Shown here one piece after another: positions 1 through 35,060 of a stretch of 35,060 nucleotides of DNA. The position numbers and the translations under genes were made by a program. The notes below the pieces were generated by a model, which was given only the letters and a program-made list of their open reading frames with translations, was not told where the DNA came from and did no database searches. Source of the stretch: a virus; the IMG/VR virus record IMGVR_UViG_3300002053_000037, positions 1-35,060 of that record; one strand, given 5' to 3'. Each line of letters opens with the position of its first letter. The first letter of the stretch is position 1.

Positions 1-200
1 TGAGTAATAAAGAAAACGTAACGTGGATGCAGTACAAAACACTGCACAATTTACTACTCGCTGGAGTAGTAAGGATTGAACGCGACCAATACGTAGGAAC
101 AGCCGCGGATGGCACAGTTGTAAGTTTTGGTACTGTACACATTGATGAAGCATCAGTTGAAAGATACCTTCAAAAGCATCCAACTCCAAAAGATTGGTAG
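1..200 (+). CDS. Hypothetical protein, start just outside window
   Basis: The reading frame is open from base 3 to the TAG at 198-200. Bases 1-2 are TG, so if the base before the window is A the gene starts there with M-S-N-K-E-N and has 66 codons. An internal ATG at 28 is the alternative start. The product is small and mixed alpha/beta in character, with no motif I recognise. It is followed after 12 bases by the next gene on the same strand, which has its own ribosome binding site (AGAGGGAA). Confidence 0.6.
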   Translation, partial: SNKENVTWMQYKTLHNLLLAGVVRIERDQYVGTAADGTVVSFGTVHIDEASVERYLQKHPTPKDW

Positions 201-212
201 AGGGAATTTAAC

Positions 213-539
213 ATGAGTAACATACCAAGGGGCATGAGTTGGGTAAACGCCTTCAGAGCGGCGTATCCATACAATCTCGGTCTTCAAGAAGTAGCAGCCA
301 TTTACAACAATAATCGAGGCCGTGACCCAAAGGAAGTAGCAGAAGAGTTGAGTGGAAAAACAAAAATCATAGACCATAAGTTAGCTTGCAATTTGCTGTG
401 TGACATTCTACACAGCATGGAGGCAAGAGGCATCGACCTAACGGAAGCAGAAGATGAGAAATGGTTGAGAGCTACCTGCATTTTGCAGGGAGCGACACAG
501 CAGGAAACAATGAGGATAATTAGGGAGGCTAAGAAATGA
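213..539 (+). CDS. Hypothetical protein (108 aa)
   Basis: The ATG at 213 follows AGAGGGAATTTAAC, a good ribosome binding site. The protein is mostly helical and soluble and I cannot assign a family. The middle (about residues 35-75) contains the run EEL..KTKIIDHKLACNLL, which could be a helix-turn-helix-like pair, but there is no clear DNA-binding signature. The stop overlaps the next start in an ATGA arrangement at 536-539, which suggests translational coupling. No signal peptide or membrane segment is seen. Confidence 0.75.
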   Translation: MSNIPRGMSWVNAFRAAYPYNLGLQEVAAIYNNNRGRDPKEVAEELSGKTKIIDHKLACNLLCDILHSMEARGIDLTEAEDEKWLRATCILQGATQQETMRIIREAKK

Positions 540-817
540 GATTCGATGGCGAAAACGTGAGAAAAGAGTTTGAGGAATCTTTCGGCGGAGATTTTGAGTG
601 GACAGTCAGAAAACTGTGGTGGCTTGTTAAGGCAATCAAACACTGCCGGATGCGTTGTCGGAATAATAACGCACTGAACAACTGGCTCAACCGAAACTTC
701 CCCAACTTCAGATTTGAGCAAGTCACCAAGACAAGGCAGGACGGTAGCACGTATCCCGGTTTGCAGATTACTGACCGGAATACTAACGAAACCTCTGAAG
801 AGGAAGAGGACAAGTGA
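536..817 (+). CDS. Hypothetical protein (93 aa), acidic tail
   Basis: The start overlaps the previous stop by four bases (ATGA). The protein has a charged, helical N-terminus (residues 1-45), then a basic middle, and ends in an acidic stretch SEEEEDK. No family is recognised. The stop overlaps the next small zinc-binding gene by one base (TGATG at 815-819), so it belongs to the same translationally coupled run. Confidence 0.72.
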   Translation: MRFDGENVRKEFEESFGGDFEWTVRKLWWLVKAIKHCRMRCRNNNALNNWLNRNFPNFRFEQVTKTRQDGSTYPGLQITDRNTNETSEEEEDK

Positions 818-930
818 TGTCTAAATCAAAATGGTATTACTATGGCACAGAAGTTGTTAAGTGTCGTAAGTGTGGAAGACCACATCCAAAGGGCCATGAA
901 TGCGGGTGCCATAGGTGGGGAAAGAAATGA
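817..930 (+). CDS. Small zinc-ribbon protein (37 aa)
   Basis: ATG at 817 overlaps the previous stop (TGATG) and the frame closes with TGA at 928-930. The 37-residue product contains C-R-K-C-G followed about ten residues later by C-G-C-H, a plausible four-ligand zinc ribbon, in a basic context ending WGKK. Its stop overlaps the ATG of the next gene (ATGA at 927-930). Micro zinc ribbons are common among early phage genes and often bind nucleic acid or host proteins, but the partner here is unknown. Confidence 0.65.
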   Translation: MSKSKWYYYGTEVVKCRKCGRPHPKGHECGCHRWGKK

Positions 931-1529
931 AGATTAGACTACACGGACTGCCACGCACAGGAACAAACTGGCTTGAGTACACACTCAAGGCCAATTTCTT
1001 GTGTGAGGTTGAGTCAGCTTCAAAACATGGAGTCATTGGCTGTCCTGATAGAAAGGATAGGCCAGTGATTTTTATTACAAAACATCCTTTGAACTGGCTC
1101 ATGTCCGTGTATGACTACGGAAAGAATCGTTCAGGTGCAATCTTCATCACAGAAAGTACGGGGTTTGAAACATTCCTAACAAGTGGCATTACAATGTTGA
1201 CTGGTCCTAAAGGCATGTGGTTCCCTAATCCAATACAAGTGTGGAACTGCATGAATCATCACTACCGCACATGGCAACACGCACATCACGTAAGGCAGGA
1301 GGATTTCCGACCGGATGATTTAGAAATCATCAAGAACAAGTGGGGCCTGAAGCCAAGGAATCCTTACTTCAACATAACAGACCAAAGCATGAACACGAAT
1401 GCTACTCCAACGGGGCAACGATTCCGGGCTAAACGGCAATCCGATTGGTATACTCCTGAGACAATGGTTTGGGTAATGACTCAAGTGAACATGCGATTGA
1501 TGAAGGAGCTAGGCTATGACACAGCCTAA
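927..1529 (+). CDS. Sulfotransferase-like P-loop protein
   Basis: The 200-residue protein begins MKIRLHGLPRTGTNWLEY. The segment GLPRTGTNWL matches the 5'-phosphosulfate-binding loop of PAPS-dependent sulfotransferases (consensus P-x-S/T-G-T-x-W/F-L). At about residues 50-65, ITKHPLNWLMSVYDY resembles the 3'-phosphate-binding segment (R-x-P-x-x-x-x-x-S). I chose ATG 927 over an in-frame GTG at 915 because 927 makes an ATGA overlap and follows GGTGGGG. It is shorter than most sulfotransferases (250-300 residues). A target such as a surface glycan, nucleotide or protein cannot be inferred, and a related nucleotide-binding role is possible. Confidence 0.6.
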   Translation: MKIRLHGLPRTGTNWLEYTLKANFLCEVESASKHGVIGCPDRKDRPVIFITKHPLNWLMSVYDYGKNRSGAIFITESTGFETFLTSGITMLTGPKGMWFPNPIQVWNCMNHHYRTWQHAHHVRQEDFRPDDLEIIKNKWGLKPRNPYFNITDQSMNTNATPTGQRFRAKRQSDWYTPETMVWVMTQVNMRLMKELGYDTA

Positions 1530-1698
1530 TGGGTTTTCTGATGAAGATAGGCATAACGTGTACAGACTTTGCAAAGAACATTTCCGTGGAAAGGAGAATG
1601 TTGATAAGCTACACTGCACACCAATAGATGCTAGTGAGGGTGAGATAGTTGATTTCATTCTCAAAGAGTGGCCTAGACTTGTGGAGATACTGGCATGA
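1516..1698 (+). CDS. Hypothetical protein (60 aa), paralogue of next gene
   Basis: ATG at 1516 overlaps the end of the sulfotransferase-like gene by 14 bases. The protein is small, charged and helical and ends DFILKEWPRLVEILA. That tail is closely mirrored by the following 38-aa protein (YFILSNWLKIVEILHG), so the two look like tandem paralogues. No known family is recognised. It ends in an ATGA overlap with its neighbour. Confidence 0.65.
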   Translation: MTQPNGFSDEDRHNVYRLCKEHFRGKENVDKLHCTPIDASEGEIVDFILKEWPRLVEILA

Positions 1699-1811
1699 CA
1701 AATTGGGCTAAGGTTGAGCAATTCATCAAAGAGAACATGAAGAAGGGAGACGACCCCTACTACTTCATACTTTCTAACTGGCTAAAAATTGTGGAGATTC
1801 TTCATGGCTAA
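1695..1811 (+). CDS. Hypothetical microprotein (38 aa)
   Basis: ATG at 1695 overlaps the previous stop (ATGA) and the frame ends at TAA 1809-1811, overlapping the ligase start. The sequence runs MTNWAKVEQFIKENMKKG and closes YFILSNWLKIVEILHG. The last 14 residues align with the end of the preceding 60-aa protein (F-I-L-x-x-W-x-K/R-I/L-V-E-I-L), which supports it as a real gene. Predicted to be two short amphipathic helices. Function unknown. Confidence 0.6.
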   Translation: MTNWAKVEQFIKENMKKGDDPYYFILSNWLKIVEILHG

Positions 1812-2895
1812 TCGAGAATTCCTAATGCTGGCACATAGTCTTGGCACAAGACATTGTGTCGGTGGTTGGTGGTGGTCCGAAAAGCTGGATGGAATGCGCG
1901 CTTATTGGGATGGCGGCATCACTCGCGGCTTGATGAAAGCACAAGTGCCATTCGCCAACCTTAAGAAAGATGAAAGATACAAGAAACCTCCAATGGCTAC
2001 AGGTCTGTGGTCACGATATGGCAATGTCATACACGCGCCTGACTGGTGGCTTGATAAATTGCCCAAGATTCCGCTTGACGGAGAACTGTATGTTGAGGAG
2101 GGATACCGTCAAGATATTATGTCAATCGTTAAGGATATTGAACCTAGTGGCGAATGGGTTCATGTCCGAAATAAAGTTTTTGATAGCCCTCCACCGGCAG
2201 TAATCTATGATGATGGAAAAATCAACAATCCCAATTTCAGTAAGCGGTTTGCTGGTGTCATGCAGTGGTATCGTAATGAAGTTGAAGAGGAGTTTAAGCC
2301 TGAGTGGATTGCTGGTTCAAGAACAGCATTCCGGTCAACATACCACAGGTTGTATGCAACACTTCTCAACAACGAGATAGCTGAAGCTATTCCACAAATG
2401 GAATTGCCAATGGCTACGGATGCCGCACTAGAGGAACTGCGTAGACAGTTGGATATTATCACAAATCGTGGTGGTGAAGGTATCATTGTAAGGAATCCTA
2501 ATCTGCCCTATGAATGTATCCGGTCACACCATATGTTGAAGATGAAGAAGCTTCAGGATATGGAGGGTAAGGTTATCGGGTATACTACTGGTCGTGAAAC
2601 TGACAAGGGCAGTAAGTTGCTTGGGCTTATGGGAGCCTTGATACTTCGTATTGATAATAACATCACGCTGGAGTTGAGTGGGTTCACGGATTCAGAGCGG
2701 CAGTTAATAGGGAATGATGGAACATATTGTGCCTCCGCTGATTGGGCAATGGAGCATCCCGGTGAGGAATGCCCTGATTGGATTGAGGCAGTAAATTTCC
2801 CAAGAGGTTCAAGGGTAACGTTCCGCTATCGCGGGCTGTCAAAGGACGGAGTGCCGCAAGAAGCAAGATACTGGAGGAGACGCGAAGATGTCTGA
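1804..2895 (+). CDS. ATP-dependent DNA ligase
   Basis: Nucleotidyltransferase that seals nicks in duplex DNA through a lysyl-AMP intermediate. Motif I is SEKLDGMRAYWDGG near residue 30 (KLDG with the adenylated Lys, then R). Later come LDGELYV (motif III region), VFDSP, GGEGIIVRNP (motif IV) and HMLKMKKLQDMEGKVIGY (motif V, L-K-x-K). The C-terminal OB part ends with VTFRYRGLSKDGVP and ARYWRRRED, the pattern seen in small bacterial/phage ligases of the LigE type. At 363 residues it is longer than minimal LigE proteins, mainly through an insertion between motifs III and IV. ATG 1804 is preferred to an upstream in-frame GTG at 1789 because it overlaps the previous stop. Likely role: joining replication or repair nicks. 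Confidence 0.88.
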   Translation: MANREFLMLAHSLGTRHCVGGWWWSEKLDGMRAYWDGGITRGLMKAQVPFANLKKDERYKKPPMATGLWSRYGNVIHAPDWWLDKLPKIPLDGELYVEEGYRQDIMSIVKDIEPSGEWVHVRNKVFDSPPPAVIYDDGKINNPNFSKRFAGVMQWYRNEVEEEFKPEWIAGSRTAFRSTYHRLYATLLNNEIAEAIPQMELPMATDAALEELRRQLDIITNRGGEGIIVRNPNLPYECIRSHHMLKMKKLQDMEGKVIGYTTGRETDKGSKLLGLMGALILRIDNNITLELSGFTDSERQLIGNDGTYCASADWAMEHPGEECPDWIEAVNFPRGSRVTFRYRGLSKDGVPQEARYWRRREDV

Positions 2896-3409
2896 TAAAA
2901 TAGTCAAACACATAGAGAAGGCTCTAACGTTTGGAGAACTAGCAGACTTCTATGACAGTAAACATGGGGGACGTAAGGCAAGAACATTGCCGATGGATGA
3001 TGTTTTCAATTGGGCTAAGACACAACCTGAAGTAGAGTTTGAGGAGGAAAGAGGTCTATTGTTTTGGGTGGATGAAGGCCCTAAGATTAAGAAATCAAAG
3101 CAGTGGATGGCAATAGATGGAAAGTGTTTTCTAACAAAGGAACAAGCTCAAGCTTACAATGATAATTACCACAAGATTAATGAGCTTGATACAGAAGTCG
3201 AGAAACTAGAAGCACTGAGAGAACAGAAGTTACAAATTAAGGAAATGTATGAGAGAGGAGATAAGTTTCTTGCAGCATTATATGAGTTCAGTGAGACATT
3301 AGATGATGAAGACAGCGATGAACATTACGGAACTGAGCGTGAACTCTTTGTAAGATTCATGCCACAGTTAGCTGTATACCTAGCAGACAGGGAGAATAAA
3401 GATGAGTAA
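2888..3409 (+). CDS. Hypothetical coiled-coil protein (173 aa)
   Basis: ATG at 2888 overlaps the ligase stop by eight bases. The N-terminal half carries several Trp and Lys residues (KKSKQWMAIDGKCFLTKEQ). Residues about 95-120 form a charged coiled coil (INELDTEVEKLEALREQKL), and the C-terminus is acidic. No catalytic motif is visible. Its position directly behind the ligase may be functional or only packing. Confidence 0.75.
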   Translation: MSDKIVKHIEKALTFGELADFYDSKHGGRKARTLPMDDVFNWAKTQPEVEFEEERGLLFWVDEGPKIKKSKQWMAIDGKCFLTKEQAQAYNDNYHKINELDTEVEKLEALREQKLQIKEMYERGDKFLAALYEFSETLDDEDSDEHYGTERELFVRFMPQLAVYLADRENKDE

Positions 3410-3641
3410 GACTATCACTGATAAGACTGATTCATTAACCGCGGTCATGTTCGTGATTGGAGGAGGAAAATTCAGACTGAGAAAAACTAGCGAGTTCACT
3501 GCTCATGTACTGGACGATGATGGCAACGTCATTGGTTCAGCAAACAGAATCTACCCTGACGGGTATGCTGTCCATACTCGTCCGTTCGGTGGGTATGTCA
3601 ATGATTCACAAATCATTTTTGTTGAGGAGGAAGAGGGATGA
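3402..3641 (+). CDS. Hypothetical protein (79 aa)
   Basis: ATG at 3402 overlaps the previous stop by eight bases. The protein looks all-beta: after a short polar N-terminus come VMFVIGGGKFRLRKTSEF, AHVLDDDGNVIG and YAVHTRPFGGYV, ending in a glutamate-rich tail. No family recognised. The next gene starts four bases before its end (ATGA). Confidence 0.7.
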   Translation: MSKTITDKTDSLTAVMFVIGGGKFRLRKTSEFTAHVLDDDGNVIGSANRIYPDGYAVHTRPFGGYVNDSQIIFVEEEEG

Positions 3642-4090
3642 AGCTCATAGTCAGAACTGACGATGGAGTGGACTTCATTGTTACGGAGGATATTCAGGAT
3701 TATGACCTGAATAAGAGTGTTGCTGCATCTCAGATTATTCTTGATTTAAATAACACTTTTATTGCAATCAAGAGACGCCCACAATATGAAGTTGTTGACA
3801 TGACGCCGGGTATGAAGTTGCCTAATGCTGTTGAGGCTTACAACGCCGCTCTTGAGCGCAAGCACTACTGGATGGGTCAGTGCGTTAATTTTCTTGATGA
3901 AGCAAACATACACAATTGCGCCCCTGATGGCGGTGTTGAAGCTGTGGATAAGGCTCAGACTTGGCAGGATAGAGTTATTAGAATCATGTCAGGTAATGGT
4001 ATTCAGAATTTCAAAGTGGATAGAACTGGTCTTACCCCGAATATCATCGTTTGTTACGATGATGGAATAGTGGAGCATTGGCGTGACTAA
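3638..4090 (+). CDS. Hypothetical protein (150 aa)
   Basis: ATGA overlap with the gene before. The N-terminal 35 residues look like a small beta unit (MKLIVRTDDGVDFIVTEDI), followed by a helical part around residues 60-110 and a final beta hairpin (TPNIIVCYDDGIVEHW). No motif identifies its role. The next gene begins with GTG inside its last codons. Confidence 0.72.
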   Translation: MKLIVRTDDGVDFIVTEDIQDYDLNKSVAASQIILDLNNTFIAIKRRPQYEVVDMTPGMKLPNAVEAYNAALERKHYWMGQCVNFLDEANIHNCAPDGGVEAVDKAQTWQDRVIRIMSGNGIQNFKVDRTGLTPNIIVCYDDGIVEHWRD

Positions 4091-4283
4091 TACGTTTGAT
4101 TGGGTACACATTGATTCTTGCATCAAAGGCAAGGACTTTGATAGGGCCATAGATGTGTACATGAAGGCACTGCCAATTGTGCCGTACAAGGAGGCCAAAG
4201 AAAGAATAATCAAACGAGTGTACATGCTTGGGTTCAAGATGGCTGATGGAAAAATCGTTGAGAAGGAGTTGTGGGATGGGTGA
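4083..4283 (+). CDS. Hypothetical helical protein (66 aa)
   Basis: Starts with GTG at 4083, overlapping the upstream stop by eight bases; the next ATG (Met27) would remove much of the conserved-looking helix. The sequence KDFDRAIDVYMKALPIVPYK resembles a TPR-type helix pair, but one such unit is too little to assign a fold. Its TGA is followed in overlap by the Cys-rich gene at 4276. Confidence 0.55.
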   Translation: MTNTFDWVHIDSCIKGKDFDRAIDVYMKALPIVPYKEAKERIIKRVYMLGFKMADGKIVEKELWDG

Positions 4284-4461
4284 GTTGATGAAGTGTTGCT
4301 CAACCTGTGAGTTCCTTGGGGGTTGCTGCGATGGTGCGGAATCTATCGCGGATTTAGGATACTCAGAAGCTGAGTGTGATGAACAAGGTCGTCCTCCTTG
4401 TTACGAATCCAATTACAATGATGAAGAATACGAGGAGGACGAGGAGGATGATGATGCCTGA
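4276..4461 (+). CDS. Cys-rich protein with acidic tail (61 aa)
   Basis: ATG 4276 overlaps the previous stop; ATG 4288 (MKCCSTCEF) is a shorter alternative. The N-terminal part holds seven cysteines, including KCCSTCEF and GGCC, then C at ECDEQ and PPCYE, which suggests metal binding. The last 15 residues are almost all Glu/Asp (EEYEEDEEDDDA). Acidic small phage proteins can act as DNA mimics or host-protein inhibitors, but this is only a possibility here. Confidence 0.6.
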   Translation: MGELMKCCSTCEFLGGCCDGAESIADLGYSEAECDEQGRPPCYESNYNDEEYEEDEEDDDA

Positions 4462-4642
4462 AGATGAAGTCAATGGTGAAGATTTTGAATTCATCGTCAA
4501 ACGCATCGTTGAAGAGGCCGAAGTAACTACGCATAAAAGAGAACAGTGTGAACAGTGCGAAAAGACCATTGAAACGGAATCGACCGCTTTTCGAGTTGGT
4601 CATTCTTACTTCTGTTCTGTACGCTGTTTGAAGGGGGATTAA
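4448..4642 (+). CDS. Small zinc-finger protein (62-64 aa)
   Basis: Three consecutive ATG codons at 4448-4456 follow a GAGGAGGACGAGGAGG tract that is both the end of the upstream acidic gene and this gene's ribosome binding site. The C-terminal half contains EQCEQCEKTIE and, about 20 residues later, FCSVRCLKGD. The C-x2-C...C-x3-C layout with an aromatic before the second pair resembles a treble-clef/TRASH-like zinc finger. Start codon choice is uncertain by two codons. Confidence 0.68.
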   Translation: MMMPEDEVNGEDFEFIVKRIVEEAEVTTHKREQCEQCEKTIETESTAFRVGHSYFCSVRCLKGD

Positions 4643-4644
4643 AT

Positions 4645-5121
4645 ATGTTTGGCGAGTCTTTCAGAGAAATGTTGGAAGCGGCTGGCATCAACGTACCTCC
4701 GCCTGAGCCTGAGCCTGAGCCTCAGACCGAACACGAACGAGAGAGTGTTGAACATTGTAAGGCAATGACTGATAAGGCTGATGTTTTAATCAACGACATG
4801 CTTGTGCCGGCTATGCAAAAGTATGTTAGTGATAATAATGGAAAGAAGATTGATTCTCTGATATTTGTTATGGCACTGACCATGTTTGCTAGGTCCATAC
4901 TCAGTCGTGGAGGAGAAGGCAGTGGTCACCCTATGGATTTAGCAGTTGTTAGTAGATTTGGGCAGGAACTTCAGAAAGCAGAATTGCTATTTGCTGTTCT
5001 TGGAGGTAGCCCGGCTAACGTAATTTCTACTACGCTAACAGCATTGATGGCTTACATAACTGCTCATTCTTTCCGTGGAAGCATGACTTCTGAGGAGGAT
5101 AATGATGTACACAATGATTAA
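4645..5121 (+). CDS. Hypothetical helical protein (158 aa)
   Basis: A good ribosome binding site (AAGGGGGA) precedes ATG 4645. After residue 18 there is a short Pro-Glu repeat (PPPEPEPEPEPQ), then a helical, moderately hydrophobic body (IDSLIFVMALTMFARSIL and NVISTTLTALMAYITAHSF). The hydrophobic stretches are probably packed helices rather than membrane segments because they carry charged residues. The acidic C-terminus overlaps the next gene. Family unknown. Confidence 0.72.
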   Translation: MFGESFREMLEAAGINVPPPEPEPEPQTEHERESVEHCKAMTDKADVLINDMLVPAMQKYVSDNNGKKIDSLIFVMALTMFARSILSRGGEGSGHPMDLAVVSRFGQELQKAELLFAVLGGSPANVISTTLTALMAYITAHSFRGSMTSEEDNDVHND

Positions 5122-5317
5122 TTTTAAAACTAAGAAGGCACTCAAGGAAGCTGTTGCCTCTGGTAAGGAGGTAGGTGTCTACTATCCAAATAACATAATG
5201 GGAGCGCCCACTCCAACTGAGGGAGTTGTTTGTGTGGAGGGTCCACACTATCCTGAGCCTCACAAGTGGTATGCTCAAGTCACGTTGAAAGATGGAAAAA
5301 TCATTAAGGTGAAATAA
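5105..5317 (+). CDS. Hypothetical protein (70 aa)
   Basis: Two adjacent ATGs (5102, 5105) follow GGAGG at 5094-5098. The second has the more usual six-base spacing. The protein appears to be a small beta fold: KEVGVYYPN, EGVVCVEGPHYPEP, KWYAQVTLKDGKIIKV. It overlaps the previous gene by 17 bases. No family is recognised. Confidence 0.65.
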   Translation: MYTMINFKTKKALKEAVASGKEVGVYYPNNIMGAPTPTEGVVCVEGPHYPEPHKWYAQVTLKDGKIIKVK

Positions 5318-5318
5318 G

Positions 5319-5645
5319 ATGCGATGCACACAGTTGATGGGATTAAGTTCTAAGGCTGAGGAATTCCTCAAGGAACATTGCAACATTGTTGTAACTCAAG
5401 AATGCCCTAGATGTCACCATCCTTTAAGCGAAGGACGTGAGTGTGAAGCCTATGAGAGTGCAGCACATGTTGGAATGTTTGATGATGGCCCCGAGCTTCA
5501 GGAATATCAACTTAGAGACGGGCGTAAGGCTAGAGAAGTTGTACAAGCGGCACCTTGGAGTTCGGGTCCATGTATCTTTCTCTGTCTTGAGGTAGATGGG
5601 GAAAGAATTGGTGAGTGGCCTCAAGAGGAGATAGATAATGCGTGA
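5319..5645 (+). CDS. Hypothetical zinc-ribbon protein (108 aa)
   Basis: ATG 5319 lies one base after the previous stop. Residues about 23-45 carry TQECPRCHHPLSEGRECEAY: a C-x2-C-H knuckle with a further Cys. A second Cys pair occurs at GPCIFLCLE. A structural zinc site is likely, with a small alpha/beta body. The last codons overlap the nuclease start by eight bases, so expression is probably coupled to it. Confidence 0.68.
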   Translation: MRCTQLMGLSSKAEEFLKEHCNIVVTQECPRCHHPLSEGRECEAYESAAHVGMFDDGPELQEYQLRDGRKAREVVQAAPWSSGPCIFLCLEVDGERIGEWPQEEIDNA

Positions 5646-6615
5646 CATAGAATATCTCAGCCCGACAAGTATCGCCCAATGGTATGAAGATAGGTCAGAG
5701 TTCTATCTTCAGAGATTGGCTGATGAAAGACCGCCGCGTTTGCCACAAACTAGACCGATGGCAGCGGGTGCGGCATTTGATGCTTTCATCAAGTCATATC
5801 TTGTGGAAAACTTGTTTGGAGAGAAGCGTCCGAAGTTTGAGTTAAAGACACTTTTCGAGGAACAAGTTGAACCACACAACAGGGATTGGGCCAAGCTTGC
5901 TGGTGGACATATCTTCACACAATACAAAAAGCTTGGCGCAATTGCAGACCTGATGTTGGAGTTAAGTCATGCTACTCATGAGCCACGTTTCGAGTTCACA
6001 GTTACAGATGATGTTGCAATCCGTGGTGGTGCCGTGCCCCTTCTTGGCAAACCGGACGTTTACTTTATTACCAAAGGGGGAGAGCATGTTGTCTATGATT
6101 GGAAAGTCAACGGTTACTGTGGCAAAAGTCCAACCAGTCCTAAGCCGGGGTATATCATCGTGCGTGGTGGACGCACAAGCGGGAAAGCTCATAAGGATTG
6201 TCAAACTATCAACAAAGGCGGTATCGACGTTAATGTTGCCACTACGTTGGAAGTTATCGATGAAAGTTGGGCTTCGCAAATATCAATATACGCTTGGATA
6301 CTTGGTGAGGAAGTGGGTTCACAGTTTATTGCAGGTATTGACCAAATTGTAGCGGCCCCAAATAACACAGACTTCCCTGATTTGCGGGTAGCTAGTCACC
6401 GGTGTCGAGTTGGTAAGCAATTCCAAATTGATTTAGAAATCCGTATCTATGAGATATGGGAAGCAATCAAGAGTGGGCATATCTTCGACAATCTTTCGCG
6501 TGAGGAATCAGATGCAAGATGCTTGATGCTTGATAATTACTACAAAGCTTTTCCGACATCCGACGACCCAAAGGATAAGTGGTTTCAGCAAATTACTCGG
6601 GAGCATGAGAGATAG
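5638..6615 (+). CDS. PD-(D/E)XK nuclease, RecB/Cas4-like
   Basis: A 325-residue protein with the layout of RecB-family exonuclease domains. GAAFDAFIKSYL near residue 45 corresponds to the first conserved helix. LLGKPDVYF (Asp) followed by VVYDWKVNG at about residues 135-160 gives the D...D-x-K catalytic core. ASQISIYAWILG at about residue 210 is the Q-x-x-x-Y motif IV. No Fe-S cysteine cluster typical of Cas4 is evident. Likely function is 5'-3' or end-processing DNA exonuclease activity in recombination or replication. Start ATG 5638 overlaps the upstream gene. Confidence 0.82.
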   Translation: MRDIEYLSPTSIAQWYEDRSEFYLQRLADERPPRLPQTRPMAAGAAFDAFIKSYLVENLFGEKRPKFELKTLFEEQVEPHNRDWAKLAGGHIFTQYKKLGAIADLMLELSHATHEPRFEFTVTDDVAIRGGAVPLLGKPDVYFITKGGEHVVYDWKVNGYCGKSPTSPKPGYIIVRGGRTSGKAHKDCQTINKGGIDVNVATTLEVIDESWASQISIYAWILGEEVGSQFIAGIDQIVAAPNNTDFPDLRVASHRCRVGKQFQIDLEIRIYEIWEAIKSGHIFDNLSREESDARCLMLDNYYKAFPTSDDPKDKWFQQITREHER

Positions 6616-6624
6616 GAATCAATC

Positions 6625-6936
6625 ATGCCAATCAATAAACATGAAATGGACAAGATAATTTGTTGGCCGGCTCATCCTGAAAAGTTTGAGTCCGTGCCGC
6701 ATCATTTAGGAGAAAACATCGACAATGAAATGAGATACAAAATCATTCAAGACTTAGTAGAGGATGCAGAAATTAGAGTAGACAGGCTACCTAATCAGGA
6801 TGCGTACATGTTTATGGCATCAAGAGGCGGAATCTTAAACAATGCGGCAAGTAATGTTATGGGTAGACCAATTTTTGGGAATGTTATAATCATTCCGTTG
6901 GTAACGTTGAAGAAGTGGGGAATGAAATGGAAATAA
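6625..6936 (+). CDS. DUF3846-like protein, paralogue 1 of 3
   Basis: A 103-residue protein starting at ATG 6625. Its C-terminal third (AYMFMASRGGILNNAASNVM then GRPIFGNVIIIPLVTLKKW) shares the pattern N-x-x-x-x-x-x-G-x-P-hydrophobic-x-G-x-hydrophobic with the proteins at 7269 and 7952. This resembles the phage DUF3846 domain, a small fold of unknown function. The first 40 residues are unrelated to the other two. Confidence 0.62.
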   Translation: MPINKHEMDKIICWPAHPEKFESVPHHLGENIDNEMRYKIIQDLVEDAEIRVDRLPNQDAYMFMASRGGILNNAASNVMGRPIFGNVIIIPLVTLKKWGMKWK

Positions 6937-7148
6937 CCAAGAAGGCAAAGGATGCTGTACTTGTGGCGGATGTCGAGGCTGGCAAAACGTTTAAGGCAAA
7001 TGGTAATAACTATTTCCTTAAGCTTGCTCAGCACGGAGTCATTCAAAACAAGCTTTGCGGCGCTCTTTTGCCTCGCGGGGAAGTCCGACAGTTCAAGGAA
7101 GAGGATACGTGTCAAATTGTTGATGCAAACATCGAAATCCTAGACTAA
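6927..7148 (+). CDS. Hypothetical small beta protein (73 aa)
   Basis: ATG 6927 overlaps the previous stop by ten bases; an in-frame GTG at 6915 is a weaker alternative. The pattern V-x-D-x-x-x-G-x-x-F-x-x-N-G-x-x-Y (ADVEAGKTFKANGNNYF) is also found in the protein at 7725 (KDLGTGQVFDYNGELYM), so the two are probably distant paralogues with a small beta-barrel-like fold. Function unknown. It is the last gene before the tRNA. Confidence 0.66.
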   Translation: MEITKKAKDAVLVADVEAGKTFKANGNNYFLKLAQHGVIQNKLCGALLPRGEVRQFKEEDTCQIVDANIEILD

Positions 7149-7163
7149 CAGGAGGATATTGGT

Positions 7164-7249
7164 GTCGGTGTGGCGGAATGGCATACGCGACGGACTTAAA
7201 ATCCGTTGGTCATTAGACCGTGTGGGTTCGAGTCCCACCACCGACACCA
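7164..7249 (+). tRNA. tRNA-Leu (anticodon UAA)
   Basis: Acceptor stem GTCGGTG (7164-7170) pairs perfectly with CACCGAC (7239-7245), followed by discriminator A and an encoded CCA (7247-7249). The anticodon stem is ACGGA/TCCGT around the loop CTTAAAA, giving anticodon TAA, which reads UUA. A long variable arm (TGGTCATTAGACCG) makes it a class II tRNA, as expected for leucine. The T arm is GTGGG-TTCGAGT-CCCAC. At 86 nt it is standard for tRNA-Leu. It sits between two protein genes in the same direction and may help with UUA codons in this AT-rich genome. Confidence 0.96.
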
Positions 7250-7268
7250 TATACCGAGGAGGGCTAAA

Positions 7269-7538
7269 ATGACACCTAATAAAATACCCGTTTCTGTAAT
7301 AAGAGCAGAAGATGGCAGGATTGAGCGTAAGGATATTGAAGGAACGCTCAAGGAACTTCAGGAATTGGTGGGTGGCTACATCGAAACTATAAACTGGAAT
7401 GATAAAGTAATCATTATTGATGAGGAAGGACTCTGCAAGAATAAGCCAGTTAATAAAGTCATAACAAACATGGTAGGGTTCCCGATTGTTGGTGATGCTG
7501 TTGTCGTGCACTATCAACTATGGAGGAAAATAGCATGA
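7269..7538 (+). CDS. DUF3846-like protein, paralogue 2 of 3
   Basis: I chose ATG 7269 (MTPNKIPVSV) because GAGGAGG lies just upstream; a longer open frame runs back into the tRNA and is not credible. The 89-residue protein carries the segments DKVIIIDEEGLCKNKPVNKV and GFPIVGDAVVVHYQLW, typical of DUF3846-type proteins. It is the clearest of the three paralogues (6625, 7269, 7952). Function unknown. Confidence 0.7.
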   Translation: MTPNKIPVSVIRAEDGRIERKDIEGTLKELQELVGGYIETINWNDKVIIIDEEGLCKNKPVNKVITNMVGFPIVGDAVVVHYQLWRKIA

Positions 7539-7759
7539 CAACTAGACGACAAGCTAGACAAGATTGGGATTGGGACCGTGCGTTTGATGCCTGTATGAAG
7601 GAGGAGAAGCAACGTATCTTAGACCTGCTTGAGCAGGGAGATACTCCTGAGCAAATAATCAAAGCCTACGACAACAGTAGTGTTGTCAGAGCAGTCGTGG
7701 AGGCTATTGTTGAGGATTTACAAAATGAAAATAAACAGAGGCAAGACGAAAGAGCGTAG
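7535..7759 (+). CDS. Hypothetical helical protein (74 aa)
   Basis: ATG 7535 overlaps the previous stop (ATGA) and is preceded at proper distance by GGAGGA; ATG 7520 in the same frame is part of that site. The protein is highly charged and helical (FDACMKEEKQRILDLLEQGD, VVRAVVEAIVEDLQNENKQR). No motif recognised. The next gene starts 35 bases before its end. Confidence 0.62.
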   Translation: MTTRRQARQDWDWDRAFDACMKEEKQRILDLLEQGDTPEQIIKAYDNSSVVRAVVEAIVEDLQNENKQRQDERA

Positions 7760-7958
7760 ACCTCGCGTCAAAGACTTAGGAACGGGGCAGGTTTTTGATT
7801 ACAATGGTGAACTTTATATGATAACCGATGGCTCAGAAATAAAACATCCACACTCTTTTGGTATTGTTGCAGTGCATCTTGGAAATGGTGTTATAGCTTT
7901 CTTAGATGGTGAGGACCGTGTAACGCCTGACCACGGGGAGTATGTGCCATCATGTTAA
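7725..7958 (+). CDS. Hypothetical small beta protein (77 aa)
   Basis: Start at ATG 7725 (MKINRGKTKERR), preceded by a GAGGATT tract. The N-terminus is basic, then VKDLGTGQVFDYNGELYMIT follows the same pattern as the 73-aa protein at 6927. Both members of this pair stand next to a DUF3846-like gene, suggesting that a two-gene unit was duplicated. Function unknown. Confidence 0.62.
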   Translation: MKINRGKTKERRPRVKDLGTGQVFDYNGELYMITDGSEIKHPHSFGIVAVHLGNGVIAFLDGEDRVTPDHGEYVPSC

Positions 7959-8224
7959 TACAATGGCTTGGTGTAAAGATGCGATTGCCGATTAGTATTG
8001 AGGTTACTGGTGGTGATGATAGAGACTACAAGGATTTGATTGAAAAATTAGTTGGCGATAAAATGATAGCACTACCTATTGGTTCAAGGGGTAGAGATAT
8101 CATGGTTATTCAGGGTGAGGATACACTTCCAATTAACCAGCAAGCATCACAAATTGCTGGTAGACCGTTAGTCGGGGATGTAGTGATTCTTGCATCAGAT
8201 GATTGGAAGCAGGTGACACGATGA
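7952..8224 (+). CDS. DUF3846-like protein, paralogue 3 of 3
   Basis: ATG 7952 overlaps the previous stop; ATG 7979 (MRLPISIEV) is an alternative. The C-terminus DTLPINQQASQIAGRPLVGD followed by VVILASDDWKQVTR aligns with the C-termini of the proteins at 6625 and 7269. The N-terminal half looks like a small beta sheet. Function unknown. Confidence 0.62.
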   Translation: MLIQWLGVKMRLPISIEVTGGDDRDYKDLIEKLVGDKMIALPIGSRGRDIMVIQGEDTLPINQQASQIAGRPLVGDVVILASDDWKQVTR

Positions 8225-8445
8225 GAGTTAGCAAGGGGAGTAAAATTCATTACCACATGTTTCATGCAACAATGGAAGCTAAATCAATGTCAGCTTGTGG
8301 TAGAGTTGTTTCAACAAAGATAGTTGCTCTTAAAATTGAAGATGTAACATGTAAAGCTTGTCTTCGTAGTCTATGGGCACTAGGTTCAAAAGCTAAAAAG
8401 AGATTGAATAAGATTGTTCCGCCTTATATGAGGATACCTTTCTAA
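8221..8445 (+). CDS. Small zinc-binding protein (74 aa)
   Basis: ATG 8221 follows CAGGTGACACG; a TTG at 8203 in the same frame is less likely. The pattern K-x-H-Y-H...S-A-C-G...V-T-C-K-A-C-L recurs in many small phage proteins of unknown function and fits a single zinc site with His/Cys ligands. The C-terminus is basic (GSKAKKRLNKI). Coupled to both neighbours by ATGA and TAATG-type overlaps. Confidence 0.7.
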   Translation: MRVSKGSKIHYHMFHATMEAKSMSACGRVVSTKIVALKIEDVTCKACLRSLWALGSKAKKRLNKIVPPYMRIPF

Positions 8446-8633
8446 TGATTAAACTCCTATCATACAATTACAGTGAGCAAACTGCTCGTATAATGTTTGA
8501 GGATAAGAGAGTCTACCAATACTGGATGCCTGAGTATTGGTACAGGAGGGTGCAAGCATGGCTGAAGAACAGGAACTACCGGAGGACGGCAAGATTTCTG
8601 TCGAAATGCTCCGCGAAAAGACTGAGGCTTTAG
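8445..8633 (+). CDS. KTSY-domain-like protein (62 aa)
   Basis: ATG 8445 overlaps the previous stop by one base. The first 40 residues (IKLLSYNYSEQTARIMFEDK and VYQYWMPEYWYRRVQAW) match the KTSY family pattern of a two-strand hairpin followed by Y-x-Y-x-x-V/M-P and a helix. The last 20-25 residues are very basic and are read out of frame with the following gene, which starts at 8558. The overlap of about 76 bases is unusual here and lowers confidence in the C-terminal part. Confidence 0.55.
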   Translation: MIKLLSYNYSEQTARIMFEDKRVYQYWMPEYWYRRVQAWLKNRNYRRTARFLSKCSAKRLRL

Positions 8634-8791
8634 ATTTATTCTTGCCGTGTACTGCTGATGTGATAGCTTGTTTAAAGAATCCTCGGCCACCGTCCGAAAT
8701 ACTAAGGACTAAAGAGTACGTGATTGAATGGGCAAGGAAGCGTAAGATTAAGGGACGTATTAAAATGTTTGATGTGGAGGTTGACGTATGA
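8558..8791 (+). CDS. Hypothetical protein (77 aa)
   Basis: ATG 8558 follows an excellent CAGGAGGGTGCAAGC site, so this start is preferred over in-frame codons upstream. The protein is acidic at the start (MAEEQELPEDGK) and basic near the end (EWARKRKIKGRIKMF). No family recognised. It lies over the last third of the KTSY-like gene in another frame and overlaps the Nudix start by four bases. Confidence 0.68.
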   Translation: MAEEQELPEDGKISVEMLREKTEALDLFLPCTADVIACLKNPRPPSEILRTKEYVIEWARKRKIKGRIKMFDVEVDV

Positions 8792-9252
8792 ATTATGTAT
8801 GTGGATTTGCTTACTCACGTAAAGATGAATGCGTCTTGCTTGTCTGCAAAAGACAACCTCATTGGCAAGTTGGATGTTGGAATGGTATTGGTGGAAAAAT
8901 CAATGAGGGAGAATCCCCGCATATTGCTCTGATACGAGAATTCCATGAGGAGACTGGCTTAGAAATTCATGGTTGGTTGCCACTTGTTACAATGCACGTA
9001 AACAATAATAAGCATGTTGTTTATATGTATAGCCTTGAAGTAGATTATGAAATACTTGAACAATCAAAACGAATGAATGACGTACATGAAGATATTGCAT
9101 TAATAAGATTCAGCGAGATACAAAAGAATAAGGTTAGAGTCATACCAAATCTTAAGTGGTTGATACCACTTATCTTCGCAGGTCTTGAATTGCCACTATT
9201 CATTACTGAGCATCCGATGGGTGGGTTTGATACTTTCTTGGAGCAATGGTAA
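8788..9252 (+). CDS. Nudix hydrolase
   Basis: The 154-residue protein contains a complete Nudix box: G-K-I-N-E-G-E, seven residues, then REFHEETGL (consensus G-x5-E-x7-R-E-U-x-E-E-x-G-U), at about residues 37-58. It would hydrolyse a nucleoside diphosphate linked to another moiety, using Mg2+ bound by the glutamates. WNGIGGKINEGE immediately before is typical of MutT/8-oxo-dGTPase-like members. Substrate could be damaged dNTPs, NAD-type cofactors or capped RNA. ATGA overlap with the gene before. Confidence 0.9.
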   Translation: MNYVCGFAYSRKDECVLLVCKRQPHWQVGCWNGIGGKINEGESPHIALIREFHEETGLEIHGWLPLVTMHVNNNKHVVYMYSLEVDYEILEQSKRMNDVHEDIALIRFSEIQKNKVRVIPNLKWLIPLIFAGLELPLFITEHPMGGFDTFLEQW

Positions 9253-9521
9253 TGTTTAAGTGTCAACGTGAAGGTTGTAAGAATGATGCAAAGTATGAGC
9301 CGGTCATACTTTTGTATGCTGACACTGAGAATCCACCTATTGAGTGGAAATACTTAGGACTATTTACTTGTGAGGAGTGTAGAAACAAATTAAAGTTGAC
9401 GGATTTCATCCCCTCTGATACTGAGTGGAAACGTATAGTGCTCCATGTTATGATGCAAGGTAAGAAGGAACCTGATAGAGGATTAACGGAGCTAACGTGG
9501 GAGCTAATTGATGGAAACTAA
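9252..9521 (+). CDS. Zinc-finger-like protein (89 aa)
   Basis: The start is at ATG 9252, giving a TAATG overlap, or ATG 9246 two codons earlier. The N-terminus MFKCQREGCKNDAKYEP and, about 35 residues on, LFTCEECRNKL give a C-x4-C...C-x2-C zinc site. This architecture is common in small phage proteins. The C-terminal half is helical. Function unknown. Confidence 0.7.
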   Translation: MFKCQREGCKNDAKYEPVILLYADTENPPIEWKYLGLFTCEECRNKLKLTDFIPSDTEWKRIVLHVMMQGKKEPDRGLTELTWELIDGN

Positions 9522-9804
9522 AGACGGCACAGTTAAAGAGGTAGTGATTAATACATCAATTGGCAAAATCCGTATCAGGGAGCATAAGCAAGGTGTTTGC
9601 GTAGAGCATCTTGAACACGATTTCACGGCCATCTTGCAGAATGATACCTACAAACGGCAGCTAAGAAACTTTGGAACAAGCAGGGTTATTTTGTCAATGA
9701 TTCAGAAATCAGAGGAAACAAAGATGTGTCCTGTGTGTGGTAGCCCACCTGTTCAGCAAGATGGTAATGTGTCTTGGTGTGCTAAGGGGCATAGATATGG
9801 CTAA
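9511..9804 (+). CDS. Hypothetical protein with C-terminal zinc ribbon (97 aa)
   Basis: ATG 9511 is preceded by GGGAG and overlaps the previous gene by 11 bases. Residues 1-40 look like beta strands (EVVINTSIGKIRIREH). The last 25 residues (KMCPVCGSPPVQQDGNVSWC then AKGHRYG) form a zinc ribbon with C-x2-C and C/H ligands. Possible nucleic-acid or protein binding. Coupled to the next gene by overlap. Confidence 0.68.
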   Translation: METKDGTVKEVVINTSIGKIRIREHKQGVCVEHLEHDFTAILQNDTYKRQLRNFGTSRVILSMIQKSEETKMCPVCGSPPVQQDGNVSWCAKGHRYG

Positions 9805-10033
9805 GGAATATGCACCACATATAGAGGCAACAATTGATAAGTGTGCAAGTTTTCTTGAACACTTAGCGTTGTCTCCTAATACTAAAGAACATCTACATGA
9901 GCGAGATACCTCTGTTGAATTAGTTACTGAGTTATTGCATGTCTACTTGGATGGATTAAAAAGCCATCCTAAATGGGGTGCTGAATTAGTTGATGTGGAA
10001 ATGTTATCTTGGGAGTTACATCCTGATGCTTAA
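9797..10033 (+). CDS. Hypothetical helical protein (78 aa)
   Basis: Start ATG 9797 (MAKEYAPHIE) has AAGGGG in front and overlaps the previous stop; upstream in-frame codons lack such a site. The protein is predicted to be all-alpha (ATIDKCASFLEHLALSPN, SVELVTELLHVYLDGLKSH). No family recognised. Confidence 0.66.
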   Translation: MAKEYAPHIEATIDKCASFLEHLALSPNTKEHLHERDTSVELVTELLHVYLDGLKSHPKWGAELVDVEMLSWELHPDA

Positions 10034-10247
10034 ATCAGAGCGTGTCAAGCGCAACCTAAAGAAGTTAGCCAAGATGGTTGACATGCGTACACCTACAGGG
10101 TGGGGTTTCTGTATTATGATATTTCCATTTAAGTCCACAAATGAGGCACAGTATATTTGTAATGCACAGCGTGAGGATATGATTAAGGTTTTGAGACAAT
10201 ACGCAAACCACTTGGAGAAAAACTGTGGTGAAACCGATTGCATTTAA
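10026..10247 (+). CDS. Hypothetical protein (73 aa)
   Basis: ATG 10026 (MLKSERVKRNL) follows TTGGGAG and overlaps the gene before by eight bases. A basic N-terminal helix is followed by TGWGFCIMIFPFKSTNEAQY and a second helix (REDMIKVLRQYANHLEKN). I recognise the general look of a recurrent small phage protein but no named function. Confidence 0.66.
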   Translation: MLKSERVKRNLKKLAKMVDMRTPTGWGFCIMIFPFKSTNEAQYICNAQREDMIKVLRQYANHLEKNCGETDCI

Positions 10248-10464
10248 AGGACAAAACTGTGTGCTTGCAGAGGACCAGCCTGAATATATACCTCTGCCAG
10301 CACACAAAGACACATTACCATTTGGATTAGTAACTTTCTGTTACAAGCTAACATTTTGGGAAAGGATTATTGTGTTATTCACTGGTAAAATGTGGCATCA
10401 AGTCTTGACTTTTAATACACCGCTCCAGCCGCAGAAGCCTAGTGTAAGGTGTCCGTTGAAATGA
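10225..10464 (+). CDS. Conserved phage protein, LQPQ type (79 aa)
   Basis: GTG starts at 10225 and 10228 follow TTGGAG; no ATG is available. The sequence contains EDQPEYIPLPA, then FCYKLTFWERIIVLFTGKMW and VLTFNTPLQPQKPSV, a combination that recurs in small proteins of many unrelated phages. The central hydrophobic stretch could be membrane-peripheral. Function is unknown. It overlaps the preceding gene by 23 bases. Confidence 0.7.
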   Translation: MVKPIAFKGQNCVLAEDQPEYIPLPAHKDTLPFGLVTFCYKLTFWERIIVLFTGKMWHQVLTFNTPLQPQKPSVRCPLK

Positions 10465-10526
10465 ACCTTTTATTAGCATTCTTAGGAATGCTTCTCTATA
10501 TAATTACAGGAGATAAGGAAGATTAA
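10461..10526 (+). CDS. Single-pass membrane microprotein (21 aa)
   Basis: ATGA overlap with the previous stop (10461-10464). The 21-residue product MNLLLAFLGMLLYIITGDKE(D) is almost entirely a hydrophobic helix with a charged cytoplasmic-type tail. AGGAG within its end also serves as the ribosome site for the gene at 10530. Phage genomes often carry such membrane micropeptides, but this one is too short for a firm call. Confidence 0.5.
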   Translation: MNLLLAFLGMLLYIITGDKED

Positions 10527-10529
10527 AAG

Positions 10530-10727
10530 ATGGAAAAATTTGATGAAATAACATTAGTCTCAATACTCTTTAGACTAGCTGATATTTGCATCAAACCTAG
10601 CCCTGAACGAAAACGTGTACATGATGCATTTGTACCAATATTCCACAGGCTAGGTGTAAAGCCACCTGAATGGAATAAGGAATGGAAACAACCTAGACCA
10701 ATGACTGAAGGAGATATTGAGTTATGA
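10530..10727 (+). CDS. Hypothetical protein (65 aa)
   Basis: ATG 10530 is preceded by AGGAGATAAGGAAG. The first half is helical and hydrophobic (DEITLVSILFRLADICIKP); the second is Pro/Trp-rich (GVKPPEWNKEWKQPRP). No family is recognised. ATGA overlap to the next gene. Confidence 0.66.
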   Translation: MEKFDEITLVSILFRLADICIKPSPERKRVHDAFVPIFHRLGVKPPEWNKEWKQPRPMTEGDIEL

Positions 10728-10906
10728 CTAAACAGATGCCTGAAAGAGTTTACATTAATATTGAGGACTATAGTATCAATATACAAGGATTCAAGCAGGA
10801 TGATGAAACAGATGAGGAAGCTAGTAATAGAATTATGAATCAGATTGAGCAATTAATCAATGCCACTGGTTTGATACGTATACATATCCATAGTAAGGGG
10901 GCGTAA
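10724..10906 (+). CDS. Hypothetical protein (60 aa)
   Basis: ATGA overlap with the gene before (10724-10727). The order is beta strand (RVYINIEDYSINIQGF), acidic linker with helix (TDEEASNRIMNQIEQLINAT), beta strand (LIRIHIHSKG), suggesting a tiny alpha/beta fold. No known family. Confidence 0.66.
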   Translation: MTKQMPERVYINIEDYSINIQGFKQDDETDEEASNRIMNQIEQLINATGLIRIHIHSKGA

Positions 10907-10907
10907 G

Positions 10908-11201
10908 ATGGGGTGTGTAGATAATCTTGAATGGTGTAAAGGACCAGCAGAAAACGGTGCCTGTGTTGCATGTACTATAAAGTATTTTCGTAACTTACTT
11001 GATAGAATGATACAAATAACTGACCCGAAAAAATTATCTCTTAGAAAGAAGATGGGTGAAGGAGATTTTGAAGGTACACATTTTGAATTTGGTCTTATAG
11101 TACCATATACTATGTATGTGGAAGTTGATGGAAAAATCGCCGCACTAAATATGGGTGAAGTAGTGCCCGAATGTATACGGAGGATTAAGGAGGAATTGTA
11201 A
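10908..11201 (+). CDS. Hypothetical Cys-containing protein (97 aa)
   Basis: ATG 10908 follows AAGGGGGCGTAAG. The N-terminal 25 residues contain C at MGCVDNLEWC and ENGACVACTIKYF, four cysteines that could form a zinc site. The rest appears to be a beta hairpin (FGLIVPYTMYVEVDGKIAAL) and a helix. Function unknown. Confidence 0.66.
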   Translation: MGCVDNLEWCKGPAENGACVACTIKYFRNLLDRMIQITDPKKLSLRKKMGEGDFEGTHFEFGLIVPYTMYVEVDGKIAALNMGEVVPECIRRIKEEL

Positions 11202-11203
11202 TA

Positions 11204-11578
11204 ATGCCTGAGTACGGGGATATCTATGTCCGTGTTCGCATGTGGTATTGTGGGGATGAATGCGAATGCTCGGAGCCTGTAGCAGAAATCATTGGACCAA
11301 ATCCTTTATCTCATGTTAGAGGAATTAACATCATTAGGATTGATGAAGGTAAGTTCATGACGGATAGTGAACAAGACCAAGAAGGTTTGATTGAATTAGC
11401 AAAGCGTCAAGGTGTTGAGCTAGATGAGAACGGGATTGGACATCGGCCAGCTAATGAAGCAGAGATAAAAGTATATCAAAAGTATTGTAACTATCATAGG
11501 GAATGGTGCAAGAAACAGTCAAAACATTTTGAACCGTTTGTATTTGATGGTAAGAAGGAGTTAGAATCATGCAGGTGA
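11204..11578 (+). CDS. Hypothetical protein (124 aa)
   Basis: ATG 11204 follows AAGGAGGAATTGTA. A beta-rich N-terminus with a Cys cluster (RVRMWYCGDECECSEPVAE) is followed by a helical C-terminal half with further Cys/His residues (QKYCNYHREWCKKQSKH). A metal site is possible. No family recognised. It overlaps the DUF7352-like gene by ten bases. Confidence 0.68.
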   Translation: MPEYGDIYVRVRMWYCGDECECSEPVAEIIGPNPLSHVRGINIIRIDEGKFMTDSEQDQEGLIELAKRQGVELDENGIGHRPANEAEIKVYQKYCNYHREWCKKQSKHFEPFVFDGKKELESCR

Positions 11579-11865
11579 TATACAAGTATCCGATTGACCC
11601 AATACCTGACCAAGTTCTTACAGTACATGGAGGGATAAGGTTTCTTGATATTGCTGTACAACGTGGGCAAGTATGCATTTGGGTACTGAAAGAGAAAGAA
11701 TCAGATTGGCCCCGTGATTTAAGAATCAGGATTATTGGTACTGGTCACAATATCCCTGATGAAATACTCTTGGAGTGGCATTACTGGAAAACATTACATA
11801 TGTTAGAGGGTAGCTTGGTACTGCATGTCTTTGTTAATATGCCACACTTAATAGGGAGGAAATAA
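11569..11865 (+). CDS. DUF7352-like phage protein (98 aa)
   Basis: The protein starts MQVIYKYPIDPIPDQVLTVH, continues GIRFLDIAVQRGQVCIWVL, has RIRIIGTGHNIP near residue 60 and ends LVLHVFVNM. The pattern (Y-K-Y-P, Q-x-G-x-x-x-I/L-W, G-T-G-H, H-V-F) is that of a widespread small phage family without an established function. It is the last gene before the structured RNA candidate, whose first base lies five bases after the stop. Confidence 0.78.
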   Translation: MQVIYKYPIDPIPDQVLTVHGGIRFLDIAVQRGQVCIWVLKEKESDWPRDLRIRIIGTGHNIPDEILLEWHYWKTLHMLEGSLVLHVFVNMPHLIGRK

Positions 11866-11870
11866 GGAAC

Positions 11871-12031
11871 TTGAGGGCTAGTGGCAAGCTTGCTTGCAGG
11901 GATGTCTAATGAGTCCAAGGGATAAAATCATTAGGAGTGGCCCTTCACGCATGGGGCAAGTAAGACGTATCTTAGGATACGCCACTCACTACCAGCCTTT
12001 GACTTCGGGGTCTGGTCCCACTAGCCCTCAA
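11871..12031 (+). ncRNA. Candidate structured RNA, five-way junction
   Basis: A 161-nt gene-free stretch is closed by a perfect 14-bp helix: TTGAGGGCTAGTGG (11871-11884) pairs with CCACTAGCCCTCAA (12018-12031). Inside are a small hairpin GCAAG/CTTGC (11884-11897), a 7-bp stem CTAATGA/TCATTAG (11906-11912 with 11928-11934), an immediately adjacent 7-bp stem GAGTGGC/GCCACTC (11935-11941 with 11981-11987) enclosing CGTATC-TTAG-GATACG (11966-11981), and ACCAG/CTGGT (11991-11995 with 12012-12016) containing a TTCGG loop. AAGGG (11917-11921) could pair with CCCTT (11941-11945) as a pseudoknot. No open frame with a start and ribosome site fills the region. It matches no RNA family I recognise. It could be a stand-alone RNA cut from the operon transcript or a cis element for the gene at 12054. 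Confidence 0.7.
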
Positions 12032-12053
12032 TACTTTTGGAGGAGTTATTAAC

Positions 12054-12383
12054 ATGAAAATATCTGACCTTAGACCCTGTGCTAATTGTGGTGGGAAAAT
12101 CACTGGACCGGAAGGTAGATGCCCACAGTTCTACGTATTGAAATTTAGTACGGCTCTGTTGAATCCTCGTGAGATACAACGACAGATGGCCGGTGCTGAA
12201 TATGTTGGACACTTTGGCATAGCTCAGGCTCTAGGTATGGTTGACTCGCAGCCTGTAGCTACAATCATAGGTGACGAAGAGGGAGGCAGGTGGTTGACAA
12301 TTTACTTGTGTCAAGAATGTTATATAATGAAGCCTATTAATCTGCTTGAGCTTATCGAAAAGGCTCAAGCTCAGGAGAAATAA
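12054..12383 (+). CDS. Hypothetical zinc-binding protein (109 aa)
   Basis: ATG 12054 follows GGAGGAG after the structured RNA. The N-terminus ISDLRPCANCGGKITG and, about 60 residues later, TIYLCQECYIMKP supply two C-x2-C pairs, consistent with one zinc site. This N-terminal pattern is frequent in small phage proteins. If the RNA upstream acts in cis, this gene is its most direct target. Confidence 0.7.
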   Translation: MKISDLRPCANCGGKITGPEGRCPQFYVLKFSTALLNPREIQRQMAGAEYVGHFGIAQALGMVDSQPVATIIGDEEGGRWLTIYLCQECYIMKPINLLELIEKAQAQEK

Positions 12384-12384
12384 G

Positions 12385-12645
12385 ATGATGATTGAATGGC
12401 ACCGCTGGCAAGATAAAGAAGTAAATCGTAAGCCAGTAACTGTTGTGGTGAGTGATGTTAATGCATTGATGGATTGTATTGATGCATTAATCAATTTAGA
12501 TATGACAAGCAATCGTGTGATTGAAGACACAACTGGTCAAGACCAAGAGTTTAAAATCTATAATCGCATGATTGATGCAAAACATCAGAACTTTGTAGTT
12601 ATTAGTAAGGCTACATTGGTCCAAGCTGAGGAGAATGTGTTATGA
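12385..12645 (+). CDS. Hypothetical protein (86 aa)
   Basis: ATG 12385 (MMIEWHRWQDKEV) follows CAGGAGAAATAAG, preferred over an in-frame codon inside the previous gene. The core VTVVVSDVNALMDCIDALIN suggests an alpha/beta fold. No family recognised. ATGA overlap with the next gene. Confidence 0.66.
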   Translation: MMIEWHRWQDKEVNRKPVTVVVSDVNALMDCIDALINLDMTSNRVIEDTTGQDQEFKIYNRMIDAKHQNFVVISKATLVQAEENVL

Positions 12646-13112
12646 ATAATGAAATGGCTTTAACAGAAGAGATTAAGGACTTAAAGGCACAAATAAATAA
12701 GCTCGCTAAGTTCATTATGGAAAAGGTTGAAGGTGAACCTAGTGAGAATGAAGGTGCAGTTGATTGTGCAATCAGAATCATAAGAACACACCAACAGGCT
12801 CTTAATGAATGTGGCATGACTGCTTCAGCTATGATAGATTTTGTTTCAGATGATTGGGAGAATGCCGCAGAGTTTAAGCGGTCTTTAAATCATTTAATGG
12901 AGCTTGGTCTTGAAGCCGGTAAATGTCCACTGCCACAGGAAGTATTGTTTATGTTCATGGCTTGGTTAACAATGAGGAAAGAGAGTATTACTCTTGGTGC
13001 CTCACATCTTGTTCCACCGGGTATTGAATTGATTGAAAAGTATATTGAGGCTAATGGTTGGGGTGAGTGTCGCGAAGGCTTTGAGAAGTTAATCAAGCAT
13101 CCTGAGGAATAA
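12642..13112 (+). CDS. Hypothetical protein, coiled-coil N-terminus (156 aa)
   Basis: Starts in an ATGA overlap. Residues 5-35 form a coiled coil (LTEEIKDLKAQINKLAKFIM) followed by GEPSENEGAVDCAIRIIRTH, a combination I have seen in many small phage proteins. The remainder is helical with a Met/Phe-rich segment (EVLFMFMAWLTMRKE). Function unknown. Confidence 0.72.
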   Translation: MNNEMALTEEIKDLKAQINKLAKFIMEKVEGEPSENEGAVDCAIRIIRTHQQALNECGMTASAMIDFVSDDWENAAEFKRSLNHLMELGLEAGKCPLPQEVLFMFMAWLTMRKESITLGASHLVPPGIELIEKYIEANGWGECREGFEKLIKHPEE

Positions 13113-13114
13113 TC

Positions 13115-13426
13115 ATGGAACCCGGTGATACCATTACACTGTGTAGATACAAAAGGACTACATACAAGGACCAATATGGCATTACACATGAAGCATATCA
13201 GGAGTATGATGTCCTTGAATGTGTTGTTTTAGGATGGGTACCAATACCTAATGGCTATCAAGCTGAGGCTAAATCACCGGAGGGTTTAATTTTTACTACA
13301 TATTATGAAGGACTTAGTATTGGTGACGAGCCTCTTTGGTATTGCACCGAACGGTCAGGTCATTGGAGAATGGGTCCACGGGACAGGTTTGCTGGCCTTG
13401 CTGTAATTAAGGAACAAGTTTCATGA
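13115..13426 (+). CDS. Hypothetical beta-rich protein (103 aa)
   Basis: ATG 13115 lies two bases after the previous stop, with GAGGAATA just upstream. The protein appears to be a small beta barrel: GDTITLCRYKRT, EYDVLECVVLGWVP, GYQAEAKSPEGLIFTTYYEG, with conserved-looking Trp and Gly. No family recognised. Confidence 0.68.
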   Translation: MEPGDTITLCRYKRTTYKDQYGITHEAYQEYDVLECVVLGWVPIPNGYQAEAKSPEGLIFTTYYEGLSIGDEPLWYCTERSGHWRMGPRDRFAGLAVIKEQVS

Positions 13427-13440
13427 TAGGAGATTAGTCA

Positions 13441-13608
13441 ATGACATGCGAACATTGGATAGAAGTAAAGAACAAGAGGGATGAGAATGTAGGATACTGT
13501 AAATTCAGTGGGCATATTGTTAATTGTGAAGCATGTCGTGATGATTGTGAATGTGAAGAAGCTTGGGAGATTAATAAGATTCTTGAAGATACGGAGAGGA
13601 TAAGATGA
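13441..13608 (+). CDS. Cys-rich microprotein (55 aa)
   Basis: ATG 13441 follows AGGAGATTAGTCA and the frame closes with TGA 13606-13608. The product contains MTCEHW, GYCKFSGH and VNCEACRDDCECEEAW: seven Cys and two His in 40 residues, so zinc binding is likely. The C-terminal helix is charged. The stop overlaps the next start (ATGA). Function unknown. Confidence 0.65.
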   Translation: MTCEHWIEVKNKRDENVGYCKFSGHIVNCEACRDDCECEEAWEINKILEDTERIR

Positions 13609-13793
13609 GTAGAGTATTTCGCGTAGTACCAACACTGACTGAAGGTGAAGCTGACCATTTCTACAGGCAATGGGCAGAAGGGCACGGTGTATTGTATCAG
13701 TTCGTTAAGAAACTTGTCGAAGAGGCTAGAGATTTCGGCTATGAAGTAACGCTTATTAATGATGCAATAATCATTAAGAAGGAGAAGAAATAA
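13605..13793 (+). CDS. Hypothetical protein (62 aa)
   Basis: ATGA overlap with the previous gene; GGAGAGGATAAG provides the ribosome site. The layout is strand, helix (EGEADHFYRQWAEGHGVLYQ), helix (FVKKLVEEARDFGYE), strand (VTLINDAIIIKKEKK). No known family. TAATG overlap with the next gene. Confidence 0.66.
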   Translation: MSRVFRVVPTLTEGEADHFYRQWAEGHGVLYQFVKKLVEEARDFGYEVTLINDAIIIKKEKK

Positions 13794-14167
13794 TGTTGCG
13801 CTATTATAGTCCCGGTAACGTAGACCGTTGGACACCGAACGATGTATGCCGCACACCTGAGGAATTCTTTCAAAGATTTTTAAATCAAATGCAGTTTGGA
13901 GATTTTGAGATAGATATACAGCCGGGTGACGCAACTGCTTACAAGTTTCATGTATATTATACACCTGCTGATAGGCGTTTGATATTCATTAGGGATGATA
14001 GGTCATTCCCCATTCACAGTAATACTAATCCTTGGACAAAAGATGAATCACTCATTTGGACTTGGTGTTTACTCTGTGATATTTATGCAAGAGTATTTGG
14101 GCTTGAAGCTAGATACTATGACTGGACTAGAGCTTGTCCCATGAAAGACGGGGAGCCTGTAAGATGA
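13793..14167 (+). CDS. Hypothetical protein (124 aa)
   Basis: TAATG overlap at the start, with AAGGAGAAGAAA before it. Rich in aromatic residues (MLRYYSPGNVDRWTPNDVCR, DESLIWTWCLLCDIYARVFG). A mixed alpha/beta protein with no identifiable motif. ATGA overlap with the next gene. Confidence 0.7.
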   Translation: MLRYYSPGNVDRWTPNDVCRTPEEFFQRFLNQMQFGDFEIDIQPGDATAYKFHVYYTPADRRLIFIRDDRSFPIHSNTNPWTKDESLIWTWCLLCDIYARVFGLEARYYDWTRACPMKDGEPVR

Positions 14168-14418
14168 ACTATGTAAAATATTTTACACCTTCTTGGACAG
14201 GTGGAGGCTGGAATAAACGTACCTTATTGATGGGTAACTTTGCCATTACTCTTCAAACAGGTAAGAGTGATGGATGGGGACGATTCGGAGGCGGTTGGAA
14301 TTGGTGCCTTGGATTTGAAATTGGTGGGACAACACTGGTTTTGAATCTACTTATCTGTTCTGTGCGGCTGGAGAAAATTACAGATGAAAGAAAAGCAAAG
14401 CTTTTGGACAAAGCTTAA
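14164..14418 (+). CDS. Conserved small phage protein (84 aa)
   Basis: ATG 14164 (MNYVKYFTPSWTGGGWNK) overlaps the previous stop and has GGGGAG upstream, so the longer in-frame form is rejected. GWGRFGGGWNWCLGFEIGG is a strikingly Gly/Trp-rich segment followed by TTLVLNLLICSVRLEK. Proteins with this RFGGGWNW signature recur in phages of several hosts; no role is known to me. The C-terminus overlaps the next membrane protein by 35 bases. Confidence 0.72.
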   Translation: MNYVKYFTPSWTGGGWNKRTLLMGNFAITLQTGKSDGWGRFGGGWNWCLGFEIGGTTLVLNLLICSVRLEKITDERKAKLLDKA

Positions 14419-14554
14419 GGATACAATAGTAGCAGTGATTATTATATCAGTGCTACTTGGTGGATTGGGTGGTTGTCATTACGTACATTGGAAAGCTTAC
14501 AAACAACGGTATCCTAATGCTTCGTATTGGACGTATTGGTTCAGGAATAGATAG
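14384..14554 (+). CDS. Small single-pass membrane protein (56 aa)
   Basis: ATG 14384 lies inside the end of the previous gene and the frame ends at TAG 14552-14554. After a basic start (MKEKQSFWTKLKD) a hydrophobic helix (TIVAVIIISVLLGGLGG) leads to C-H-Y-V-H-W-K and an aromatic tail (RYPNASYWTYWFRNR). The LGGC could be mistaken for a lipobox but lacks the usual context. A holin-like or membrane-anchored accessory role is possible, not shown. Confidence 0.6.
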   Translation: MKEKQSFWTKLKDTIVAVIIISVLLGGLGGCHYVHWKAYKQRYPNASYWTYWFRNR

Positions 14555-14565
14555 GAGTATTAATT

Positions 14566-14778
14566 ATGAGAGTAGATGTGATGGTAGATATGATTATTGG
14601 CTGTCTTATTGGTCTTGGATTTGGATTGATATTCGGATTGTTGATAGGCATTTACCGTACTGATATGAAGTATAAAGAGAAGATTAGTAAAGGTAAGACT
14701 ATTCAGATTGGTAATGTATACTATCAAGCAGAAGAAGTACGTAGAGAAGTAATCATTTGGGAGAAGAAGGAGAAATAA
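14566..14778 (+). CDS. Small membrane protein (70 aa)
   Basis: ATG 14566 follows AGGAGTATTAATT. Residues 7-30 (VDMIIGCLIGLGFGLIFGLL) form one membrane helix with a regular glycine face (G-x3-G), followed by a basic, soluble tail ending WEKKEK. It follows another membrane protein, so the two may act together at the inner membrane. No lysis family can be assigned. Confidence 0.66.
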   Translation: MRVDVMVDMIIGCLIGLGFGLIFGLLIGIYRTDMKYKEKISKGKTIQIGNVYYQAEEVRREVIIWEKKEK

Positions 14779-14779
14779 A

Positions 14780-15049
14780 GTGTCCGTCTTGTTTAGTTAC
14801 GAAGATTTAAAAATCAAGCTTGGCCTTGACAAAGATATTCAGCTATTGAGATTCGACTACCATAGTCAACCGGGCAAGGAGCTTCTTGAAGTAATACTGG
14901 TTGGAGAATCCATTGGCTTGAAGCCTTTAAATGGAGTATATAAAGATAGACAATGGCATTGTAAGCATTGTAATAATAAGTGGTCCGCTCCGGGCCTTGA
15001 ACGTAACTGTCCTAGCTGTGCCAGTGAGGACATTGAGGAGGACCTTTAA
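14780..15049 (+). CDS. Hypothetical protein with C-terminal zinc ribbon (89 aa)
   Basis: GTG start at 14780 after AAGGAGAAATAAA; no nearby ATG in frame. The first 55 residues are mixed alpha/beta. The C-terminus has QWHCKHCNNKWSAPG and RNCPSCASEDIEEDL, a classic C-x2-C...C-x2-C ribbon. TAATG overlap with the next gene. Confidence 0.7.
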   Translation: MSVLFSYEDLKIKLGLDKDIQLLRFDYHSQPGKELLEVILVGESIGLKPLNGVYKDRQWHCKHCNNKWSAPGLERNCPSCASEDIEEDL

Positions 15050-15336
15050 TGTTTGTAGTCTTCAGTACATCGAAGGGGACCTTTGTTAGTATGCCTGTCG
15101 ATGAGATAGGTCGCATCGAGTGGGACCCGCCTTCATGTTATTTATATACACGTAAAGGGGAACCCTTTGCAGTTAAGGGAGAGTTAAGGCGTGTTGATTC
15201 TTTCATCGAGAGCATTAACGCCGCAGTCAACATGATTAGGCGCGTTGAAGTAGAAAAGATGCAAGAATCAGTCTCAGCCAATGAGAAACAAACAACAGTT
15301 GTCGTGAAGAGGAACAGGGAAAAACCGCAGCCTTGA
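15049..15336 (+). CDS. Hypothetical protein (95 aa), end of left gene run
   Basis: TAATG overlap at the start. Residues 1-50 form a beta unit (MFVVFSTSKGTFVSMPVDE, CYLYTRKGEPFAV), followed by a helix (SFIESINAAVNMIRRVEVEK) and a basic tail. It is the last rightward gene before the non-coding control region; a terminator-like hairpin follows about 90 bases downstream. Confidence 0.7.
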   Translation: MFVVFSTSKGTFVSMPVDEIGRIEWDPPSCYLYTRKGEPFAVKGELRRVDSFIESINAAVNMIRRVEVEKMQESVSANEKQTTVVVKRNREKPQP

Positions 15337-15424
15337 GATTGTGCGCACGTTTTTTGCGCATTTCCCCAAAACATTGAACCGTGCCATTTTGGCACATTTA
15401 CGGGATTGGAAGCTGTCGGGCCTT

Positions 15425-15446
15425 AAGCCGCCTAATCGGGCGGCTT
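15425..15446 (+). terminator. Terminator-like hairpin after left gene run
   Basis: AAGCCGCC (15425-15432) and GGCGGCTT (15439-15446) form a perfect 8-bp GC-rich stem around TAATCG. Downstream is GCGGCTTTG rather than a long T run, so intrinsic termination would be weak. Its position after the last rightward gene supports the role. Confidence 0.5.
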
Positions 15447-15698
15447 GCGGCTTTGTCTACTAACAGGATTCCGGTAGTTCTTATATAGTAATATTTTATT
15501 TTATTTTATTTTTATAGTAGAATTTTAAAAGAGTAAGTAGATAAAAGTAGAAGTAACGTGATTAGGCCATTTACGACCGAGGAGTGAAAAATGTCGTAAG
15601 TCCTTGAACCGCTGTGAGATAGGAGCTTGCACATTTTCCGTGCTCATTTCGCGCATTCGGGTCACGATTTATGCATCATTGTCAGGTTGTGCATTCCA

Positions 15699-15838
15699 TG
15701 TACAGTCTGTACATTTTGTGTACAGTACATTTTTCCGACAGTCTGTACACATTATGTACAGTACATATTTTGTACAGCCTGTACACTTTTTGTACAGGTC
15801 ACTTTTGGCATTTCTTAGCTGTACACTTTTTGTACAGC
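15699..15838. repeat. Array of four CTGTACA-N5-TGTACAG palindromes
   Basis: Perfect 7+5+7 palindromes lie at 15707-15725, 15743-15761, 15779-15797 and 15819-15837, with spacers TTTTG, CATTA, CTTTT and CTTTT. Centres are 36, 36 and 40 bases apart. The last two extend to 8-bp arms with different but still complementary outer bases (C/G and G/C), so arm symmetry is preserved. Extra TGTACAG half-sites occur at 15699-15705 and 15771-15777. Symmetry suits a dimeric DNA-binding protein; operator or iteron roles are both possible. Confidence 0.8.
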
Positions 15839-15876
15839 ACCCCTTGACTTTTACCCCGTCATGGAGTGAGGGATTT

Positions 15877-16076
15877 TGATGCTTGAATCAATTTTCATGG
15901 TTTAAGGCATATGAAAAATGAAACATTTATCTGAAACAGGCATCTAGCCGAAGGCATTTCGTATGTACACACAGGCATGTAGACACATGATTTATAAATC
16001 AGTATATTTATATAATGATTCATGCATCCTTTAATAGATTTTGATTAATAAATCAAAAGCCTTGATTTTAAAATCA
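15877..16076. repeat. Cluster of TGATK-N4-AATCA palindromic sites
   Basis: 14-bp sites occur at 15877-15890 (TGATG CTTG AATCA), 15988-16001 (TGATT TATA AATCA), 16042-16055 (TGATT AATA AATCA) and 16063-16076 (TGATT TTAA AATCA). The last two begin exactly 21 bases apart, two helical turns. Related sites recur inside the minus-strand island (17035, 18409, 18685). A dimeric regulator of that island is a reasonable guess. Confidence 0.65.
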
Positions 16077-16222
16077 GGCAGACCTTGGGCTTTCCCGTGC
16101 ATTACTGAGCAGAGCATCCGTTGCCCCGTGCAGCCGCACTCCTCGCTTTTAGCCATTCCTAGCATTGTACAACTGCTAGGCTGTCTTACCGCCGCCTTCC
16201 GCCGCCTCAGGTCACCGGGCGA

Positions 16223-16417
16223 TTACATCCGGTGCCCGAGATTCCTTACCGCCCGTGAGCATTCCTCGATTTGCTGCTTCAGGGAATCGATTGCCGCCTG
16301 ATGTGCTGGCCTCATTAGCGGGGAGAGCGCCTTGTGTTCTCGCTCAAATTTCCCCACCAGCGACGAGAGCCTAGCTATCTCGGACAGCAGATTGGCCTTC
16401 GTCACTGACTTCGGCAT
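16223..16417 (-). CDS. Hypothetical helical protein (64 aa), last island gene
   Basis: Minus-strand ATG at 16417 is preceded by GGGGGTGATGAAGG. The protein is entirely helical with heptad-like spacing (ANLLSEIARLSSLVGKFERE, AAIDSLKQQIEECSRAVRN), so a coiled-coil dimer is likely. It is six bases downstream of the previous island gene. A GC-rich inverted repeat CACCGG/CCGGTG (16213-16234) spans its stop codon and may help termination. Confidence 0.66.
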   Translation of the reverse strand: MPKSVTKANLLSEIARLSSLVGKFEREHKALSPLMRPAHQAAIDSLKQQIEECSRAVRNLGHRM

Positions 16418-16423
16418 CCTTCA

Positions 16424-16654
16424 TCACCCCCTTTCCAGTCCTTCTAGGTCTTCCAACTCTGGCACGAATCGCTTCCAGAGTTGCCAACGGTAGACACTCT
16501 CGATACCGGCCTTGCCCTTGATGATTTCTTTATCAAGGTAGGCAATGTACGAGAGTGCTTCTGTGACGGCAATGGCATCTAGTGCTTCGTAGCCATTGTC
16601 CATCATTAGCTTCCCTATCTTTGTAGGGAAGTCTATGTATGGACCAGCGGCCAC
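16424..16654 (-). CDS. Hypothetical protein (76 aa)
   Basis: GTG start at 16654 with a strong GAGAGGGGGTGAG site; the adjacent ATG at 16656 is in another frame. A helical protein (EALDAIAVTEALSYIAYLDK) with a Trp-containing segment (ESVYRWQLWKRFVPELEDLE). No family is recognised. Four bases after the zinc-ribbon gene upstream. Confidence 0.66.
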   Translation of the reverse strand: MAAGPYIDFPTKIGKLMMDNGYEALDAIAVTEALSYIAYLDKEIIKGKAGIESVYRWQLWKRFVPELEDLEGLERG

Positions 16655-16658
16655 ATTC

Positions 16659-16838
16659 TCACCCCCTCTCTTTTCCAGCCTTGATTAATCCCTCAAGATA
16701 GGGATTACCGGCCACTAGAGCCTCGCAACCACTGCAAGGCTCACCTTTTTGTGACGGGTCCGCCGCGTACCATTCTCCGCAGATTGGGCATTGGATGGGT
16801 ATCTCGTCTCCAATGCACTCGGTGTCATTCCAAGGCAT
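16659..16838 (-). CDS. Zinc-ribbon microprotein (59 aa)
   Basis: Reads leftward from ATG at 16838, immediately after the stop of the neighbouring zinc-ribbon gene. The product contains IQCPICGEWYAADPSQKGEP followed by CSGCEALVAGNP: a clean C-x2-C...C-x2-C ribbon. GAGGGATGA upstream is the ribosome site. Two adjacent zinc ribbons in one operon suggest related roles in nucleic-acid or RNA-polymerase binding, which is inference. Confidence 0.68.
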   Translation of the reverse strand: MPWNDTECIGDEIPIQCPICGEWYAADPSQKGEPCSGCEALVAGNPYLEGLIKAGKERG

Positions 16839-17009
16839 TCATCCCTCCTTGCCCCCGCAGTGCGGACAACGATAGGTGTCCGCTTCCTTGTCGTACTTCC
16901 AGTAGCGTGCCGGGATTTCCCTTTGGCACGACCAGCAGTAGATGGTGTACAGCACCGGTGGGGGTGCGGTATCTACCACCGGGTCCAGTTCCTTCGCCGC
17001 CTTGGGCAT
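16839..17009 (-). CDS. Zinc-ribbon microprotein (56 aa)
   Basis: Reads leftward from ATG at 17009 with GAGAGGAGGGCAAA directly upstream, one of the best ribosome sites in the island. After a Pro-rich start, YTIYCWSCQREIPARYWKYD and YRCPHCGGKEG give a C-x2-C...C-x2-C zinc ribbon. The stop abuts the next gene's ATG. A degenerate TGATT-N4-CATCA site lies 26 bases upstream (17035-17048), placing this gene at the head of a four-gene unit. Confidence 0.7.
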   Translation of the reverse strand: MPKAAKELDPVVDTAPPPVLYTIYCWSCQREIPARYWKYDKEADTYRCPHCGGKEG

Positions 17010-17224
17010 TTTGCCCTCCTCTCGTTTTGGCCTTTGATTTATGCATCAAGATGGCCTACACAGCGCCCCTTAGTCTTTCAAATTCACGCTTCCGTCCCGA
17101 TTGCCCTCGGCCACCTTGATGCGGCGGCGGACCCGCCTTTCGGCGGCCCACTAACAACCTGCCCTTGTGACATTGCTTCGTTTTAGCCTACGCCCTCAGC
17201 CGCACGGCTGAGATATTAGCGAGG
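17010..17224 (-). other. Intergenic spacer with hairpins inside island
   Basis: Between the ParB-like gene and the zinc-ribbon unit. It contains a palindromic CAGCCGTGCGGCTGA hairpin near 17196-17212, just past the ParB-like stop (terminator-like), one copy of a 29-bp inverted repeat (17141-17169), a CCGCC-TTTC-GGCGG hairpin (17133-17146) and the TGATT-N4-CATCA site (17035-17048). I see no credible gene; a 29-codon frame here has no supporting features. Confidence 0.55.
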
Positions 17225-18367
17225 CTACTTCTTGCTGTCGCTGGCCTCCCAGACCTCCTTGTGGACGGCCTTGAGCGCGGCCAGCACCGCCTCGCCGTGC
17301 CCCTGCTGGATGAGGCTGTGGCACAGGCTGTACGCCTCGGCTCCGTTCTCGAACATCTTGAGGCCCTCCACGTCGCCCTTCTGGACGGCATTGATGAGGG
17401 CCTTCTTGATGCTGTTGGCCGTGTGCTTCTGGGCCTGCTGGAGCTGCTTCGGCGTCAGGGCCTTGACCTCCTCGCCGTTCTTGCTGTTGGGATTCTTGAG
17501 GAACGCCAGAACCTCCTCAGCGGTCGGCTTCTCGGTCTTGCCCGTGGCGTACTGGTTGGACTCCTTGTCGGGCCGCAGCCACTTGACGACCTTGGCGTGG
17601 CTGTACCTCTTGCGCGGGTGCGTGATTTCGCCACTGGCGAACAGCCCCACGATGTCGAGTTCCGGGTACTCTGCCGCGAGGTCCAGCATCGTCCCGGTGC
17701 CCTGCCTCCATGCGGAGTCCTTCTGCGGGTCCTTGCCCATGAGGCGGCAGACATCGCTCAGGTTGTGGAGGTCGTCTCTCTGGTAGTCCCTCGCGATGCT
17801 GAGTTCCAGCCCGAAGGGGATAGGCTCTTTGCCGCCGTAGGAGTTCTCCTGCACGTTGACGGCGAACCTTTCGGTGTCCGTCAAGGTGCGATTGAACAGA
17901 ACCGCAGGAACCTCGGTGATGAGCGCAAGGCCCTTCTTCATGCGGACGGCATTGGCTATGACAATGCTCGCCCCCATTCTGGTGTAGCCTGCGACCAGTC
18001 CGAGGTTCGGAACCGTGAGGTTCCCCTTGGCATCGCCGAATGTCCGGCGAACCGCCTCCCTCACGTCGTTCGCGGTTACGGTGAACTTCTCCCCGAGCGC
18101 ATGGACCACCACGTCCTTGAACTCGTCCAGCGCGTCGAAGGCCCGCTGCCGGATGTCCGCGAACATCTTGCCGGTCTTGTTGTCCACCGGCTCCAGCGAA
18201 ATCGGCTCGTCGGACTTGTAGCCGATTTCCACCATCTTGCGCGCGTACTCCAGAACCTCCGGGATGATGGAGAACAGCGCGCGGAAAACCCTGCACTTGT
18301 TGCGTGCCGGGTCGATGCCGATTCTGCTGGTTGGCACCATCACCTGTTTCTCGGTCAACTGCTCCAC
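17225..18367 (-). CDS. ParB-like domain protein (380 aa)
   Basis: Starts with GTG at 18367 behind GGAAGGAGGAGCC. The N-terminus VMVPTSRIGIDPARNKCRVF resembles the first ParB/Srx motif. GLVAGYTRMGASIVIANAVR, EVPAVLFNRTLTDTERFAVN and VQENSYGGKEPIPFGLE correspond to the G-x-x-R-x-x-A, E-V-P-V and E-N-x-x-R/G regions of ParB-type domains, with an inserted helical segment between the first two. The C-terminal 110 residues are Lys/Ala-rich helices (LTPKQLQQAQKHTANSIKKA). ParB-like proteins bind DNA and can use CTP or have nuclease activity; here it may bind the nearby palindromes. No ParA is seen. Codon use is much GC-richer than in the phage arms. Confidence 0.6.
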   Translation of the reverse strand: MEQLTEKQVMVPTSRIGIDPARNKCRVFRALFSIIPEVLEYARKMVEIGYKSDEPISLEPVDNKTGKMFADIRQRAFDALDEFKDVVVHALGEKFTVTANDVREAVRRTFGDAKGNLTVPNLGLVAGYTRMGASIVIANAVRMKKGLALITEVPAVLFNRTLTDTERFAVNVQENSYGGKEPIPFGLELSIARDYQRDDLHNLSDVCRLMGKDPQKDSAWRQGTGTMLDLAAEYPELDIVGLFASGEITHPRKRYSHAKVVKWLRPDKESNQYATGKTEKPTAEEVLAFLKNPNSKNGEEVKALTPKQLQQAQKHTANSIKKALINAVQKGDVEGLKMFENGAEAYSLCHSLIQQGHGEAVLAALKAVHKEVWEASDSKK

Positions 18368-18383
18368 TTGTGGCTCCTCCTTC

Positions 18384-18408
18384 CAGCCCCCGTCACTAAC
18401 TAGCCGCC
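18384..18408. repeat. Inverted repeat pair A, left copy
   Basis: CAGCCCCCGTCACTAACTAG plus CCGCC (25 bases) recurs in reverse complement at 18724-18748 with 23 of 25 matches. The two copies bracket the 74-aa gene. The core GGCGGC-N3-YTARYRAC is shared with repeat pair B. Confidence 0.8.
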
Positions 18409-18422
18409 TGATGTTTAAATCA
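18409..18422. promoter_or_regulatory. TGATG-N4-AATCA palindromic site before ParB-like gene
   Basis: TGATGTTTAAATCA fits the dispersed 14-bp family with one arm mismatch. It lies 42 bases upstream of the GTG start of the ParB-like gene and three bases after the 74-aa stop, a position suited to controlling the ParB-like gene. Confidence 0.5.
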
Positions 18423-18424
18423 AC

Positions 18425-18649
18425 CTAGTTGGCGCGAATTTCCAGCGCCCGGTTGATGTCCGCATCCACCTGAATATCGTGGATGAGTTTCTCCGCAATG
18501 CTCTGCGTCCTAACCGCCGCGAGTTTCTCCACGTAGATGTCGGGTCCGAAAAGACTGCACCCTATGCACATGGCGGTGGTCGTATCCAGCGCCGGGATAA
18601 CCGCCACGAGTTTCCGCGTATTTGCGCACATGATTCTGAAGAATGGCAT
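18425..18649 (-). CDS. Hypothetical protein (74 aa)
   Basis: ATG at 18649 on the minus strand; the ribosome site is weak (AAAGGCGGCTAAAAAC). The protein has an apolar start (MPFFRIMCANTRKLVAVIPA), a C-x2-C pair (MCIGCSLFG) and a helical C-terminus (QSIAEKLIHDIQVDADINRA). No family recognised. It is enclosed by inverted repeat pair A and preceded by a long perfect hairpin. Confidence 0.58.
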   Translation of the reverse strand: MPFFRIMCANTRKLVAVIPALDTTTAMCIGCSLFGPDIYVEKLAAVRTQSIAEKLIHDIQVDADINRALEIRAN

Positions 18650-18654
18650 GTTTT

Positions 18655-18731
18655 TAGCCGCCTTTCGCTCAGTGGTAGCGGGGATGATTTCCGAATCATC
18701 CCCGCTACCTTGCCCTAGCTAGTGGCGGCTA
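18655..18731. promoter_or_regulatory. Long hairpin containing a TGATT-N4-AATCA core
   Basis: GGTAGCGGGGATGATT (18674-18689) and AATCATCCCCGCTACC (18694-18709) form a perfect 16-bp stem around TCCG. It is nested in an outer TAGCCGCC/GGCGGCTA helix (18655-18662 with 18724-18731). The tip TGATT-TCCG-AATCA is the same 14-bp palindrome found elsewhere in the region. On the minus strand it lies in the leader of the 74-aa gene. It may be a leader-RNA structure, a regulator site or both. Confidence 0.7.
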
Positions 18732-18748
18732 GCTAATGACGGGGGCTG
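18724..18748. repeat. Inverted repeat pair A, right copy
   Basis: GGCGGCTAGCTAATGACGGG plus GGCTG, the reverse complement of 18384-18408 with two mismatches. It lies nine bases from the right copy of pair B, so the two families are clustered here. Confidence 0.8.
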
Positions 18749-18756
18749 ATAACTGC

Positions 18757-18785
18757 CACAAGGGCAGGTTATTAGTGGGCCGCCG
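18757..18785. repeat. Inverted repeat pair B, right copy (partner 17141-17169)
   Basis: CACAAGGGCAGGTTATTAGT followed by GGGCCGCCG matches the reverse complement of 17141-17169 at 28 of 29 positions. Pair B brackets both the ParB-like gene and the 74-aa gene. Such near-identity in non-coding DNA suggests recent duplication or a maintained function. Confidence 0.82.
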
Positions 18786-18839
18786 GTCTGGCCCGTTTTG
18801 ACTTGGAGGCGAAACGCCGTCCTAATCTAGGTTGTCCGG

Positions 18840-19415
18840 TCATGTTCTAACGGTTTTGTCGGTTTCACCTCCCGGTTTCCTAATGCTATCCCAAACTGTT
18901 TTGTCGGGATAGTCAACCGTTCGCCCTTGCTTGGCAACGTTGCCAAGGTGGTTATCAAGGGCGCTAATCGGCAATTCTCCGCAAGCGACTAGGTTTTTGA
19001 TTGTCTTGCGGGATGTTGGCGCACAAGGTCTAGGTTCGGCGGTTCTAGCGTCCGAACGGTTAAGGCTAGGTTCGGCCATATCGTTGACCGTTGCCTTAGT
19101 AGCGTTGACCTTGCGGTGTGCCACAATGTCAACCGGACTGAAACCGGGATACTTAACCCCAAGGTCTGCACCGATAACCTCAAGAGTTTCGGCGGGGGAG
19201 GTTTCCCGGTATTGGTGCCTTTTGGCGTAGGCTATTCCCCGATTATCGACGTTGCGGCGGAATGCCACCGCCCGGAGTAGCCTTTTCCGTTGCCGGTCAG
19301 TCAAGGCGGGAATGGAGTTAAGGTCAGTATCGGTCATGTAACTGTCAAGGTGCCGATACTTGGCGGCGGTTTTTCGGACTGTTACTGTTGGGTATGTGTC
19401 CCGCCGCCGGTTCAC
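18840..19415 (-). CDS. Hypothetical basic protein (191 aa), first island gene
   Basis: I chose GTG 19415 because GGAGG sits eight bases before it on the minus strand; a TTG at 19430 in the same frame would overlap that site. The protein is rich in Arg/Lys/Thr, with a basic region LTDRQRKRLLRAVAFRRNVD near residue 45 that could contact nucleic acid, and TSRKTIKNLVACGELPISAL near residue 140, which looks like a helix-turn-helix (turn around A-C-G-E-L, then I-S). It is therefore a candidate regulator of the island. A perfect 18-bp palindrome CTTGGCAACGTTGCCAAG lies within the gene at 18930-18947. Confidence 0.58.
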   Translation of the reverse strand: MNRRRDTYPTVTVRKTAAKYRHLDSYMTDTDLNSIPALTDRQRKRLLRAVAFRRNVDNRGIAYAKRHQYRETSPAETLEVIGADLGVKYPGFSPVDIVAHRKVNATKATVNDMAEPSLNRSDARTAEPRPCAPTSRKTIKNLVACGELPISALDNHLGNVAKQGRTVDYPDKTVWDSIRKPGGETDKTVRT

Positions 19416-19521
19416 TGTCCTATCCTCCAATCCACCTATCCCTATAGCATGTACCGTGCCAGTCAGTCAGAAAAATTAAGTAACCTAATATCAATGACTT
19501 ATGACGATGCAAAAATCAGAA

Positions 19522-19932
19522 CTGACAAGGAATGTCAGAAAAGTGACAAAAATGTCACTGTTGTTTGTGTCAGTCTGATAAATAAGTGATATACTAGATA
19601 TAATGTTACTTGCTAGTAACTAGGAATGATATCATATATCTAGTTAGTTGTCTGTTTATATCAGTATGTATTGCACAATGTTCTGCACAATGTGGGAGCA
19701 AAAAACATGCCACAAGGCCCATTATAGGCTATTCGTATCTAATTGATATTACGTTAGTTAGCTACAAAAGTAACTGTACACTATCTGTACACTAACTGAG
19801 TATGTCAATATGACATACTGTTACTATCTAGTAACATGTATCTACATATCATATAGTAAGATAATGATATAACTGTTACTATGTAGTAACATACATAAAT
19901 AGATATAAAGAACAAGTGACAAATAATGTCAC
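19522..19932. repeat. TGACA/TGTCA palindrome family
   Basis: Sites: 19522-19538 CTGACA-N5-TGTCAG, 19542-19559 AGTGACA-N4-TGTCACT, 19916-19932 GTGACA-N5-TGTCAC, plus the inverted-order TATGTCA-ATA-TGACATA at 19801-19817. The first two are 20 bases apart. The shared half-site points to one dimeric protein. Confidence 0.6.
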
Positions 19933-19975
19933 ATCAAATATCAAGAGTTAGATATATCTGTTACCATATCGTAAC
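19605..19975. repeat. Four GTTAC-N6-GTAAC palindromes
   Basis: 16-bp palindromes begin at 19605, 19820, 19875 and 19960 (inner bases TTGCTA, TATCTA, TATGTA, CATATC). Three share the longer arms GTTACT/AGTAAC; the fourth has CTGTTAC/GTAACAG. They are spread over 370 bases between divergent gene sets, as expected for operators of a phage repressor or activator. Confidence 0.72.
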
Positions 19976-20293
19976 AGGTGGGAGGGTAAATATATCGTTT
20001 CAAATGGAAATATATCGTTCTTATGGCACACCCCCTATCCGGCGTCACTACTCTAAAATCGAGGACGCCTTACTCTACATGCGCGCATGTAACACGCATG
20101 TACACGCGCGCATTCATTAATTATACACGCATGGGCGGGAGGGTAAAATGATTTTTCTATCACGTTTCTTGTACAAACGACTCGCAAATTATCAAGTTAA
20201 AATTCTCAAAAAATTTCCGTAAAGCCTACTGGAAATCTACCCTTGATGTAAAAATCTTTTGTACAAAAAACGTGCTCATTTTGGAAAACTCTT

Positions 20294-20851
20294 ATGGCTG
20301 ACGGGATTTTTAAAGCAGACGGCGAGGACGACCCTAACCGGTGTCAAGGCACAACAAAATTAGGGCAATGCCCTAATAAAGCGGTCTTACTCCCTAGTGG
20401 CAAATACGGAACATACTGTCTTTGCCACGGAGGTAATAAACAAGTGGAAAATGAAGAAAAACAAAACAAGCGCCTGTATCATTTAGGCAAGTTCCAAGCA
20501 CAGCTTGAACAACAAGCTGACCATGTTAATATTAAAAGCCTTAGAGAAGAAATTGGTATTTTACGTATGGTTATGCAAGAACGTTTCCAAATGATTAAAG
20601 ACTCAACAGACCTTATGCTACACTCCGGTCCAATCACTGATTTAGTAATGAAGATTGAAAAGCTTGTGGCATCTTGTCACAAGCTTGAAGGTTCTATGGG
20701 ACAATTACTAGATAAGCAAGCAATTCTGCATTTTGCATCACAAGTTGTTGGGATTGTTGGTGAAGTTCTCCAAAATGAGGAGGATAAGATTCAAGCTATT
20801 GGTGATAGAATAATCAAACTTGTTGGCACCATGAGTCCAGAGGAAGAATAA
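20294..20851 (+). CDS. Putative terminase small subunit / DNA-binding protein
   Basis: The first rightward gene of the virion module and three genes upstream of the large terminase. The N-terminus has NRCQGTTKLGQCPNKAVLLP followed by YCLCHGG, a Cys/His site likely to bind zinc. The rest is helical (IKSLREEIGILRMVMQERFQ), consistent with an oligomeric DNA-recognition subunit. GGAAAACTCTT gives only a weak ribosome site. The small-subunit call rests on position and architecture; a non-terminase DNA-binding protein is the alternative. Confidence 0.55.
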   Translation: MADGIFKADGEDDPNRCQGTTKLGQCPNKAVLLPSGKYGTYCLCHGGNKQVENEEKQNKRLYHLGKFQAQLEQQADHVNIKSLREEIGILRMVMQERFQMIKDSTDLMLHSGPITDLVMKIEKLVASCHKLEGSMGQLLDKQAILHFASQVVGIVGEVLQNEEDKIQAIGDRIIKLVGTMSPEEE

Positions 20852-21376
20852 ATGGGTGCCACTTATCGCGCACAAGCTGCAATTTTAGATGAAATTCTTC
20901 ATGCCGCTGAAGAAGTTGAACATCATGTACATAATTATGAAGATTCATTTGGGCTTGCTGCCGCACCTGTAGGCGAGACACATCGTGCAGATGATATGTC
21001 AGGAACACCTTTTCAATTTACAGCAGGTAATAATACTTGGGGGAATTGGTTACAAATACTTGGCTCAGAAGATACACCATTCCGCTCAAGTAAAACTAAG
21101 TTTGATTTAAGTTTCATACATATTGTTGATGCAAATAACGCTAATGTCTATAAAATTCAAATAGCTTTTGGGGCATCAGGGGCCGCTGGATTAGCCGCAG
21201 GGGCATATACAGAATTTTACTACAAACGGGCGGCAGCTAGTAATCGTGCCTCACAAGACAATATATTAAATAAGCGAGTTAATGTTGGAACAAAAGTTTG
21301 GGCTAGAATTTGGTGTGTTGGTGCAAGTGGTAGTACATTAGATGCTTTCTTTGGTTCACATGAGTACGACGAATGA
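20852..21376 (+). CDS. Hypothetical protein, possibly structural (174 aa)
   Basis: Starts one base after the preceding stop. Residues 1-35 are helical with His/Glu (EILHAAEEVEHHVHNYEDSF). The remaining 130 residues look beta-rich, with small residues (KIQIAFGASGAAGLAAGAYT, KVWARIWCVGASGSTLDAFF), like a jelly-roll or fibre head. A virion or receptor-related accessory protein would fit the location. Unproven. ATGA overlap with the next gene. Confidence 0.66.
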   Translation: MGATYRAQAAILDEILHAAEEVEHHVHNYEDSFGLAAAPVGETHRADDMSGTPFQFTAGNNTWGNWLQILGSEDTPFRSSKTKFDLSFIHIVDANNANVYKIQIAFGASGAAGLAAGAYTEFYYKRAAASNRASQDNILNKRVNVGTKVWARIWCVGASGSTLDAFFGSHEYDE

Positions 21377-21621
21377 AGTGCTTAAACAAGAAGTTAACAA
21401 CTAGCTTTAATCAGTTACCCAACGAGCGGGTAGCTGATGTTGACTTCGTAGCCGATAAGGATAATTCTGGCGTGGTGTCAATCTCCCTACACGATAATCC
21501 TAGTGTTATCGTGGATAAGCTCGGCCCCGGAGATAGCTTTAACCGTCAAACATCTATGAGTTTAGATGAACTTGATGCAAAAAGCACGGTGGCCGATGAT
21601 GTTTTAATCATTAGATGGTAG
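21373..21621 (+). CDS. Hypothetical protein (82 aa)
   Basis: ATGA overlap with the gene before. A small protein with alternating beta-type segments (VADVDFVADKDNSGVVSISL, HDNPSVIVDKLGPGD) and an acidic C-terminal part. Sits directly before the large terminase gene. No family recognised. Confidence 0.68.
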   Translation: MKCLNKKLTTSFNQLPNERVADVDFVADKDNSGVVSISLHDNPSVIVDKLGPGDSFNRQTSMSLDELDAKSTVADDVLIIRW

Positions 21622-21622
21622 T

Positions 21623-23278
21623 ATGCATAAGCTTACACGCTTAATGGCCGAACGTATAGGAGCCGGCCTAAGACGAAAGAGCATAAATAACTGTGGGAAA
21701 TGGGCCTGTGAATACAGAGAAATGGGACAACCGTTCCCCGGTCGGTGGACTTTTGACCACCATCCGTGGGCTTATGAAATGCATCAAGCAGAAGGTGACT
21801 TGCTTATTGGACAAAAAGCTGCACAAATGTCTTACACTGAATGGGCGCTCAATACGGCTTTCTATGGCATCGATGTCCACGGCTACTCAGTGCTTTATGT
21901 CCTTCCGGCATCCAAACCTGATGCAACGGATTTTTCCACAGGACGTTTTGACCCTGCCTTGGAGAACTCACCCCATCTCAAAAATTTGTTCACAGATGTC
22001 AAGAATATTCACCATAAGCGAGCCGGATTCAGCAACTTATTCATACGAGGTTCAAGAAGTAGAAGTCAACTCAAATCAATCCCGGTATCTATTATCATTC
22101 TAGACGAGGTTGATGAAATGAAACAAGAAAATATACCACTTGTTTTTGAAAGAACATCTGGACAGGTGTTCAAGCAAGTGCTTATGATTTCTACACCAAC
22201 TATCGAGAATTATGGCATTAATTATTATTTTAATCAAAGTACGATGGAGCATTACTTTTTCAAGTGTCCTTTCTGTAGTAGATGGACTGAACTTGTTTGG
22301 CCTGATTGCTTAGTCATTACGGCAGAAGACCTTTTTGATTCAAAAATCAAAGAATCACATCTAATTTGTAAAGAATGTAAACATCTTCTCCCACATGAAG
22401 CAAAAATGGAATGGCTCTCTATTAATAATGCAAAGTGGGTTCCTTCTTATACCGACCGAATGTCTAGAGGATTCTATATTAATCAACTTTATTCAATGAC
22501 AGTACATCCTTATGAAATTGCTCAGACATTTCTTAAGGCAAAGAAAGACCCGGCAGCAGAACAAGAATTTTATAATTCTAAAGTAGGTGTCCCTCATACT
22601 GTTGAAGGTGCCAAACTTACTCATAAAGATTTAGAAGATTGTGTTGGTGATTATTCTCAGGCAAAAGATGCACCACCTAATGCAATTGTTACAATGGGTA
22701 TTGACGTTGGCGCAGATTTACATTATGAAATCGACCAGTGGTTCTTTGACCAAACTGTTGCTACCACTGATATTAATTTGTTAGCTAAATGTAAAATGCT
22801 TCGGCATGGAACGGTGAAAAACTTTGAAGACCTTGATTCATTACTCAGACGATATCATGTTTCCTTTGTTGTCATTGACGCTAACCCTGAAAGACGGAAG
22901 GCGTTTGAGTTCGCATCAAGATTTTGGGGATATGTTCGGTTATGTTTTTATGGTAGAGGAATCGGCGGAAAACAAATACATATGCATGATGAGGCCGAAC
23001 TTACTATGTCAGTGGATAGAACATCTTGGATGGACTGTGCATTAGGAAGATTTAAAAATCAAACTATCACAATACCTGTTAACACTGAACTTGAGTATCG
23101 TAAACATCTAATGGCCCCTACGCGCATATATAAAGAGGATAAAGACGGTAATCCAGTTGGAAGATATGTTGTTGGTAATGAGGCTGACCACTATGCTCAT
23201 GCTAGAACTTACTCAGAGGTTGCTTTAAAGCTAGCTGTGGGTATTGCAACAAATCAAGATGTAACCCAAGAAGTATAG
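21623..23278 (+). CDS. terL: Terminase large subunit, GpA type
   Basis: ATPase-nuclease that cuts and pumps DNA into the prohead. The 551-residue protein shows DLLIGQKAAQMSYTEWAL near residue 65: the Walker A lysine is displaced upstream (Q-K-A-A-Q), as in lambda gpA-type proteins. IIILDEVDEM is Walker B with the catalytic Glu; VLMISTPT is the coupling motif. An inserted zinc finger (KCPFCSRW...ICKECKHL) is typical of the GpA family. The C-terminal nuclease has acidic residues in MGIDVGADLHYEI, VVIDANPERR and NEADHYAHARTY. All key residues appear intact. Confidence 0.93.
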   Translation: MHKLTRLMAERIGAGLRRKSINNCGKWACEYREMGQPFPGRWTFDHHPWAYEMHQAEGDLLIGQKAAQMSYTEWALNTAFYGIDVHGYSVLYVLPASKPDATDFSTGRFDPALENSPHLKNLFTDVKNIHHKRAGFSNLFIRGSRSRSQLKSIPVSIIILDEVDEMKQENIPLVFERTSGQVFKQVLMISTPTIENYGINYYFNQSTMEHYFFKCPFCSRWTELVWPDCLVITAEDLFDSKIKESHLICKECKHLLPHEAKMEWLSINNAKWVPSYTDRMSRGFYINQLYSMTVHPYEIAQTFLKAKKDPAAEQEFYNSKVGVPHTVEGAKLTHKDLEDCVGDYSQAKDAPPNAIVTMGIDVGADLHYEIDQWFFDQTVATTDINLLAKCKMLRHGTVKNFEDLDSLLRRYHVSFVVIDANPERRKAFEFASRFWGYVRLCFYGRGIGGKQIHMHDEAELTMSVDRTSWMDCALGRFKNQTITIPVNTELEYRKHLMAPTRIYKEDKDGNPVGRYVVGNEADHYAHARTYSEVALKLAVGIATNQDVTQEV

Positions 23279-23296
23279 ATTTACGGAGAATGTCTA

Positions 23297-25027
23297 ATGG
23301 CTGTTAACGTCAACGCCGCCGAAGGCAAGAAAACAATAGGTCCAATTGTCAATATGACGCATCCAGAGTATGATGCGTTAGTTGATGATTGGGAAAAATA
23401 TAGACTTGCCTATGAAAGTGGAACAGCTTTTATACAGCGGTTCCTACAGCCTTTTTCTGTGCGTGAAGATAATACTGATTTCCAAAGTCGTAAAGCAACT
23501 TCTTATGTACCCGCACATGCGAAAGCCGCTGTTAATGATGTAAAGAATGCCATTTATCAGCGTATGATAGATATTTCAAGAGAAGGTGGCCCTAATAGTT
23601 ATCAATCTGCTATCACTGGTAATAGTGGTGGTGTTGATTTACGTGGCAATTCAATGAATGGTTTTATTGGTAGGCTTGCTTTACCAGAACTTCTTGTGAT
23701 GGCTAAAGTTGGTATTTATATAGATAAGCCAAGACTTGAAGAAGGTGCCTCACTATTACAACAGAGTGTAGTTCGTCCATACATTTACAAATATGATGCT
23801 GAACAAATTCGTTCATGGTGTTATGATGAACAAAACCGTTTAATCTCATTATTGTTAATTGACAAGAAATATGATATTGATGAAGACTATGGACTATTAT
23901 CAGACGAAATTGCAGGATATAGATTATTAAATCTTCGGGACGATGGCGTACATGTACGCCTATATGATGAATGGGGTAAGGAAATTGGTGAAGAAATTAT
24001 CATTAATTTGACTCAAATACCGTTTGTTATTGGTGAGATTAGCACTTCATTAATGACAGACATAGCAGATTATCAAATTGGACTTATGAATCTTGCTAGT
24101 TCAGACTTTAATTATGCTTTCAAGAGTAATTTCCCATTCTATACTGAGCAATATAACCCTGCGGCAGAGCTTTTACAGCATCGTCAGGCAGATGCTGACG
24201 TTGATGGTAATACTGCTGGTTCTGAAGCTGCTGCTCAAGTTGCAAAAGATAAAGAAATCAAGGTTGGGGCGACTAAGGGACGTAGATATCCACGCGGTTT
24301 AGAGCGTCCAGCCTTCATTCATCCTTCTGCTGAACCACTTCTTGCTTCAATGAAGAAGCAGGAGCAGATGAAACAAGAGATTCGGCAGTTAATTAACTTA
24401 AATCTTACAAATATTGAGCCTCGTAGAGCATCAGCAGAGGCAAAATCCTTTGATGAACGTGGTCTTGAGTCAGGCTTAAGTTATATTGGGCTTGAACTTG
24501 AGTATATGGAGCGTGAAGTAGGAGCAATTTGGGCGCAATATGAGAACCGACGCAAGCCGAATGCTCCAACTATCTTCTATCCATCTAATTATACACTTAA
24601 AAGCGATGCCGAGCGTCAAGCTGAAGCTGATGTAAAAATCAAACAGGCACGACAGGTGCCTTCTAACACTTATCGTAAGGAAATGATGAAAAAAGTTGTT
24701 GATTTAACTATTGGAACTAAGGTAACTGAAGCAAAATTAGAGTTAATTAAGAAAGAAATTGATAGCGCCAATGTTATTGTTGTTGACCCTGAGACAATTA
24801 TACGCGATGTTGAACAAGGACTTGTTTCTAAGCCTACTGCATCCCAAGCTAGGGGGTATCCAGAAGGTGAAGTAGCTAAAGCTGAAGCTGAACATGCAGA
24901 AAGACTCAAGAGGATTGCAATTTCTCAGGCACCTGAAGGCGGGGCTGCACGCGGTGTGCCCGATGTAGACCCCGAAGGTACCAAGGGCGCAAAGGACGAA
25001 AAACGAGATGCCGGACAACAGCCGTGA
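23297..25027 (+). CDS. Portal protein (DUF4055-like)
   Basis: Forms the dodecameric channel at the packaging vertex. It lies directly after the large terminase and has a portal-type length of 576 residues. Opening segments such as HPEYDALVDDWEKYRLAYES and FIQRFLQPF, the region TQIPFVIGEISTSLMTDIAD and the long helix after QEIRQLINLNLTNIEPRRAS resemble DUF4055 phage proteins, treated as portals. The C-terminal 70 residues are low-complexity Ala/Glu/Gly. ATG 23297 follows TACGGAGAATGTCT. The last 20 bases overlap the next gene. Confidence 0.78.
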   Translation: MAVNVNAAEGKKTIGPIVNMTHPEYDALVDDWEKYRLAYESGTAFIQRFLQPFSVREDNTDFQSRKATSYVPAHAKAAVNDVKNAIYQRMIDISREGGPNSYQSAITGNSGGVDLRGNSMNGFIGRLALPELLVMAKVGIYIDKPRLEEGASLLQQSVVRPYIYKYDAEQIRSWCYDEQNRLISLLLIDKKYDIDEDYGLLSDEIAGYRLLNLRDDGVHVRLYDEWGKEIGEEIIINLTQIPFVIGEISTSLMTDIADYQIGLMNLASSDFNYAFKSNFPFYTEQYNPAAELLQHRQADADVDGNTAGSEAAAQVAKDKEIKVGATKGRRYPRGLERPAFIHPSAEPLLASMKKQEQMKQEIRQLINLNLTNIEPRRASAEAKSFDERGLESGLSYIGLELEYMEREVGAIWAQYENRRKPNAPTIFYPSNYTLKSDAERQAEADVKIKQARQVPSNTYRKEMMKKVVDLTIGTKVTEAKLELIKKEIDSANVIVVDPETIIRDVEQGLVSKPTASQARGYPEGEVAKAEAEHAERLKRIAISQAPEGGAARGVPDVDPEGTKGAKDEKRDAGQQP

Positions 25028-25325
25028 TACACGACCAGTTGACCCGATTGCACCAATGCCACCGGGTTTTGAAAATCTTCCCGATGAAGATAAGTTATTT
25101 TTGTACTCAAATAGAGGTAATCCTGAAATGTTAGCTATTTATAATGCAACTAAGACAGTACAACTACATAGAAAATTTGATACTCAACGTGAAAAATGTG
25201 AAGTTCGTATTTGCTCACTTGAAGAAAGCCGAAAGAAAGTTAAATGGTGGGGTGGCGGGGCATTAGCTGTATTACTTACACTTAAAGCATACATTATTGG
25301 TAAATTAATAAAAGTGTTGCCATAG
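25008..25325 (+). CDS. Small protein with C-terminal membrane helix (105 aa)
   Basis: ATG 25008 lies inside the end of the portal gene. A Pro-rich N-terminus precedes a charged helix (QREKCEVRICSLEESRKKVK) and one membrane segment (WWGGGALAVLLTLKAYIIGK). A holin-like or ejection-related membrane protein is possible, but one helix and position are not enough to assign it. Confidence 0.68.
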   Translation: MPDNSRDTRPVDPIAPMPPGFENLPDEDKLFLYSNRGNPEMLAIYNATKTVQLHRKFDTQREKCEVRICSLEESRKKVKWWGGGALAVLLTLKAYIIGKLIKVLP

Positions 25326-25334
25326 GAGGATAAT

Positions 25335-25601
25335 ATGTCAGTTGCAGATTTAGGTCAAGATGTTAAGTTAGAAGATAGAACAATAAGAAAATATCGTGTG
25401 AATCATTTATCTATTAGTATTTGTCCATTAACGTCTGACGGTATAACGGAGTGTGGGCACGATATTATTAATTTAAAAGAGGCTGAGATTGATGCTGATG
25501 CAGCTTTACTTGCTGAATTACAACGTGTTTGTGCTGCAAAATTAAAAGCTTTAAAAAGTATTGAAGAAATTGCAGACCCACGTAGTTTTGTGAGTCCGTA
25601 G
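25335..25601 (+). CDS. Hypothetical protein (88 aa)
   Basis: ATG 25335 follows AGGAGGATAAT. A beta-like N-terminus (KYRVNHLSISICPLTSDGIT) leads into a helix (DADAALLAELQRVCAAKLKA). The gene lies between the portal region and the large beta-repeat protein, so a minor virion component is plausible. No family recognised. Confidence 0.66.
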   Translation: MSVADLGQDVKLEDRTIRKYRVNHLSISICPLTSDGITECGHDIINLKEAEIDADAALLAELQRVCAAKLKALKSIEEIADPRSFVSP

Positions 25602-25611
25602 GGGTAAAGAA

Positions 25612-28362
25612 ATGGCTAATCGCTACTTTGTCGGTGATGTAAACGACGATTGGGATGATGCAGACAATTGGTCTGCAACAAGTGGTGGTGCCGGCGGCGC
25701 AGGTGTACCGACGAGTAGCGATGATGTTTATTTAGATGGCTATAGCCCTGACTGTACTATTTCAAGCGGGGGAACACATGCTTGTAATAGTTTTGATTGT
25801 ACAGGGTATTCTAATACATTCTCAATGGTCTTAGTACCGGGACCTGCTCTTCTTGAAGTTCATGGTGCAACATTCAAGCTTGTTGCAGGAATGACATTTA
25901 GTATTGGTTCAGGTAAAATTGATTTTAAAATCCCGGCTGGTGCATTAACACTTACAACTGCTGGAAAAACTTTTGATGATGTGAAACTTAGTGGTGATGG
26001 TACAGTTGTACAAGTCGGTGATATGGATATTAATGGAACATTTGAACATACTGCTGGTAGTTGGGATGCCAATGGCAATAATATGACTATTGATGGGCAA
26101 ATTACTATTAGTGGTGGTACTTGGCAACTTATAACAGGAACTATCCAAGTACGGAATTTAACTGTTTCAGGCAGTGGTTCTATTAGTGCTAGCACTTCTG
26201 TCATGATTTTTGCTGCACCAATAAGCACTCTTACAACTATTAACCTTAATGGTCAATCATTATACGATGTTCAAATTAATGGTGCAGGAGGTAGTCAGGT
26301 ACAATTAGGTTCAAATCTTACCTGTAATTCATTAGACATAGATAATTCTAATGACTATTTTAATCTTAATGGCTATCAACTTGATGTTAATAGCGGAGAC
26401 TTTACAATATCAGCAGGCATCTTTAATGGTGGCGCCGGTAATATAAGAACACGCGGTAACTTCTATATGACTGGTGGCATTGTAACAATGACCAGTGGTA
26501 TTTGGACTGCTAATAAGGATTTTGAGCGTACAACTGGAACATTATCGCATAATAATGGTACTCTTTATATGGATAGGACAACTTCTGCTGATTTTGATTT
26601 AGATATCAATGGTGCAGAACTTTATAATTTAACTATTGATTATGCTGCATATGCTGTTGATATTGATTCAGATTTCACAATTGTTGCCGGTGGTAAGCTT
26701 CTTTATATCGGTGCTAGAGGACTTGAAGGTACTGCTACAATTACACTTAAAGGAGATATGGAAACTCGTCTTGGTAGCACTAATTTTGGTACACGCTGTA
26801 CAATACTTGTTAATGGTACTGGTGCTCAAGAAATTAAGGCCGATAGTGGTACTAAATTATTAGCAGTTAGTGGGTTAATTATTGATAAGGCAAGTGGTAC
26901 ACTTAGTTTTGTTAACGGCATAGGATTTATGGGTGATAACCTTGAAATTGAATATAAACAAGGTACAATTGACTGGAGTGCTTGTACAGAGTTTATGCTT
27001 AGGGGGCATCATTCTACAATAAAATGTACAGCGGATTGGACTATTTCATCCGGTCCAATATTTAATGTGTATCCAGATTCTTTCAACTTTACAGTTGATG
27101 CTGGAACACTTATTCTTGAGTGTGATTGGCAATTAACACAAGCTGGGGGTATTTATGGTACCAATGGGGGTATAGTACATTTTAAGGGTTCTGACGCAGA
27201 TTTCCAAGACCCATTAGGTATTTATGGAATGACTCTTGATTTTGTTATCAATGGAACTGGCGCACAAACATTACGTTCAAGCACTGGGACTGGAGATACT
27301 GGTAAAGTTAAAATTGATAAGCCTTCTGGAACTTTAACAATAACTGGTACAATAGGTATTTCTGCTGATACACCTAATCAACCCTGTCTTGAATATGTGC
27401 AAGGTACTGTTGTCGCTAGCGGTTCAACAATAATTCTTGGTGGTGGAGATACTAGACGTGACCAAACTGTTAAAACCGGCAACATGGAACTCGGTAATGT
27501 TGAAATTAGCCCCGGTAGTTCTTATAATATAGAATTTGATGGAAAATGTATTGTTAAGGGCAATTTCTTAATTACTCAGGTAGATAATATTACTCAACAA
27601 AATACCGGATACGTTGAGATTCATGGAAATTTTGAATCTAGTGATGTTGATGTTAATGGTGATTGTCCATTCCATCTTGTAGGCACAGGAACACAAACAA
27701 TTAAATGTAATGGTACAGAATTTAGTGAGGGCGATTTTGTTATCAATAAGCCAAGTGGTGAGGCTATTCTTGCTGAGAATTTTGCTCCACCGAGTTGGAC
27801 TGGTGATTTAATAATCACAAATGGTATCTTCAGCACTGGCGGTTACAATGTTAGCGTTGAGGATTTAAATGTTCAGACAAATGGTGTATTTAAATGGAAA
27901 GGTAATGAGACTATAACTGTCTCAGGTGTAAAAACTTTAACTGGTACTGTTGAATATTATGATGCAGCAGTTGAAGTTACACTTGATGATTTTGCAACTA
28001 CATTTGGTGGATTAACATTAGGGGCCGGGAAAACTCATAAAGTAACAGCAGGAGTAGGTAACGGTATTGTTGTAACTGGTTCATTTGGTAGTAGGGGAAC
28101 ACTTGTTAATAGGGCGATATTAAGGTCCACTTCAGAAGGCACACAGTGGGAATTAGACCTACAGGGAACATCTGCACTTGGTGATAGTGTAGATGTTAAA
28201 GATTCTGATGCAAGTGCTGGCAACCGTGTATGGGCGCTTAATTCAGAAGATAGTGGCAACAACACTAACTGGTTCTTTGGAATCGGTCAAGGTGGTTTTG
28301 GGTTATTCCGTCCAAATTCGTTCAGATATAATAGAGGAATCTGTCCTAAACAGTTAGGGTAG
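25612..28362 (+). CDS. Large beta-repeat protein, candidate fibre or adhesin
   Basis: At 916 residues it is the longest gene in the window. It begins NRYFVGDVNDDWDDADNWSA with SGGAGGAGVPTSSDDVYLDG, a start recurrent in phage surface proteins. The body is made of short strand-turn units rich in Gly, Thr, Asn and Ile. Recurring pieces include VNGTGAQEI, INGTGAQTL and VGTGTQTI, each followed within 20-30 residues by IDKASGTL, IDKPSGTL or INKPSGEA. That layout suits a right-handed beta-helix or stacked beta fibre. Location between portal and capsid genes suggests a virion surface fibre or decoration. No enzymatic motif is seen. Confidence 0.7.
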   Translation: MANRYFVGDVNDDWDDADNWSATSGGAGGAGVPTSSDDVYLDGYSPDCTISSGGTHACNSFDCTGYSNTFSMVLVPGPALLEVHGATFKLVAGMTFSIGSGKIDFKIPAGALTLTTAGKTFDDVKLSGDGTVVQVGDMDINGTFEHTAGSWDANGNNMTIDGQITISGGTWQLITGTIQVRNLTVSGSGSISASTSVMIFAAPISTLTTINLNGQSLYDVQINGAGGSQVQLGSNLTCNSLDIDNSNDYFNLNGYQLDVNSGDFTISAGIFNGGAGNIRTRGNFYMTGGIVTMTSGIWTANKDFERTTGTLSHNNGTLYMDRTTSADFDLDINGAELYNLTIDYAAYAVDIDSDFTIVAGGKLLYIGARGLEGTATITLKGDMETRLGSTNFGTRCTILVNGTGAQEIKADSGTKLLAVSGLIIDKASGTLSFVNGIGFMGDNLEIEYKQGTIDWSACTEFMLRGHHSTIKCTADWTISSGPIFNVYPDSFNFTVDAGTLILECDWQLTQAGGIYGTNGGIVHFKGSDADFQDPLGIYGMTLDFVINGTGAQTLRSSTGTGDTGKVKIDKPSGTLTITGTIGISADTPNQPCLEYVQGTVVASGSTIILGGGDTRRDQTVKTGNMELGNVEISPGSSYNIEFDGKCIVKGNFLITQVDNITQQNTGYVEIHGNFESSDVDVNGDCPFHLVGTGTQTIKCNGTEFSEGDFVINKPSGEAILAENFAPPSWTGDLIITNGIFSTGGYNVSVEDLNVQTNGVFKWKGNETITVSGVKTLTGTVEYYDAAVEVTLDDFATTFGGLTLGAGKTHKVTAGVGNGIVVTGSFGSRGTLVNRAILRSTSEGTQWELDLQGTSALGDSVDVKDSDASAGNRVWALNSEDSGNNTNWFFGIGQGGFGLFRPNSFRYNRGICPKQLG

Positions 28363-28373
28363 GAGTAGAAACG

Positions 28374-28670
28374 ATGAATTGTGCAAGTGTTAACCTTCCG
28401 ACTTCTGCGGCAACGCTGAAGTCATTAATTGGTGCTAATGCACCAAATGAAGCATCATTACTCATTGTTCAATGTCCTTCTGCAAATGCTGGTATATGCT
28501 ATTTTGGTGATTCTGCTATTCAACCTTTTGAGTTAGCAGCAGGTGACCCTTTCTATTATGTACCGGGGGAGTTTGAGGGTGGTAGAATAAATCTTAATGA
28601 GTTATATTTCAAAGGAAGCTCTGGCGATAAACTGTCTGTGATGTGGGTACAATACGGTGAGGAAAGTTAA
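28374..28670 (+). CDS. Small virion-associated protein candidate (98 aa)
   Basis: ATG 28374 follows AGGAGTAGAAACG. The protein appears to be a compact beta fold with LLIVQCPSANAGICYFGDSA, PFELAAGDPFYYVP and KLSVMWVQYGEES. Small proteins with a G-D-S-A-I-Q-P segment occur near phage head genes, where they may decorate the capsid or neck. The short hairpin CACCC-GTTAA-GGGTG (28671-28685) follows the stop. Confidence 0.64.
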   Translation: MNCASVNLPTSAATLKSLIGANAPNEASLLIVQCPSANAGICYFGDSAIQPFELAAGDPFYYVPGEFEGGRINLNELYFKGSSGDKLSVMWVQYGEES

Positions 28671-28706
28671 CACCCGTTAAGGGTGCCCACATTCGGAGGC
28701 ATTGTG

Positions 28707-29159
28707 ATGATTACTTCAGCATACTGTACAAAAACCGAAGCTGATACCTATTTTAGTGGACGCTTAAATACTGATGCTTGGGATGATGCTAGTGATGCAG
28801 ATAAAGATAAAGTTTTGATACAAGCAACTCGCATTATTGACCAATTAAATTTTAAAGGTGAAAAGACTGATGCTGCTCAAGAACTTCAATTCCCTAGAAA
28901 TGATGATACAGAAGTACCAGATGATATTAAATGTGCATGTAGCGAGATAGCTCTCGCGTTGTTGGATGGGGTAGACCCTGAGATTGAAGCGGATAACCTC
29001 TTCATGATATCTCAGGGTTACGCAAACGTGCGGTCTACCTACGACAGACAAGCCCAAGCTGAACACTCTGTGGCGGGTGTTCCAAGTGTGACGGCATGGA
29101 GATACCTGTTGCCATACTTGCGGGATAGTAGGGCTGTCGATTTGTCTAGGGTTAACTAG
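28707..29159 (+). CDS. DnaT-like phage neck/head protein (150 aa)
   Basis: ATG 28707 is preceded by GGAGGCATTGTG; a GTG at 28683 is rejected as start. The pattern TKTEADTYFSGRLNTDAWDD, DKVLIQATRIIDQLNFKGEK, LQFPRNDDTEVPDDIKCACS is that of the DnaT-like ssDNA-binding fold family found in phage structural operons. Despite the name it is usually encoded among head-completion genes, as here. Likely a connector or head-associated protein. Confidence 0.76.
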   Translation: MITSAYCTKTEADTYFSGRLNTDAWDDASDADKDKVLIQATRIIDQLNFKGEKTDAAQELQFPRNDDTEVPDDIKCACSEIALALLDGVDPEIEADNLFMISQGYANVRSTYDRQAQAEHSVAGVPSVTAWRYLLPYLRDSRAVDLSRVN

Positions 29160-29168
29160 GAGAAAGCA

Positions 29169-30026
29169 ATGATTTTTGAATCACTTCGTTTTTGGCTGAA
29201 TGTGTATGAAGGTGAGGGTGGTAGTGGCGAAGGGGGAGATGGTGGCACTGGTGGCGATGGTGGCACTGGCGGCGATGATGGTGGTGCTGGCGGTGATGAT
29301 GGCGCCGGTGGTGCTGGTGGTGGAGGCGATAAAGGCGGTAAGACCAAGCAGTTCAGCCAAGACGATGTAAATCGTTTTCTTGCTTCTGACCGTCGTAAAC
29401 ACAAGGACCAGCAGCAAAAAGTCCTTGATGAACTTGAAGCATTGAAGGCTAAGGCTAATCTTACTGATGATGAACGTACAGGTCTTGAATCTAGAATTGA
29501 GACATTGAGAAATGAACTTTTAACTAAGGAAGAACTTGCCAAGAAGGAACTTCAAAAGGCTGAGAAAAAGTATAAAAAGGACATGGAAGATTTAACAAAA
29601 GACCGTGACGGCTGGAAAGGCCGGTTTGTAGAATCAGCCATTAAACGCGCTATCATAGACGCCGCCGTAGTTAGCGAAGCATATCGCCCCGAACAAATTG
29701 TCGCTATTGTGCGGCCTACTACTCGCTTAGTCGAGGAGTTAGACGATGAGGGTAAGCCAACCGGAGAGCTTGTTCCGAAGGTTACACTTCAGGACAAGGA
29801 TAAGGATGGCAAGCCCGTAACTCTTGAATTGTCTCCCGGCGAGGCTGTCAAGAGGATGAAAGAAATGGAAGACTACTTCAACCTGTTTAAGGGTGAAGGT
29901 ACTGGTGGCCTCGGAAGTACCAATCGTGGGGCGGGTGGTGCAAAGACCACTGATTTAAAAACCTTAGCAAAGGACCCCGCAAAGTATCGAGAGGCCAGAA
30001 GAAAAGGAACTGTAAAATTTGACTAG
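29169..30026 (+). CDS. Scaffold-like protein (285 aa)
   Basis: Directly upstream of the coat gene, the usual position of scaffolds. After 17 residues there is a repetitive Gly/Asp stretch (about residues 17-57), then QFSQDDVNRFLASDRRKHKD, a typical start of phage scaffold/minor structural proteins. A long coiled coil follows (LESRIETLRNELLTKEELAK, KKELQKAEKKYKKDMEDL), then a C-terminal part ending DPAKYREARRKGTVKFD, a basic tail suited to binding coat protein. ATG 29169 follows AGGAGAAAGCA. Confidence 0.78.
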   Translation: MIFESLRFWLNVYEGEGGSGEGGDGGTGGDGGTGGDDGGAGGDDGAGGAGGGGDKGGKTKQFSQDDVNRFLASDRRKHKDQQQKVLDELEALKAKANLTDDERTGLESRIETLRNELLTKEELAKKELQKAEKKYKKDMEDLTKDRDGWKGRFVESAIKRAIIDAAVVSEAYRPEQIVAIVRPTTRLVEELDDEGKPTGELVPKVTLQDKDKDGKPVTLELSPGEAVKRMKEMEDYFNLFKGEGTGGLGSTNRGAGGAKTTDLKTLAKDPAKYREARRKGTVKFD

Positions 30027-30039
30027 GAGGCGCGTTTAG

Positions 30040-31434
30040 ATGCAATCTGATAGGATGAAGATTTGGCGTACTGTCTACGCCAATGATAATGACGCCTTCA
30101 TCCCTGAGGTGTGGGCGCAGGAATCCCTTATGATTCTCGAAAACAACGTGGTGGCAGCCGCGCTGGTCCACCGCGATTTCGAGAATGAAATCGCCAAGTT
30201 CGGCGACGTGGTTAACACCCGTCGTCCGAATGACTTCACCGCGAAGCGTAAAACCGACGCGGATGAGGTCACTGTGCAGGACGCACAGGCTACCAATGTG
30301 GCGATTAAGCTGAATCAGCACTGGCACACGTCCTTCCTTATCAAGGACGGCGAGGAATCCCTGAGCTTCAAGGTTCTGCGCGAGACTTATCTTGAGCCGG
30401 CCTTGATTTCAATTGCTCAGGCTATTGATGAAGTGGTACTGATGCAGATGTATCGCTTCATCGCTGGTGGTCGTGTTGTCGGTAAGCTTGGCACCGCCAT
30501 TGGCAAGAGCACCGTTATTGATGCTCGTGAGGTTCTGAATAACAACAAGGTTCCGCCTAGCCTCCGTCGGTTCATCGTGTGTCCTAACATGGAGGGTGAC
30601 CTCCTGAACGTTGGTGACTTCACGAAGGCCAATGAGGTTGGTGATGATGGAACTGCACTCCGTGAGGGTCACCTTGGACGTAAGTTCGGGTTTGACTTCT
30701 TCATGGACCAGAATAGCCCGAGCGTTGCGGCTGGCAACACTACTGTTGCTGGTGCAGTTAACAATGCAGATGGCTATGCGGCTGGCAGCACGACCATTGC
30801 GATGGACGGGTTGTCTGGTGCTATCACTGCTGGTAGTTGGTGTACCATTGCGGGGGATATGACTCCGCAGAAGATTACTGCGTCTGTTGGTGGTGCGACT
30901 CCGACCCAAATCACCATTAGTCCGGGGTTGAAGAACGCGGTTGTTAACAACGCAGTAATCACTATTTACACTCCGGGAGCAATCAACTATACCTCTTATG
31001 CTGCAAATTATATCAAGGAGATGGTGGTGGATGGTTTCACCGTCGCTCCGAAGAAGGGTCAACTGGTTACTCTTGATGCGGCTGCGGTCGCGCAGGAGAA
31101 GACCTATGGTGCGCTTAGCACTCCGACTACTATTGCACTGACTGTTGACCGTGGACTCTATGCGGCTGTGGCCGAAGACGACCCCGTAGGTATTGGTCCG
31201 GCTGGTGACTATGGCTTCGCGTTCCACCGGAATGCGATTGCTCTGGTTACTCGTCCGCTGGCGGCTCCTCAGGCCGGGACTGGCGCTCTGTCGAGCGTTG
31301 CGAACTACAATGGCCTGAGCATCCGTGTTACTATCACCTACGATGGTTCCAAGCAGGGTCACCTTGTTACCGTTGATATTCTTGGCGGTATCGAGGTTCT
31401 TGACGAGCGTATGGGCTGTCTCGTCCTCGGGTAA
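30040..31434 (+). CDS. Major capsid protein, P22 coat-like
   Basis: The 464-residue protein forms the icosahedral shell (HK97 fold). FIPEVWAQESLMILENNVVA, DFENEIAKFGDVVNTRRPND and HWHTSFLIKDGEESLSF match the P22-coat family N-terminal part. DFTKANEVGDDGTALREGHLG and GFDFFMDQNSP follow in the core. A Gly/Thr/Ala-rich inserted domain (about residues 230-320, for example STTIAMDGLSGAITAGSWCT) resembles a telokin/Ig-like insertion. ATG 30040 has GGAGG nine bases upstream. Codon use is GC-richer than neighbours, as expected of a highly expressed gene. A stable hairpin follows the stop. Confidence 0.88.
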   Translation: MQSDRMKIWRTVYANDNDAFIPEVWAQESLMILENNVVAAALVHRDFENEIAKFGDVVNTRRPNDFTAKRKTDADEVTVQDAQATNVAIKLNQHWHTSFLIKDGEESLSFKVLRETYLEPALISIAQAIDEVVLMQMYRFIAGGRVVGKLGTAIGKSTVIDAREVLNNNKVPPSLRRFIVCPNMEGDLLNVGDFTKANEVGDDGTALREGHLGRKFGFDFFMDQNSPSVAAGNTTVAGAVNNADGYAAGSTTIAMDGLSGAITAGSWCTIAGDMTPQKITASVGGATPTQITISPGLKNAVVNNAVITIYTPGAINYTSYAANYIKEMVVDGFTVAPKKGQLVTLDAAAVAQEKTYGALSTPTTIALTVDRGLYAAVAEDDPVGIGPAGDYGFAFHRNAIALVTRPLAAPQAGTGALSSVANYNGLSIRVTITYDGSKQGHLVTVDILGGIEVLDERMGCLVLG

Positions 31435-31448
31435 GGACGTGCGGGAAT

Positions 31449-31476
31449 GGGTGGGGGATTTAAAAATCCCCCACCC
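31449..31476 (+). terminator. Strong hairpin after the capsid gene
   Basis: GGGTGGGGGATT (31449-31460) and AATCCCCCACCC (31465-31476) form a perfect 12-bp stem around TAAA, 15 bases after the capsid stop. There is no U tract, so it more likely limits read-through or protects the 3' end of the abundant capsid message than stops transcription fully. Confidence 0.6.
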
Positions 31477-31494
31477 AAACCCAATAAGGAATAG

Positions 31495-31962
31495 ATGATG
31501 GTAGCTAAAAATGTTTTGAGGCAAGTCAGCCATGTAATATACCGGCTTAAACGCCAGTATGGACGGCTGATGTATATTCGCTACCGTCAAGCTTCTGACC
31601 AATACAATCTTGAAACTGGAGCTATAACAAGAGACTTAACATACGTAAAAATACGTAGGGGTGTTTTACTTCCTCAACGGGTAACTAGAGAATTTGTTTA
31701 TGATTTATCATTCATTGCTGCTAACAAAAACTTTACATATGGAGGATTCTTTCAAGAAGGTGATAGATACATCATTGTTGATGCTAAGGATTTGCCGCGT
31801 GATTTTGAAATCAATGGTGAAATGTATGTCACCATTGAGAATAGACGGTATGAAATTCAGGAACACAGAAGGGTGCCTGAAGATTTACCTCGGGGCTATG
31901 CATGGCTTCTGAGGGTGAAACAAGTAACTTCCTCTGATGATGATGTAGTGGAGGCTAGCTGA
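31495..31962 (+). CDS. Putative head-completion/neck protein (155 aa)
   Basis: Two consecutive ATGs (31495, 31498) follow ATAAGGAATAG. A basic N-terminus (KNVLRQVSHVIYRLKRQYGR) leads to a beta-rich body (RYIIVDAKDLPRDFEINGEM, RRYEIQEHRRVPEDLPRGYA). The size, fold appearance and order behind the coat gene fit a head-tail stopper/connector. No specific family is certain. TGATG overlap with the next gene. Confidence 0.62.
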   Translation: MMVAKNVLRQVSHVIYRLKRQYGRLMYIRYRQASDQYNLETGAITRDLTYVKIRRGVLLPQRVTREFVYDLSFIAANKNFTYGGFFQEGDRYIIVDAKDLPRDFEINGEMYVTIENRRYEIQEHRRVPEDLPRGYAWLLRVKQVTSSDDDVVEAS

Positions 31963-32435
31963 TGTCTGTACAACACTGGCCTCGGTGGATTACTGCATCA
32001 ATTAACAAACACTTTGATGCACGGAAGCAAAGTCTTCCGCTGTTCATTGAAGGGATGCATCGTGAAACACGCAGTGAAAAGGATTTCCTTGAACTGCGGA
32101 GAGATGGACCTTACCTTACTGAGTTAAGTAAGGGCGTGTGGCGAGTATATATGGAAGTAAATATTTTAGTTCAATCTGCTATGGACGATGTAAATATGTA
32201 TCGTATTGATAGAAATGTTGGTATTGCTGCGGCTGCTTGTACTGATATACCTGTATACAAATACGGTGACGACCCATTAATAGATGATGGTTCGTTACTT
32301 GGGTGCCTGAATGTTGTTTCTGACTATCGGGGCAAGGAACGCATTCAGATTAACCACTTTGGAAAGATTAATCCATCAACACCACTTATTCAAGCAACGG
32401 TTGAAATCCACTACGAAATGAAACTTAACGTGTAG
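31962..32435 (+). CDS. Putative tail-completion/connector protein (157 aa)
   Basis: Starts in a TGATG overlap. N-terminal helix with aromatic residues (HWPRWITASINKHFDARKQS), then strands (GVWRVYMEVNILVQSAM, PLIQATVEIHYEMKLNV) suggesting a small beta sandwich as in tail-terminator proteins. Gene order (connector, this protein, tail tube candidate, chaperone) supports the call, which is inference. Confidence 0.6.
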   Translation: MSVQHWPRWITASINKHFDARKQSLPLFIEGMHRETRSEKDFLELRRDGPYLTELSKGVWRVYMEVNILVQSAMDDVNMYRIDRNVGIAAAACTDIPVYKYGDDPLIDDGSLLGCLNVVSDYRGKERIQINHFGKINPSTPLIQATVEIHYEMKLNV

Positions 32436-32447
32436 GAGGTAAGGTTG

Positions 32448-32981
32448 ATGCGACGGGTCTGGCTTAACGTATACGCCCAGATTGACCTTAAATACGCTAC
32501 CATCAAGATTAAAGATGGTACGACTCCCACACCCAATGAACTGACGGTCAAGGTAGGTGAAGGTAATTTAACCTACGCTGAGAATAGGAATATCGAATAT
32601 ACTCTTGACCGCGGTGTTCTGGATGAAGTCCGTGAGGGCGACCAAGTTCCTGTGGACGTTACGATGGACTTCGTGTGGGATTATCTTAAGGGTCAAACTG
32701 GAAGCGGCACTCCCACTGTGGAAGATGCCGTTAAGCGGCGTGGTGAGGCGGCTGCGTGGGTGTCTACGGACTCCGACCAGTGCCGTCCTTACGCTGTAGA
32801 TATTGAAGTTACCTACGCACCACAACCGGTTGTCTGCGGTGATATGGAAATCATATTGCTGCAAGACTTCCGTTATGAGACTCTTGACCATGACCTGCGT
32901 GCGGGTACGGTCTCGATGTCTGGTAGGTGCAACGTCACTGAGGCAACTGTAACCAGACAGGCTAATTCTACTGGCGCGTAA
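32448..32981 (+). CDS. Putative major tail (tube) protein (177 aa)
   Basis: ATG 32448 follows GGAGGTAAGGTTG (a TTG directly before it is not needed). Segments ELTVKVGEGNLTYAENRNIE, DRGVLDEVREGDQVPVDVTM and LDHDLRAGTVSMSGRCNVTE are typical of beta-sandwich tail-tube proteins. It lies directly before the frameshifted tail-assembly chaperone, where the tube gene is usually found. Confidence 0.66.
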   Translation: MRRVWLNVYAQIDLKYATIKIKDGTTPTPNELTVKVGEGNLTYAENRNIEYTLDRGVLDEVREGDQVPVDVTMDFVWDYLKGQTGSGTPTVEDAVKRRGEAAAWVSTDSDQCRPYAVDIEVTYAPQPVVCGDMEIILLQDFRYETLDHDLRAGTVSMSGRCNVTEATVTRQANSTGA

Positions 32982-33041
32982 CCAGTAGTCTGTCTACCTA
33001 ACCCACTTGTCGGGGTATAGACAAGGAAAAGGAGAAATACG

Positions 33042-33572
33042 GTGAAGATACACGGAAAGAAAATTGACGGGCCAAAGGAACAACTCGTAGTCATTCCTCG
33101 TCCATCGGGGGATGTCGTATTCAAAGCAAGAGCAGTTAGGGATTTTAGTGATTTTGACAAAATTTGTCCACTACCAACTCCACCGGAAGTTATAAGGCCC
33201 GGAGGGGTCAGGTCGTTAGACCCTGAAGACTTGGACTATAAGAAAAAGCTTGACGAGTGGGCTAGGAATAAGTCAACATGGATGATTGTTAAATCATTAG
33301 ATGCCACGCCCGGTCTTGAGTGGGATACAATAGATTGGGCGAAATCTGAAACATGGAAGAATTATGAAACCGAATTAATGGAGGCAGGTTTTTCTGCTGC
33401 TGAAATGGCGCGCATTATTGGCATTGTCATGGATGCTTGTGGCTTAAATCAAGAAAAAATTGATGAGGCGACGGAGCGTTTTTTAGCCGCTCAGGGAGCT
33501 ACGCAAAATACCGTAGTCTCCCAAGGTTCAGAACAGAACTCTACTCCATCTGGCGTGTCTGCGAAAGGCTAG
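33042..33572 (+). CDS. Tail assembly chaperone, short form (G-like)
   Basis: GTG start at 33042 after AAGGAGAAATACG. The 176-residue protein has an N-terminal beta unit (KEQLVVIPRPSGDVVFKARA), a helical middle (LDYKKKLDEWARNKSTWMIV) and the helix FSAAEMARIIGIVMDACGLN. A canonical -1 slippery heptamer at 33479-33485 allows about the last 29 codons to be replaced by a longer extension. Position before the tape-measure region and the frameshift identify it as the lambda G/GT-type chaperone that guides tape-measure folding. Confidence 0.8.
   Translation: MKIHGKKIDGPKEQLVVIPRPSGDVVFKARAVRDFSDFDKICPLPTPPEVIRPGGVRSLDPEDLDYKKKLDEWARNKSTWMIVKSLDATPGLEWDTIDWAKSETWKNYETELMEAGFSAAEMARIIGIVMDACGLNQEKIDEATERFLAAQGATQNTVVSQGSEQNSTPSGVSAKG
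33479..33485 (+). promoter_or_regulatory. -1 ribosomal frameshift slippery site TTTTTTA
   Basis: In the zero frame the codons are CGT TTT TTA GCC, so the heptamer T-TTT-TTA matches the X-XXY-YYZ rule. The -1 frame is open from 33467 (after a TGA at 33464-33466) to TAG 33719-33721, so this is the only canonical heptamer in the usable overlap; an A-run upstream (GAA AAA ATT) is out of register and blocked by that TGA. Confidence 0.82.
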
Positions 33573-33721
33573 GGCTAAAACCTCCCGACATAGAAGAAAA
33601 ATTTGAAGATAATGATGTTTGGTCACAAGCATTACTAATAGGCTACGGGCTAATTAGAGGATATGAGGACCAAGAAGAACAAAATAATCTTGGAAGATTA
33701 CTCGGGCTGATAAAGAAGTAG
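33485..33721 (+). CDS. Tail assembly chaperone extension (T-like, by -1 frameshift)
   Basis: Read in the -1 frame after the slippery site, adding 78 residues to the first 148, a fusion of 226 residues. The extension includes LYSIWRVCERLGLKPPDIEE and WSQALLIGYGLIRGYEDQEE. The W...R-L-G-x-x-P and A-x-x-x-x-Y-x-x-I-R-x-x-E pattern is typical of the downstream part of phage tail chaperones. The frame has no independent ATG with a ribosome site. A stable hairpin follows the stop at 33727. Confidence 0.78.
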   Translation, partial: SRSGSYAKYRSLPRFRTELYSIWRVCERLGLKPPDIEEKFEDNDVWSQALLIGYGLIRGYEDQEEQNNLGRLLGLIKK

Positions 33722-33726
33722 TGGGA

Positions 33727-33756
33727 AGTGGCCCCGCCTTTCGGGGCGGGGCCACT
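33727..33756 (+). terminator. GC-rich hairpin after tail chaperone
   Basis: AGTGGCCCCGCC (33727-33738) and GGCGGGGCCACT (33745-33756) form a perfect 12-bp stem around TTTCGG, five bases after the extension stop. No T run follows (AACCTTAAGG), so partial termination or message protection is more likely than full termination. Confidence 0.6.
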
Positions 33757-33775
33757 AACCTTAAGGGGAGTAAGA

Positions 33776-34318
33776 ATGCCTCCTACTATAAAATTGAGAG
33801 CAAGACTTATAAAGGTGAACCCTACGCGGTTCAATAAGATATTATTTGATGAAGCTAGTCGTATATTTGGTGAAGCTGCTTTAGAATTTATTAGGGAAAC
33901 AGCTAAACATGTTGCAGTAGATACTGGAATGTCTTTAGCTTCTTTAAGAGCGGCAGGTGACAGCCTTGGTGTGGGGGATAGTGGTATATCAATAACGCCA
34001 AAAAGAGGACCAAGACCGGGATTTGTACCTCCAGAATTACCGTATGTAAAAGGTTCAACAGATATGTCACGATATAAGAGCATCAAAGAAGGCATTGCAG
34101 CAGGTAAGGATGCTGCAAAAATCATTGCTGGTAGCCCCTCAAAACCAGTATTCCGTTTTGAGTTTACTATCAAGGTTTTTCAGTATTTATATTGGGAAGC
34201 AATTTGGCAAAGTACACTTTATGGGCAAGAAGCCTTTGAGCGTACATTAGTTGAAGGTAGCCGACAGTTGTTTGATAGAATAGCACCAGTTGCCTTTGAC
34301 TTTGTAAGGATAGAGTAA
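33776..34318 (+). CDS. Putative minor tail/neck protein (180 aa)
   Basis: ATG 33776 (MPPTIKLRARLIKV) follows AAGGGGAGTAAGA; the longer in-frame form would read through the hairpin. A helix with EASRIFGEAALEFIRETAKH and VAVDTGMSLASLRAA resembles the start of HK97 gp10-type proteins (D-T-G-x-x-x-x-S). The C-terminus YWEAIWQSTLYGQEAFERTL is helical. TAATG overlap with the tape-measure gene. Confidence 0.6.
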   Translation: MPPTIKLRARLIKVNPTRFNKILFDEASRIFGEAALEFIRETAKHVAVDTGMSLASLRAAGDSLGVGDSGISITPKRGPRPGFVPPELPYVKGSTDMSRYKSIKEGIAAGKDAAKIIAGSPSKPVFRFEFTIKVFQYLYWEAIWQSTLYGQEAFERTLVEGSRQLFDRIAPVAFDFVRIE

Positions 34319-34734
34319 TGCCTGAACAAGCTGGTAGTTGGATTTATGATGCCGATGCTTCGCCACTTCTTGAGGCGAATCGTAGGATAATTGCCTCTTT
34401 ATTAAAGATTGAAGAATCAACTATAAAGACAATTAATGTTTTATCAAATCTTGAAGAAACTGAAAAAGGATTATGGGCAACTACTAATAGAGTTACTGCT
34501 GTATTAGAGGACGGTGCTAAAGCTACTATAAAATACAAACAGGCTAAAGATGAAGTAATTGCTGTATCCCAATTACAAGTTACGCAGACTGAAAAAGAAA
34601 CTGCTGCATTAGAAGCAAATACTGAAGCACAAAGACAAAATGCTCTTGAAGTACAAAAACGTCAAGCCGCTGAAGCAATGCGGCGCGGTGAGTTAGCATT
34701 ACAAACTGTCTTGCACAAGCTGAAGGTAGACTAA
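34318..34734 (+). CDS. Tape-measure protein, N-terminal part
   Basis: Starts in a TAATG overlap. Opens SWIYDADASPLLEANRRIIA and continues as Ala/Gln/Glu-rich coiled coil (LEANTEAQRQNALEVQKRQA), as expected for the start of a tape-measure protein. The zero frame ends at TAA 34732-34734, but the -1 frame continues the same kind of coiled coil to the window end, so the gene looks interrupted by a single frame change near 34692-34734. Confidence 0.66.
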   Translation: MPEQAGSWIYDADASPLLEANRRIIASLLKIEESTIKTINVLSNLEETEKGLWATTNRVTAVLEDGAKATIKYKQAKDEVIAVSQLQVTQTEKETAALEANTEAQRQNALEVQKRQAAEAMRRGELALQTVLHKLKVD

Positions 34735-35060
34735 AAGAGTTTGCTCAAAAGAATCAACAAATCAGTAAGGATGTTGTTCGTATATGGAATGAAGTTGGTA
34801 GGGGTGCTTTCCTTGCATATACAGGTAAGTTACGTGAGCTTCAACGACTACTTGTTAATGTTAAGGATGCACAGCAAGGCTTAGGTAAAACTGCTGACCG
34901 TGAAGCACAGCAAGCAGCAAATGCTATTGATAGAGAATTTAAAGCTCTTGATAGATTGAATCAAGCACAGTTAAGACAAGCCGCTGCTCAAGATAGAATT
35001 GCTTCTAGAGAACAAGCTGCATTAAATAAACGACTGAATGCTTCAGGTAGAATTATTGAA
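34692..35060 (+). CDS. Tape-measure protein continuation (-1 frame, runs off window)
   Basis: The -1 frame is open from 34692 to the last base. It reads CLAQAEGRLKEFAQKN, then DVVRIWNEVGRGAFLAYTGK, REAQQAANAIDREFKALDRL and further Gln/Ala-rich coiled coil. It has no start codon with a ribosome site, so it is the continuation of the gene at 34318. No canonical slippery heptamer is present in the 43-base overlap, so a sequencing indel or an unusual frameshift are both possible. Confidence 0.62.

Follow-up and report, generated by a model that had tools for sequence, protein, structure and literature searches.

Genomic context and the gene-free gap

The window, a 35,060-base IMG/VR virus record analyzed at its full length, encoded a GpA-type terminase, a portal protein, and a P22-type coat protein, and its left half consisted of small codirectional genes. 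Almost no relatives of this small-gene region were found in the loci of phages sharing the head genes, and the region is therefore lineage-specific. Within the run of small open reading frames (ORFs), which touch or overlap one another, the ORF list contained a single long gap, 188 nt on the plus strand at 11866–12053. Upstream lay a gene for a 98-aa protein of the DUF7352 family (PF24043; 11569–11865, plus strand; Pfam E 3.7e-19), and downstream a gene for a 109-aa CxxC...CxxC protein (12054–12383, plus strand) with a Shine-Dalgarno sequence, GGAGGAG, at 12039–12045. The downstream protein, with its two CxxC pairs, had no Pfam or PHROG match. The element described here occupied 161 nt of the gap (11871–12031, plus strand), began six bases past the DUF7352 stop codon, and had a GC content of 52%, compared with 40% across 8–15.3 kb.

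Codon scores of the gap were negative in all six frames, and those of the neighboring genes were positive. A coding reading, represented by a 52-aa ORF with a TTG start at 11894–12052, was rejected, as it scored -0.18 against +0.08 to +0.43 for the genes. The gap was also considered as a duplicate of the upstream gene, a reading that was rejected on a single 35-nt match with an E value of 0.72. The gap and its non-coding character were thus observed directly, and the original prediction of a gene-free 161-nt stretch in otherwise gapless coding DNA was borne out. We conclude that the intergenic element is real, well bounded, and novel in sequence.

Several other features were recorded in the window. 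Where the small-gene operon ends, four 36-nt repeats (15702–15849), each with paired TGTACA palindromes, lay in a long non-coding stretch and resemble an array of operators or iterons. Upstream of the head genes, a 21-nt palindrome, GTTAC-N-GTAAC, occurred four times in AT-rich non-coding DNA (19602–19977). A 32-nt inverted repeat (94%) at 17141–17172 and 18754–18785 enclosed a block rich in GC, reaching 61%, in which two long 380-aa ORFs overlapped on opposite strands, both without a PHROG match; the skew of this block was opposite to that of its surroundings, and it could be an acquired module. A perfect 16-bp hairpin with a 4-nt loop, GGTAGCGGGGATGATT/AATCATCCCCGCTACC, was present at 18674–18709.

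The closing helix and the interior fold

The element was closed by a perfect 14-bp helix (P1), which was located as originally predicted and formed on the plus strand by the arms TTGAGGGCTAGTGG (11871–11884) and CCACTAGCCCTCAA (12018–12031) of a perfect inverted repeat. Its pair probability was 0.92, and it persisted when longer flanks were folded. The arms were the sole perfect inverted repeat of at least 12 bp at a spacing of 60–260 nt in the 35-kb window, and the longest repeat obtained in 3000 dinucleotide shuffles of the gap was 12 bp, compared with the actual 14 bp. Such a helix exceeds chance expectation. It covers almost the entire gap, and the downstream Shine-Dalgarno sequence falls outside it.

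The interior, also read on the plus strand, was predicted to form a hairpin at 11905–11935 (CUAAUGA/UCAUUAG with an apical GUCC/GGAU and an AAAA bulge; pair probability 0.89–0.97), a branched arm at 11935–11987 (GAGUG(GC)/(GC)CACUC around GCCCU/GGGGC and CGUAUC/GAUACG hairpins; pair probabilities 0.68, 0.69, and 0.99), and a 3′ hairpin at 11991–12016 (ACCAG/CUGGU; pair probability 0.96). The exact helices that had been predicted were all located: two abutting 7-bp helices (11906–11912/11928–11934 and 11935–11941/11981–11987) that meet at 11934/11935, a 6-bp hairpin (11966–11971/11976–11981), and a 5-bp helix (11991–11995/12012–12016). Their arrangement around a five-way junction was not established. 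The helix at 11966–11981 is nested within 11935–11987, and the central junction is therefore four-way by the pair probabilities, unless a weak alternative 5′ hairpin (GCAAG-CUUG-CUUGC, 11884–11897, plus strand; pair probability about 0.35) is counted as the fifth arm. Several weak pairings compete in the region 11885–11904. A proposed AAGGG/CCCTT pseudoknot could pair (11917–11921/11941–11945), but only in competition with helices of pair probability 0.97 and 0.69. A hammerhead-like reading of CUAAUGAGUCC...AAAA was rejected, as these letters pair in a perfect 7-bp helix and had no Rfam match.

Fold stability relative to chance

The whole 161-nt element folded at a z-score of -4.7. When the strands were compared, the minus strand reached -5.4 and the plus strand -4.4; in this comparison T instead of U letters were folded, and the energy was about one kcal weaker. 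Shuffling of the 133-nt interior alone, between unchanged arms, gave it a minimum free energy z-score of -1.3, and 287 of 3000 shuffles were equally good. Compatible exact helices in the interior totaled 24 bp, a sum reached by 8 of 2000 shuffles and also by about 4% of windows of the same phage (76 of 1839); z-scores below -5.1 occurred in at least 30 of 1310 windows of the phage. These shuffle, strand, and phage-window comparisons indicated that the closing helix is remarkable and the interior not clearly so. The original claim that such dense exact pairing is not expected by chance accordingly holds for the closing helix, but was not confirmed for the interior. As the interior was barely above chance and the two strands scored alike, an RNA of the plus strand is not specifically supported. 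A structured RNA is plausible, argued from one sequence and, in effect, one helix.

Search for relatives and known RNA classes

A search of Rfam 15 with 11821–12080 on both strands gave no match even at E ≤ 10, in agreement with the original description of the element as undescribed-looking. The only feature of the window passing the Rfam gathering threshold was a tRNA at 7164, and ARAGORN detected no tRNA or tmRNA at the element, reporting only a tRNA-Leu at 7164–7249. With the element as the query, blastn found no homologue among 50,697 phage and 72,556 plasmid records. A single-sequence covariance model likewise found none in 1.18 Mb and 0.92 Mb of phage loci, in 51 further records or genomes, or in 100 genomes from the bacterial phylum to which the only cellular terminase match belongs. 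Because such a model detects only fairly close relatives, the absence of relatives is not strong evidence. Exact-pattern scans of 2.9 million IMG/VR viral contigs revealed no homologue.

Individual candidates were examined and rejected. One IMG/VR contig (L089), from an unrelated phage, contained the same 10-bp arms within a coding sequence of 657 aa; about one such arm-pattern match would be expected by chance by our own estimate, given 20 specified bases, 31 spacings, and tens of gigabases of sequence. Motif scans with GTCCAAGGGATAAAA and TTGCTTGCAGGGATG returned 17 and 46 loci, none of which scored above chance with the model. L010, the closest phage in which the head genes are related and the left part is syntenic, carried a 179-nt repeat-closed stretch in a different non-coding region and with an unrelated fold.

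Two stretches in other phage loci were noted in their own right. In L007, a phage with a DUF7352 gene, positions 10902–11021 lacked long open frames, had a perfect 15-bp closing helix, and folded at a z-score of -5.8; this stretch had no sequence similarity to the 161-nt element and no Rfam match. In L060, 152 nt lying mostly outside long open frames (3245–3396) contained repeated CCCCTATA units and a perfect 16-bp closing helix, folded at a z-score of -8.1, and had no Rfam match.

A scan with the concatenated neighbor genes found no relatives. Six DUF7352-type genes and one CxxC-type gene related to the flanking pair were inspected, and the element was absent in every case; in the CxxC case, the only relative of that gene that was found, the upstream neighbor abuts the gene directly, with no gap. 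The element therefore does not travel with either flanking gene.

Interpretation of the element

The best explanation, which we hold tentatively and with somewhat less than even confidence, is that the element belongs to a polycistronic phage mRNA, in which it is transcribed as a structural feature between two genes. In this model, the 14-bp helix would close a branched 161-nt domain just past the DUF7352 stop codon, and this stable fold would keep the upstream message, at its 3′ end, apart from the 5′ end of the zinc-protein message. The likely effect would be on mRNA lifetime or processing, as the stem could act as a block to 3′ exonucleases or could provide a site for a double-strand nuclease within its 14 bp; cutting of the stem may also free the domain as a small RNA. 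Transcription of the element is inferred from the operon layout, and its folding in the cell and its effect on the mRNA are likewise proposals. The arrangement fits that of an operon mRNA element, with an onset six bases past a stop codon, a long stem, and the next ribosome site outside it. The near-chance interior, the strand symmetry, the lack of homologues and covariation in the collections searched, and the relatives of the flanking genes without the element count against this explanation, as does the result that the matches listed included no promoter-like site just upstream and no terminator-like site after the element.

The same domain might instead be a free-standing regulatory or structural non-coding RNA of the phage, either transcribed from a promoter of its own or excised from the operon transcript, and acting on host or phage targets. 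This is unlikely, although not negligibly so: the domain is discrete, GC-rich, and non-coding, with paired ends, and phage-encoded small RNAs are described as a known class in a review (PMC12197685), but the lack, among the matches listed, of a promoter-like site directly upstream and of an intrinsic terminator downstream, an interior fold not above chance, and the lack of relatives argue against it. That the element represents a phage non-coding RNA of a new class, with the 14-bp helix as its closing stem, seen so far in one uncultivated phage lineage and performing a function of its own during infection, is rather improbable.

Because the signal is strand-symmetric, it could also reside in DNA, with the pairing acting there or arising as a by-product; in that case the 14-bp arms would be terminal inverted repeats, left over from a small mobile element or serving as a paired site for binding or recombination. 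The minus strand folding at least as well, the GC content unlike that of the surroundings, and the relatives of the flanking genes without the element, as expected for an insertion, fit this reading. We nevertheless consider it rather improbable, since a target-site duplication is absent (no direct repeat is common to the two flanks, ...AGGAAC and TACTTT...), the element is single-copy in the 35-kb record, and the searches made revealed no copy in phages, plasmids, or IMG/VR.

A non-functional spacer that holds a 14-bp inverted repeat by chance would account for the near-chance interior and for there being only one truly rare helix, picked from a 35-kb window; repeats of at least 14 bp around gene-free stretches were also present in other phage loci. 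We regard this as improbable, because the gap shuffles never yielded so long a helix and an unused spacer of 188 nt is unusual in this operon.

Least probable is a leader that acts in cis, as a riboswitch-like element or as a site for protein binding, to control translation of the 109-aa CxxC protein: the element lies directly upstream, and CCUC of its 3′ arm could pair with GAGG of the Shine-Dalgarno sequence, but the predicted accessibility of that sequence was near-identical with the helix (0.28) and with the helix prevented (0.27) in 11866–12083, no leader gap precedes the single relative of the gene that was found, and Rfam yielded no riboswitch even at E ≤ 10. With longer flanks, the thermodynamic prediction of accessibility was 0.45, compared with 0.27 when the helix was prevented. 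The original suggestion of a cis element for the zinc-binding gene at 12054 was weakened by the gapless relative and by the near-constant accessibility in 11866–12083.

Should the element give rise to an RNA that is stable or processed, that RNA would be novel in sequence and would come from an uncultivated phage lineage whose small genes are poorly known. For now, the element serves chiefly as a well-delimited target for homologue searches in metagenomes and for RNA sequencing.

Comparison with known systems

GOLLD and ROOL (PMC12286853) are examples of large phage-encoded RNAs. The element resembles these phage- or plasmid-borne non-coding RNAs in its predicted multibranched fold. They are, however, much larger than 161 nt, and the element matched no Rfam family. 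A GC-rich non-coding profile is given as a criterion for picking structured-RNA candidates in bacterial intergenic regions by DIMPL (PMC8723152); like such candidates, the element occupies a long, GC-rich, non-coding gap and has a stable predicted fold, whereas the motifs described there rest on homologues and covariation and the element is a single sequence. A phi29-type pRNA is not indicated, as no phi29-type packaging ATPase lies beside the element and the terminase, about 9.6 kb away, is of the GpA type. The element recalls the msr-msd region of retrons in that a long perfect helix, comparable to a1/a2, joins its two ends and encloses hairpins, but the element has no adjacent reverse transcriptase among the matches listed, and no RVT family was present among the Pfam matches listed for the scanned window proteins.

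The RNase III sites of the T7 early mRNA are an example of intergenic processing or stabilizing structures in a phage polycistronic mRNA. T7-type sites are simple hairpins, whereas the element has a predicted multibranched interior of 133 nt; like the T7 sites, it combines a long perfect stem with a position between phage genes of the same direction.
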